Positions 1 to 43,102 of a stretch of 43,102 nucleotides of DNA are shown one piece after another (position 1 is the first letter of the stretch; each line of letters begins with the position of its first letter). The DNA is from a virus. Below the pieces are notes generated by a model, which worked only from the letters and a program-made list of their open reading frames with translations, made no database searches and was not told the origin of the DNA. Made by a program: the position numbers and the translations under genes. The stretch covers positions 1 through 43,102 of the IMG/VR virus record IMGVR_UViG_3300045935_000032. One strand, 5' to 3'.

Positions 1-127
1 CTCTAGGAGGGTCTAGCGAAACGCTCTAGCCGTCCCGCCATGCGGGTTCTCGCCTTCGCGCTGTAGTGGGTTACCCCAGGATGGGCCACGATCTACCCCA
101 TGTCCTCTGCGGCGCTCGTAGCAAGCT
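1..127. repeat. Terminal direct repeat, left copy (circular overlap)
   Basis: Bases 1-127 are identical to 42976-43102. The reading of genes across the join (stop codon at 2927, next start at 42966, with the insertion sequence between) is coherent only if the ends are joined. A 127-base overlap equals a common largest k-mer of short-read assemblers, so it is best read as an assembly overlap of a circular or circularly permuted molecule, not a biological terminal repeat. Confidence 0.93.
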
Positions 128-1451
128 CCTGGACTGATACCTGCGGGCGCTTGATCTTCGGAAGCTCTGGCACGGCCAATCGGACGCGGACAGCATGGAG
201 CAGGTCGGACTCCAACTGTGAGAGTCCGGGCTTCGGGGCGATGTCACGCGCCACGTCGAACAGGCTTTGTACCTCGACCAGGGCGATTTCGAGTCCCTTG
301 CCTCGAATGCGTGCAGCTTCGGCGTATGCGCCTTTCGTGAAGCTGAACGCAATGATGTAGCCCTTGTGCGATCCGTGGCGTTCGATCGCGGTCTCGAATT
401 TATCCACTACTTCCCGCCCGACGTGCTCCTGCTGCTTGACCTCGATTGGCAGCTTCTCCATGAATGAGAAGCCGTCGATTCCGAATTCAGGCCGCTTCAA
501 GTTGTGCTCACCGTAGACGCGCTTGATAATGAAGTTCTGGAATTCGAGCGGCTTCAACGCGCGGAGATCATCGACGGTGTTGAGGCCGTTTTCGATGCGC
601 ACGTTTGCGCCGATGATCTGGAGGCGATCCTGAATGATCCCTACCGCTGTTGGGCTTATGTCGATGCCGATCCACTCGCGCTTCATCTTGTGTGCAACGG
701 CAACCGCCGTCCCGCAGCCGCAGAACGGATCGAGCACGACATCCCCACGGCTGCTGCTGGCCTCGATGATCCGCTGGAGCAATGCCTCAGGCTTCTGTGT
801 CGGGTAGCCGAGCCGCTCACGCGCTGAGGCATTGATGATCGGGATCTCCCATACGTCTCCGAGGCGGCGACCCTCTGAGAGGTAGACCTTGTAGGGGTCC
901 TGGCCCTTCCGTTTTTGCCAGCGGAACCATCGTCCCGACTCGTCCTGCTTGTAGTGGGAGTCGGCTTTGCCGGAGCGCTCGCCGTAGTCCTCGCGAATGT
1001 CGTTGAAGGTTCCCTTTTTGCCCTTGCCGTAGAACAGGATTGTGTCATGTAGCCGCTGGAATCTTCCGCTCGCTGCGGTGTACCGCTTGTAGCTCCAGAT
1101 GAGCTCGTTGCGGAACCGGTCCGGGCGGAATACACGATCGAGAGCCAGTCGGAGATGGTGGTTGGCGTGGAAGTCGCAGTGGAGGTAGATCGAGCCGGTT
1201 GGTTTCAGTACGCGGTGCATCTGTTCGAGGCGTGGTTCCATCCACCCGATGTAGTGGTCGATTCCACCTTTCCAACGGTCCTCGAACGACCGGATCTCTG
1301 ACTCGTCTCCCCAGATGACTTCATAGTGGCGATTCGAGAAGAACGGCGGGTCAAGGTAGATCAAGTCCACTGATTCGTCCGGGAATTCCGCAGCGTTCGA
1401 GAGCCTGCCGAGGTTGTCGTCGCGGTAGATAACTCCAGTTGGGATCGTCAT
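93..1451 (-). CDS. Beta-class DNA methyltransferase fused to an Mrr-type nuclease domain
   Basis: A 452-residue protein. The N-terminal 290 residues are an N6-adenine/N4-cytosine methyltransferase. The catalytic motif DPPF (34-37) precedes the SAM-binding motif DPFCGCGT (241-248), the permuted order of the beta class, and TQKPEALL lies between (about 218-225). The C-terminal part (about 300-400) resembles Mrr_cat: PLEFQNFI, then the PD-(D/E)XK residues Asp326 (GIDGF) and Glu337-Lys339 (IEVK), then a core strand KGYIIAFS. Both active sites look intact. The gene lies inside the insertion sequence, divergent from the transposase, and starts with ATG. It could protect DNA and also cleave it, or the Mrr part could only bind. 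Target sequence unknown. No separate restriction gene is nearby. Confidence 0.85.
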   Translation of the reverse strand: MTIPTGVIYRDDNLGRLSNAAEFPDESVDLIYLDPPFFSNRHYEVIWGDESEIRSFEDRWKGGIDHYIGWMEPRLEQMHRVLKPTGSIYLHCDFHANHHLRLALDRVFRPDRFRNELIWSYKRYTAASGRFQRLHDTILFYGKGKKGTFNDIREDYGERSGKADSHYKQDESGRWFRWQKRKGQDPYKVYLSEGRRLGDVWEIPIINASARERLGYPTQKPEALLQRIIEASSSRGDVVLDPFCGCGTAVAVAHKMKREWIGIDISPTAVGIIQDRLQIIGANVRIENGLNTVDDLRALKPLEFQNFIIKRVYGEHNLKRPEFGIDGFSFMEKLPIEVKQQEHVGREVVDKFETAIERHGSHKGYIIAFSFTKGAYAEAARIRGKGLEIALVEVQSLFDVARDIAPKPGLSQLESDLLHAVRVRLAVPELPKIKRPQVSVQELATSAAEDMG

Positions 1452-1594
1452 AGACGTCCCTCATTCGAGGTCCGATCCTGGACTCCTCTGCCGTCCGATC
1501 GCACCCCTAAAATTGGGTGCAGATAGTCGATAAAAAGAGGCCCCCGCGAAGCTCTAACTTCCGAGGGCCATGACCAAACGAGAGGAACCCTCGC
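1452..1594. promoter_or_regulatory. Divergent intergenic region of the insertion sequence
   Basis: These 143 bp separate the divergent methyltransferase and transposase genes and must hold both promoters. The stretch around 1509-1535 is locally AT-rich. An AGGA ribosome-binding site at about 1580 lies 8 bases before the TTG start of the transposase. No convincing -35/-10 pair could be fixed by eye. Confidence 0.45.
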
Positions 1595-2713
1595 TTGGCA
1601 AGTCGGACCGTAGCACCGCAGTCGGTAGTAGGCCACCTTCGAGGGCTTCTCGACTCGCCGGAGATTGCCGCTCTTTGCGACGAACTCGACGCGCTCCGCT
1701 GGACGGGCCGCAAGGGTTACGGCAGTCGGGCGCTCGTCGGCGCGTGCCTCGTCAAGAGCCTGTACGCGATCCCAACGTGGAGCCGCACCGCCGCGCTGAT
1801 CGGCGAGCACGTCGCGTTGCAGGACGCGCTCGGCGGCGCTCCGTCCGTGTACGCCTGCTACCGCTTCGCTGCGAAGCTGCGCGAGCACAAGCCGATCCTC
1901 GACGCGACGCTCGCGCGACTCGTCGAGCGTCTGAGCGCGGAGGTTCCCGAGTACGGGCAGGACATCGCGATCGACGCTTCCGACCTCCCCGCCTACGCGA
2001 ACGGGCAGCGGTACCTGAGCAAGAACGGCCCGGAGCGCGAGACGTACTCCGACCCGGACGCGAGCTGGGGTCACCGCTCGGCCGTCTCGACGCGGAAGGG
2101 CGGCGGCTTCTACGGATGGAAGTTGCACCTTGCCGTCTGCTCTCAGACCGAGCTTCCCATCGCGTGGCGCGTGGAGACGGCGCGAACGCATGAGTCGAGC
2201 CTCGCCGATGACCTCTTGCAGCGTGTCCGCGCCGTGAAGATCCAGCCGCACACTGCCACGCTCGACAAGGGCTATGACGTTGCTCAGGTGTACGAGGCGT
2301 GTGAGCGCGCCGGGGTCGCGCCGATCATCCCGCTTCGCAAGACTCCCGCCGTCAAGCGCGGCGACCACAAGCCGCCAACGTGCGAGCACGGAACCTGGAC
2401 GTTCGCCGGAGCCGACGCGAAGCGCAGCGCGACGAAGTGGCGCTGCCCTACCGCCGCGTGCAAGCCCGCCTCCGTCTGGATCAAGGCGTGCCGTCTGCAT
2501 CCGCTGATTCCGCGCGAAACGAAGCGGTTCGGCGACCTGTACCGGGGACGCGGAGCCGTCGAACGGACGTTCGGAAGGCTCAAGAATGAGGCGGGACTCG
2601 CCCCGATCCGCGTCCGTGGGATTGAGAAGGTCCAGCTTCACGCCGACCTCTGCATCCTCGCCACGCTCGCCTCCGCACTCGCGCGAGCGCGAGCCGTTCC
2701 GCTCGCCGCGTAA
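1595..2713 (+). CDS. DDE transposase, IS4/IS5 superfamily
   Basis: A 372-residue RNase H-fold transposase with Asp127 (IAIDASD), Asp224 (TLDKGYD) and Glu323. The glutamate sits in the Y(2)R(3)E(6)K signature (Tyr316, Arg319, Glu323, Lys330) typical of IS4/IS5-superfamily enzymes. The TTG start at 1595 has an AGGA site 8 bases upstream; an ATG at 1570 is in another frame. A zinc-like insertion (Cys263, Cys284, Cys289) lies between the second Asp and the Glu. This is the only large plus-strand gene in the genome and it is not interrupted, so the element may be active. Confidence 0.92.
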   Translation: MASRTVAPQSVVGHLRGLLDSPEIAALCDELDALRWTGRKGYGSRALVGACLVKSLYAIPTWSRTAALIGEHVALQDALGGAPSVYACYRFAAKLREHKPILDATLARLVERLSAEVPEYGQDIAIDASDLPAYANGQRYLSKNGPERETYSDPDASWGHRSAVSTRKGGGFYGWKLHLAVCSQTELPIAWRVETARTHESSLADDLLQRVRAVKIQPHTATLDKGYDVAQVYEACERAGVAPIIPLRKTPAVKRGDHKPPTCEHGTWTFAGADAKRSATKWRCPTAACKPASVWIKACRLHPLIPRETKRFGDLYRGRGAVERTFGRLKNEAGLAPIRVRGIEKVQLHADLCILATLASALARARAVPLAA

Positions 2714-2926
2714 GCGGCCCACTACACTCAGACGGATGCTGGAACGGGCGACGACCCGTGCCCTACCACTGATCGGACGCGTGAACCAAACCGCTCCGGT
2801 CGCGACCGGATGCTGCAACGCCTGCCGAACCTGCGTTACAAGCAGCATCGTCGGCCTTGTCGGAGTAGCCCTGACCGGCGCGGTGTCACCCATCGCGCGT
2901 TTCGCTAGCCGTTTCACAAGACCCTC

Positions 2927-3364
2927 CTAGGCGGCGATCGGCGTGAGCGCCATCGTGAGAGAGCCGGACGGGATCGTGAACGTGTCACCAATCGCAACGG
3001 TCTTCGACGCCGTCAACGAGGACGAGCCGAGGAACGTGCCGCTCGAGACGGCCGTCCAGAACGAGACGTGCGAGTACGTCTCCGCGGTGCTGACGGTCAA
3101 CCAGACCACGTCGGCGTTGGTCGCATTCGCGCCGCCCGAGGACGAGGCGAAGGTCGCCTGCTGGCGAGTCGTGTTGCCGGCCGCGTTCGATATGCCCGCG
3201 GCGCCGGGATCGCCCGTGTGGAGCTTGACGAACACGGTTGCGTTGCCGGGGTAGTCGGTTCCTTTCGCGAGCGCGTCGAGGATGCTGTTGGCCTGACCGG
3301 ACGCGATCCCGACGGCCATCCTCGCGACGATCAGCGTTAGGAACGCGCGCAGTAGTCCGATCAT
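2927..3364 (-). CDS. Capsid-fibre/tail-fibre-like structural protein
   Basis: A 145-residue protein with the pattern found in small phage fibre or decoration proteins: VKLHTGDPGAAG (about 46-57), a Thr/Ser-rich middle and a repeat-like C-terminus ending SGSLTMALTP. The first 20 residues are hydrophobic. ATG start with an AGGAGGG site. The TAG stop (2927-2929) overlaps the CTAG duplicated by the insertion sequence, so the element inserted exactly at the end of this gene without altering the protein. It lies downstream of the capsid genes. Precise role unknown. Confidence 0.7.
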   Translation of the reverse strand: MIGLLRAFLTLIVARMAVGIASGQANSILDALAKGTDYPGNATVFVKLHTGDPGAAGISNAAGNTTRQQATFASSSGGANATNADVVWLTVSTAETYSHVSFWTAVSSGTFLGSSSLTASKTVAIGDTFTIPSGSLTMALTPIAA

Positions 3365-3388
3365 CTCTTCCCTCCTACTTCTTTGTGT

Positions 3389-4042
3389 TCAGGCAAAGGT
3401 TCCGAGCGTTGCGTGGACGATGGCGTCGCCGATCTTCGCCTTGGCTTTGAGGTCGCTGCCGTCTATATAGAGGATGAAGCAGCCGTTGAAAGCGAGGTCG
3501 GAGTCTGCTGGTTCGGATGATGCGGCGAGGCGTAGAAAACCCTTGCCGCTGGCCTGCAGTACGGCAACTTGACCGTTCTGCGGGTCGAGATCGAGGTTTT
3601 TGTTGCCGGGGGTGTAGCTGAAGGACACGTCCCCGTCTTGATCGCTAAACTCGACTTGGCCGCTGTCCTGAAACAGGAAGCCGGTGTTGTTGTCAGGGTT
3701 CGGGTCGACTTCGAAGCCTGAACTGCCAGGGTGACCTAGCGAGAGCAAGCTGTGTCCGCCTCCCGCTCCGTCGTCTATCTCACACGAAAAAATGTTGTCC
3801 GCCTGCGCAAACGCCGCGTGGATCAGCGCAGTTTGGGAGTTTGGATCGGTCCCGGTGACAATGAACGGATTGGGGAGCGAACCGCCGCCCCCTGCTCGTT
3901 TCGCCGCGACCGCAGCGATCGCCCTCTCCGAATAGGCCATCGTCAGCAGGTACACCTCAGCTGCGTCGGCCGGCAAAGCATCGAGGATCGCGCCGACCTC
4001 CGCAACCGAAGATGCTTCATAGCCGGTCAACTGTTCAGTCAT
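3389..4042 (-). CDS. Putative virion structural protein
   Basis: A 217-residue protein, not recognised at family level. The N-terminus (about 1-50) is alpha-helical with Ala/Glu-rich sequence. From about 80 on it is a Gly/Asp/Ser-rich, probably beta-structured domain (FLFQDSGQVEFSDQDGDVSF) ending in KIGDAIVHATLGTFA, reminiscent of fibre or decoration proteins. The start codon shares ATGA with the stop of the 47-residue gene upstream. Position between major capsid and a fibre-like gene supports a head or fibre role. Confidence 0.6.
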   Translation of the reverse strand: MTEQLTGYEASSVAEVGAILDALPADAAEVYLLTMAYSERAIAAVAAKRAGGGGSLPNPFIVTGTDPNSQTALIHAAFAQADNIFSCEIDDGAGGGHSLLSLGHPGSSGFEVDPNPDNNTGFLFQDSGQVEFSDQDGDVSFSYTPGNKNLDLDPQNGQVAVLQASGKGFLRLAASSEPADSDLAFNGCFILYIDGSDLKAKAKIGDAIVHATLGTFA

Positions 4043-4182
4043 CTCTTCGCCTTCACCTTCGGCTTCTGCTCTACCTTCTGTGGAGCGCCGAGACCGGAGA
4101 GATTCTCGGTCGTAGTTGCCTTCGGCTTCTCACCCGTCGGGTTGTAGAACCCGGCTTCTCGGCGCTCCCTGTACGGCGTCAT
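4039..4182 (-). CDS. Small basic protein (47 aa)
   Basis: ATG at 4182 lies three bases after the stop of the 93-residue gene, and the TGA stop shares ATGA with the next gene. The sequence starts MTPYRERREAGFYNPTGEKP and ends in a Lys-rich tail (QKPKVKAKR). The motif GFYNPTG and the size suggest a small head-associated protein. Function unknown; the tight coupling supports translation. Confidence 0.6.
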   Translation of the reverse strand: MTPYRERREAGFYNPTGEKPKATTTENLSGLGAPQKVEQKPKVKAKR

Positions 4183-4185
4183 TCG

Positions 4186-4467
4186 CTAGTTGTCCGGGGT
4201 CGGCATCGACGCGAACCCGCTCAGGCTGGGGCCGGGGCCGCCGAGGATCCTGCCGACCTGCTCCTCCGAGCTTCCGCTCACGTTCGGCTGCATGACGTAC
4301 TCGTCCGGTCCGGCCGAAGCGACGTCACCGGGTGCGGGTGCCGGGGTCGTGTCGAGGTTGCCGCCGTCGACGGGCATCGTCTGCCCTGACGGGTTGGACG
4401 GCTCGTTACCGGCCGGCATCCCGCCGACGTTCTCCTGTGCGCCGGACTCCATTCCTGAAATGTCCAT
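4186..4467 (-). CDS. Low-complexity virion-associated protein (93 aa)
   Basis: A Pro/Gly/Ser/Asn-rich, probably disordered protein directly downstream of the major capsid gene, with a GGAAGGAG site before its ATG. It contains GPDEYVMQPNVSGSSEEQVG. No family recognised. Position suggests a head accessory or decoration protein. Confidence 0.6.
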   Translation of the reverse strand: MDISGMESGAQENVGGMPAGNEPSNPSGQTMPVDGGNLDTTPAPAPGDVASAGPDEYVMQPNVSGSSEEQVGRILGGPGPSLSGFASMPTPDN

Positions 4468-4538
4468 TCGTCTCCTTCCATAGCGGGAGGATCCGACCCA
4501 TGCGCGCCGGACCCTCCCTTTCGCGTCAGCGCCCCGAG

Positions 4539-5798
4539 TTACGAGGCGGTTGTGATGAGTGCGAACGCGCCGTCGTCGACTACGTCGGCCTCGAATGCGC
4601 CGATGATGCCGACCTCGACACCGCCGATCGCAGGCTCGACGACCCGGAGCTCCACCGGAGCACCGGCCGTCTCCGCGACGAGCAGACCGGCCGAGTCACC
4701 GACGACGATCGTGCCGGAGTCGAGTCCACGCGAGATCACGATGTTCAGCGGCCCGATGTTCTGGCCGTTGACCGACATGAACTGCGTGAACGCGTTCGAC
4801 GTGAGGCCCAGGAAGTAGCCGAACCTGTCCGGGGCGAGGTAGATCGTGTCGGCGACGCGGCCGCTGTTCGCGAACACGGCGGCGTAGCCGGCACCGATCC
4901 CGGTCATCATCTGGGCGAACGTGTCGGTCGCCCCGACCTGCGTCGAGATGTGATGCGAGTAGGCGGAGTCGGTGAGCGCCTTGGCGGCGTCCTGCTCCGT
5001 CTTCAGCGCGTAGTCGGCTGCGGCCAGGTCGAACCAGAGGGACAACGCGTCCGGCGTCGTCCAGTTGATCGCCTGCCACGACAGGTCGCCGCCACCGAGA
5101 TACGTGGAGGCGGTCTGCGTGACGAGGTCGACGACCATCCCCTGGTTGCCTGCCTCCGTCTTCTGGCTGGCCTGCACCGACACGATCGGCCGGGTCGTGA
5201 CCTTCGGGTAGGTGAGCGTGCCCCGCATGAGCGAGGTCCGCATGGCCGAGTTGACCAGGTTCCGGTTCTTGTTGATGATCTGGAAGATCTGGTCGAGGTA
5301 CTGCGGCGTCTGCAAGCCGGCGACGTTGCTCGAGAGCGTGTTCGCCGGAGTCCGCTGGAGGAGGGCGTCCCTCTCGCGGGCCTTGAGAACGACGTCGTTG
5401 CCGCCTGCGAGCTGGGCGATCTTGCTGCACTCGGTCGTGCCACGCATGAGGATCTGGTCACGCGCGTAGGTGGCGAAGTCGCGGTAGATGATGCCGTCAC
5501 CGTCAAGCTCGACTCCATCCTCGACACCGGCCATCGCCTGCCGGGCCTTCTTGGCGGTCGCGATCGCAGCGTTCGTGGCCGAGATGTCCTCGGTCAGCTG
5601 CGTCGTCTCCACGTCGATCTCGGTGACACGCTCGCGATACTTGAGAATGTGCTCCTGCTCGACTTCCGTGAGCGTCTTGTCTTCGCCTTCGCGGGAGTTG
5701 ATCGCTGCGTTCAGCGCCTCCCACTTCTGGGTCGTGACCTCGCGCTCGTCGAGCAGCATCGACAGGCGGTTCTCCGCCTGGGTGGTCGATGCGGCCAT
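4539..5798 (-). CDS. Major capsid protein, HK97 fold
   Basis: A 419-residue phage capsid protein. Residues about 5-90 are a charged coiled coil (delta/scaffold domain) likely removed by the prohead protease encoded upstream. The mature part follows, with RTPANTLSSNVAGLQTPQYL marking its N-arm region, and HK97-type features later: TYPKVTTRPIVSVQASQKTE (E-loop/spine area) and a C-terminal beta domain (GSAGLLVAETAGAPVELRVV-like). Order portal-protease-capsid is the classic HK97 order. ATG start with GGAGG upstream. Confidence 0.93.
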   Translation of the reverse strand: MAASTTQAENRLSMLLDEREVTTQKWEALNAAINSREGEDKTLTEVEQEHILKYRERVTEIDVETTQLTEDISATNAAIATAKKARQAMAGVEDGVELDGDGIIYRDFATYARDQILMRGTTECSKIAQLAGGNDVVLKARERDALLQRTPANTLSSNVAGLQTPQYLDQIFQIINKNRNLVNSAMRTSLMRGTLTYPKVTTRPIVSVQASQKTEAGNQGMVVDLVTQTASTYLGGGDLSWQAINWTTPDALSLWFDLAAADYALKTEQDAAKALTDSAYSHHISTQVGATDTFAQMMTGIGAGYAAVFANSGRVADTIYLAPDRFGYFLGLTSNAFTQFMSVNGQNIGPLNIVISRGLDSGTIVVGDSAGLLVAETAGAPVELRVVEPAIGGVEVGIIGAFEADVVDDGAFALITTAS

Positions 5799-5934
5799 TG
5801 CTACACCTCCGAACTGGTTGACATTGACGTTGCGCGGCGGGTGTCGATGTCAGGGGTGCCGGTCAATGCCGGGGTGCCTGTTAGCTCGAGGTGCGCCTGT
5901 TGTGAGCGGTTCAAAAGTAGAGACTTTCGGATGG
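5799..5934 (-). other. 136-bp leader before the capsid gene
   Basis: This is one of the few late-operon gaps of this size. It contains a direct repeat (GGGGTGCC twice, near 5855 and 5871 on the plus strand) and TTGAC/TTGAA-like boxes on the minus strand. It may hold a capsid-specific promoter or 5' leader; no firm -10 box seen. Confidence 0.3.
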
Positions 5935-6120
5935 TTAGGGAGTGGGCGGCGGTGCCAGCTTGTCGAGTTCCGCCTTTACCGCAGCTGCAGCGTCGGAGAC
6001 GGTCTGCCCCTCCGCGGTCAGGTCGGCTGGCGGGATCGCGTCCACTGCTGCGATCAGAGCATTGATTGCCGTGACAAGATCCGAGAGTTCCGTGTCGAAC
6101 GTGGCCTGGTCGAGTGCCAT
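5935..6120 (-). CDS. Small helical head-operon protein (61 aa)
   Basis: The ATG at 6120 has a strong AAGGAGG site. A TTG at 6207 overlapping the protease stop would add 29 residues. The sequence is amphipathic helical (MALDQATFDTELSDLVTAI) and ends in a Pro-rich tail (KLAPPPTP). Small helical proteins like this are common between protease and capsid genes of metagenomic siphophages; a scaffold or chaperone role is only a guess. Confidence 0.65.
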   Translation of the reverse strand: MALDQATFDTELSDLVTAINALIAAVDAIPPADLTAEGQTVSDAAAAVKAELDKLAPPPTP

Positions 6121-6203
6121 CTTGTGAACCTCCTTGATGAGTTGATCGAGCTTCTTGTTCAGCGGTACGAACGGGTCGTCGCCGCTGATGTTCAGGACGA
6201 CCG

Positions 6204-7202
6204 TCAAGTGGACGAACTCGTCGAATTGAACGCGCCGAGGATCTTCTCGAGCCGCGACTTGGCCGCGTCGCGTTGCGCCTGTGTCGCGTCGTTCGGGTAG
6301 CCCTGCCCGATCCGCGACAACGCCGCCTTGACGCCGTTGACGTTGATCGCCCCAGACCCGGGCTCCTTGAACGGGAGGTGGCAGCGGGCCTTCGTCTTCG
6401 GCCCGCCGGCACCGTTGAGGTCGATCGCTGCCGCGGCGCAGTACGCCTCCGGCGTGTCCCAGCGGGACTCCGATCCGTCCCACGGCTGTTCCGTGTACGC
6501 GCGCGAAAGCAGGATCGCCATCCCCTCGGGAAGGTCGATGCCGAGCTCCGCACACCGCTCGACGATCGCGAGGTTCGGCGGCGGAGGAAGCATCGACTCG
6601 TCCACGATCTGCTCCTCACGGAGCGACAGGATCGTGGCGGTCGAGTAGGCGGGGCCGGTTGCGAGCGCGACGCTGTCGAGATGTGCGACCTGGCGTTGCA
6701 CAACACCATCGCTCGTGCGAATAGACTTGATCGGCAGAAACTCCGCGGACACGCCGTCGTAGCCACCGTTGAGGACGAGCTCGCGCGCAGTCATCGCGTC
6801 CGACGTGTCGAGGAACTTGAACTCCCCCTCGTAACCATCGTCGCTCTGGGTCAACTTGACGCCGGTCCCGACGATGCCCGAGGTGCCGGACTTGCGGCCG
6901 CCGTTCTCGTCGAGGCCGGCATGGTCGGAGCGGAGCCGGATCCGGTGCGCATGCGGCTCGTTCCGGGCGAACGCCCCCGGCATGAACTGCTCCTTGTACG
7001 GCTTAAAATCGGGCGGGTCCGCGACGTCCGCGACCTCGTTAAAGGGGACGACGCGGACGCTGATCGTGCGCCCATCGCCGGCTTCTGCTTGGACGGTGAA
7101 GGTGCGGACGAGGAGCTCGCGCCCAGCGGACGCGGACTGCTCAGTCGTGTACTCCCCGACCTTTTCACCTCTGAGGTGAAGTGTCGTATGCACCTCCGTC
7201 AT
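6204..7202 (-). CDS. HK97-type prohead maturation protease
   Basis: A 332-residue protein. The ATG at 7202 is chosen because it overlaps the portal stop (TGATG) and has a GGGAGGA site; the frame is open farther upstream but only as a shadow of the portal gene. Serine-protease features are visible: a His in RLRSDHAGLDENGG and the nucleophile Ser in GVSAEFLPI, followed by LDSVALATGPAY. The C-terminal 80 residues (CHLPFKEPGSGAINVNGV) form the extra domain seen in some fusions of this family. It processes capsid and scaffold in the prohead. Confidence 0.9.
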   Translation of the reverse strand: MTEVHTTLHLRGEKVGEYTTEQSASAGRELLVRTFTVQAEAGDGRTISVRVVPFNEVADVADPPDFKPYKEQFMPGAFARNEPHAHRIRLRSDHAGLDENGGRKSGTSGIVGTGVKLTQSDDGYEGEFKFLDTSDAMTARELVLNGGYDGVSAEFLPIKSIRTSDGVVQRQVAHLDSVALATGPAYSTATILSLREEQIVDESMLPPPPNLAIVERCAELGIDLPEGMAILLSRAYTEQPWDGSESRWDTPEAYCAAAAIDLNGAGGPKTKARCHLPFKEPGSGAINVNGVKAALSRIGQGYPNDATQAQRDAAKSRLEKILGAFNSTSSST

Positions 7203-8482
7203 CAATTCCTCCCTAGTCCGACCAGTCGCGGTGCTGGCGGCTGGTTCTGTTGTGCCGGCGAAGCCCCCGCTGTCGGCGGAGGGGCCGGAGCCTGAGGCAA
7301 CTCCCCGGCGGCCTGCGGGTCGTCCTCGTCGGTAGCGAACGGGCCAGCGGCGACGCCAGCCTCCAAATGGAGCGGCTGGAACGTGTCCTGCGCGTCGAAC
7401 CAGACCCACTGCCCTGACGGCAACGCCTGCGACGTGAACGCGTCCGCGATCCGCTTCGCGGTCGGACGCAACTCGAACCGCCACCAAAACTCGCCCAGCT
7501 GCCCAGGGTTCTGATAGGTCAGGCTCGAGTTGCCGCGGCTACCGCCAACCGTCATGTTCACCAGAACAGCGGGGATACCGAACGCGGTCGCGAGCGCGAG
7601 CGCGTTGAACTCCTGGTTCTCGAGCAGCGACAGATCCTTCGGGTTGAACGACAACTGCTCGAAGTCGATCTCCGGCGGCAACACCGGAGGCGCACCCGAC
7701 CGTTGCGCTGTCCGCTCCTGCCACTGCGCCTGCAGGGCGAGCGCCTGCTTCTCCTCCAACTTCCGCTGCGACTTCAACGCGACCTTAGGGATGCCGCCCT
7801 GGTTCACCTCGAGCGCCGCGTTGCCGGCGGCGAGCAACCCCCACGCCATCTGCGCGTACGAGCGAATCGCCGGAGTTCCGTGAGCCTGGAAGGTCGCGTT
7901 CGCGCCGGGGTTGCGGTCGATCTGGATCACGTCGCCCGGGTTGAGAGTGTCGCCGCCCAGGATCTTGTACTCGCGCTGACCGTCACGCCACAGCGGCTCA
8001 CAGATGCGCGCAGGGATCGTCGTCCAGTTGCGCGGAAACCCGTTCGCGTACCGCTGCGTGATGAACGCGAGCCCGTACCCCCAGCCGTACATGTCAGCGA
8101 CCAAGGCGAAGATCGCGTCCGAGACGCCGTTCGGGTAGAAGAGCGGGTCGGGGTTGCAAACCCACATCGGCTCGGTCGCGTCCGTCACGTTCGGCGCCTC
8201 GAAGCGGAGCGGCATCGACGCGATCTGCTGCGCGTTCATCTGGATACACCTGTTCGTGATCCACGTCCGCTCCGCGAGCAGACCGTTGCCGGGGAAGAAC
8301 ATCTGGCCGGCCGGGTTGAGGCCGTTCTCGGTCCAGAAGTTCGGGATGATCGAATCCCAGAGAGACATGTTCGTCCCCTCGAGCGGCCCGACGTCACGCG
8401 TCAACAGCGGCTCATCGCGCGTAGCGACGATCGGCTGGCCGACTTCTGGCCGTGGGCCGAGGATCCGTTCGAGCAGGCCCAC
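7202..8482 (-). CDS. Portal protein
   Basis: A 426-residue HK97-family portal. It starts MGLLERILGPRPE (GTG at 8482), has the central ILGGDTLNPGDVIQIDR and a conserved later block AFGIPAVLVN followed by SSLTYQN. The tail is Pro/Ala-rich. It forms the dodecameric DNA channel of the procapsid. The GTG has no strong Shine-Dalgarno; an ATG at 8368 (MSLWDSII) has GAGGGG before it, but the N-terminal MGLLERI is typical of the family, so the longer form is preferred. Confidence 0.9.
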   Translation of the reverse strand: MGLLERILGPRPEVGQPIVATRDEPLLTRDVGPLEGTNMSLWDSIIPNFWTENGLNPAGQMFFPGNGLLAERTWITNRCIQMNAQQIASMPLRFEAPNVTDATEPMWVCNPDPLFYPNGVSDAIFALVADMYGWGYGLAFITQRYANGFPRNWTTIPARICEPLWRDGQREYKILGGDTLNPGDVIQIDRNPGANATFQAHGTPAIRSYAQMAWGLLAAGNAALEVNQGGIPKVALKSQRKLEEKQALALQAQWQERTAQRSGAPPVLPPEIDFEQLSFNPKDLSLLENQEFNALALATAFGIPAVLVNMTVGGSRGNSSLTYQNPGQLGEFWWRFELRPTAKRIADAFTSQALPSGQWVWFDAQDTFQPLHLEAGVAAGPFATDEDDPQAAGELPQAPAPPPTAGASPAQQNQPPAPRLVGLGRN

Positions 8483-8504
8483 TAGGAACTACCCACCAAC
8501 GAAA

Positions 8505-8526
8505 GACGCCTCCTTGCGGAGGCGTC
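8505..8526 (-). terminator. Hairpin between terminase and portal genes
   Basis: Perfect 9-bp stem (GACGCCTCC, loop, GGAGGCGTC) followed on the minus strand by TTTCGTT. The short T-rich tail makes it a weak intrinsic terminator or attenuator, possibly lowering or separating terminase from portal-capsid expression. Confidence 0.55.
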
Positions 8527-8552
8527 AATCAGACATGTGCAGACTTCGCCCA

Positions 8553-10037
8553 TCAATAGATCACTACCTCGCTGTTCGCGATGTCCCGGTCCATCGCCGA
8601 CCACAACGCAACCGACGCCGAAATCACAGCACCCGGATCCGTCTTCGACTTCGCCCTCGACCACGCCCACCTGTCGACGAGCGGCCTAATCCGCGCGCCA
8701 CGCACCGACGTGTTCAACTCGTCCTGACCGAGATGGACGACGTCGTCCTCCTCCACCGCGGTCGCGAACTGCCCGCAAGCATCCGCATACTCGCCAGTCT
8801 TCAACCGCCTCACATCCAGACCCGTCTGCTCCTCGATCCGAGCGGCGATCGCGTTACCAGGCCCGAACCCGTCACAGACGAGCTCGATCACCTCGTGGTC
8901 CTCACACAACGCCTGGATCCGCTCCGGCACCCAGCCGGTCCCCGCGCGGCAATGAACCATCTCAACCATCTTCCGGCCCCTCGCATCTAGACCCGCCGCC
9001 GTGATCGTGGTGCGCCTCCCGGGTGACACGTCGAAAGCGATGCAGACCGGGTCCTCCAGCACAGCGGTCGCATCCTCAGCGGCCATCCACTTGTCGAGCG
9101 AGATCTCCGAGTTGCCGATCAGGTCGGTGTCCGGGTAGTCGCCCACGTTCAAGAGCTCGGTGATGAACTGCCGCCAGCCCAGCAGGCGAATCTCCTTCGC
9201 CATGTGCTTCTCCGTCACCCGCCCGCGGACCATCGCCCAGTTCACCTCACGCCAACGCTCCGGGTCGCGTGCCACGTCCTCCGGAACCTCCTCAGGGTTC
9301 TCGAAGTCGAGCGAGTACTCGTGGTAGACGAGCGAATCCTCCTCCGCCTCGATGCCGCGCTCACGCACCCGAGTCCAGACGATCGCGTGATCGTCCTTGT
9401 CCTGGTCGGGCGCATTGCCGGCGTACGCCAGCTGCGGCCCCCGCTCAGCAGTCGATGCGCGCAGCGTCGGCACCATCGTCCCATGAGCCCACTCCGACAG
9501 AATCTGCGCCTCATCCAGAACCAGCAGCGCCACATCGTCGACACCCTTCAGACCCGACTTCGTCCGCGTGCGAAACTCGATCTTCGACCCATCCTGCAGC
9601 ACGATCGCCTCGTCGCCATGCGAGTAGCGGAACCCGACCATCCGCATCGTCCCCAGCGTCGACCGCTCAACCCGGGCGAGCAGATCCTCGTTGTTGCGGA
9701 TCGCCAACTCGAGCCGCTGAAAATGGCGAGCCGACGTCTTGAACTCATGCGCCGAATGGATAATCAGCCGCTCATTCAGCACGAAGATGCCGAAGAGCTC
9801 GCGTGCCAGCAGCACCTCGCCCTTCCCGTTCTGGCGCGGCGCACTCAAAGCCCACTCGAACGACTGCCACCGACCATTCTCGTCAAGCCCAAGCATCGAC
9901 CGCAACATGAACTCCTGCTCCGGATCGAGACGCAACTTGTGCGCCCGGCACCACTCGATCGCCTCATCGGCGAGTGACCAGTCGACCGCGTCAGGGATGC
10001 GACAGATCCGCGGCATGACCAGCTCGAGGACGCTCAC
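8553..10037 (-). CDS. Terminase large subunit
   Basis: A 494-residue packaging motor. The ATPase domain has Walker A SAPRQNGKGE (65-74) and Walker B LLVLDEAQ (171-178). The C-terminal nuclease domain shows Asp residues in CIAFDVSPG, LVCDGFGPGN and SKTDPGAVISA. GTG start with GGAGG 7 bases before it, overlapping the preceding 42-residue ORF by GTGA. It cuts and translocates DNA into the prohead through the portal. No separate small terminase was recognised upstream. Confidence 0.94.
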   Translation of the reverse strand: MSVLELVMPRICRIPDAVDWSLADEAIEWCRAHKLRLDPEQEFMLRSMLGLDENGRWQSFEWALSAPRQNGKGEVLLARELFGIFVLNERLIIHSAHEFKTSARHFQRLELAIRNNEDLLARVERSTLGTMRMVGFRYSHGDEAIVLQDGSKIEFRTRTKSGLKGVDDVALLVLDEAQILSEWAHGTMVPTLRASTAERGPQLAYAGNAPDQDKDDHAIVWTRVRERGIEAEEDSLVYHEYSLDFENPEEVPEDVARDPERWREVNWAMVRGRVTEKHMAKEIRLLGWRQFITELLNVGDYPDTDLIGNSEISLDKWMAAEDATAVLEDPVCIAFDVSPGRRTTITAAGLDARGRKMVEMVHCRAGTGWVPERIQALCEDHEVIELVCDGFGPGNAIAARIEEQTGLDVRRLKTGEYADACGQFATAVEEDDVVHLGQDELNTSVRGARIRPLVDRWAWSRAKSKTDPGAVISASVALWSAMDRDIANSEVVIY

Positions 10038-10162
10038 CAGATCGCCTCCTGGCCTGGAGCAACGCCCGATATCAGATGACCGGAAACTCTCTTGCGAGAA
10101 GCCTCACTCCGGTTGGCGAATCGCGTCACTCTCTCATACCTACAGCCCCCGACACATTTCAT
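10034..10162 (-). CDS. Small basic protein between HNH and terminase (42 aa)
   Basis: The ATG follows the HNH stop directly and the TGA shares GTGA with the terminase start. Basic, with two Cys near the N-terminus (MKCVGGCRYERVTRF). It is far too short for a usual small terminase. Support is positional only. Confidence 0.45.
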   Translation of the reverse strand: MKCVGGCRYERVTRFANRSEASRKRVSGHLISGVAPGQEAIW

Positions 10163-10432
10163 TCACCAAACTCTTGACCTCCTCCGGCCCCGCATCGCGT
10201 TCCCGCGGCGAGCCCCCTCAGAGGTGTTGCAGTACGCATGCGCCACACCGCGATAACCCCGGCGATCCGGCGTGTGATCCAAATGCCAAGGTTGCCCAGC
10301 AACGATCGGTTCGCCACAAAGGCAGCACGTCTGGAATCCCCCATTGGCGATCGGGGCAAGACGCGCTCGCAAATTCCGGTGACGCTGTCCTCCTCGTTGT
10401 ACCCACGATTTCGTGCGAGATCTCATCCCCAA
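10163..10432 (-). CDS. HNH endonuclease
   Basis: An 89-residue HNH nuclease. The zinc/catalytic block is CCLCGEPI, then WHLDHTPDRRGY and AHAYCNTSEGARRG, giving the H-D-H...H..CN pattern. Next to the large terminase, as in many HK97-like phages, where such HNH proteins stimulate cos cleavage or packaging. Start is TTG at 10432 or ATG at 10426. Confidence 0.82.
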   Translation of the reverse strand: MGMRSRTKSWVQRGGQRHRNLRARLAPIANGGFQTCCLCGEPIVAGQPWHLDHTPDRRGYRGVAHAYCNTSEGARRGNAMRGRRRSRVW

Positions 10433-10808
10433 AAGATGCAGCCGGAGAAATACGCCTGCGGGGGTCGCAGGTTGGATGCCGACCTAAAAAACGGGGGTGG
10501 TGTTGGCTGCCTGGGCATGAGTAAGCCGCCTTGTTGGGCGGCTCGGGTGGTAGCTATCGCGTAGGGCGGGCGGACGGGCGGATGGTGCGCTTCGTGTTTG
10601 CGCGTCCGGTTTCTGCCTGCGTTTGGGAGTGTGCCTTATGGGTCGGCGGTCGTCAAGTGTCGCGATAGACGTCGCGGGCGGCTGCGATGAAGACGAGCGC
10701 GAGGAATGCCAGCACATTGCTCCGAAGTAGGCGTGGTTGTGGAGGTTGTAGGCGACGCCGATATGGGGATGGTGGCTTCGAGAGCGAGGAAGGTTGCGAC
10801 TGTGCGCC
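10433..10808 (-). other. 376-bp stretch without a confident gene
   Basis: A 58-residue ORF (10636-10812) overlaps the upstream stop by ATGA but is Thr/Arg-rich and unconvincing. A nested GTG ORF (10653-10715) would make a 20-residue hydrophobic peptide (MLAFLALVFIAAARDVYRDT). A 7-bp GC-rich hairpin (AGCCGCC/GGCGGCT, 10524-10543) and an A6 run at 10487-10492 are present. This is the boundary between early and late genes, so a late promoter is likely here; none could be assigned. Confidence 0.4.
10524..10543. terminator. GC-rich hairpin at the early/late boundary
   Basis: 7-bp perfect stem AGCCGCC/GGCGGCT with a 6-base loop. No U-run directly follows on either strand; on the minus strand a T6 run lies about 30 bases further on. 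Terminator activity is uncertain. Confidence 0.35.
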
Positions 10809-11021
10809 TCATCGGCAGATGCGGTGCTCGGGTTGGGTGCCTGGGATGGTGCCGCCTACGGCTTTGGCGAGGCAGGGGATGCCGCGTAGGTCGACGGGGT
10901 CGGGGTGTTCGTAGCCGGCGTAGTGGTGGGTGATGGGCTTTGGGGGCTCGAGTCTTGCGATGCGTTGTGCGTTGGCTTGGCGTTGGAGGTGGGCGTGGTG
11001 GCCGAGCGGGAAAGTTGGCAA
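10809..11021 (-). CDS. Hypothetical protein (70 aa)
   Basis: The TTG start is supported by GGAGG six bases upstream. His/Pro-rich with PKPITHHYAGYEHPDPVDLR. It contains two Cys (IPCLAKAV and HRICR end). No family recognised. It is the last gene of the early region before the 376-bp gap. Confidence 0.6.
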   Translation of the reverse strand: MPTFPLGHHAHLQRQANAQRIARLEPPKPITHHYAGYEHPDPVDLRGIPCLAKAVGGTIPGTQPEHRICR

Positions 11022-11022
11022 T

Positions 11023-11085
11023 CTAAGCCTCCATGTGAAGCTGGACTGGTGAGCGCCCAGTATGGTCGCGGAGATTGCACGTCAC
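11023..11085 (-). CDS. Possible micro-protein (20 aa)
   Basis: A GTG ORF overlapping the preceding stop by GTGA and ending two bases before the next TTG gene. It may be a real translational relay or the detached end of the 28-residue ORF upstream after a frameshift. Low confidence. Confidence 0.3.
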   Translation of the reverse strand: MTCNLRDHTGRSPVQLHMEA

Positions 11086-11168
11086 GCAAGAGACGGCGAC
11101 GTTAGCGCGTGTGTGCGTTCCGCCTTGTCGCTGGCACGGCAGTGGCTGCAGATCTTTGCCGTGGTCAT
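11082..11168 (-). CDS. Possible small Cys protein (28 aa)
   Basis: ATGA overlap with the HTH gene upstream. MTTAKICSHCRASDKAERTH holds one CxxC, half of a zinc ribbon. The next ORF carries another Cys, so the two could be a broken zinc-binding protein. Confidence 0.35.
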   Translation of the reverse strand: MTTAKICSHCRASDKAERTHALTSPSLA

Positions 11169-11368
11169 GCGGTGGCTCCTTGTTCGAGCTTGTCGGCGAT
11201 CTTCTGGTGTGCGCGGTTGAGTCGGTCGCGGGCGGTGGTGGGGGCGATGTGGAGTATGAGGGCGATGCGTCTGCGGCCGAGGCCTTGTTCGGCGAGGTGG
11301 AGGACTTGGAGTTCGGCGGGGGTGCAGACTTGTTGGGCGGTGGCCCAGTAGTCGGTGCTCGAGTTCAT
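11165..11368 (-). CDS. Sigma-70 region 4-like HTH protein
   Basis: A 67-residue helix-turn-helix protein: CTPAELQVLHLAEQGLGRRR followed by IALILHIAPTTARDRLNRA, matching the region 4/LuxR-type HTH layout in which TPAE..VL.L...G......A..L.......R...A. It overlaps the preceding ORF by ATGA. Likely a transcription regulator, perhaps of the late genes or of the nearby CTTGTCCC repeats (inference). Confidence 0.75.
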   Translation of the reverse strand: MNSSTDYWATAQQVCTPAELQVLHLAEQGLGRRRIALILHIAPTTARDRLNRAHQKIADKLEQGATA

Positions 11369-11586
11369 TGGTCTTCGGTTGGGTCGGGTGTGAGGGTTTC
11401 GAGGTAGGCGAGGTCGGTCCTTGTTCCTGTCCGGCTTTCTGCTTTGAGGGGTGGCGACTCTGACACCCTGCCTTTACTTGTCCCTATATATAGGCGGGAC
11501 AAGAAGGAAAGGCAGTCCGAGTTGGTCCATAGGACAGGCTGCTTGTCCCGATTAGGCTTCTTGTCCCATCCTGTCCGGACAACCAT
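11365..11586 (-). CDS. Doubtful ORF carrying the CTTGTCCC repeats (73 aa)
   Basis: It overlaps the upstream nuclease-like gene by TGATG and the downstream HTH gene by ATGA, which favours translation. The sequence, however, is dominated by the DNA repeats and has no protein-like features (MVVRTGWDKKPNRDKQP). It may be a regulatory or origin segment that happens to be open, or both. Confidence 0.4.
   Translation of the reverse strand: MVVRTGWDKKPNRDKQPVLWTNSDCLSFLSRLYIGTSKGRVSESPPLKAESRTGTRTDLAYLETLTPDPTEDQ
11426..11583. repeat. Cluster of CTTGTCCC / TGTCC repeats (operator- or origin-like)
   Basis: CTTGTCCC at 11477-11484, 11542-11549 and 11560-11567, and its complement GGGACAAG at 11496-11503. 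Related sites are CCTGTCCGG at 11426-11434, AGGACAGG at 11531-11538 and the palindrome TGTCCGGACA at 11572-11581. The first inverted pair flanks TATATATA (11485-11492). The cluster lies beside helicase, nuclease-like and HTH genes, as iterons or multiple operators would. Confidence 0.7.
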
Positions 11587-12122
11587 CAGAACTGGGTCTC
11601 CGCACGGCCCACCATGTGCTGTGCGATCTCGTTAGCGGTGACGTAGACGACCTTGCCTGTGCGCCGGCAGAGGTCGTTCGGGACGATCCAGTGGTCCCAG
11701 CCGCGCTTGTGCCATTTCTGTTGGCCGAGCTCCCAGACTTTGTCGTAGTCGCGTGTGTATCCACCACCCGGTCCGGTATACGCGGTCTGCTCGAGGTGAT
11801 CCCGTCCATTGACGTCGATGAGGAGCCCGAAGCCGTTGTAGGCGGATCCGCCGCTGACCCAGACTCCGAGGTCCCAGTACCAGGTGAAGCCGCGGTGATC
11901 CTCAACCGGGAACTGTGGTCTGATCTTGTGGTCGGCTCCTGCTGCATCGAGTGCCGCGGCTAATGCGTCTTCGAGGAACCACTCGTATCGTGAGACGCGG
12001 TGTAGCTTCTCGCCGCAATCGGGGCACGGCTTTCGTCGGCGGCGGTCGCCTCCAGCAGGCAATTCGTGACGTTCCCAGCATCTTGAGCACCACCACGCAT
12101 CGAGTTTCGTTGGCGCGTTCAT
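11586..12122 (-). CDS. Zinc-ribbon nuclease-like protein
   Basis: A 178-residue protein. The N-terminal zinc ribbon is CSRCWERHELPAGG...CPDCGEKLHRV. A predicted alpha/beta core follows: WYWDLGVWV, then LLIDVNGRDH and a Trp/Lys-rich end. The acidic residues (WDLG, LLIDVNG) resemble the strand order of PD-(D/E)XK nucleases or resolvases, but the usual ExK is not clear. ATG at 12122 shares ATGA with the helicase stop. Likely a replication or recombination nuclease; moderate confidence. Confidence 0.5.
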   Translation of the reverse strand: MNAPTKLDAWWCSRCWERHELPAGGDRRRRKPCPDCGEKLHRVSRYEWFLEDALAAALDAAGADHKIRPQFPVEDHRGFTWYWDLGVWVSGGSAYNGFGLLIDVNGRDHLEQTAYTGPGGGYTRDYDKVWELGQQKWHKRGWDHWIVPNDLCRRTGKVVYVTANEIAQHMVGRAETQF

Positions 12123-13345
12123 GTAAACAGGATCTCCTCGGGCGGGACTGTTTCGGTCTCCGTCCATTCCTTGAGGCCCCAGAGGACAGCTGTCGTTTTG
12201 GCTCCTAGCGCTTTGGCTTCTTGGCCTGTGAGTGAGACGAAGAGATGTGGTGCACCCTCGAGCGCTTTCTTGACGTCGACTCGGCGGCGTTCGATGTCCT
12301 TTGCGATCTCGGTGCTTGTCTGCCAGCCTTCGCCCTTACGGCCGCCCCGTTTTGCCTTGGTGGCGGCGAGGTGTTCGTAGATGAGGGGTTCGAGGATTGT
12401 GGTGTCGCCCTCTTCCCCGATGGCCGTAAAGCTCATGGTGTTCCAGATGCGGCCGAGGATTACCGGGTTTGGTGTGCGTTTCCGCGCCCAGCGGAGCTTC
12501 GGATAGGCGAGCCGGGCCTGGTCGTCGCTGTGGGTAGACGTGAGCGTGAGAAGCGTGTCGAGATGGCCTCCCCAAGCGCCACTGATACGGGCGAGTTCGT
12601 CTTCGGTCCGTTCGACGCGTTCGCGGAAGTGGTGGAGGAAGAAGAACGCTCGAGTCGTGCCGAGCCCGAGTGGGCGGAGGCAGGCGACAAAGTCGCGTGT
12701 GTCGGCTGGAGAGCCAACGCCGGCGGGACCAAGGCTGGCTAGCGGGTCGCCGATGACGATGTCGACTTGTGCTGCGTCGAGTTCGAGCCGCGTCTTCTCG
12801 CTAGCGTCCTGGTCGGCGAAGCTGAAGGATCCCCATCGCCATGTTTGGATGAGGAGCGCGCCGCCGCGAGCGCGGATGTCGTGGGGGAAGCAGCGCAGCT
12901 TGTCGTCGAGTTTGACTCGGAACATCTCTTGTGGGCCTTCGTTCTCAATCAGTGCGACGCGAAGTGGTCGCGGTACGTTCCATGGTTGGGGTCCATCGCC
13001 GTTCTCGGTTGGTGGATACGGGAGGCCGGCGGCCAGATGACAGGCGAGATCGAGGATCCATGTGGTCTTGCCTGCACCTGGTCGTCCGGCAAGGACGGTG
13101 AGGCCACCCGCGGCGATGACCGCCGAGTCTTCGTTGCCCCAGAGCGGAAGAGGCGGATCGGTGATCCGGGCCGCGAAGTCGTAGGCATCAAGGAAGACAG
13201 GCTCGTCAGTCGGGTCTTCGGCTACTACGGTCCCGTTGCGTCCTGTGTACGAGTCGATATCTGCGTCGACCAGGGCACGGAGTTGTTCTTCGTCATCGGG
13301 TCCGATGCCTGCGGAGATCTGTTCGATGGGGAACAGGTCCGTCAT
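12119..13345 (-). CDS. RepA/RecA-type AAA ATPase (replicative helicase)
   Basis: A 408-residue ATPase with Walker A GRPGAGKTT (87-95), Walker B VDIVIGDPL (about 194-202), a sensor-like FFFLHHFRE and a C-terminal winged region (TSTEIAKDIERRRVDVKKAL) that looks like a DNA-binding HTH. This matches the RepA/DnaB-like RecA-fold group used in phage replication. ATG at 13345 overlaps the upstream stop by ATGA. With the neighbouring nuclease and repeat cluster it likely forms the replication module. Confidence 0.82.
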   Translation of the reverse strand: MTDLFPIEQISAGIGPDDEEQLRALVDADIDSYTGRNGTVVAEDPTDEPVFLDAYDFAARITDPPLPLWGNEDSAVIAAGGLTVLAGRPGAGKTTWILDLACHLAAGLPYPPTENGDGPQPWNVPRPLRVALIENEGPQEMFRVKLDDKLRCFPHDIRARGGALLIQTWRWGSFSFADQDASEKTRLELDAAQVDIVIGDPLASLGPAGVGSPADTRDFVACLRPLGLGTTRAFFFLHHFRERVERTEDELARISGAWGGHLDTLLTLTSTHSDDQARLAYPKLRWARKRTPNPVILGRIWNTMSFTAIGEEGDTTILEPLIYEHLAATKAKRGGRKGEGWQTSTEIAKDIERRRVDVKKALEGAPHLFVSLTGQEAKALGAKTTAVLWGLKEWTETETVPPEEILFT

Positions 13346-13605
13346 CTGCGCCACTCGAGGAGCCGGTTGAGGGCCTCCCATTCACGGTCGACGTGCGCGA
13401 TTGCGGCGTCGATGGTTTCGGTGTCGCCGGGGTAGGTGTGGGCGGCGAGTTGGGCTGCGGTTGGTGTGGTGAGCAGGTGGAGGGCTTGGACGTGGCCGGC
13501 TAGACGGTCGCTTAGGTGGGCGTGATAGGTGTCGGGTTCGGTGCGGCGTCGGAGGCGTCCGACGTCTTTGGCGAGCTGGGTGATGCGGTCTTCGAGTGCG
13601 GGAAT
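13342..13605 (-). CDS. Helical protein with apparent ATT start (87 aa)
   Basis: The frame from 13605 to the TGA overlapping the helicase start (ATGA) is clearly protein-like: IPALEDRITQLAKDVGRLRR, then GHVQALHLLTTPTAAQLAAH and a helical end. It has no ATG, GTG or TTG anywhere in its 87 codons. The ATT at 13605 follows a GAGGA site by 8 bases and is preceded by a TAG in frame. Function unknown; likely helical, perhaps a helicase partner. Confidence 0.6.
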   Translation of the reverse strand: MPALEDRITQLAKDVGRLRRRTEPDTYHAHLSDRLAGHVQALHLLTTPTAAQLAAHTYPGDTETIDAAIAHVDREWEALNRLLEWRR

Positions 13606-13677
13606 GGGGTGGGTCCTCGGTGTCCGGTGTCGCCACGCTGGGTGGCCCTATAGAAGGTCGGTGGTTGCGCGAGTCGG

Positions 13678-13917
13678 CTAGGGCGGCTGGACGTCCGCAT
13701 CCGTAGTAGCGGCAGAGCGTGCTTCTCCGGTCCATGTGACCGCGCTCCTCAGGTAGGCGTGGTACTCGTCCTCGCGTCCATGTTCGTAACCAGCCTGGAA
13801 CGCCTCCCAATGCGGCGCGGTGTAGTCGATAGCGAAATCAGCCTCGGCGCACCACAGCCGGAAAGCGCGGTTCACGTCTTGCTCCAACGGAGTCGCGGCA
13901 GAAGGATCAGATGCCAT
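13678..13917 (-). CDS. SAA-motif small gene (79 aa)
   Basis: It starts MASDPSAATPLEQDVNRAFR and has a compact middle with HWEAFQAGYEHGREDEYHAY, a pattern seen in small actinophage proteins of unknown role. It ends with a second motif copy (GEARSAATTDADVQPP), as though another cassette had been joined in frame. It overlaps the upstream gene by 11 bases. Confidence 0.7.
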   Translation of the reverse strand: MASDPSAATPLEQDVNRAFRLWCAEADFAIDYTAPHWEAFQAGYEHGREDEYHAYLRSAVTWTGEARSAATTDADVQPP

Positions 13918-14164
13918 CGTTGAACCTCGAAACTGCCTTTGCGCCCAGGCGTTGCATGGCAAGCACGCGGCGGCGCTGGCCGCGCACCGTGAACGTCACG
14001 GTCTTGGTCAGCCAGCCCCTGTGTTCGGACACCGACTCGACGGTAAGACCGAGCGGGATGGCGAGGTCGTAGATGGTGTCCACGCCGAACGCCCAACGCG
14101 GGCCGCTCAGGTAGCTCTGCCAGCGAATGACCTGACCCTGCGCGGCAGAGCCGCTGCGAGTTAT
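13907..14164 (-). CDS. SAA-motif gene with apparent ATA start (85 aa)
   Basis: The coding sequence runs TRSGSAAQGQVIRWQSYLSG then DTIYDLAIPLGLTVESV, and ends in a basic KAVSRFNDGI. The only codon at the expected place is ATA (14164), whose last two bases overlap the upstream TAA (ATAA, parallel to ATGA). The frame is also open back to a GTG at 14329, but that stretch is the shadow of the 42-residue gene. Function unknown. Confidence 0.6.
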   Translation of the reverse strand: MTRSGSAAQGQVIRWQSYLSGPRWAFGVDTIYDLAIPLGLTVESVSEHRGWLTKTVTFTVRGQRRRVLAMQRLGAKAVSRFNDGI

Positions 14165-14289
14165 CGGATCAGGTACGTCTTGCCGCGCAAGATCACGGCC
14201 TGACGGCGCGGGAACGCGAGGCGGAGCAGCCTCAGCTTCCACGGCGGAATGACCGCCTTCTCCCACGCCTCCTGCGGTACCAGGTTCAT
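14161..14289 (-). CDS. Small basic protein (42 aa)
   Basis: ATG with a GGGAGGAA site. The sequence MNLVPQEAWEKAVIPPWKLR continues with a Leu/Arg-rich amphipathic stretch and ends KTYLIR. It is preceded by a motif copy at 14313-14319 in a GTG-initiated frame (MSSSAACPYD) that may act as a leader. Function unknown. Confidence 0.6.
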   Translation of the reverse strand: MNLVPQEAWEKAVIPPWKLRLLRLAFPRRQAVILRGKTYLIR

Positions 14290-14321
14290 CGTTCCTCCCA
14301 TCGTAAGGGCAAGCGGCACTA

Positions 14322-14495
14322 CTAGACACGCGACGCCTCGATCCTCGGTAGCTCCTGGCCCATCCAGACCACCGGGCCTTGTCCGACGTAGCAGCCCTGC
14401 GCGAACGTCAACAGCCCGTCGTAGTAGATGTGGTCGAACCAAGCGTTGACGGTCACGCCGAGATTCCTGGCGGCAGAAGGCGTACCGTCAGCCAT
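14322..14495 (-). CDS. SAA-motif small gene (57 aa)
   Basis: It starts MADGTPSAARNLGVTVNAWF, has aromatic DHIYYDGLLTFAQG and ends RIEASRV. It overlaps the upstream stop by 8 bases. Its end and the following GTG form the block GGCGTCGCGTGTCTAGT that recurs, with one change, at the end of the 68-residue gene near 15776. Function unknown. Confidence 0.6.
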   Translation of the reverse strand: MADGTPSAARNLGVTVNAWFDHIYYDGLLTFAQGCYVGQGPVVWMGQELPRIEASRV

Positions 14496-14859
14496 TCGGC
14501 ACCTTGACGATCAAAGTCGGCGGAGCCGTCTTGCAATGCGGACACTGGCTCGGCCACGCAGCTGCGTGAGCAACTGTGACCGGCTGGCCGCACTGCTGGC
14601 AGGTGTAGGTCATCGAGGTCATGGCTCCTCCTTCGGTTCGCAGACATTCGATCTCAGCCTCTAGCGCCGCTATGTGCCGTGCCTGTAGCTGCTCAAGCGC
14701 AGAGAACGGCGCCGGAGAAGCGGCAGCAGACTCGCGGAGAGGCCCGACGACGCCCTGGCACTCCGGGCACTCGTCGCTCTGGCCTGTCTCCGGCGTTGCT
14801 CCGCAGCGAGTACAGGCTTCGTGACCCTGCGCGGCAGAGCGTGCGTCCGGGGCGCTCAC
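14488..14859 (-). CDS. Zinc-ribbon coiled-coil protein, probable two-cistron fusion (123 aa)
   Basis: GTG at 14859 (GTGA overlap). The N-terminal part has the motif (PDARSAAQGHEACTRC) and a zinc ribbon CTRC...CPEC, then a coiled coil ALEQLQARHIAALEAEIE. An internal ATG with a strong AAGGAGGAG site starts a second zinc ribbon (CQQCGQP...CPHCKT). It could be one protein or two overlapping in-frame products. Probable nucleic-acid or protein binding. Confidence 0.65.
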   Translation of the reverse strand: MSAPDARSAAQGHEACTRCGATPETGQSDECPECQGVVGPLRESAAASPAPFSALEQLQARHIAALEAEIECLRTEGGAMTSMTYTCQQCGQPVTVAHAAAWPSQCPHCKTAPPTLIVKVPNG

Positions 14860-15239
14860 GATGCAGCCTTCCGTCCGCGACCCATCATCACGTCGTCGCA
14901 CAAGCGACAAACGTCAGGCTGACGAGGCCAGTTCTCCACCTCGGTCTCGGCCCAGGAGGCTCGGATTGCAGTCCCGCAGATAGCCAGCCCTGGCGAAGCA
15001 ACGACATGAACGAGGCCCATGTTCGAGCGGACGTAGCGCAACGACGGAGTCGCGGCAGACGAGCTATGCGGGTCGGACGTTGACATCCCATCCCCCTCCG
15101 TGTCGATGCCTCGGTCGCGCAGGAAGCGCAACACGGCCTGCTTGTAGGTGTCGCACTCGCAGCACCGCCGCCCATCCGGCAGCGGATACAGGCAGGGAGC
15201 CTTCGCGGAAACCGGGCCTTCCACCCGTTCCGCGTCCAT
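14856..15239 (-). CDS. Cys-rich protein with internal SAA motif (127 aa)
   Basis: ATGA overlap at 15239. The first 50 residues hold a Cys cluster (PCLYPLPDGRRCCECDTYKQ). Then follow an internal ATG with GGAGGGGG upstream (near 15087) and the motif (HSSSAATPSLRYV). The C-terminal half carries ICGTAIRASW and DVCRLCDDVMM. The motif in the middle suggests two ancestral cassettes fused in frame after loss of a stop. Function unknown. Confidence 0.65.
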   Translation of the reverse strand: MDAERVEGPVSAKAPCLYPLPDGRRCCECDTYKQAVLRFLRDRGIDTEGDGMSTSDPHSSSAATPSLRYVRSNMGLVHVVASPGLAICGTAIRASWAETEVENWPRQPDVCRLCDDVMMGRGRKAAS

Positions 15240-15616
15240 CAGAGCACCGCGCCCGTCTCAGGATCACGGTCAAGGTAGACCTCGGGCACATGGTCGTCAC
15301 GGACGAACGCGATCCACGTCGCGTCCTCCGGCTCGATCCATCCCAGATAACCGGCCTCAGTGTTCTCGTACCGGCCGACCTTGATGTTCTGCATGGCGCT
15401 CACCTCCTCTCGCGCGTCGATGGTGTGCGCCGAGTCCGTACATGACTCCCCACACGGAGCCGCCCTGGCTGCCGTCTCGGCGCTGCCAGGAACCATGAGG
15501 CGTCGCACGTACTCCTCGGACGTGATTTCGTGCCGCAGGAGCGCGAGATAGTCGTCGGACGGGCCGACCTTCATCGAGCCACGCGACGGAGTTGCGGCAG
15601 AGGAGTCTGATGTCAC
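15239..15616 (-). CDS. SAA-motif gene (125 aa)
   Basis: GTG at 15616 shares GTGA with the ORF before it. It starts MTSDSSAATPSRGSMKVGPS, then DDYLALLRHEITSEEYVRRL. An internal ATG with AGGAGG (near 15394) would give a 51-residue product MQNIKVGRYENTEAGYLGWI. The second half looks like a small folded domain. Two products are possible. Confidence 0.6.
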   Translation of the reverse strand: MTSDSSAATPSRGSMKVGPSDDYLALLRHEITSEEYVRRLMVPGSAETAARAAPCGESCTDSAHTIDAREEVSAMQNIKVGRYENTEAGYLGWIEPEDATWIAFVRDDHVPEVYLDRDPETGAVL

Positions 15617-15690
15617 CGGATCAGTCCTGGAAGCTCGCAACGGAACCAGTAGTGCGGGTGATGCAGGATGAGCCAGATATGGCGCTTCAT
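15613..15690 (-). CDS. Micro-protein (25 aa)
   Basis: An aromatic/His-rich peptide (MKRHIWLILHHPHYWFRCEL) joined by ATGA upstream and GTGA downstream. Overlaps on both sides are the main support. Confidence 0.45.
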   Translation of the reverse strand: MKRHIWLILHHPHYWFRCELPGLIR

Positions 15691-15776
15691 CGAACTACTC
15701 CCTCCCGTTTGCTGACGGTCAGCCACGCGGCCTCAACTCCTCGGCCCGCCTCGCGCGGGTATGCGGCACTAGACAC
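15687..15776 (-). CDS. SAA-motif leader peptide (29 aa)
   Basis: GTG within the TAG stop of the upstream gene; starts MSSAAYPREAGRGVEAAWLT and ends at the ATG of the next ORF (ATGA). The motif is carried here in a stand-alone short ORF, consistent with a leader or relay peptide. Confidence 0.45.
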   Translation of the reverse strand: MSSAAYPREAGRGVEAAWLTVSKREGVVR

Positions 15777-15975
15777 GCGGCGCCTTCACTTCCGCCTCAT
15801 CCAGCGCCTCAAGCGCGTCGAGCAACTCCGACAACGCAAGGTTCTCTCCGTTCTCTGATAGGTCACGCGGAACCCCGTGCTCGCCGGAAGTGACGACCCA
15901 CTTCAAGTAGACGCGCCTCCACTCGCGGGCAACCTCGATGACCCGATCCTGCGCGGCAGGATGCTCGGCGCTCAT
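15769..15975 (-). CDS. SAA-motif helical protein (68 aa)
   Basis: ATGA overlap at 15975. It starts MSAEHPAAQDRVIEVAREWR and ends in an acidic helix (LSELLDALEALDEAEVKAP). The motif appears as PAAQ. Probably helical and dimer-forming; role unknown. Confidence 0.65.
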   Translation of the reverse strand: MSAEHPAAQDRVIEVAREWRRVYLKWVVTSGEHGVPRDLSENGENLALSELLDALEALDEAEVKAPRV

Positions 15976-16235
15976 CGCTTCACCCGGATTCCGACGATTC
16001 GACCGTCCATCGCCTTCACGCACAAGGCCGGGTCGTCGCCGCTGTAGTGCGCCAGGACGACGCCGACGTTCTCGGAGGCGAGCTGCATCGCGCTCTCCGC
16101 CTCCTGCGCGAAGGCGTCGTCGGTCAGCTCCTCGCCGAGTGCGTCAAACGCCTCGGGAATGTCCGCGAGGAGGTAGTAGTCCGGCAGCTCGATCTCCACG
16201 ATGAGCCGCGGCACCATATGAGCGGCAGACTTCAC
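15972..16235 (-). CDS. SAA-motif protein (87 aa)
   Basis: GTG at 16235 within the end of the Ala-rich gene. Starts MKSAAHMVPRLIVEIELPDY, then YYLLADIPEAFDALGEE, ending DGRIVGIRVKR. Predicted alpha/beta. Function unknown. Confidence 0.65.
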   Translation of the reverse strand: MKSAAHMVPRLIVEIELPDYYLLADIPEAFDALGEELTDDAFAQEAESAMQLASENVGVVLAHYSGDDPALCVKAMDGRIVGIRVKR

Positions 16236-17122
16236 TTCGCCTCGATCATCCGCTCGACCAAGAGCAGCGCCGAGGCCTGGAGCTGCTTAACGGTTGGCTC
16301 TAGTGCGGCCCAGGCTGCGGCCCTGGCTGCGGCCCTGGCTGCGGCCCAGGCTGCGTCCCAGGCTGCGTCCCCGCCTGCGGCCCAGGCTGCGGCCCCGCCT
16401 GCGGCCCTGGCTGCGGCCCAGGCTGCGTCCCCGGCTGCGGCCCAGGCTGCGGCCCTGGCTGCGGCCCAGGCTGCGGCCCCGGCTGCGTCCCCGGCTGCGG
16501 CCCCGGCTGCGGCCCCGGCTGCGTCCCCGGCTGCGGCCCCGGCTGCGGCCCCGGCTGCGGCCCCGGCTGCGGCCCCGGCTGCGTCCCCGGCTGCGGCCCA
16601 GGCTGCGGCCCCGGCTGCGGCCCTGGCTGCGGCCCAGGCTGCGTCCCTGGCTGCGTCCCCGCCTGCGGCCCAGGCTGCGGCCCTGGCTGCGGCCAACTTC
16701 GGCTGAGCCTTCTCAGCCCGCTTCGTCGTGGTCAGCGCCGCCAGCCCTTCCAGCGTCTCGGCTTGCTCGGTCAGACCGGCGAGTCGCAGAAACGCAGGAG
16801 CGCACTCTCGGGCGAGCCAGTCAGTCGCCATCCACGCCCGCTTCTTCTCGATCTTCGCCGACGCCTTCGTACCTACCAGTCGCGGGATCAGAGGCTTCAA
16901 CATCTGCCTGTCCTCATCGGAGAGCGCGTCGTTCCAAGAGCGCAGGAACGCACCCAGGACAGGAGACGCGCACTCGGGATGATCCGACCAAGGCTCCCCA
17001 GCCACATACGCGACCGCCTCCATCACGCAGGCGTGAACCAGACCGTTGTCCGGTGGCTTGTGACCACCCGATTCGAGTACGAGCGGTTCCAGGTACGGCA
17101 GGCGTTCTTCAAGGACGCTCAC
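16232..17122 (-). CDS. Ala/Trp-rich repeat protein
   Basis: A 296-residue protein. The first 150 residues are a folded domain: MSVLEERLPYLEPLVLESGG, HACVMEAVAYVAGEPWSDHP and LGAFLRSWNDALSDEDRQML. This N-terminal pattern is familiar from many actinophage proteins of unknown function. Residues about 152-272 are almost only Ala with Trp, Gly, Arg and Asp (AAWAAARAAAWAAAGDAA-like), encoded by degenerate GC-rich units. The C-terminus returns to ordinary sequence (VKQLQASALLLVERMIEAK). GTG start with GAGGAGA. Confidence 0.75.
   Translation of the reverse strand: MSVLEERLPYLEPLVLESGGHKPPDNGLVHACVMEAVAYVAGEPWSDHPECASPVLGAFLRSWNDALSDEDRQMLKPLIPRLVGTKASAKIEKKRAWMATDWLARECAPAFLRLAGLTEQAETLEGLAALTTTKRAEKAQPKLAAARAAAWAAGGDAARDAAWAAARAAAGAAAWAAAGDAAGAAAGAAAGAAAGAAAGDAAGAAAGAAAGDAAGAAAWAAARAAAWAAAGDAAWAAARAAGGAAAWAAGGDAAWDAAWAAARAAARAAAWAALEPTVKQLQASALLLVERMIEAK
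16311..16694. repeat. GC-rich tandem array inside the Ala-rich gene
   Basis: About 380 bp made of 6-bp-periodic units (plus strand CTGCGG with CCCCGG, CCCAGG, CCCTGG or CGTCCC) encoding Ala-Ala-X repeats. Such arrays can change length by slippage. Confidence 0.85.
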
Positions 17123-17172
17123 AGCGTCGTCTCCTCTCGTTCGGTAGTAGCGGCACTCGATTCGTTACCCAC
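17119..17172 (-). CDS. SAA-motif leader peptide (17 aa)
   Basis: GTG start inside the end of the upstream gene. The peptide MGNESSAATTEREETTL ends at TGA, which overlaps the GTG of the Ala-rich gene. It spans exactly one inter-gene junction and includes that gene's Shine-Dalgarno, so translation through it could couple the two. Confidence 0.45.
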   Translation of the reverse strand: MGNESSAATTEREETTL

Positions 17173-17383
17173 GGCGCTCTAGCTCCTGCCGCAGATACAG
17201 GCACAGGTCGAGCGCTTCCTCGTAAGCGAACCGCAGCGCGTCGTTCTCACTCTCGACCGCCAGCGGCGAGCCGTAGCTGCGGACGCCGACCTCGATCCGC
17301 TCACGAAGGTCAGCGATCACGAGCGGCAGCACCTCGCGTCGTGCCGTATGCGCGGCAGAGCGTGCTTCTTGGTCAGCGTTCAC
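17165..17383 (-). CDS. SAA-motif helical protein (72 aa)
   Basis: GTG at 17383. Starts MNADQEARSAAHTARREVLP and continues with VIADLRERIEVGVRSYG and a helical end (EEALDLCLYLRQELERRG). It overlaps the upstream gene by 11 bases. Function unknown. Confidence 0.65.
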   Translation of the reverse strand: MNADQEARSAAHTARREVLPLVIADLRERIEVGVRSYGSPLAVESENDALRFAYEEALDLCLYLRQELERRG

Positions 17384-17801
17384 GACTCAGCACCGCCTTG
17401 ACCGCAGCCTCTGTCTCCTCGGTCACGTCCCGCTCGACGCCAACCGACTCGGCCACATGGCCGACGATCATGTAGACCTCCTCCTCCGTGAACACGGGCG
17501 TCTCCGTCTCGACCGGATCGTCCGCCGTAACGCTTGCGCTCATCGTGTTGCTCGGAGCGTTGCGCCACTTGGAGAGCAAATCCCACACCGCCGAATCCTG
17601 CGGCACGATGATCGACTGATCGCGGAGCACGCGGGCAAGATCATTGGGCAGTCCGGCCGCCGGATCGCCCTCCGGCTTTGGCTGCACGGACGACCTTGGT
17701 CCTGGGCGAAGCCAGTAGCGAAGCCGCTGCCACCGCCCACGCAAGCCAGAAGGCCAAGGCGGCGGCGCAGTCGCGGCAGAAGGGTCAGGCGACTTCGGCA
17801 A
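17373..17801 (-). CDS. SAA-motif protein (142 aa)
   Basis: The TTG at 17801 has GGAG six bases upstream and gives MPKSPDPSAATAPPPWPSGL. A basic Arg/Trp-rich region follows, then a folded C-terminus with VLRDQSIIVPQDSAVWDLLS and FTEEEVYMIVGHVAESVGVE. It overlaps the upstream gene by 17 bases. Function unknown. Confidence 0.6.
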   Translation of the reverse strand: MPKSPDPSAATAPPPWPSGLRGRWQRLRYWLRPGPRSSVQPKPEGDPAAGLPNDLARVLRDQSIIVPQDSAVWDLLSKWRNAPSNTMSASVTADDPVETETPVFTEEEVYMIVGHVAESVGVERDVTEETEAAVKAVLSRER

Positions 17802-18162
17802 CGGGTTCTCCCATGATCCGCTCGGTCGGGTACCCGGCCAGGCTCTCGCCATGCGGGTTGCGAATGTTCGACCACTCACCGTGGCTCGTGCGACCAGCGG
17901 CGATGGCCATCGCGTTCGCTAGGAACGGCAGCCACCGCTCGATCTCCTCGACGTTCGTGTCGAGGCCGAACCGGCGGTCAAGGACGAGTGAGATCAGATC
18001 TTCGTTCTCTCCAGTGACCTCGTCCTCGCTCGTGAACTTGTGAGCCTCGATGTAGGGCAGCGAGTAACCATCAACCTCGACGGCCAGCGCGTTCTGCTCG
18101 TGAAACTTCACCATCATGGTTCTCCCTTCGGTTTGTGGGGACGGAGTAGCGGCAGAATCCAT
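17785..18162 (-). CDS. SAA-motif protein (125 aa)
   Basis: ATG directly after the upstream TAG, with GGAGG eight bases before. Starts MDSAATPSPQTEGRTMMVKF. A second ATG (18117) with GGGAGA would remove the motif peptide. The body holds LISLVLDRRFGLDTNVEEIE and AGYPTERIMGEPVAEVA. Function unknown. Confidence 0.65.
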   Translation of the reverse strand: MDSAATPSPQTEGRTMMVKFHEQNALAVEVDGYSLPYIEAHKFTSEDEVTGENEDLISLVLDRRFGLDTNVEEIERWLPFLANAMAIAAGRTSHGEWSNIRNPHGESLAGYPTERIMGEPVAEVA

Positions 18163-18522
18163 CTAGCTCGCCTCCGGTTCGATCTGCCACATGAGCGCCG
18201 CGCACAGCGCCCGCACCTCGTCCGGCCCGAGCGTCGCGTTGCCGCGCACCCGACCCGCCCCGATGAGCGTGACCTGGAACGTGCCGAAGTCGATCTCGCC
18301 GCCGCCTGCCTCCATGTAGTTCGGCGGCTCCGAGTCGAACTCGAAGTGGATCGTCGCAATCGGGCCTGTCTCGTACATGTCGCCGTCCACCGTGATCTTG
18401 CCCGGCCGGTTGTGCTCCTCCGGCAGCCTGATCTCGGCGCGGCCGTACTCGTCTACCGGCGTATGAGCGGCAGCAATCTGGTCGCGATTGATCGAAGAGT
18501 CTCCGTCGTTACGAATAGTCAC
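18163..18522 (-). CDS. SAA-motif protein beside integrase (119 aa)
   Basis: GTG at 18522 shares GTGA with the integrase stop. Starts MTIRNDGDSSINRDQIAAAH (motif as IAAAHTP) and is predicted mainly beta: ITVDGDMYETGPIATIHFEF, IDFGTFQVTLIGAGRV, ending in an acidic tail. It is the first member of the cassette array. Function unknown. Confidence 0.65.
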   Translation of the reverse strand: MTIRNDGDSSINRDQIAAAHTPVDEYGRAEIRLPEEHNRPGKITVDGDMYETGPIATIHFEFDSEPPNYMEAGGGEIDFGTFQVTLIGAGRVRGNATLGPDEVRALCAALMWQIEPEAS

Positions 18523-19451
18523 TTTGGCCCCAACTCCTCCATGCGCCGACGAATATCGATCGCTTTTGTGTGAACGTAGACCCGCTGTGTCGTCCGAAAG
18601 TCCGCGTGCCTTAGCAGGAATCCGACGTCGTCCATCGCCAGGCCACGCCGGCGCCATTCAGTCGCATACGTGTGGCGCGTGACGTGCATGTTCTTGTAGG
18701 GGATGCCAGCGGCCGCGATTGAACGCTTCCACCACATGTGCATCGAGGCATCGACCAGCGGACGATCATGACAACGCTTTGGATGACCGCCGGGCCTGCA
18801 ATACCAGATGAAGTCCTCCTCATTCAGTCCCTCGAGTAGGAAATACTCAGCAAGCCTGGTGACGAGCTTGTGCTCCATCGGCACGACCCCGGCAATGCTG
18901 TTCTTCGCACCCTCGACGACGTGGAGCTCTGCGTGTTCGAGGTCGATGCGCTTTACGCGCAGGTTCCGGGCCTCGGCCTTCCGCAAGCCCGTGCCGAGCA
19001 AGAGCGCCATGAGCGTTCCGTCGGGTTCGGGCAGCGAGCAGAGGATCTTGCACTCGGCTTCGGTGAAGACCTCAACGGGCGGGTGCTGTACCTGCTTGAT
19101 GGTTGGCACATGCACCATCGGGTTGAACGGGATTCGCTTGGTGCGATACGCCCAGCTAAAGAGGTTGTGGAAGCAGGAGCGGCGTGCCTGGCGACTGGCC
19201 GGCTTGGCCTCGTCGATGATCCCGGAGATGTGCTCGTCGGTGAACTCCGAGAGCGTGAGTTCCGGCCAGCGTGCGATTAGCTTGTCTGAGGTGAGCCGGT
19301 AGCCCTTTATCGTGAGCGGACTGAACGCGCTGAGGCGCAGCCACTCAAGCCACTCATCGCGCACCTCAAGAGCGGTGGGCTCGACGGTCTTGCGGCGCCA
19401 GAACCTCACGCCGATACCCGGTGACTTTCGGTCTTTACGCCACACTGGCAC
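18519..19451 (-). CDS. int: Tyrosine recombinase (phage integrase)
   Basis: A 310-residue integrase. The SAM-like N-terminal domain (about 25-120) is followed by the catalytic domain with Arg157 (GTGLRKAEARNL), Lys183 (EGAKNSI), His256-x-x-Arg259 (HVTRH), His282 (LLRHADFRTT) and nucleophile Tyr292 (QRVYVH). All catalytic residues are present. It lacks the usual N-terminal arm-binding extension. No intergenic space is available beside it for a clear attP, which could not be identified. Confidence 0.93.
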   Translation of the reverse strand: MPVWRKDRKSPGIGVRFWRRKTVEPTALEVRDEWLEWLRLSAFSPLTIKGYRLTSDKLIARWPELTLSEFTDEHISGIIDEAKPASRQARRSCFHNLFSWAYRTKRIPFNPMVHVPTIKQVQHPPVEVFTEAECKILCSLPEPDGTLMALLLGTGLRKAEARNLRVKRIDLEHAELHVVEGAKNSIAGVVPMEHKLVTRLAEYFLLEGLNEEDFIWYCRPGGHPKRCHDRPLVDASMHMWWKRSIAAAGIPYKNMHVTRHTYATEWRRRGLAMDDVGFLLRHADFRTTQRVYVHTKAIDIRRRMEELGPK

Positions 19452-19476
19452 CCTGACGCCTTTAGCGTGCGCGTGC

Positions 19477-19731
19477 TCACGCGCTCACGCCCAAGATCGA
19501 GATGTCTGTCTCGTCGTAGTCGCCCTCGACCGTCATACCGTCACCTTTGTCAGGCGAAGGAAACTCATCGAGCAGGTAGCCGCCTTCAGAGTCGAGGAAG
19601 TCGCGCACGTAGGCTTCGTCGTCCCCGTCAAAGTCGGCGCGTTCGTTCTTGTAGTGCTCGCAGAATTCTGCGACGTCCACCGTGACGATGATGCGCTGTG
19701 TGCGCTCAACCTCAGCCGTGATCTGGCTCAC
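19477..19731 (-). CDS. Acidic hypothetical protein (84 aa)
   Basis: ATGA overlap with the VRR-NUC gene. Starts MSQITAEVERTQRIIVTVDV and is strongly acidic (ADFDGDDEAYVRDFLDSEGG). The size and charge recall DNA-mimic or anti-restriction proteins, but nothing specific supports that. Confidence 0.65.
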   Translation of the reverse strand: MSQITAEVERTQRIIVTVDVAEFCEHYKNERADFDGDDEAYVRDFLDSEGGYLLDEFPSPDKGDGMTVEGDYDETDISILGVSA

Positions 19732-20174
19732 GCGGTCGCCTCATCGGCGCGGCCGACACCAGACACCCACAACGACCCCGGCACACACATCTCCAGCTCC
19801 GACCTGAGCAGCCGACGCCCGTCCAGCGCCTTCTCGAACGTCCAGCGCTTCGAGAGGACGGTGGCGATCTCGTCAAGATCTCCTGGGCGCCACAGGTACG
19901 TTTCGACGCCGACCGCGGCGAACCCGTCCAACCATTCCTTCTGTGCAGGCGTCGGCTTGCCCTGCTCGCGCTTCAACTCGACGACGATCAGGCGGTCGCG
20001 GATGAGGACCCGGTCGGGGAACCCGGACTGGCTGCCCTTACTCCTCAGAGTGTGGTACGTGAGGGAGGGGCGCCAGCCGAGCATCGGAGCGAGCCCTTTC
20101 TGGCTACCGAACAGCATGGCGTCCCATTCGCGTTCGAGCAGGTCGTCGAGGAATGGCTGGGCGGTCGCGTTCAC
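19728..20174 (-). CDS. VRR-NUC domain nuclease
   Basis: A 148-residue PD-(D/E)XK nuclease of the VRR-NUC type: SQSGFPDRVLIRDRLIVVEL followed by KREQGKPTPAQKEWLDGF and GVETYLWRPGD. Catalytic residues are Asp in GFPDRV and Glu/Lys in VELK. Phage VRR-NUC proteins often act as structure-specific nucleases in recombination or replication. It sits in the recombination block with RecT and integrase. Confidence 0.88.
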   Translation of the reverse strand: MNATAQPFLDDLLEREWDAMLFGSQKGLAPMLGWRPSLTYHTLRSKGSQSGFPDRVLIRDRLIVVELKREQGKPTPAQKEWLDGFAAVGVETYLWRPGDLDEIATVLSKRWTFEKALDGRRLLRSELEMCVPGSLWVSGVGRADEATA

Positions 20175-20917
20175 GCGGTGACGAACTCATAGATCGTGCG
20201 TGGCTTCAGGGTGCGCGGATCCCAATAGCGACCCGGAACGGCGACCCAGCGTCCTTCGTCGGGGTTATGGCCGTTAAGCGCCTTGTTGAGCGCGAGACTC
20301 TGGCTGACCTCCTCCTGTTGTCCTACGACTTCCCAGAGTCCATCGTCGCGCTCACGCAGAACGACGTACCCGTTCCGTGAATTGGAGGGCATCTGTCTGA
20401 TTCTCCTTCCGACTGTTGGCCGCTCGAACCCAGCGGCTTCAATTGCGGCAGCCCACGACGCGAACGGCGCGCCTTGCCAACCGCTTGTGCTGCGATACAC
20501 AGACGTGCGCGGCGGGTAGCCATTGATTGGATCGGAGCGGGTCCATTCGGCTGCGATCGGTGGCCGCCCGTGCGCGCTGGCGAAACGTTGAATTGCAGCG
20601 ACAACCGAGGCGCGCGTCCATTTCATCGTGTCCTTGACGCGAGCCGCTTCGCAGCGGAGACATCGTTCGCTAGGCGGGCTCGTACCGTTGCCCTGCGATG
20701 TCCAGCCGCCGCAGTCAACACAGACGCCGCCCGCGCGTTCGTGGCTTTCACGCAGCCGTGATCCGTCCGGATCAGTAGCGAGGATAGACGACTTCTTCCA
20801 GTGGATGCCGAGCCGACCCCCGATCTCCTTGTGCGTCAAACCTTCGGCCCTGAGCGCGAGAACTTCCCGCGCGAGCGCAGCCCTGTCGGCGCGCATCCGG
20901 TCGTAATGGGAGCTCAC
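20171..20917 (-). CDS. HTH, zinc-ribbon and homing-endonuclease-associated repeat protein
   Basis: A 248-residue protein. The N-terminal HTH is EVLALRAEGLTHKEIGGRLG; the zinc ribbon is CVDCGGW...RCLRCEAA. Then comes a homing-endonuclease-associated repeat: KWTRASVVAAIQRFASAHGR and FASWAAAIEAAGF. The C-terminus (NGYVVLRERDDGLWEVVGQQ) is unassigned. No HNH catalytic motif is visible, so this may be a DNA-binding regulator or a degenerate homing nuclease. GTG overlaps the upstream stop by GTGA. Confidence 0.7.
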   Translation of the reverse strand: MSSHYDRMRADRAALAREVLALRAEGLTHKEIGGRLGIHWKKSSILATDPDGSRLRESHERAGGVCVDCGGWTSQGNGTSPPSERCLRCEAARVKDTMKWTRASVVAAIQRFASAHGRPPIAAEWTRSDPINGYPPRTSVYRSTSGWQGAPFASWAAAIEAAGFERPTVGRRIRQMPSNSRNGYVVLRERDDGLWEVVGQQEEVSQSLALNKALNGHNPDEGRWVAVPGRYWDPRTLKPRTIYEFVTA

Positions 20918-21078
20918 GCTGCGTCCTTCTTGAGTCCGGCTGATTCGTCGATGTGGCAGACGAAGATGTCCTCGAAGTCGCGGCCGGGGAGCTCAGCGAG
21001 TTGGCTGCAAGGCTTCGGGTCGTCCGGCTCCGGGTCGGGCGTGTAGGTCTGGTGGAAGATGTCCATCTGGCCGCTCAC
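20914..21078 (-). CDS. Acidic hypothetical protein (54 aa)
   Basis: GTGA overlaps at both ends. MSGQMDIFHQTYTPDPEPDD is followed by LAELPGRDFEDIFVCHIDES. The block LAELPGRDFEDIF resembles LAELPGETFEEIF in the RecT-like protein encoded at 23186-24121, a possible shared interaction motif. Function unknown. Confidence 0.6.
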   Translation of the reverse strand: MSGQMDIFHQTYTPDPEPDDPKPCSQLAELPGRDFEDIFVCHIDESAGLKKDAA

Positions 21079-21398
21079 CCCGCTGTCCTCGCGTCGTAAT
21101 CGGCGAGCAGGCGACGCTTCCGCTTGTCCGACATCTCCTGTCGCCAGTCGGGGTGACGATCACGGTAAGCGAGCACCTTCGCAAGCGCCGAGTTTCGCGG
21201 TGGATAGGCCCGTAGACCAGCCGCTTCGATCATCACGTTCCACGAGCCGAACAGACGCTTTGCGGTCGGCCAGGAGGGCAGTCCGTTGCGAGGCCCTGCC
21301 TCCTTCGTGATCGGCTGGTAGCCGTGCTTTTCGTGGAACGCGAGCACGGCTCGAATAGCCTCATCCCGCGTCCACGCACAGTTGACTGGGGCGTTCAC
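21075..21398 (-). CDS. Homing-endonuclease-associated repeat protein (107 aa)
   Basis: Contains one repeat of the HNH-associated helical type: CAWTRDEAIRAVLAFHEKHG, then LPSWPTAKRLFGSWNVMIEA. The basic C-terminus (QEMSDKRKRRLLADYDA) may bind DNA. No nuclease motif. It pairs with the longer protein two genes downstream. ATGA overlap. Confidence 0.75.
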   Translation of the reverse strand: MNAPVNCAWTRDEAIRAVLAFHEKHGYQPITKEAGPRNGLPSWPTAKRLFGSWNVMIEAAGLRAYPPRNSALAKVLAYRDRHPDWRQEMSDKRKRRLLADYDARTAG

Positions 21399-21652
21399 TG
21401 TGCCGCCTCACAATCCGGACAGACCGGCGCCCCCTCAAGCATCCCCCCCCGCACATACACCGACCCCGACCTCACCCGGCCACACGCCGAAGACCAAGTA
21501 GCCGGCGGGAAGTCGTAACGATCGAACCTGAACCCACCAGTCTGCGCGAGCGGCAGGTGGACAAGCGACGTGTCCGCTACCTCGTCGACGATCTCGACGA
21601 TGACGTGCTGTTCGGGCTGGGCGAGGTCAAGCAGAAGTGGCGCGAGACTCAT
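21395..21652 (-). CDS. Hypothetical protein with C-terminal CxxC (85 aa)
   Basis: Starts MSLAPLLLDLAQPEQHVIVE and ends APVCPDCEAAQ. Predicted beta-rich middle (GGFRFDRYDFPPATWSSACG). ATGA overlaps on both sides. Function unknown. Confidence 0.65.
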   Translation of the reverse strand: MSLAPLLLDLAQPEQHVIVEIVDEVADTSLVHLPLAQTGGFRFDRYDFPPATWSSACGRVRSGSVYVRGGMLEGAPVCPDCEAAQ

Positions 21653-21792
21653 GCCGCCACCTCGAGAGTGTCGGGGCGGGACGCCGGTCCCTGTAGCAGC
21701 AGGGCCGACGAGACGGGGCGCTCAAATGCCGGTGGAACCCGCGAACCGGCCGCGCATTTTGCCGCCTGTGGTTCCCGCCCGCGAGCTTTCAA
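21649..21792 (-). CDS. Possible small protein (47 aa)
   Basis: TTG overlaps the transglycosylase stop (TTGA) and its TGA overlaps the next ATG. Sequence MKARGREPQAAKCAAGSRVP is not protein-like to the eye. Supported only by the continuous overlaps. Confidence 0.35.
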   Translation of the reverse strand: MKARGREPQAAKCAAGSRVPPAFERPVSSALLLQGPASRPDTLEVAA

Positions 21793-22151
21793 CGGAGGTG
21801 ACAAATAGCCGCCGTCCCCCATTCGCGAAACGACCGGCCGTCTGCGATCCATGCCCGCCACACCACGAACGTCTGGGCGGCCGGCGGCGCTAGATCCGGC
21901 CGATACGTCCAGCGAGTCGGATGTTTCCGCCAGCCGATCGGAATATGCGCCGACCAAGTCTCGGGCAAGAATTGATAGGCACCCAGATATCCGTTGCCCG
22001 TGTTTGTCGTCCACACGCCGCGCGATTCGTGGTAGCGGATACACGCCGCGGCGCGTACCCACCAGGCCGGGTAGCCGTGGTGGCGCCGTCCGGCTGAGGC
22101 TGTCGGGACGGAGACTAGGAAGATGACGAGGGCGAGCGCGACCCACCGGAT
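21789..22151 (-). CDS. Secreted Rpf-like transglycosylase, apparent ATC start
   Basis: About 120 residues. An N-terminal signal sequence (RWVALALVIFLVSVPTASAG) is followed by a transglycosylase-like domain: AACIRYHESRGVWTTNTGNG, YLGAYQFLPETWSAHI. Glu in YHES is the expected catalytic acid, as in resuscitation-promoting-factor and phage lytic transglycosylase domains. No ATG, GTG or TTG precedes the signal peptide. An ATC at 22151 overlaps the upstream TAA in TAATC, just where TAATG would be expected. The first GTG (22016) would delete the signal and catalytic Glu. It acts on peptidoglycan outside the membrane. Confidence 0.7.
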   Translation of the reverse strand: MRWVALALVIFLVSVPTASAGRRHHGYPAWWVRAAACIRYHESRGVWTTNTGNGYLGAYQFLPETWSAHIPIGWRKHPTRWTYRPDLAPPAAQTFVVWRAWIADGRSFREWGTAAICHLR

Positions 22152-22399
22152 TACTCCGCGCCCCCACTGGGGGACAAATCCTCGCCGTTACGGCGGCGTT
22201 CGACCATTCCGATCTGGAAACCGTGTGGAAGATCGAGCGTCAGGACATCGGAGTCAGCGAACATCTCCAGGTAGAGCATCCCGGTCGCGTTGACTTCTAA
22301 GTCCAAGATCAGGCGGTGCACGTACCGCTTGTCGATGCCAACTTTTTCCAGTAAGGCGTCGAACAGGGGTCCGGTATCGGTGACGACCCATTTAGCCAT
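22151..22399 (-). CDS. Hypothetical protein (82 aa)
   Basis: ATG with AAGGAG upstream. MAKWVVTDTGPLFDALLEKV, then a beta-type middle (DVLTLDLPHGFQIGMVERRR). No family recognised. Confidence 0.65.
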   Translation of the reverse strand: MAKWVVTDTGPLFDALLEKVGIDKRYVHRLILDLEVNATGMLYLEMFADSDVLTLDLPHGFQIGMVERRRNGEDLSPSGGAE

Positions 22400-22490
22400 T
22401 GGCTGACTCCTTCGGTTTCGTGAGCGCGTCCCGTTCGATGCATGAGAGGCATCGGCGCCCCTTCTCGCAGGTGCAGTTCACGCCAATCAC
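22392..22490 (-). CDS. Small Cys protein (32 aa)
   Basis: GTGA overlap upstream. MIGVNCTCEKGRRCLSCIER has CxC and CxxxC/CxxC spacing suitable for one zinc. It overlaps the next gene by 8 bases and carries its Shine-Dalgarno. Confidence 0.5.
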   Translation of the reverse strand: MIGVNCTCEKGRRCLSCIERDALTKPKESANG

Positions 22491-22813
22491 AACTCGTCGC
22501 CTACTTCCTCAGCCGTAGGTTCATCGCCGGGCAGGATCAGAACGTCCGGCCCGTGAAGCGCACGCTGTCGAGCAACACTCTCGACGCGGCCGGCGATGTT
22601 GCTGTCCACGTAGCTACGAAACTTCTGATCGGCCCTCCGCTCGGTTATCGCCGCGAACGGAGACATGAAGAAGTCAGATCCGATGAGTTCACCTGGAGCC
22701 TCATAGTCCACATCCCAGCCGAAGCGGCTGACCCGATAGACGATGTAGCTCCAGCCGCGGTACTTTCGGCGAGGCCACGCGGCGTTAGAGGCTTGGCGAG
22801 GGGCGCCGCTCAT
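22487..22813 (-). CDS. Hypothetical protein (108 aa)
   Basis: ATGA overlap. MSGAPRQASNAAWPRRKYRG, then WSYIVYRVSRFGWDVDYEAP and an acidic end DEPTAEEVGDEL. Predicted alpha/beta. Function unknown. Confidence 0.65.
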   Translation of the reverse strand: MSGAPRQASNAAWPRRKYRGWSYIVYRVSRFGWDVDYEAPGELIGSDFFMSPFAAITERRADQKFRSYVDSNIAGRVESVARQRALHGPDVLILPGDEPTAEEVGDEL

Positions 22814-22935
22814 TCGTCTTCTTCCCAGAGCGCGTCGAGGTACGCCTCCCTGCAGCAGGCGCAGACGTCGATAAACACCGCGGCCAGCATCGAGAGCAGC
22901 AGGGCGAGGATGAGGGTGCCTTCGATGAGGTTCAC
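22810..22935 (-). CDS. Small membrane protein (41 aa)
   Basis: GTGA overlap upstream and ATGA downstream. One hydrophobic segment (TLILALLLSMLAAVFIDVCA) followed by CCREAYLDALWEEDE, a short Cys pair and acidic tail. Confidence 0.6.
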   Translation of the reverse strand: MNLIEGTLILALLLSMLAAVFIDVCACCREAYLDALWEEDE

Positions 22936-23189
22936 CACGGCTTCCTCGGATCGGATGTGGGAGTTGTCTCTGGCGGCAGAGGCCTGAGATCAATTCGTCT
23001 GTCGCGAGGACGCTGAAAGAGGGTGTGACTCGGGTCGGGGAACTGCGAAGGGCTGATGTACGGGCGGACGCGCCGCTCCAACGCTGTCCGCTCGCGGCGG
23101 ACGATCCACCACGCATACGCCGCACCCAGATAGAAGCCGACCACGAGGCCGAGAGCGGCGAACACGAACATCCAAGCGTCCGCGCTCAT
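22932..23189 (-). CDS. Membrane protein (85 aa)
   Basis: One N-terminal membrane helix (FVFAALGLVVGFYLGAAYAW) and a basic then Pro-rich cytoplasmic tail ending TSDPRKPW. ATGA overlap with the RecT-like gene. Role unknown; early-region membrane proteins can act in superinfection exclusion, but nothing specific shows this. Confidence 0.65.
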   Translation of the reverse strand: MSADAWMFVFAALGLVVGFYLGAAYAWWIVRRERTALERRVRPYISPSQFPDPSHTLFQRPRDRRIDLRPLPPETTPTSDPRKPW

Positions 23190-24121
23190 ACAGCAGCCTC
23201 AAGCTTGTCGAGCCGCTCGATCAACGATGACGCCTCAGCCTTCGAGAGACCGTCGCGGAGCGGCGCCCAGTGAAGCTCGCCATCCGCGCTCAACTCTTTC
23301 GATCCGTCGATCCAGACGTCCGGGTCGGTGCCGCGCATCTTCGACACCGCCACATACAGATGCTTGGTGTGGAGGCGGCCCGCTTCGCGCAACGTCCCGA
23401 CAAGAACGTCGAGCTTCTTCTTCTGCTGCGGCGACGCAGACACAACTGCGTCGGCTGCCGGGCCGGGAGCGTCGAAGATTTCCTCGAACGTCTCGCCGGG
23501 CAGCTCGGCTAGCTGGGATGATCCGGCGGGGGACGACGCCGTTGCGCCCGGCGCCGAAACGGATGCGTTGCCACGAGGGCGCTGCGTTTCCGCCTGTGGT
23601 TCCCCCGCCGAAACTTCACCATCCAACTCCTCCGGCGTATACGTCGCACCAGCAAAACAATCCGCGAACAACATCCGACACAATTGCGACGCGGCACGTG
23701 CCCACAACATCGCCTTCGGGTACTTGACCCAGTTCTGCTTCTTGAGGAGCCCGGCTCGGGCGGCCATGTCGGTCGTCCAAGTGACCGTCATCGTGTCTCC
23801 GTTGTCGGCGCGCGTCCCTGTCACGGTCGCGCTGCCATCCGAGACTTCTCCGATGATCGAGTGGCCGGCACGACGGACAAGCTGCACCATCAACTCAGCC
23901 GAGAAGGTGGCCTTGCCGTCGATGATGTGGATCGAGCGGAGGGCGCTCATGTCGGCGATGCCGAGCGCCCTGCCGGTGGCTACGCAGGCGAGGATTGCGG
24001 GGAGGTTGCCGCGTATCCCCGGCGGGACGAACTCAGTCGATGCGATGTATTGGAGTTGTTCGTTGGTGAGGACCGCCATCTGGCGGTCCTCTTCGTGAAC
24101 TGCTAGGTCGGTCGTGGTCAT
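23186..24121 (-). CDS. RecT-like single-strand annealing protein
   Basis: A 311-residue protein. The core matches the phage RecT family: GRALGIADMSALRSIHIIDG, FSAELMVQLVRRAGHSI and KYPKAMLWARAASQLCRMLF. A Ser/Pro-rich linker (about 175-215) leads to a C-terminal domain with SPQQKKKLDVLVGTLREAGR, a block often seen as an RPA-interaction or DNA-binding tail in phage recombinases. It anneals single strands in phage recombination. Partner nuclease may be the VRR-NUC protein. Confidence 0.85.
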   Translation of the reverse strand: MTTTDLAVHEEDRQMAVLTNEQLQYIASTEFVPPGIRGNLPAILACVATGRALGIADMSALRSIHIIDGKATFSAELMVQLVRRAGHSIIGEVSDGSATVTGTRADNGDTMTVTWTTDMAARAGLLKKQNWVKYPKAMLWARAASQLCRMLFADCFAGATYTPEELDGEVSAGEPQAETQRPRGNASVSAPGATASSPAGSSQLAELPGETFEEIFDAPGPAADAVVSASPQQKKKLDVLVGTLREAGRLHTKHLYVAVSKMRGTDPDVWIDGSKELSADGELHWAPLRDGLSKAEASSLIERLDKLEAAV

Positions 24122-24129
24122 GCGGCGAC

Positions 24130-24270
24130 CTATACGCGGCGGCGTCGCCGAACACGCTTAGCGCACGAGTTCACATTCGCGCAATAACGGGAGTGTGTGA
24201 AGCGGCTGTAGATGTACGGGTTGTTCGCCGAGAGCCGTTTGCCGCAGCGGGCGCAAGTCTTGGCGATCAT
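24130..24270 (-). CDS. Small zinc-binding basic protein (46 aa)
   Basis: ATGA overlap upstream. MIAKTCARCGKRLSANNPYI carries CxxC, with a second pair C...C in YCANVNSC and a basic RVRRRRRV tail. Too short for the long-ORF view, but its features and tight spacing support it. Confidence 0.65.
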   Translation of the reverse strand: MIAKTCARCGKRLSANNPYIYSRFTHSRYCANVNSCAKRVRRRRRV

Positions 24271-25073
24271 GCTGCGGCGACCGTTTCGGTCCGGTCAATG
24301 TGACGTGCATGCGAACCGCAGACCATCGTGGTGCCGCGCTGCACCTTCGCCCGGTTGTAACACTGGCGCCCATCTGTCACGCGCGCCTCGCACCGCTGCT
24401 CGCGCTCGACTAGACCGGCCTTCTTGGCGTGATGGCCGCAGAACTCGCCGACAGTCGCGCGGTGGGAGCAGCGACCGAACAGCCAGGCCCCGACTTTAAT
24501 CTCGCCGTGGCACATGCCCTCGACTGGCTCGCGGTACGAGTGATGAAGGCGGATCTGTGGTGGCAGGCTGCTGTTCCGAGAGATTTCGGTCGTGGCGTTG
24601 CCGTAAAACCTGGTCCGCTGTGCGCCAGACGTCTCGCCTCTGTTTACGCGATGCTCAAAAGCCGCCAGACGACAGTGCGTGCATCGGCAGCACCAGTTCT
24701 GGTAGCGCGTAAGAGTTCCGTGCTTAGGAATGTATCCCGTGCGACTCGGAATCCCCCGGCGGCGCCGCTCTTTCTGTCTGGAACATTCGATGCGATTAGC
24801 CTCCCGACAGCGCGCACAACGGCACCCGAGATTGGTGTAAGCGTTTAAGGTCCCGTGCTCACTAATCAGCGCATGCGGGTTGCGAGCGGTTGTCCGAACT
24901 AGTTCCCCGACCGCACCGTCACCAGCGATGACAGCGTGTTCAAGCGCACCAGTTCCGTCCTCGTTACGAGCCGCGTCGAGCGAAATCGAGAAGACGCGAT
25001 GGCCGATGCGCATATCGCGTTCCTGCTCAGCGATCAGCGCTTCGAGTTCTTCCTCGCGAGTCAACTCAGCCAT
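24267..25073 (-). CDS. Cys/His-rich protein with two HGT repeats
   Basis: A 268-residue protein. The N-terminus is acidic helical (MAELTREEELEALIAEQERD). Then come two repeats: HGTLNAYTNLGCRCARCREA and HGTLTRYQNWCCRCTHCRLA, each HGT-x-x-Y then CxCxxC, a zinc-type motif frequent in actinophage proteins. The C-terminal region has another Cys/His group (CSHRATVGEFCGHH, ARVTDGRQCYNRA). Likely DNA- or RNA-binding. ATG at 25073 overlaps the upstream TAA (TAATG). Confidence 0.65.
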   Translation of the reverse strand: MAELTREEELEALIAEQERDMRIGHRVFSISLDAARNEDGTGALEHAVIAGDGAVGELVRTTARNPHALISEHGTLNAYTNLGCRCARCREANRIECSRQKERRRRGIPSRTGYIPKHGTLTRYQNWCCRCTHCRLAAFEHRVNRGETSGAQRTRFYGNATTEISRNSSLPPQIRLHHSYREPVEGMCHGEIKVGAWLFGRCSHRATVGEFCGHHAKKAGLVEREQRCEARVTDGRQCYNRAKVQRGTTMVCGSHARHIDRTETVAAA

Positions 25074-25327
25074 TAACTCGCTCGCTCCCATGCCGTGTAG
25101 GCGCGCAGGAACGCGGCCCGCAGGTCGGGGTCTTTGATCAGGCTGGCGGATCTGGTCGGCTCGGTGTCCCCGCCCCACGAGGCGTGCTCGACGTGAGGGC
25201 CTGAGAGGAACAGGGGGACCTCTCCGGCTTCCCGCGAGATAGAAGACACCGAGCCCACCAGACATTCCGGGCAAGGACTGAACAGTGTCGGCTGCTCGCG
25301 GCCGCACCGCTGACAGATAACCCTCAC
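25073..25327 (-). CDS. Zinc-ribbon protein (84 aa)
   Basis: GTG at 25327 (GTGA overlap). CQRCGREQ...PCPECLVG forms one zinc ribbon; the rest (LIKDPDLRAAFLRAYTAWER) is helical. Similar to short phage zinc proteins of unknown role. Confidence 0.65.
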   Translation of the reverse strand: MRVICQRCGREQPTLFSPCPECLVGSVSSISREAGEVPLFLSGPHVEHASWGGDTEPTRSASLIKDPDLRAAFLRAYTAWERAS

Positions 25328-25413
25328 GACATCAGCGCCTTCGCGCCGTAGATCGCGAGGTTCGCGAACACGAGCGCAGCGAGGAAAGACCGCCTAGCCT
25401 TCACGCGCGCCAT
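25324..25413 (-). CDS. Membrane micro-protein, paralogue A (29 aa)
   Basis: MARVKARRSFLAALVFANLA continues IYGAKALMS. One membrane helix with a positive N-terminus. It shares ALVxANLAxYGAKxL with the 41-residue peptide encoded 70 bases upstream (25481-25606). TGATG overlap upstream and GTGA downstream. Confidence 0.6.
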   Translation of the reverse strand: MARVKARRSFLAALVFANLAIYGAKALMS

Positions 25414-25484
25414 CAGTCCCAGCACCGCGCGTAAACGTGGATGAGCGCAAGGATCCGTTCGATGCGGCGACGCCTGGCTCTCAC
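25413..25484 (-). CDS. Basic micro-protein (23 aa)
   Basis: MRARRRRIERILALIHVYAR ends CWD. It lies between the two paralogous membrane peptides and overlaps both (GTGA and TGATG). Confidence 0.4.
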   Translation of the reverse strand: MRARRRRIERILALIHVYARCWD

Positions 25485-25606
25485 TGGCCGAGCGCTTTCA
25501 GGATCGGGTCGAGCGCGCCGGAGAGGAGCGTCTTTGCGCCGTACACGGCGAGGTTCGCCGAAACGAGCGCACCCAAGATCAAGGCGAGCTTGAGGCGCAC
25601 CGTCAT
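25481..25606 (-). CDS. Membrane micro-protein, paralogue B (41 aa)
   Basis: MTVRLKLALILGALVSANLA continues VYGAKTLLSGALDPILKALG. One membrane helix and an amphipathic end. Paralogue of the 29-residue peptide at 25324-25413. ATGA and GTGA overlaps. Such peptides directly behind a repressor may be lysogeny-expressed exclusion or toxin-like factors (inference). Confidence 0.6.
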   Translation of the reverse strand: MTVRLKLALILGALVSANLAVYGAKTLLSGALDPILKALGQ

Positions 25607-25692
25607 GCCTGTTCCCTGACGATCAGCGTCGCCCCAAGGCGTGCCATCAGGTCGCCGAGCATCTGGAACTCATCCGCACTCAACGGACCCAT
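25603..25692 (-). CDS. Micro-protein (29 aa)
   Basis: MGPLSADEFQMLGDLMARLG, then ATLIVREQA. Helical, starts one base after the repressor stop, and overlaps paralogue B by ATGA. Confidence 0.5.
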   Translation of the reverse strand: MGPLSADEFQMLGDLMARLGATLIVREQA

Positions 25693-25693
25693 G

Positions 25694-25990
25694 TCAGGCG
25701 GCCTTCTGCTCGTCGACCGGAAAGGGGGACGGATCGAGCTCCGGGTCAATGAACCAGCGGAGATCCCTGCCGGTAGCGTCGGCGATCCGCTCGAGCGTCG
25801 CGATCCGCGGCCTGTGCTTTCCCTGCTCGAGCCTGATGAGGTTGGCGCGGTACATGCCGCACGCCTCTCCGAGGTGGTCGTGCGACCAGCCCTTCGTTTT
25901 CCGCGCCCGCTTGACGCGGGCGGCGATCATCGGAAGGGGGGCGTCGCGCAGGAGGCGCTCGAGTTCTTCGTTGAGGGTGGCGTCGATCAA
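25694..25990 (-). CDS. XRE-family repressor
   Basis: A 98-residue HTH_3 protein: MIAARVKRARKTKGWSHDHL, GEACGMYRANLIRLEQGKHR, then PRIATLERIADATGRDLRWF, the full five-helix Cro/CI-type fold. The TTG at 25990 lies only 9 bases past a TACAAC -10 box; an ATG at 25930 has no Shine-Dalgarno. A leaderless or nearly leaderless message is likely. Divergent from a Cro-like gene. Probable lysogeny repressor, acting on the palindromes at 26008-26023 and 26067-26078. Confidence 0.82.
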   Translation of the reverse strand: MIDATLNEELERLLRDAPLPMIAARVKRARKTKGWSHDHLGEACGMYRANLIRLEQGKHRPRIATLERIADATGRDLRWFIDPELDPSPFPVDEQKAA

Positions 25991-25999
25991 GGTGGCAGG

Positions 26000-26029
26000 G
26001 TTGTACCACGTAGCTTGCTACGTTGTCAA
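26000..26029 (-). promoter_or_regulatory. Repressor promoter with operator in its spacer
   Basis: On the minus strand: TTGACA (26024-26029), 18-base spacer, TACAAC (26000-26005). The spacer contains a perfect palindrome ACGTAGC-TT-GCTACGT (26008-26023). Repressor bound there would block its own promoter. Confidence 0.7.
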
Positions 26030-26065
26030 GGGCAGCCACTTACGCTCAACACTCACCACGGGTTT

Positions 26066-26080
26066 ACTACGTAGCTACTA
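26066..26080 (+). promoter_or_regulatory. Second operator-like site before the Cro-like gene
   Basis: Overlapping palindromes CTACGTAG (26067-26074) and GTAGCTAC (26071-26078). They share the half-site ACGTAGC with the operator at 26008-26023. The site lies directly upstream of the GTG start at 26081. Confidence 0.55.
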
Positions 26081-26328
26081 GTGACTGCGGCGTCGCTATC
26101 AGAACGCGTCCGCGCGACCCGCAAGGCTCGCTGCCTAACGCAGGCTCAGCTAGCGGAAAAGGCTGGGATGGAACGCACGGACATCAACAAGAGCTCGAGC
26201 GAGGCAAGCTGCAACTCGGTCCGGAGCGGCTTGCGCGAGTCGCGGCAGCGCGGACGCCTGACTCTATGTCCCCCATCGCTGCGGAGAATATGAGAAATCG
26301 CTGCGCGATGCAACCGAAAGGATCCACC
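26081..26328 (+). pseudogene. Frameshifted Cro-like XRE gene
   Basis: From GTG 26081 the frame gives an HTH start: SLSERVRATRKARCLTQAQL, AEKAGMERTDINK. It then turns into Ser-rich nonsense and stops at 26293. The continuation LERGKLQLGPERLARVAAA lies in another frame from about 26187. Removing two bases (AG after AACAAG) would restore INKLERGK, the normal family sequence. Either a real inactivating mutation, an assembly error or a recoding site. The restored frame has no stop before 26556, so it would run into the zinc-ribbon gene. Confidence 0.7.
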
Positions 26329-26556
26329 ATGGAAACGACTCTACTGGCAGTCTCCGCCGCCCTCGTCTTCGCTGCGTCAGCCCCACCAGTGGACGCCGAG
26401 TTTCGGCCGCGTTCACTCCCGGCCGTCGAGCTCTACAGATGGCTACGCGCCCGGCGTCGGCCGTGCCCGTTCTGTGCTGAGAGGATCAGGCACGAGGCAA
26501 GCGTCTGTCCACATTGCCAGCGGGACGTCACGCCGCCTCTCAGCGCGGCTCGTTAG
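26329..26556 (+). CDS. Membrane-anchored zinc-ribbon protein (75 aa)
   Basis: ATG with AAAGGA six bases upstream. An N-terminal hydrophobic segment or signal (TTLLAVSAALVFAASAPPVD) precedes a basic linker (YRWLRARRRP) and a double CxxC zinc ribbon: CPFCAERIRHEASVCPHCQ. It shares the plus-strand transcript with the Cro-like gene and is in the same frame as that gene's displaced 3' part. Function unknown. Confidence 0.65.
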   Translation: METTLLAVSAALVFAASAPPVDAEFRPRSLPAVELYRWLRARRRPCPFCAERIRHEASVCPHCQRDVTPPLSAAR

Positions 26557-26591
26557 GGGATGATCCGCAGTCGTACGGCGTTCGCTGTGAG

Positions 26592-26840
26592 TTACGGCGC
26601 CTCGGTGGTGTCGCCAGGCGGCTCGATCGGGTAAACGGCCGTTGTAGCCGTCGCTCCGGGCGGGCTAATCTTCGCGAGGCCGCGGGCGCCCGCGTATGCG
26701 GCACCGAGAATGCCCTGCACGAGCACGGTGTACTTCGGGTTCATGTAGTTCCAGACGCCGATGGTGTTGAGTAGGAGGAGGATCTGGAGGACGAGGTGCA
26801 TCCAGAACTCGGTGGTCTTGATTCCGGCTTTCGGGGCCAT
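26592..26840 (-). CDS. Holin
   Basis: An 82-residue protein. ATG at 26840 with AAAGGAA upstream. Charged N-terminus (MAPKAGIKTTEFW), two hydrophobic helices (HLVLQILLLLNTIGVWNYM; YTVLVQGILGAAYAGARGL), Pro-rich hydrophilic tail. Size, topology and position directly behind the endolysin fit a two-helix holin that forms the membrane lesion for lysis. Confidence 0.75.
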   Translation of the reverse strand: MAPKAGIKTTEFWMHLVLQILLLLNTIGVWNYMNPKYTVLVQGILGAAYAGARGLAKISPPGATATTAVYPIEPPGDTTEAP

Positions 26841-26853
26841 GAGAGGTTCCTTT

Positions 26854-27546
26854 CTACGGGAGGGTCTGACAGACCCTCTTGGGGACACGACGGTCGTACG
26901 ACTGATGCTCAGAGAGCGGCCCGGGTTCGCTGCCGTGCGAACCGACGATCGGGTCAGGCCCGGATTCGAGGCAGATCACGGCGTGCCAGCCGCTGCCTGG
27001 ACCGATCACAATCGGGTCGCCTGGACGAGCTCGGGATAGGTCAGTGAAAACGTGGCCGTGGTTGGCGGCGAACGAGAGCAGTGTCCCGGTGAAGCCGACG
27101 TACCGGAAGCCGAGTCCTGACGGATCTGGTGCGCCGGCGGCCCAGTAGCACTGTGTTACCCAGCCGCTGCAGTCGGTTGTCATCGGGAGCTGGCCTCGTG
27201 GTTCGTGGAGGAAGTCGTCTCGTAGGGTTGACTCGCTGTAGTGGATCTGCGAGTTGTGCGCGATCCCGTACCGCGCCCATTTGACGATCGTCGCTCGGAG
27301 TGCCTGGGCGTCTGCGGCAGGATCCGGCTGTGCGTTGAGCGCCTTCATGTACTTCTTCCATGCTCTTGAGCCGGCCCTTTGGTGTCGTGCGAGGGTGTAG
27401 AGCCGCCAGGTCCAGAACCACACGGGGACGCGTTTGGGGGCGTGGCGTGGTCGTGGGCCTTGCTTGCCGGCCGAGAGCCAGGCGTTCAGTTTCCACGCCC
27501 ACAGGGGGATTCGCCGCGGCGCCCGCCGCGGTCTCGGAAGTGTCAT
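26854..27546 (-). CDS. NlpC/P60-type endolysin
   Basis: A 230-residue protein. The N-terminal 60 residues hold two similar basic/Trp-rich blocks (RRIPLWAWKLNAWLSAGKQ; KRVPVWFWTWRLYTLARHQ), perhaps a cell-wall binding element. The catalytic domain has Cys126 in TTDCSGWVTQCYWAAG and His188 in GSGWHAVICLE, the NlpC/P60 pattern. It likely cuts peptidoglycan peptides. No signal peptide, so it depends on the holin. Confidence 0.82.
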   Translation of the reverse strand: MTLPRPRRAPRRIPLWAWKLNAWLSAGKQGPRPRHAPKRVPVWFWTWRLYTLARHQRAGSRAWKKYMKALNAQPDPAADAQALRATIVKWARYGIAHNSQIHYSESTLRDDFLHEPRGQLPMTTDCSGWVTQCYWAAGAPDPSGLGFRYVGFTGTLLSFAANHGHVFTDLSRARPGDPIVIGPGSGWHAVICLESGPDPIVGSHGSEPGPLSEHQSYDRRVPKRVCQTLP

Positions 27547-27558
27547 AGGCTCGTCTCC

Positions 27559-28056
27559 TTATTTGGTGGGCACGGTGACCGTCACCGTGGATGCCGGAAC
27601 CGCGCGACCGCGGGTTGCGTAGAGGACAAGGGTGGACATGATCGAGACGACAATGATGAGCGCCGCATAGAGGACGGCCGTGCTCGCCCCGATGCCCTCG
27701 CGTCGTCCTTGTTGGGAGGCGACATAGGCGGCCAGCGGAGTGACAATCGCCTCGATCTTGTCGGTCGCGCCTCGCAACTCCGCCTGCGTCGTATAGGTGC
27801 CGCGTTCCCGCTCGATCTGTGATCGGAGCTCGTTCGCTTTCTCGTCTTTGTAGATCTGGATGTCTCGGGCGAGTGAGAGTGCTGCGAGGTCTGCGGTCTC
27901 CTTGATCTTGAGCGCCTTCTCCTTTTCGATGTCGACTTCGCTGTAGCGGCGGTCGCGTTCCGCATCTAGTTCTTTCTGCGCCTGACGGAGCGCTTCGTTG
28001 TGGGCGGAGTACGTTTCGATCGTCCAGCCAGACTCGTCGCGAGGCGTCGCGCTCAT
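27559..28056 (-). CDS. Coiled-coil protein with C-terminal membrane helix
   Basis: A 165-residue protein. A long charged coiled coil (NEALRQAQKELDAERDRRYS...) is followed by one membrane helix (TAVLYAALIIVVSIMSTLVL) and a short Val/Thr tail (ASTVTVTVPTK). Its place between tail-fibre genes and the endolysin suggests a lysis accessory (second holin or spanin-like) role. ATGA overlap upstream. Confidence 0.6.
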   Translation of the reverse strand: MSATPRDESGWTIETYSAHNEALRQAQKELDAERDRRYSEVDIEKEKALKIKETADLAALSLARDIQIYKDEKANELRSQIERERGTYTTQAELRGATDKIEAIVTPLAAYVASQQGRREGIGASTAVLYAALIIVVSIMSTLVLYATRGRAVPASTVTVTVPTK

Positions 28057-28577
28057 GTGAGCCTGAAGATTTGGATGTGCCCGCCGACGCTGACCAGACT
28101 GCCACCAGTGTTCTGCGTGAACGTGAGATAAGCGCCAGCATTGACGCTTAGATCGTTGACGACACAGAGCTGCTCCCAGATCACTTCGCCGGGGCCAATG
28201 TCGCTATAGAAGGTCCCGCCGGGCCGGGTGTCATAGTCGATGGTGGTGACGTCGCCGCCGATGACCGCGCTGACCTGGACTGTCCCGGTCTTGCCGCGCG
28301 CGAACGTCGCCCTGGCCCGGATCAGGTAGGTGCCGACGACGAGCATCTCGACGGAGTCGTATGCGCCGCCCGTGAAGATGTCGTAGATATCTCCGCTGTC
28401 GGTCTGGAAGTCGAGGCTGCTGAACGCGCCGATCGCTGTGCCGCCGTCAGCGACCGTGCCGAGAGATGTGGTGGCGCTGCACCAGTCGTTGTCGACACCG
28501 AGCCCGGGGGTTGGGTCGCTGCCGAACTTGCCGTGCCTGGAACCGTGCTGGAGATATGGGCGGTTTGGCTGTCTCAT
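28053..28577 (-). CDS. Jelly-roll-like tail/fibre protein
   Basis: A 174-residue protein. ATG 28577 overlaps the upstream stop (ATGA). Predicted all-beta with C1q-like features: GTYLIRARATFARGKTGTVQ, VNAGAYLTFTQNTGGSLVSV and a C-terminal GGHIQIFRLT. Such domains form trimeric receptor-binding tips. The N-terminus (MRQPNRPYLQHGSRHG) is flexible. Inferred receptor-binding or adhesin role. Confidence 0.6.
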   Translation of the reverse strand: MRQPNRPYLQHGSRHGKFGSDPTPGLGVDNDWCSATTSLGTVADGGTAIGAFSSLDFQTDSGDIYDIFTGGAYDSVEMLVVGTYLIRARATFARGKTGTVQVSAVIGGDVTTIDYDTRPGGTFYSDIGPGEVIWEQLCVVNDLSVNAGAYLTFTQNTGGSLVSVGGHIQIFRLT

Positions 28578-30571
28578 GAGAACGGCGGGAAGACGCCGTG
28601 AGTGTCCATCGACCAGACCGCCGGCGACACTTCGCAGTCGAGTTCGACATAGTCGAATCCGGGGTGGCCGCCCTCGAGCGGGCGTACGCGGAGCGAGCGT
28701 CCCTCGATGTAGTAGTCGTCGGCGGGGCTGGCGCCCGTGAATCCTGTTCCGTCCGGGTAGCCGACTGCGACGTTGACGATGTGGCTGATGTCGGACTGGG
28801 TGAGGAACGCCCATGTCGCCGCCGCGCGGGCGTCGGTTGGGTGGACTGTCTTGACCTGGAGTGCCGATAGGGACTCGCGCGGATCCTTCTGGTTCTCGAC
28901 GAGGAGCTTCGCGAAGTCGAAGCATTCGACCCTCGCGTTCGGGTTGCCGCTTTCCAGGCCGTCGTCGGCGGTGAGGAGGTCGCTCATCGGTGGTGCCGCG
29001 TGCTGTCCATAGTCGGTGACCGAGGTGGCGTCGGCGTAGACCTGGCTCGGCATGTCGGCAGGCTTAGTGTTCTTCGGCCAGCACATCGCGACGTTCAGGA
29101 TCTCGTTCCTCCCGCGCTGGAATGAGAGAATCCTCATCTGGGCTCGGCTCGAGTCGGCAACGATCGCGGGTCCGTCACCGACCGCCCAACGTGTGAAGTC
29201 CCAGGTGCTTCCAGGTTCGGCGGCGACGGAGTCGGGCGCGAAACGTCCGTAGCGGCCCCTGAACTGGAACTTGCCGAAACGGTCGACGTAGATGTTCGAG
29301 ATGAACGGGAACTCGGCGTCGGCTGCGTCACGCAACGCCGCGAGGGCGGACTCGTCAGGATCGTATTTGACCTCTCGGCAGTTCACGTTGCCGCTCGCCA
29401 ATGACGGGCTGCCGTAACGGGTCGAGTCGATCCCTACGTCGGTGAGGATCTGGATCATTCGGTCGTCGACATGGGCCTCCGCGTAGTAGACGCCGTCTTC
29501 CATCCCTGATGGAGGAGCGTCGCCGGCTAGTCCAGGGGTGAGTCCGAATCCGTCGAGTTCGTCGAACACGTCGACGCATTCCAACTGGATGCGGACGTTG
29601 ACCGGGTCTCCCGCAGAGTTCACGCTCGATCCGTCCACATCCCAGGTCATGTAGTCGATCCAGCCCTGGAACTGCGGCTCCCAGGTCGTTGTCACCGGGT
29701 TGTAGAGCTGGAGGAGGATCTGTCGTCCGTCGAGTTTCCCGAAGTAAGGGCTCGAGACGTTGCGCGGGTCGAGGGGGCCGTCCTCGTGGTCGTTGATGTA
29801 GACGGTCGCCTCGCCTGTTTCTGTCTGGCTGAGGAGTGTCTGTTTGCCACTCTTCGTGTCGTAGCCGGAGACGAACTGGTCGGGGAAGTCGCCTGCCTGA
29901 TCGATCGGAACGAAGGTCGGGTTGGGTTCATGTGGGGAGTCGTCGAACGCGATCATGACTCGACCGACTGGTCCGGCTGGTCCCGGCGACGGCGGCGCGA
30001 TTCCTGGATCCGTGATGATCGAGGCGTCGCTGACAAAACTGTTCCAGCCGGAGAGGTCGCCTTCGAAGTCGTCCGCGTAGATGTCGGAGGCGCCTTCTGT
30101 TGTGCCGACGATCAGGTTGTCGTAGTAGACGAACGCTCCGGCCGCGGTGATGTTCACGGCTTCGAGGTCGAGCCATCTCCCGTTCGGGGTGTTGTAGGAG
30201 GAGTCGGCGCCGACACTGGCACCGTCGATCCATGCATTCGCGTTCAGTGGCGACCCGCCGACGAAGTGGAACTTGAGCCGGTAGAACTGGAGGGGCGCAA
30301 CCACGACACCGGGCGCGACAGCCGTTTGGCTGTTCAACTGCCATTTGAGGATGCCGCCGGCCCCTATCTGGCCGACGTCCATTCCTCCCGGCCCGGACGC
30401 GACGAGTCCGGCGAGTTGGATGTGGGTTGCGGCCGCGATCGCGGCCGTGATGTAGGTGGCGTTGAACGCCATATCGACTTCAAGCCAGATATTTGTGAGG
30501 CCGGAGCCGAAGTCGCGTTCGACGATTCCTGCGCCGCTTGTGCAGTCGAGTTCGAGCACGTGGTTCGGCAT
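28574..30571 (-). CDS. Minor tail protein with lectin-like N-domain
   Basis: A 665-residue protein. Residues about 1-175 look like a concanavalin-type jelly roll (FYRLKFHFVGGSPLNANAWI, YYDNLIVGT). The middle and C-terminal parts (VMIAFDDSPHEPNPTFVPID, LVENQKDPRESLSALQVKTV, ISHIVNVAVGYPDGTGF) resemble the tail-tip protein family found after the tape measure in siphophages. Probably part of the tail tip or baseplate. Confidence 0.7.
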   Translation of the reverse strand: MPNHVLELDCTSGAGIVERDFGSGLTNIWLEVDMAFNATYITAAIAAATHIQLAGLVASGPGGMDVGQIGAGGILKWQLNSQTAVAPGVVVAPLQFYRLKFHFVGGSPLNANAWIDGASVGADSSYNTPNGRWLDLEAVNITAAGAFVYYDNLIVGTTEGASDIYADDFEGDLSGWNSFVSDASIITDPGIAPPSPGPAGPVGRVMIAFDDSPHEPNPTFVPIDQAGDFPDQFVSGYDTKSGKQTLLSQTETGEATVYINDHEDGPLDPRNVSSPYFGKLDGRQILLQLYNPVTTTWEPQFQGWIDYMTWDVDGSSVNSAGDPVNVRIQLECVDVFDELDGFGLTPGLAGDAPPSGMEDGVYYAEAHVDDRMIQILTDVGIDSTRYGSPSLASGNVNCREVKYDPDESALAALRDAADAEFPFISNIYVDRFGKFQFRGRYGRFAPDSVAAEPGSTWDFTRWAVGDGPAIVADSSRAQMRILSFQRGRNEILNVAMCWPKNTKPADMPSQVYADATSVTDYGQHAAPPMSDLLTADDGLESGNPNARVECFDFAKLLVENQKDPRESLSALQVKTVHPTDARAAATWAFLTQSDISHIVNVAVGYPDGTGFTGASPADDYYIEGRSLRVRPLEGGHPGFDYVELDCEVSPAVWSMDTHGVFPPFS

Positions 30572-33283
30572 CTAGCCGCCACCTGCGTTCGGGCCGCGGC
30601 GCTGAGACGAGGTACGACTACGCCGCCGCTGTTGATGCCGCGTCGTGTTCTCGGCCATCTTCTTCCCGTCGACGTAGAGGCTGGTGTGAAAGTGGATCGG
30701 CCGCTCTGTATCAGGGTTGATGATGTACCCGCCAGCTCCGACTCCCTGCGCCGGGACTGTCCCGCCAGGGCCACGCTGCGAGAGACGCGCCCGCAACGCC
30801 GCACGCTGCGTCGGAGTCAACCCGAGCCCTCTCGTCAGCAGCTGCGTGCTCGCCACTTTGAAGTCACCGAAGATGCTGCTGGTCGACTGGCCGAGCTGCT
30901 GGTTGATCGACGTGATCTGGTTATAGATGTCGGTCTGCTTCTGAATGTTCCCCTTCGCGGCCTTAAGCGCCCTCTCGAGCGCAGCCTTCATCTTCAGCAG
31001 GGTTCGCGTCTGATCGGTTCCGAGCGCCTGTTCCTTGGCGAGCGCCAACGAAAGCCTCGCCGGCAACGTGTAGTTGGTCGCGTTCTGGGTCTGGAGTCCG
31101 GCGAGAGCCTGCTGCGCCTGAAGCTCAACCTGGAGCGCGGCGAGCTGGCCCTGCTTGTTCTTCCCACCGGAAGCAACGGCCGCCTTAGCGGCAGCGAGGA
31201 TCTGCTTCTCGACCCTGATGTCATCGCTGCTCGTCTTCGTGAGTTGCGATCTGGCCTCGGCGAGTTGGAGGTCGATGGGCGTCGTGTACGAGCTCGCGGC
31301 TGCCTTCTTCGCGGCGGCGACCTTCGCGGCCTGCTGTGCCGCGGCCTGTCGCGCGTTGTCGAGAACGCCCTGCTGGGTCGCTTCGTCTTGGAGTGCCTGG
31401 ATAAGGGCGGAACCCTCGAGGTGTCCCTTGTCGATCTGCTCCTTGATCCGGGCGATGATCGCCTTGGCCGCGACGACATCGTCCTTCGTCGTCTTGGTTA
31501 GCGCGGCCTGCGCGACTGCCAGTTGCTCCGTGATCGTTTGCGCGTACGTCTTATAGACAGTGAGCGGGGTAGCAGTCCCGAACGGCCCAGACGTAGTTCC
31601 TGCGGCTCGCGGAGATTTGAAGGCAGCCGGGGTGCCGGGTAACGCGGGAGAGAATGGACTGACGAAGTTGCCTGCGCGGACGCCCGCCGTGATGATCGGT
31701 GGCCCGATAGAAGGGATCGGTCGCGTCAGCCAGACGACGCCCTTCGAGATGTACTGGACCCAGCGGCTCCCGTCAGGGTGCGTGACGACCTTCGTAGTGG
31801 ACGGGAACGCGTCCTGCGATGTACCGAACGCACCGGCAGCCAGCCCGGCAACACCCAGTAGACCCCTGAGTAGGCCACTCGATTCCGCTGCAGCGCTAGG
31901 GCCTGTGAACTTCCCTACTCGATCAACTACGCCGGATCGCCCAATCGTGGCTCGTGTAGCCGCTCCGCCCGCCAGGAGGCCGAAGAGGCCACCGCCTCGT
32001 CCTCCCGCTGCGCCTGCTGCACCGCCTGACGCGCCAGCCACCTGGGCGGCCTCAGCCTCGACTGCGGACGTCTTGACGATGCCCCACTCGGCAGCCAACC
32101 TTCCGAGCGCACCGATCCAGCCAGTGACGAGCGACGCGAACTTGAGCGCGGCGATCGCCTTGAGTGTGTTCTCAAAGCCGCCCGTGACCTTGTCGACGCC
32201 CCCGATGATGCTGCCGAGCGTGTGGAAGACGTGACCACCGATCGTGACTGCCTCGTTCACGTCGCGCTGCAACCTGCCCGTCTGGGTCATCTTGGTCAGC
32301 CAGTGGGTGATCTCGGTCGTCAGACGCGTGAACGTCGGCAGAAGACCCGTGCCGATGATCGCCTCGGTGTTGTGGAGCGCCGCCGAGAACTTCTCGCCCT
32401 GTGTTGTGTTCGCCGACGCTTGGCCGGCGAACCTCGCGAACACATCCTGATACTGCTTTTGACCGGGCGTCCCGGTCGCGATCAGGATCCCATACCGCTT
32501 CAGTGACGTCGTGACGCCTTCCTGTCCCTTCGCTGTCGCAGTCAGGACGGCGTTGAAGTCTTTGCCTGTCGCCTTTGAGATGACCAACGCCTCGGCGTAG
32601 GCGCGTTGCGCCTTCCCTGCGTCTCCGGTGAGGACTGTGGCGCGTGCGAGGCTGGTCGTCGCGTCCGTCTGGTCGATCCCGAACTGCTGCGCGTTCCTTG
32701 CCGTCGTCGCGTACTGCGGACCTAGCTTCCTGACGTTTCCGCCTGTCTTCTCGATCGCGACGGAGAGGCTGTCCTGAGCTTTCGCGAGGCTCTCCGCGCC
32801 CAGGATCGAATCTTTGATGAGCGAGGCACCGACGGCGACTGCGAGGAAGCCGCCCGAGGCAAAAGCGAGTGACCGGCCTAGTCCAACCGCGGCCCCGGAT
32901 CCAGCTAGGGCGCCGCGCGTGAACTTGCCGACGTCCCGTTCAGCCGTTTGCGACCCCCTCGAAGTTGCGGCAAACGCGCCAGCAAGACCAAGCTGCGAAT
33001 TGAGACGTCCCTCCGCCCTGTTCGCAAGCAGCGCCGCGCGTTCCCTGACCGCAGCACTCTGCTCCGCGGACGCTGCGAGTTCGCGGTATCCGACGATCTG
33101 CGCCTTCAGTGCCTCGGTCGCCCTGAGCGACGCATTGACCGACTTGTTGGCGGACACCTGCATCGCCTCGCCCACACCGAGCGACGACTGCTCGAGTTTC
33201 GTGTTCGACGCGACGGCCGTGTCTACCGTCTTCAGGTAGCCGGCGGCGTCCATGACGAGACGAACGATCAGCGGTGCGGCCAC
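30572..33283 (-). CDS. Tape measure protein
   Basis: A 903-residue protein, the longest in the genome. The N-terminal family signature (LIVRLVMDAAGYLKTVDTAV) is followed by coiled coil. Hydrophobic segments lie near residues 145-165 (LAFASGGFLAVAVGASLIKD) and 380-395. The C-terminal third holds three related Ala/Lys-rich repeats, each opening Tyr-x-x-x-x-x...QLA-A. It sets tail length; at about 1.5 Angstrom per residue it would give a tail near 135 nm. GTG shares one base with the upstream stop. Confidence 0.9.
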   Translation of the reverse strand: MAAPLIVRLVMDAAGYLKTVDTAVASNTKLEQSSLGVGEAMQVSANKSVNASLRATEALKAQIVGYRELAASAEQSAAVRERAALLANRAEGRLNSQLGLAGAFAATSRGSQTAERDVGKFTRGALAGSGAAVGLGRSLAFASGGFLAVAVGASLIKDSILGAESLAKAQDSLSVAIEKTGGNVRKLGPQYATTARNAQQFGIDQTDATTSLARATVLTGDAGKAQRAYAEALVISKATGKDFNAVLTATAKGQEGVTTSLKRYGILIATGTPGQKQYQDVFARFAGQASANTTQGEKFSAALHNTEAIIGTGLLPTFTRLTTEITHWLTKMTQTGRLQRDVNEAVTIGGHVFHTLGSIIGGVDKVTGGFENTLKAIAALKFASLVTGWIGALGRLAAEWGIVKTSAVEAEAAQVAGASGGAAGAAGGRGGGLFGLLAGGAATRATIGRSGVVDRVGKFTGPSAAAESSGLLRGLLGVAGLAAGAFGTSQDAFPSTTKVVTHPDGSRWVQYISKGVVWLTRPIPSIGPPIITAGVRAGNFVSPFSPALPGTPAAFKSPRAAGTTSGPFGTATPLTVYKTYAQTITEQLAVAQAALTKTTKDDVVAAKAIIARIKEQIDKGHLEGSALIQALQDEATQQGVLDNARQAAAQQAAKVAAAKKAAASSYTTPIDLQLAEARSQLTKTSSDDIRVEKQILAAAKAAVASGGKNKQGQLAALQVELQAQQALAGLQTQNATNYTLPARLSLALAKEQALGTDQTRTLLKMKAALERALKAAKGNIQKQTDIYNQITSINQQLGQSTSSIFGDFKVASTQLLTRGLGLTPTQRAALRARLSQRGPGGTVPAQGVGAGGYIINPDTERPIHFHTSLYVDGKKMAENTTRHQQRRRSRTSSQRRGPNAGGG

Positions 33284-33729
33284 TAGAACGTCCTCGTCAC
33301 GGTGCCGATGACATGGTCAACCGTGTTCGCGACTTGGACACGGTTCTGCTCGAGTGCGGGGTCGTACGATTTGCCGAGCATCAGCGTCGCGAAGGTCGGG
33401 CGACGCAGCGCCGAGTTCTGCTTGGCGCGTGCACCCTTCTCAGACGGGACCATGTACACCTCTTTGGTGTTCTGGCCCGTCTTCTGCACCGACCACGCGG
33501 GGAGAAGGGGTCCGACGAACCAGGCCTTGTGGCCGGCCGTCTTCCGTGCCCGTTTCATGCCGCTGATCTGGGTGAGCGCGAGCCTGTCCGCGTCGCGTTT
33601 GATCGGCTGCACGGCGAGCGTCAGTCCAGTCCGCATTGCCTTGAGCATGAGCGGACTGGTCGCTTTCAGATCGCGTTCGAGTTCGGTGAACCCGGCCACG
33701 ATCACCGGGTTCTCGAAACGGCCCGCCAC
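33283..33729 (-). CDS. HK97 gp10-like protein
   Basis: A 148-residue protein starting at GTG directly after the chaperone stop. MAGRFENPVIVAGFTELERD, LKATSPLMLKAMRTGLTLAV and PIKRDADRLA match the HK97 gp10/tail-completion family. It normally lies before the tail tube gene; here it sits between the chaperone and tape measure, an altered order. Confidence 0.75.
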   Translation of the reverse strand: MAGRFENPVIVAGFTELERDLKATSPLMLKAMRTGLTLAVQPIKRDADRLALTQISGMKRARKTAGHKAWFVGPLLPAWSVQKTGQNTKEVYMVPSEKGARAKQNSALRRPTFATLMLGKSYDPALEQNRVQVANTVDHVIGTVTRTF

Positions 33730-34310
33730 CTAGTCGTTCCCCGCCTGGTATTTGGCGTCGAATAGGTCGACCGCGGCGAGCAGGTCCCCGGGGGTCAATT
33801 CTCCAACGCCCCCTGTATTGCCCGGGCCGACGGAGGGTAAGACGTGCCCAACTCGGAAGTCCCAGTAGTAACGGGGCTCTCGTCCGAGGGCTCCGAACTC
33901 CTCGTCGAAGAGATCCCAGAAGGATCGCTCGTAGAGGGCTTCCTTGTCGGCGATGATTCGTCGGGCTTCTGCGTCGACCCCGGGTCCAAAGGGATGTCAC
34001 CATTGGACGCCTGCTGGAGGCTCTTCTGCGCCTCCTCGAGGGTCTGCCGGCCGATGATCTCCGCGATCTCGTCGAAGCTCAGTTCGGGATGGACGTGCCG
34101 GTACGAGATGTGCATGATCGCCGCGATCCCGTCCTGGTCGATATACATGACGTCCTGCGACATCGCCGCGAGTTGGCGGAAGTTGAAGCCGGTGTACTTC
34201 TTGACGATGCGGTGGTCGTCCATGGTGAGGTTCTCCGGCTCCGGATAGATCTCACCGTCGATGGTGTAGCCGAATTCCTGCTGTTCCTCGGTTGTGGTTT
34301 CAGCGGCCAC
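33730..34310 (-). CDS. Tail assembly chaperone, -1 frameshift product (GT type)
   Basis: Shares its first 108 codons with the 0-frame gene, then moves to the -1 frame at CCCTTTG. The added part is clearly protein-like: GPGVDAEARRIIADKEALYE, RSFWDLFDEEFGALG, ending DLFDAKYQAGND at TAG 33730. Total about 193 residues. In lambda-like phages the longer G-T form recruits the tail tube to the tape measure. Stop is followed at once by the gp10-like GTG. Confidence 0.78.
33795..34310 (-). CDS. Tail assembly chaperone, 0-frame product (G type)
   Basis: GTG at 34310 with AAGGAG upstream. A 171-residue protein. Residues 1-108 hold the folded part (EFGYTIDGEIYPEPENLTMD, FNFRQLAAMSQDVMYIDQDG). The rest after the slip site is Ser/Thr/Pro-rich (STQKPDESSPTRKPSTSDPS), probably disordered. 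Position between tail tube and tape measure is the standard place for this gene. Confidence 0.78.
   Translation of the reverse strand: MAAETTTEEQQEFGYTIDGEIYPEPENLTMDDHRIVKKYTGFNFRQLAAMSQDVMYIDQDGIAAIMHISYRHVHPELSFDEIAEIIGRQTLEEAQKSLQQASNGDIPLDPGSTQKPDESSPTRKPSTSDPSGISSTRSSEPSDESPVTTGTSELGTSYPPSARAIQGALEN
33987..33993 (-). promoter_or_regulatory. Slippery heptamer CCCTTTG (-1 frameshift)
   Basis: In the 0 frame the site reads C CCT TTG, the X XXY YYZ form. A -1 slip re-pairs on CCC TTT and enters the open frame ending at 33730. A following GC-rich GGACCCGGGGTC self-complementary stretch may add a stimulatory hairpin. Confidence 0.75.
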
Positions 34311-34329
34311 GCGTAGCTCCTTCTGTTGG

Positions 34330-34360
34330 GAATCCCCCGCCTCACGCAGGCAGGGGATTC
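34330..34360 (-). terminator. Hairpin between tail tube and chaperone genes
   Basis: GAATCCCC-C-GCCT, loop CACGC, AGGC-A-GGGGATTC: twelve paired bases with one mismatch. No clear U-run. It likely reduces read-through after the highly expressed tube gene. Confidence 0.55.
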
Positions 34361-34391
34361 AAGTGTTGTGCGAATGTGCCGGCACCCCTTG

Positions 34392-34799
34392 TTATGAGGT
34401 CGTGATGCCGTTGGGATCTGCGACACGGAACGTCGCCGTGGTCTTGTACGGCTGCCCACGGGCCGCGGACGGATCGAATGTCCGTAGCTGACACAGCGCG
34501 TGGTACGTCGTGCGCGTGTTGTCGAGCAGGCCGTCCGGCTGCCACGACACTCCGACGATGACCCTGTCGCGGTGGATCGGCCAGAAGATCGCTTCCGTCT
34601 CCTTGGTGATGAACAGTTCGCCGGTGAATCCTTCTGCTCGCGTGCCAGACAGTGTCTCGTCAACACCAGATACAGAGAATCCACTTACGTCCACGTCCTG
34701 ATCGTCCGACGTGAAGCCGAACGTGTCGAACGCATTACTCACATCGACGCCGTCCACAGTGATGCGGTCATGGAGCGCGGTTTTCTTGGTGTACGTCAC
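34392..34799 (-). CDS. Putative major tail (tube) protein
   Basis: A 135-residue protein. MTYTKKTALHDRITVDGVDV, SNAFDTFGFTSDDQDVDVSG, then beta segments (FTGELFITKETEAIFWPIHR, YKTTATFRVADPNGITTS). Length, beta pattern and place before the chaperone suit a small tube protein. ATGA overlap with the 77-residue gene. Confidence 0.65.
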   Translation of the reverse strand: MTYTKKTALHDRITVDGVDVSNAFDTFGFTSDDQDVDVSGFSVSGVDETLSGTRAEGFTGELFITKETEAIFWPIHRDRVIVGVSWQPDGLLDNTRTTYHALCQLRTFDPSAARGQPYKTTATFRVADPNGITTS

Positions 34800-35029
34800 G
34801 TTTTCCCTCCTCTCTCGGTGACTGTTGCATCAGCCGACGACGTCGGCCAATCCTCAGGGAGTCCGTACTGGCCCTCCGAAAGCTCGGGTTCGACCTCCGC
34901 GATCACGGTCACGTTTCCGCGCGCGATTCCGCGCTCAAGCGCAGGGTCTAGCTTCGTCACGAACTGGTCGCCGGAATGGTGGCCGCGGTACTCGCGCTGG
35001 CCCTGAACCTCCAACAGGAGGTACTTCAC
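34796..35029 (-). CDS. Hypothetical protein before tail tube (77 aa)
   Basis: GTG overlaps the glycosyltransferase stop (GTGA). MKYLLLEVQGQREYRGHHSG, DQFVTKLDPALERGIARGNV. The acidic end SSADATVTERGGKT runs into the tube gene by ATGA. No family recognised. Confidence 0.6.
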   Translation of the reverse strand: MKYLLLEVQGQREYRGHHSGDQFVTKLDPALERGIARGNVTVIAEVEPELSEGQYGLPEDWPTSSADATVTERGGKT

Positions 35030-35787
35030 GCCGCCACCAGTGCGAGGTCCGCGTAGTAGGAGCGCATCTCTTCCAGAGCCTCGGCCGGGTAGAAGTCCGC
35101 GAGCTCCTCGAACGGGTCGCCCGGTGAGCCTGCCCCGTGGATCGCGGTCACCTCTTTGTACGAGTTCAGTTGGGTACCGGGCGTCTTCCAGTCGACGATC
35201 TGGCGTTCGTGGAGATGCCAAGGCTTCACCTCGAGGTCGGGGTGGGCGCGGCGAAGGTTGGCGAGGATCGACGTGTCGCAGCCGCGCTTCCGGTCCTCGT
35301 CAGCGGGCCGGTAGCCGACAGCCTCCAGCAGTTGGCGCGGGATGATCCTGATGCCGGACCCTCCCGCGTAGGCGATATGCGGAGAGCAGATCTGCTTGCC
35401 GTCCTCTCGGACGACCGAGATCTGTTGGAAGCCGAAGATGGTGTTCGGCGGCGGCAGAGGCTCTGTGAAGAGTCGGTGGTCGAGCCAGTCGTCGGATCCG
35501 CACGGGACGACGTAGTCGACCGGGGCCGGGTTGTAGCGCGGGTCGGTTGCGAATTGGATGCCGTCGTTGAACTTGGCGGACGTGTAGTCGTTGGCTCGGA
35601 TCACCCAGGCGAACCTGAGGCCGGCCACGTCGAGTTCGTCGAGCGAGTCGTGGTCGCTGACAATGACGGCGTTCGCGTCGACCCCGTCCTCGTAGAGGGC
35701 GTCGCATGTGCGGCGCAGTTGGCGTAGGCAGATCCGGGCAAGCGGGAGCCGCCCGTGAACGGGCACGCAGAACCACAACGACTTCAT
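35026..35787 (-). CDS. GT2-type glycosyltransferase
   Basis: A 253-residue GT-A fold protein. ATG at 35787 overlaps the upstream stop (TGATG). SLWFCVPVHGRLPLARICLR is the nucleotide-sugar-binding start, VIVSDHDSLDELD follows, and VVPCGSDDWLDHRLF contains the DxD-type metal site. It likely transfers a sugar to a phage or host glycan; donor unknown. Part of the 35.0-39.2 kb sugar module. Confidence 0.75.
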   Translation of the reverse strand: MKSLWFCVPVHGRLPLARICLRQLRRTCDALYEDGVDANAVIVSDHDSLDELDVAGLRFAWVIRANDYTSAKFNDGIQFATDPRYNPAPVDYVVPCGSDDWLDHRLFTEPLPPPNTIFGFQQISVVREDGKQICSPHIAYAGGSGIRIIPRQLLEAVGYRPADEDRKRGCDTSILANLRRAHPDLEVKPWHLHERQIVDWKTPGTQLNSYKEVTAIHGAGSPGDPFEELADFYPAEALEEMRSYYADLALVAA

Positions 35788-36614
35788 CAGGCGGCCGCGA
35801 CTGCCATGTGGAAGGCGTTGCTCCACCAGTCCGGGTGGATCAACATGTGCAGCTGCTTTGGATCGTCAGGTGACTGCGGTGGCGTCGCCGCCTTGACGTA
35901 GTCATCGAACAGGTATGCCGTGATCCCAGGCGGCGGGTTCCACTTGCCACCGGAGTCGCTGAACCGGAAGTGGTACGGCAGCGCGCAGAACAGCGCCTCA
36001 TACTCAAGGCCGAAGTCGGCGAGCGGCCGCGGTTGCAAGAGGAGGCTTGCAGCGCCGCGGTTGATCTCGCGGCTGCCGCCCTCGACGGTCGTGTCGCCGA
36101 CCTGTGTGCGCTTGCACTCGAGGAACTGCTCGTCGTTCGCGAACCACCCCTCACCCTCTGCGGCTCCGTAGCTGCATAGCCGGTCGCCGTGGCCGGCGGC
36201 GCCCACGATGTCATGTCCTAGCCCGCGCAGCCGTGCGAGTGCTTCGTCGAGGATGTCGTCGGGGTGGCGGTTGGTGTGGAATGCATCGGCGAGCGCGTTG
36301 ACGTGGATCCCAATCTCGTGGCCATACGACGCGATCGCCTCAAGGTGATCCTCGAATCCTGGTGCATCCCAGTAGCCGGAACCGTGAAGGATGAAGTAGC
36401 TGGAGCGGTAGCCGCGCTCCTGCTCCCACGCCGCCATATGGGTCGCTGTGACGAGTGAGCGGGCGTTGTCGCAGTCGTGGCGCATCCCAATCACGTTCGG
36501 TGCACGGTCACCGGCGACGACGTCTCGGAGCGGGACGACACGTTCGGCTTTCGACATGAACATCTGGTCGAGGTCTTCGAGGTCGGCCATGTTGAACGGC
36601 GCCCTATCTCGCAT
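35787..36614 (-). CDS. Polysaccharide-deacetylase-like protein
   Basis: A 275-residue protein. ATG at 36614 with GAGG upstream (frame open to 36665). NodB-type motifs: MRHDCDNARSL (acidic metal/catalytic pair), then GHEIGIHVNALADAF with the His pair region and HMLIHPDWWSNAF near the end. These fit CE4-like metal-dependent deacetylases. It may remove N- or O-acyl groups from sugars in concert with the flanking glycosyltransferases. Confidence 0.7.
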   Translation of the reverse strand: MRDRAPFNMADLEDLDQMFMSKAERVVPLRDVVAGDRAPNVIGMRHDCDNARSLVTATHMAAWEQERGYRSSYFILHGSGYWDAPGFEDHLEAIASYGHEIGIHVNALADAFHTNRHPDDILDEALARLRGLGHDIVGAAGHGDRLCSYGAAEGEGWFANDEQFLECKRTQVGDTTVEGGSREINRGAASLLLQPRPLADFGLEYEALFCALPYHFRFSDSGGKWNPPPGITAYLFDDYVKAATPPQSPDDPKQLHMLIHPDWWSNAFHMAVAAA

Positions 36615-36819
36615 CGCGCACCTCGCGCTTGAACTGCTCCAGCGTCGGATCTGCATCTGGCTCATGATTCGACTCGAACCCTTCGCACGAACCTCCTTCG
36701 CTCGCGCGACGTACCCCTATGCCCCCTACGAAACCGGGGCGACGATACTTCTCTAGTTCAATTCCACCGACTGCGCGAGCGCGCGCAATCCCATCAGCAC
36801 GCCAACCCAAGTCGCTCAC
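36604..36819 (-). CDS. Small protein in sugar module (71 aa)
   Basis: GTG overlaps the glycosyltransferase stop by GTGA and the end overlaps the deacetylase start by 11 bases. MSDLGWRADGIARARAVGGI, then YRRPGFVGGIGVRRASEGGS and a helical acidic end. Unrecognised. Confidence 0.5.
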   Translation of the reverse strand: MSDLGWRADGIARARAVGGIELEKYRRPGFVGGIGVRRASEGGSCEGFESNHEPDADPTLEQFKREVRDAR

Positions 36820-37418
36820 ACAACCACCTCGTCTCGCACCTCGCGCGCACGACGGATCGCTTCGGTTTTCAGGGCTACGGCGTCTTCCATGTGCGCCATC
36901 CGGTTGCCGTTGTTGCCCCAGTCGAGCTCCTCGAAGACGAGCGGCAACTGGATGGTTGGGCTGATGACGCCGATGATCGTGTCCGACCACATACGGAAGA
37001 AGTCGTCGTGCTCGTAATGCTCGAGGTAGCGCAGGTGAGCGGCTGTCCAGAGCGCCACGTTGCTGATCGAACCGGAGCCGGGGAAGACGAGATCGTCGTA
37101 GCCGTCCTCGATGCCCTGGCGGCGTGCTCCGTCTGACCAGTCCTGCCACATGCAGCCAACGAGATGCGCTGGCGAGTAGGCGGCCAGGATCTGCATCTGC
37201 TGTTCGGGCGAGTGGACGATGTCGTCGTCCTGGCTGTAGATCACCTCGGTCTTGGCTCTGAGCGCACCGAGCATCCGGCCGTACGTCATCTGGTCTAGCT
37301 CTTCTTGACTGTTGTCGAAGACGATCACGTTGTCGAAGACAAGTGAGTCGAGGACCGGCGCGAGGTCAACGTCGCCGCGGGTCACGATCACGGCCGTCAC
37401 GTCAGCGGACGACAGCAA
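36816..37418 (-). CDS. GT-A-type glycosyltransferase
   Basis: A 200-residue protein. The TTG at 37418 has GGGAGGAG six bases before it. DVTAVIVTRGDVDLAPVLDS is the nucleotide-binding start; VIYSQDDDIVHSP carries the metal-binding acidic cluster. Later blocks are GSGSISNVALWTAAHLRYLE and LDWGNNGNRMAHME. Probably inverting GT2-like; acceptor unknown. Confidence 0.72.
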   Translation of the reverse strand: MLSSADVTAVIVTRGDVDLAPVLDSLVFDNVIVFDNSQEELDQMTYGRMLGALRAKTEVIYSQDDDIVHSPEQQMQILAAYSPAHLVGCMWQDWSDGARRQGIEDGYDDLVFPGSGSISNVALWTAAHLRYLEHYEHDDFFRMWSDTIIGVISPTIQLPLVFEELDWGNNGNRMAHMEDAVALKTEAIRRAREVRDEVVV

Positions 37419-38052
37419 GGCTCTCCTCCCAGCGGTACATCTCACCCATGTGTGTCGCGCGCACGCCAGCGGTCAGTTCGGTAGCGCCGCGCGTCCGGCC
37501 GTGGCGCATGTACCTGAACTTGGGCCTATCGCTAGCAGTGAAGACAGCGCCCATCCGGGCGAGCCTGCGCCACAGCGCCCAGTCCTGCAGCGCTACGTCG
37601 GGGAATCCACCGGCGTCGGTCAGGATGTCGCTGCGGACGAACGATCCGGCCACAAACGGGTTGTGGTCGAGTTGGAGGATCTCGTCATTATCGAGGACCG
37701 GCGGGATGTAGACCTCTCCGTCGCTTCGTTCGTAGCCAGCCTGGACGACATCAGCGTCGGACTGTTCGATCCCTTCGAGCGCGTCGTGGAACGCCAGGTC
37801 GTCGATGTCGTGGATCCAAACCCATTCACTTCTGACCTCCTTGAGCGCTGTGGTGAGATGGAACGCTTGTGGGTGTCCGTTCTGGCGGCGGCGGAAGACC
37901 TCGAGGACGCTCGTGAGGTGCCTGTAGCGGTCAGTGCCGACGATCACTTCGCAGGGTGCCGGGTTGAGCATCCCGACAGCGTTGAGCCAGTCTGGGAGGT
38001 AGTCGTCGTGGGTCGTCCCGTAGAGGCAGCTGATGATCGTCACATCGACCAC
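37402..38052 (-). CDS. GT2 glycosyltransferase
   Basis: A 216-residue protein. The GTG at 38052 has AAGGAG seven bases upstream, which decides it over the GTGA-overlapping GTG at 38043. MVDVTIISCLYGTTHDDYLP, EWVWIHDIDDLAFHDALEGI (DxD), then LQDWALWRRLARMGAVF, the ED/W region of GT2 enzymes. It overlaps the upstream gene by 13 bases. Confidence 0.82.
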   Translation of the reverse strand: MVDVTIISCLYGTTHDDYLPDWLNAVGMLNPAPCEVIVGTDRYRHLTSVLEVFRRRQNGHPQAFHLTTALKEVRSEWVWIHDIDDLAFHDALEGIEQSDADVVQAGYERSDGEVYIPPVLDNDEILQLDHNPFVAGSFVRSDILTDAGGFPDVALQDWALWRRLARMGAVFTASDRPKFRYMRHGRTRGATELTAGVRATHMGEMYRWEESLAVVR

Positions 38053-38681
38053 GCGACGTCTCCTTCGCTGAATCCGACTCGCTCCTTGTAGAAGCGCAGC
38101 CCCTCCTGCCCGCTGTCGTGGCGGTTGTAGTAGAGGATCCCGTCGTTGCCGGATTGGTCTTCGATCATTCCGGCGAACAGGAGGTACATGATCTCGTCGG
38201 CGAGGTAGTCGCCGTGACCCAAGATCATGCTCACCATTCCGAGCTCGTTGCTGCGATGGAGCGTCATGTAGGCGACGAGGTTTAGCCGTGGTGACAACAC
38301 GCCGTAGGTGCGCGTGTTGTGGAGATCGCACGGGAACTGCGGCAACCGTCCACGCTCGATGCGGTGTCGATATCCGTCAGCCATTGGCCTTCCTTGGCGT
38401 TGCTCGAGCGATGTGTTGATCGCGTAGATGTCGTCGGGGCATTGGCTGTAATCGACTTCGTTGAAGACGTAGCCGCGGCGCTCACAACGGTCGGAGCGTT
38501 TGCGCGCGGTCCGATGCTGCGCGCGCCATTCCTCGAGCGAGCCGGGGCAGGCCATGATCGACACGCCGCGCTGGTAGCGGATCGGTGAGAGCGTCTCGAA
38601 TAGCCTCTGCGCGTGGGCGACGCAGCTCTGCTCGACGCAGCCGCCGTCAAGATCGACCGGGAGAGCCATCGTCTCAATCAC
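38040..38681 (-). CDS. GNAT-like acyltransferase (tentative)
   Basis: A 213-residue protein. GTG at 38681 overlaps the methyltransferase stop; ATG at 38669 is an alternative. The C-terminal half, LGMVSMILGHGDYLADEIMY to GILYYNRHDSGQEGLRFYKE, has the layout of acyl-CoA N-acyltransferase folds (central strand, helix, then GxxGLRFYxERxGF-like end). It may acylate a sugar or protein in the module. Weakly supported. Confidence 0.5.
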   Translation of the reverse strand: MIETMALPVDLDGGCVEQSCVAHAQRLFETLSPIRYQRGVSIMACPGSLEEWRAQHRTARKRSDRCERRGYVFNEVDYSQCPDDIYAINTSLEQRQGRPMADGYRHRIERGRLPQFPCDLHNTRTYGVLSPRLNLVAYMTLHRSNELGMVSMILGHGDYLADEIMYLLFAGMIEDQSGNDGILYYNRHDSGQEGLRFYKERVGFSEGDVAWSM

Positions 38682-39165
38682 GGCGCATCACCAGCCAGCC
38701 GACGCTGCTGTTGCGAGGGAAGTACGAAGCCGTCCAGCCCGCAGCAACGCCGTCCAGGTCGACACCGCTCTTCACCGTGAGCGTCAACATCTGGCGCGCG
38801 ATCATCAACCACAGATGGAGCATCTGCCAGGCGCGTTCCTGCATGTGACCCATGAACGGGTCAACCGACACGACATCCCACTCGCGGCCTTCCAATGCGG
38901 CGCGATCGGCGAAGTTGTAGGCGTCCTCGACGTGGAACGCGTGGCCCTCCGGCATGAGGGTCGCCATCTCGAACAGCTTGTCCTTGTCGTTATCGACGAA
39001 GTCGACGGTCAGGCCGGCGCGGATCAGGTGGATGCCGTCATTCCAGCCCCAGAACCCGGCAGCGAACAGCGACAGCGCCGTCCCTCCATTCTCCGGGAGC
39101 AGGAACGACGGGTACGGCTGCGCCTCACGATTCAACGCGTCGAACGTCTCAGGCTTGACGATCAA
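38674..39165 (-). CDS. SAM-dependent methyltransferase-like protein
   Basis: A 163-residue class I fold candidate. TTG at 39165 overlaps the upstream stop (TTGA). LSLFAAGFWGWNDGIHLIRA (motif I), TVDFVDNDKDKLFEMA (acidic residue binding ribose), EWDVVSVDPFMGHM (motif IV-like). It lacks a target-recognition domain. Substrate may be sugar, protein or DNA. First gene of the sugar module. Confidence 0.62.
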   Translation of the reverse strand: MIVKPETFDALNREAQPYPSFLLPENGGTALSLFAAGFWGWNDGIHLIRAGLTVDFVDNDKDKLFEMATLMPEGHAFHVEDAYNFADRAALEGREWDVVSVDPFMGHMQERAWQMLHLWLMIARQMLTLTVKSGVDLDGVAAGWTASYFPRNSSVGWLVMRRD

Positions 39166-39620
39166 CTCAGCGCCTTCAGAACGACGACCTGGAGCAGCGA
39201 GCCGAGGAACAAGAAGTTGCCGTTCACGTCAGTGAAGTCGGTGTAGCCGGACCACGGGTACCCGTCGTTCCACTTGATGTCCTGCGCCCAGCCGCCGAGC
39301 GAGTGGTCGGAGTCGAGCGCCTTGATGATCGACAGGTCGCCCTCGTCATCCGTCAACGCGAGGAGTAGATCTTCGCCCGTGTAGACGTCGGCTATGGAGA
39401 CGCGTACGCGGATCGTGATCGGGATGCCGCCGTAGAGTTCGCCGTATCCGGCGAGGCCACCCTCAAGTCCGGTCGGGTTCGCGATCAGCATGTCGATCGC
39501 AGGCGTCTCCGCGATGGGAAAAGCGCGCGGCTCGATGTGCAACGTGATGTCTGTCGCAGGCTGGAGCTCGTTCTCGAGTTGGGCGGCCATGGCGTCCATG
39601 ACCTGAGCGATTGTCGCCAT
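39162..39620 (-). CDS. Putative neck/tail-terminator protein
   Basis: A 152-residue protein. MATIAQVMDAMAAQLENELQ, then alpha/beta body (GIPITIRVRVSIADVYTGED) ending in LGSLLQVVVLKALS. N-terminal helix plus beta layout and its position after the adaptor-like gene suggest tail terminator or joining protein. No firm family match by eye. Confidence 0.5.
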   Translation of the reverse strand: MATIAQVMDAMAAQLENELQPATDITLHIEPRAFPIAETPAIDMLIANPTGLEGGLAGYGELYGGIPITIRVRVSIADVYTGEDLLLALTDDEGDLSIIKALDSDHSLGGWAQDIKWNDGYPWSGYTDFTDVNGNFLFLGSLLQVVVLKALS

Positions 39621-39621
39621 T

Positions 39622-40257
39622 TCAGGCTACGCCCCAGCGCTCCTTGATAGGCGCGAGCCGCTGCGCGTACCGCTCCCACGAATAGCGACCGAACGACGAC
39701 GGGACCGCCTCGTCAACGACGCCGAGGATCCCCGGTGCCGATTCGGTGTGGCGCCACAGATCAGCGGCACGGTCGAGGCACACGGTGCGGGCGAGGTCGA
39801 GTTTCCATGTTTCGAGCGCCGTCGTGCTGTTCCGATCAATCTCGGCGTCTATCTCACCGGACGCTGTCAGGATCACACGGTTCGCCGCGGCCGTCTGGTC
39901 GCTTGTGGGTGCCCGCACTTTGAGGATGCGGAAGAGTTCGGTCGCGTCGATGTAGGCGGTGACGGGTGGGGCAGCACCAGCGGTGTTCTGGACTGGCTGT
40001 GTCGGCTCGCTCAAGTGCAGTCCGGCGTCGACGAAGGAGATGCGGTACCACTGGTCAGCGGCGGTGCCGTTCGCGGTCGTGAATGACCGGGCCTGTGGGT
40101 CTGTCGGGTCTACGTCGAGCGGGGACAGTGCGAGCGTGTCGATGATCGCGAACGTCCCGGTGTCTGACGCGGCCTCTTCGATCTGGACGTGGGTCCAGGG
40201 GAGCGCGTCAAAGCGTTGCGGCGGCGTGTAGCTGACGAAGCTGACGATCTGGGTCAT
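39622..40257 (-). CDS. Putative head-tail adaptor
   Basis: A 211-residue protein. The N-terminal half is beta (fibronectin-like: YTPPQRFDALPWTHVQIEEA, WYRISFVDAGLHLSEPTQPV). The C-terminal half is helical and resembles gp6-like adaptors: TAYIDATELFRILKVRAPTS, ANRVILTASGEIDAEIDRNS, LDLARTVCLDRAADLWRH. Such helical proteins attach below the portal. ATGA overlap upstream. Confidence 0.65.
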   Translation of the reverse strand: MTQIVSFVSYTPPQRFDALPWTHVQIEEAASDTGTFAIIDTLALSPLDVDPTDPQARSFTTANGTAADQWYRISFVDAGLHLSEPTQPVQNTAGAAPPVTAYIDATELFRILKVRAPTSDQTAAANRVILTASGEIDAEIDRNSTTALETWKLDLARTVCLDRAADLWRHTESAPGILGVVDEAVPSSFGRYSWERYAQRLAPIKERWGVA

Positions 40258-41228
40258 CCGACCAGGCTCCCTTCGCGTGCTTCGGCTAGGCGTCCGCTTA
40301 GTGTCTCGACCATGTCGCCTTCGCTGGTTTCGCTGATGAAGCCTGCGGGTCCAGCTGGGTAGGACTTGGCTGTCACTACGCCGCTGGTGGTGAGGGTGAA
40401 GGTGAGCGGGAGATGTGCTGCGTCGGAGAACTTGGCGTTGCCTGCCGTGACGATCGAGAGGACGTAGTGGGTGGCTGCGGCGCCGAATGTCGCGCGGGTC
40501 GCGGCAGTTGTGAGGGTGACGGTCTCGTGGAGTGTGGCGGCGCCGATGGCTGTGCGGACACCGGACGCGTGATTCGTGACGGTGAGATTGAACGCTGCCG
40601 CACCGAGTACGGGGACTTTGCCGACGAACCCGTCAGCGGTGAAGGTAAGGACGAGAGGTTCGCTGGCCGCCCCAATACCGGTGCGCGTGCCGGCCGACGT
40701 GAGGGCAAGCGTTTCAGGTCGAGTCGCGGACCCGAATGTCGTCCGAACACCTGCGGCTATGAACGTGATTGTCTCTGCGCGCGCAGCTGAGGCTGAGGTC
40801 GTCTTGAATCCGGCCGTGACGATGGAAAGCGTCTCCGGTCTGGTCGCGGCGCCGATCGCCGTTCGGACAGCCGCCGTGGTAATCGTCAGCGTCTCGCCTC
40901 TCGCGGATGCTCCGAGTGTCTTACGGATGCCTGCGGTGACGAACGTGATCGTCTCTGGGCGTGTGGCGGCGCCGAATGTCTTGCGAACCCCGGCCGTCGT
41001 TATCGTCAACGTCTCCGGGCGTGAGGCCGCGCCTATCGCGTTACGAGTACCGGCTGTCGTGATGGTCAGCGTCTCTGGACGCGTGGCGGCCCCGATCGCC
41101 TTCCTCGTCCCGGCAGTCGTTACTGCGTACGAGAGGTTGAATGTGGCGGCCCCGGTGACTGACGCGCCTGTCGTTCCCGCGTAGCGCTGACCAAAGTACG
41201 ACCAGCCGAAAGCGTTGGCTCCGAACAT
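40254..41228 (-). CDS. Structural protein with 20-residue tandem repeats
   Basis: A 324-residue protein. It starts MFGANAFGWSYFGQRYAGTT, then has at least eight contiguous 20-residue repeats of the form TAGTRKAIGAATRPETLTIT, and three weaker copies later. Each is a probable beta unit, so the protein may be a fibre or capsid spike. C-terminus (YPAGPAGFISETSEGDMVET) is non-repetitive. ATG follows the upstream TAG directly. Confidence 0.7.
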   Translation of the reverse strand: MFGANAFGWSYFGQRYAGTTGASVTGAATFNLSYAVTTAGTRKAIGAATRPETLTITTAGTRNAIGAASRPETLTITTAGVRKTFGAATRPETITFVTAGIRKTLGASARGETLTITTAAVRTAIGAATRPETLSIVTAGFKTTSASAARAETITFIAAGVRTTFGSATRPETLALTSAGTRTGIGAASEPLVLTFTADGFVGKVPVLGAAAFNLTVTNHASGVRTAIGAATLHETVTLTTAATRATFGAAATHYVLSIVTAGNAKFSDAAHLPLTFTLTTSGVVTAKSYPAGPAGFISETSEGDMVETLSGRLAEAREGSLVG

Positions 41229-41885
41229 CTAGGAGGTGAGCTCCGCGCTGGACATGATGTTGGTGCCGACGAACGAGGCGCCGCCGTTGAAGCTGACGCC
41301 GATGATGTTCGACGTGGTCGAGTTGAACCCCGAGGAGGCAAGCGGCACGGCCACGTAACCAGCGGTTCCTGTAGTAGAGAAACCCGTCGACGCCAACTGG
41401 TGCTTTAGCTCGGCTACGCCGGCGATGACTGCGGACGTTCCCGACCCGACGCTGCGGAACTCGACGGTGATCGTGAATACTGCCGTGTCGATGACACCCG
41501 TCTGGGCGGCTCCGATGTTGAAGGTCAGGATTGCTGCATCGCCCGTTGTGCCGAGCGTCCCCATCCTTACGATGCATACCGGGATCGCGATTCCAGCGCC
41601 GGTCTTGACCATGTCGAACGTTGCGACATAGACCATCCCGGCTTTCCATGACCCCACGGTGCCGACGTTGACGCTGGTGCCGGTCATGTAGGTGTCAGCG
41701 GCGAATCCTCCACCTACTGCACCCGTTGCTCCCCCTGACCATCCCCCGCCCAAGCGGGTGACGATTCCTGCCTCGTCGATGAACGCAGGGGCCGCTGGCG
41801 ACAGGGTGCTCGAGTAGAACACCTCGCCTTTGTTCGCGGCGGGGGTGGCTGGGGTGACGATCTTGTTGAAACGGAGACGACTCAT
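41229..41885 (-). CDS. Virion structural protein, probable fibre (218 aa)
   Basis: The ATG at 41885 has AAGGAG upstream; the open frame extends to 41960 without one. MSRLRFNKIVTPATPAANKG, PAFIDEAGIVTRLGGGWSGG, then beta-rich sequence with GSWKAGMVYVATFDMVKTGA. The N-terminal pattern (KGEVFYSSTLSPAAPAFIDE) is common in actinophage minor tail or fibre proteins. Confidence 0.65.
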   Translation of the reverse strand: MSRLRFNKIVTPATPAANKGEVFYSSTLSPAAPAFIDEAGIVTRLGGGWSGGATGAVGGGFAADTYMTGTSVNVGTVGSWKAGMVYVATFDMVKTGAGIAIPVCIVRMGTLGTTGDAAILTFNIGAAQTGVIDTAVFTITVEFRSVGSGTSAVIAGVAELKHQLASTGFSTTGTAGYVAVPLASSGFNSTTSNIIGVSFNGGASFVGTNIMSSAELTS

Positions 41886-41895
41886 TTGTTGCTCC

Positions 41896-42966
41896 TTAGA
41901 CTTTCGTGAATCGGACGAAGGCTGGCGGAGGGTTCGCAGATCCGCCGGTTCCGGCATCAATGAACGGCGATCCGCCGGCGTTGTTCACCACGGCGTGAAC
42001 TGAATAACTGTGGTAGCCGACAGTGGGCGTGAATCTGTACCAACCGTTTCCCGTAACGACCGCCTGTGTGGAAGAGTCGCTCTGGTAGTAGAACAGACGT
42101 GCCAGGGCGGTTAGCGCAGCCCCTTCATACAGGTAGACGGAGATGGAGCCTGCGCTCACGTTCGGCGGCTCGACATCGGGACTGTAGAACTCAACCATGA
42201 CAGGTGCGCCGTCGAACCAGATCGTAGGGATCGTTGTGAAGACAAGAGTGGGTGCGGATACCGTCGTGGATGAGATGGTTACGAACGATGTGATCTGCGT
42301 GTAGTTGTATTCGTAACCTGGCAGCAACACGGAGCTGGTGTAGGTGTCTGTTCCGAGTTGTATTTCTCCTCCGCTGGCGATTTCGCTAGCGAACGGCGCA
42401 GACACTTCGTAGAAGTCGGAGAACACGACCTCGCTATTCGATGGCACCAGTTCGTCAGCGACGGTGACGAAGATGTTTCTGTTCTGGTCCGGCGGTGCCA
42501 GCGGCGTCGCAAAATCGCCGATGACGAGAATGGCGCCAGACGCGAGCTCGTACTCAAACGACGCGGCAAGCTCGAGGTAGTCGTCATAGATGACCTGCGT
42601 ATTCGCCGGGATTGTCTCGTCCGCGACCGTCAGGTAGATGTTGGGATTGACGTCGACTTCGACGTCGGTGAGCGTCTTCGCCGTAATTGTGGCGGCAATC
42701 TGGTCGCCGATGACGACGGTGCGCGCCGAGGACGACTCCTGTGCGCGTGTGATCGTGAACGTGTCCGTCGAGATGTTCGTGACACGGACGATCTCGGCAT
42801 TCGCCGTCGTTGGCTGAGCGCTGGCGGGCCAGATGGTCGCGTTGAACGGGACCGCCGGAAACTTGGCCCCGTCAGCGGCAGTGACAACGAGGCTTGCCCC
42901 GGAGAACGCCGGCGATGGCGCCGTAGCGACCAGGGATGCGGCGAAGTTCTTATGAGCGTCGGGCAA
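41896..42966 (-). CDS. Virion structural protein with internal duplication
   Basis: A 356-residue protein. TTG at 42966 with a GAGGAC site; before the insertion sequence arrived it followed the 145-residue gene by 12 bases. It has the common phage block TDTFTITRAQESSSARTVVI. Two similar 45-residue units follow: NPNIYLTVADETIPANTQVI and NRNIFVTVADELVPSNSEVV. The C-terminal beta domain has YLYEGAALTALARLFYYQSD. Probable fibre or decoration protein. Confidence 0.65.
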   Translation of the reverse strand: MPDAHKNFAASLVATAPSPAFSGASLVVTAADGAKFPAVPFNATIWPASAQPTTANAEIVRVTNISTDTFTITRAQESSSARTVVIGDQIAATITAKTLTDVEVDVNPNIYLTVADETIPANTQVIYDDYLELAASFEYELASGAILVIGDFATPLAPPDQNRNIFVTVADELVPSNSEVVFSDFYEVSAPFASEIASGGEIQLGTDTYTSSVLLPGYEYNYTQITSFVTISSTTVSAPTLVFTTIPTIWFDGAPVMVEFYSPDVEPPNVSAGSISVYLYEGAALTALARLFYYQSDSSTQAVVTGNGWYRFTPTVGYHSYSVHAVVNNAGGSPFIDAGTGGSANPPPAFVRFTKV

Positions 42967-42975
42967 GTCCTCGTC

Positions 42976-43102
42976 CTCTAGGAGGGTCTAGCGAAACGCT
43001 CTAGCCGTCCCGCCATGCGGGTTCTCGCCTTCGCGCTGTAGTGGGTTACCCCAGGATGGGCCACGATCTACCCCATGTCCTCTGCGGCGCTCGTAGCAAG
43101 CT
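42976..43102. repeat. Terminal direct repeat, right copy
   Basis: Identical to 1-127. It begins two bases before the CTAG duplication and contains the left end of the insertion sequence. Confidence 0.93.

Follow-up and report, generated by a model that had tools for sequence, protein, structure and literature searches.

A putative transporter insertion sequence in a phage genome carries a methyltransferase-Mrr fusion gene also found between the ends of unrelated elements

Introduction

It has long been suspected that restriction-modification systems act as selfish mobile elements, but most of the known cases are part of large islands or have no more than a link to insertion sequences (ISs). 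A 43,102-base stretch of viral DNA (henceforth the window), the whole of IMG/VR virus record IMGVR_UViG_3300045935_000032, raises the question of whether such a system could be packed as a single gene between the ends of a small IS. An original prediction, made from the letters of the window, proposed that an IS in this phage encloses a transposase and a DNA methyltransferase fused to a nuclease. Here we ask whether that gene belongs to the element or to the phage, whether it travels elsewhere and what it might do for its carrier.

Results

The element fills a site that is empty in related phages

The first and last 127 nt of the record are identical (an exact terminal repeat), so the contig closes into a circle of 42,975 bp. 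Both junctions of the element are therefore present, the left flank being at the window's right-hand end. An assembly branch 6 nt outside the left end of the element might reflect a second copy in the sample. The phage genes for terminase, portal, major head protein, head protein and tail fibre lie on the minus strand; since an integrase and a RecT-like protein are also encoded, this tailed phage is probably temperate.

The IS spans positions 7-2926 (2,920 bp) and has CTAG on both sides, at 3-6 (also at 42978-42981 through the circular overlap) and at 2927-2930. Its ends (GAGGGTCYRGCGAAAC) comprise a left terminal inverted repeat, GAGGGTCTAGCGAAACG (7-23, plus strand), shared with related elements, and a right terminal inverted repeat on the minus strand that reads inward as GAGGGTCTTGTGAAACG (2910-2926). 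These 17-nt ends are imperfect, with two mismatches, and with CTAG included the arms 3-23 and 2910-2930 are 90% complementary over 21 nt. A double motif, GTTTCGC N4 CGTTTCAC (2899-2917, plus strand), is common to the right ends of related elements, where the fuller form reads GTTTCGC N4 CGTTTCGC N4-5 CCCTC. In a blind search of the flanks the inverted repeat of the window is not significant alone, as 8 of 60 shuffles score equally well. We nevertheless identify the element because four lines of evidence agree: the CTAG duplication, the kindred ends (both the duplication and the same end sequence recur in related elements L004, L035, L037 and L027), an intact transposase gene and an empty site in kindred phages.

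This empty site was found in four related phages (L044, L045, L046 and L054), whose major head proteins are 90-93% identical to that of the window phage. The insertion lies exactly between the head-protein and tail-fibre genes: the TAG stop codon of the head-protein gene forms part of the right CTAG, and the other CTAG is separated from the start of the tail-fibre gene by about a dozen nt. In the four relatives the same two genes are 12-14 nt apart, with no insert and no methyltransferase between them, which indicates that the methyltransferase gene arrived together with the element and rules out a resident phage gene at this site. The original prediction had named, as the finding that would count against it, a methyltransferase at this position in related phages lacking the transposase and the ends; the four phages show the opposite. 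Its inverted repeats and CTAG duplications thus stand as described. Inverted repeats and a target duplication surround a transposase gene, and a gene unrelated to transposition (93-1451) lies between the same ends, so that the best reading of the element is a transporter insertion sequence carrying a non-transposition passenger. From the empty site and the related copies elsewhere we infer that it is mobile; IMG/VR holds relatives only and no further copy of the exact IS.

The transposase belongs to an unnamed group and has a structured leader

The transposase gene (1595-2713, plus strand) is intact, starts with TTG and encodes a 372-residue DDE enzyme (PF01609, 84.5 bits). It diverges from the passenger gene across an intergenic region at 1452-1594. 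Residues D127, D224 and E323 are invariant among viral transposase relatives that are 55-60% identical. The best NCBIfam model is IS1182, with 129.8 bits against a cut-off of 270, and the scores for IS5_4 (61.7 bits, cut-off 140), IS5_2 (50.9, 140), IS5_3 (50.2, 110) and IS5_1 (28.2, 275) also fall short. As every curated IS5 and IS1182 cut-off is missed, the transposase is by its sequence assigned to an unnamed group in the IS5/IS1182 neighborhood. The IS5 family makes 4-bp YTAR-like target duplications, and CTAG is duplicated in the window as in L004, L035, L037 and L027. The label "IS5-type" given earlier is imprecise: the target agrees with it, and the enzyme, at 28-62 bits, is below the cut-off of every IS5 model. 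The element is thus like other IS5/IS1182-type DDE_Tnp_1 elements in its catalytic domain and 4-bp CTAG duplication, and differs from them in falling under every curated model cut-off.

Upstream of the gene are a leader hairpin (1539-1569, plus strand), conserved with compensatory changes in related elements, and a small predicted hairpin covering the transposase ribosome-binding site (GAGAGGAA; 1579-1593, plus strand). Both are kept in eight related elements, where 8 of the 14 predicted pairs show compensatory changes, and we infer that they may limit transposase synthesis. Scans for sigma70-type promoters, Rfam families and tRNAs gave no match.

The transposase had no match in sequenced phages, and plasmids yielded weak matches only, plus a remnant in Iamia (see below). 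It was likewise not found in 10 bacterial genomes encoding the methyltransferase.

The passenger joins a beta-class methyltransferase to an Mrr-like domain

The passenger gene (93-1451, minus strand, ATG at 1451) encodes 452 residues. Its methyltransferase domain (residues 28-274; 630-1370, minus strand) matches PF01555 with 176.6 bits, and DPPF at residues 34-37 precedes DPFCGCGT, the SAM-binding FxGxG-like motif, at 241-248. This is the order of beta-class N6/N4 methyltransferases, and the DPPF motif predicts an N6-adenine-type enzyme. A structural model of this part matches the folds of M.BceJIV and M.RsrI, bearing out the complete beta-class methyltransferase of the original prediction.

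The C-terminal domain (residues 296-399; 255-566, minus strand) matches the Mrr_cat profile PF04471 modestly, with 26.7 bits at a cut-off of 21. Alignments place the presumed catalytic residues, within 435-476 on the minus strand, at D326 (474-476), E337 (441-443) and K339 (435-437), the D...(D/E/Q)xK pattern of Mrr-type domains, so the fused domain and the three residues named in the original prediction are indeed present. When modeled by itself (pLDDT 87), the domain adopts the alpha-beta-beta-beta-alpha-beta order of PD-(D/E)xK nucleases, in which the third strand bears E337-x-K339 and D326 immediately precedes the second. The best fold match, a weak one, is the restriction endonuclease EcoT38I (E 5.6e-3, TM 0.58), followed by a Holliday-junction resolvase and DpnI; no fold match came under E 0.001, and a sequence-profile search of solved structures with the domain gave no match. 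The model thus makes a restriction-endonuclease-like fold plausible, short of proof.

Relatives of the fusion differ in their nuclease motif

Free-standing methyltransferase-Mrr fusions occur across bacterial phyla, on plasmids and in actinophages, where Dori gp42, Hippo gp48 and Amgine gp37 are 31-36% identical to the window protein. With examples such as Dori gp42 and Hippo gp48, fusions of this kind prove to be nothing out of the ordinary in phages. In the relatives D326 and K339 are nearly invariant, and the residue between them falls into three states: D...EVK in the window, D...QVK in close relatives and D...SVK in a wider family that includes Sphingomonas, the actinophages and L078. All complete short-form relatives scored (~390-430 aa) have D...QVK, so that together with the window all read D...(E/Q)xK.

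The passenger might be a solitary methyltransferase whose Mrr part is a non-cutting DNA-binding aid, and which protects phage or element DNA or tunes expression. Methyltransferases are known to protect phage DNA, shorter methyltransferases without a nuclease domain also occur in viral contigs (e.g., L104, L106 and L112), and many relatives show SVK instead of E/QxK. Moreover, 9 of 16 members, the actinophage and plasmid SVK proteins among them, match Pfam NA-iREase1, a family named as an "inactive" nuclease. The SVK state and these matches suggest that some fusions may act as methyltransferases only; one relative (L018) has lost the triad, and the SVK and degenerate proteins together argue against certainty about an active nuclease. 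For the window protein, however, a solitary methyltransferase seems an unlikely answer, if one to be taken seriously, since it and all complete short-form relatives scored retain D...(E/Q)xK. The conservation of these residues in the short form argues against a dead nuclease. In another relative (L021) the Mrr domain is replaced by an HNH nuclease and not by a binding domain, which suggests that the C-terminal slot is meant for a nuclease.

If the domain does cut, it might instead cut modified DNA in the manner of Type IV systems, attacking a foreign methylation pattern while its own methylation is harmless. The Pfam match places it with Mrr proteins, and the nuclease that gave this family its name is modification-dependent, but a sequence-specific methyltransferase in the same chain makes the cutting of unmodified DNA the simpler scheme, and we regard Type IV-like cutting as improbable. 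By eye, no gene for a partner nuclease or helicase was evident next to the solitary fusions examined. The triad kept in the short forms, the HNH replacement and the lack of an evident partner gene together lend indirect support to the defense reading of the original prediction.

Related elements carry diverse passengers

Elements of the same group as the window IS carry passengers of many kinds: a DUF3467 protein together with a weak retropepsin-like protein in L004; small proteins, likely winged helix at the end, in L037 and L036 (Pfam matches below cut-off, the assignment being partly our own reading); and several genes, including those for HTH and response-regulator-like proteins, in L035. 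Both ends enclose a ClpP-like gene in L027, which has no transposase. On an Iamia plasmid (L029) a transposase remnant comes first, then a Type II methyltransferase (PADLOC, 373 bits), a 210-residue protein with a PD...VEIK motif and a right end of the group. Homologues of the 210-residue protein adjoin a methyltransferase on a small Citrobacter plasmid. Although the L029 copy is truncated and lacks the left end, its gene content suggests that a two-gene Type II restriction-modification pair probably also traveled with this IS group.

The fused gene lies between the ends of several unrelated element types

We scanned viral contigs with the close clade for further short-form copies (~390-430 aa), some short contigs being viral by IMG/VR assignment alone. 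The nearest relative of the window protein (L071, 61% identity) and six further viral loci place the fused gene between inverted repeats of elements unrelated to the window IS. L071 is a 2,992-bp IS1-like element with 29-nt ends. L078 and L079, copies of one virus with seven differences, contain a 4,236-bp IS1-like element with 25-nt ends and the 8-bp target duplication GCTTGCCG, and their fusion is of the longer SVK form. IS1595 elements (212 and 218 bits) with exact ends of 25 and 24 nt carry the gene in L093 and L096, respectively, and in L095 it lies between exact 19-nt ends of the IS1-like type. Two loci have no transposase: L089, with exact ends of 23 nt and the 8-bp duplication TATTGTTT, and L091, with exact ends of 26 nt. 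Of 60 shuffles of the flanks per locus, none matched the observed end scores for L078, L089, L091, L093 and L096, and one did so for each of L071 and L095. The fused gene thus occurs in four kinds of carrier in viral contigs: CTAG-type, IS1-like and IS1595 elements and transposase-less cassettes.

Three other loci were not counted as ISs: the long flanking repeat of L024 resembles a dispersed genome repeat; in L118, which has a Type III-like pair, the inverted repeat is on the scale of the contig and seems to stem from assembly or from a hairpin; and L094 has an IS1595 transposase upstream with no ends found.

Inverted repeats enclose 7 of the 13 short-form viral proteins, the window included; of the other six, two are at contig edges and allow no judgment on ends. 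In a tree, IS-borne proteins are intermixed with those without detected ends, and many forks are not resolved; this pattern fits repeated capture of the fused gene by elements. The range of carriers suggests that the gene is a recurrent passenger of mobile DNA. The original prediction had called a fused nuclease within an IS, in a phage, apparently unusual, a view that the recurrence of the gene as IS cargo in viral contigs does not support.

Could the gene be carried along by chance, a neutral hitchhiker with no lasting role? The great diversity of passengers in the IS family of the window would fit this. Yet the gene lies between inverted repeats of unrelated elements at at least seven other viral loci, the frames and catalytic residues are intact in most IS-borne loci, and the conserved nuclease residues of the short form point the same way, so chance carriage is hardly probable. 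Alternatively, the passenger could serve transposition itself, by methylating the element ends or CTAG-near DNA and so timing or limiting jumping. Methyltransferases control some transposons, as Dam does with IS10, and the methyltransferase is linked here to three IS types. But the same transposase family carries retropepsin-like, ClpP-like and winged-helix passengers, the same gene is found with unrelated ends, and the scheme has no place for a nuclease domain, all of which makes a role in transposition very improbable.

Discussion

Our favored reading, with a probability of about 60%, takes the window element for a transporter IS and its passenger for a restriction-modification-like enzyme in a single chain. 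As judged from sequence and models, an element specific for CTAG targets and with a single DDE transposase would have jumped between two structural genes of the phage. The methyltransferase part would recognize and methylate a site, and the Mrr part would cut DNA where the same site is unmodified. Cells and phages holding the element would thus be marked as self and rival DNA attacked, and losing the element may carry a penalty (addiction). Such a benefit would explain the uptake of the same gene by several unrelated IS types. The passenger gene and the phage structural genes share one orientation, so that late read-through from the latter could express the passenger. A stronger proposal, put forward only tentatively, is that a one-gene, active and self-sufficient restriction-modification and addiction module has repeatedly made unrelated phage ISs into selfish "restriction transposons"; any DNA acquiring the element would be marked as self, and DNA lacking it would be cut.

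How does this element compare with known systems? Tn7-like transposons are far larger and have multi-protein transposition machinery, unlike the window element. The likeness is that of a mobile element with putative defense cargo (PMC8649781). Transporter insertion sequences and mobile insertion cassettes have been defined by ISfinder/ISsaga (PMC3129680). Like the former, the window element is a single-transposase IS with inverted repeats, a target duplication and an extra passenger unrelated to transposition; it differs in that the passenger is a fused methyltransferase-nuclease, the element resides in a phage and the same passenger appears across unrelated IS types. The transposase-less copies L027, L089 and L091 fit the definition of mobile insertion cassettes.

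The passenger resembles Type IIG and similar single-chain enzymes in joining a methyltransferase and a PD-(D/E)xK nuclease. The Type IIG order is nuclease, central methyltransferase and C-terminal recognition domain, whereas in the window protein the beta-class methyltransferase comes first and the nuclease last; the N-terminal position of the Type IIG nuclease is described in PMC4389544. The actinophage fusions (Dori gp42, Hippo gp48 and Amgine gp37) share this domain order, but are ordinary phage genes near the integrase, outside any IS, with SVK in place of the EVK of the window.

Restriction-modification has been linked to IS movement (PMC3031569), and units of this kind bearing both inverted repeats and target duplications are on record (PMC3874152). 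These are alike in tying restriction-modification function to transposition; by contrast, the window gene lies inside an IS, between the IS's own ends. Among the papers searched, a set that leaves ISfinder and much of the subscription literature outside, we found no report of a fused methyltransferase-Mrr gene inside ISs. ISs with passengers and IS-linked restriction-modification are already known; what appears new against those papers is a fused gene recurring across IS types.

The finding matters because a presumed whole restriction-modification system is here one gene within an element of 2-4 kb. It raises the questions of whether such cargo increases the persistence of the element, excludes rival phages or protects the carrier phage. 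An active nuclease would open the smallest transposons that carry restriction to direct tests, and would make phages couriers of such units between hosts.

Cargo of the IS group and of other elements

Among relatives of the window insertion sequence (IS), a truncated copy followed by cargo lies on the Iamia plasmid NZ_CP050950 (L029, 4953-7154), where a Type II methyltransferase, a PD...EIK protein and a right end of the same IS group come after it in that order; the two proteins are probably restriction-modification cargo. L027 (5778-6834) is a cassette that has a CTAG duplication and a ClpP-like gene and lacks a transposase, and it is inserted precisely where a tape-measure-like gene has its stop codon.

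Relatives of the fusion gene were also found elsewhere. An imperfect 31-nt inverted repeat closely surrounds the bacterial fusion gene of L020 (4900-6562), with repeats as good in none of 60 shuffled flanks, and no transposase was seen with this gene; L020 is possibly a cassette. In L021 (4695-6236), a methyltransferase of the same family as that of the window fusion has an HNH nuclease where Mrr would otherwise stand.

IS1-like elements with GGTAGTGTC-type ends occur on three viral contigs (L071, 2294-5285; L078, 2351-6586; L075, 2879-5835), and their passengers include methyltransferase-Mrr, a P63C-like protein and a small, possibly Cas2-like protein. Three of the elements carrying methyltransferase-Mrr have phage genes that, from our reading of the sequence, we take to be P63C-like, within or directly adjoining them (L089, 3064-3960; L078, 2891-3898; L071, 5276-5626).

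CTAG targets and the opening point of the contig

In the phage portion of the window (2931-42977), CTAG is rarer than expected, with 44 occurrences against 132 predicted by base composition and 55 from trinucleotides. Two IS-group ends adjoin at L028 (1499-1502) and L037 (5542-5545) and share a single CTAG, as if one copy had inserted at another copy's duplication.

Since an exact 127-nt repeat occupies both termini (1-127 and 42976-43102), the window contig is circular. The point at which the circle is opened lies a mere 6 nt beyond the left end of the IS. This is unlikely to be chance and may point to another copy of the IS end, joined to a different flank, in the sample.
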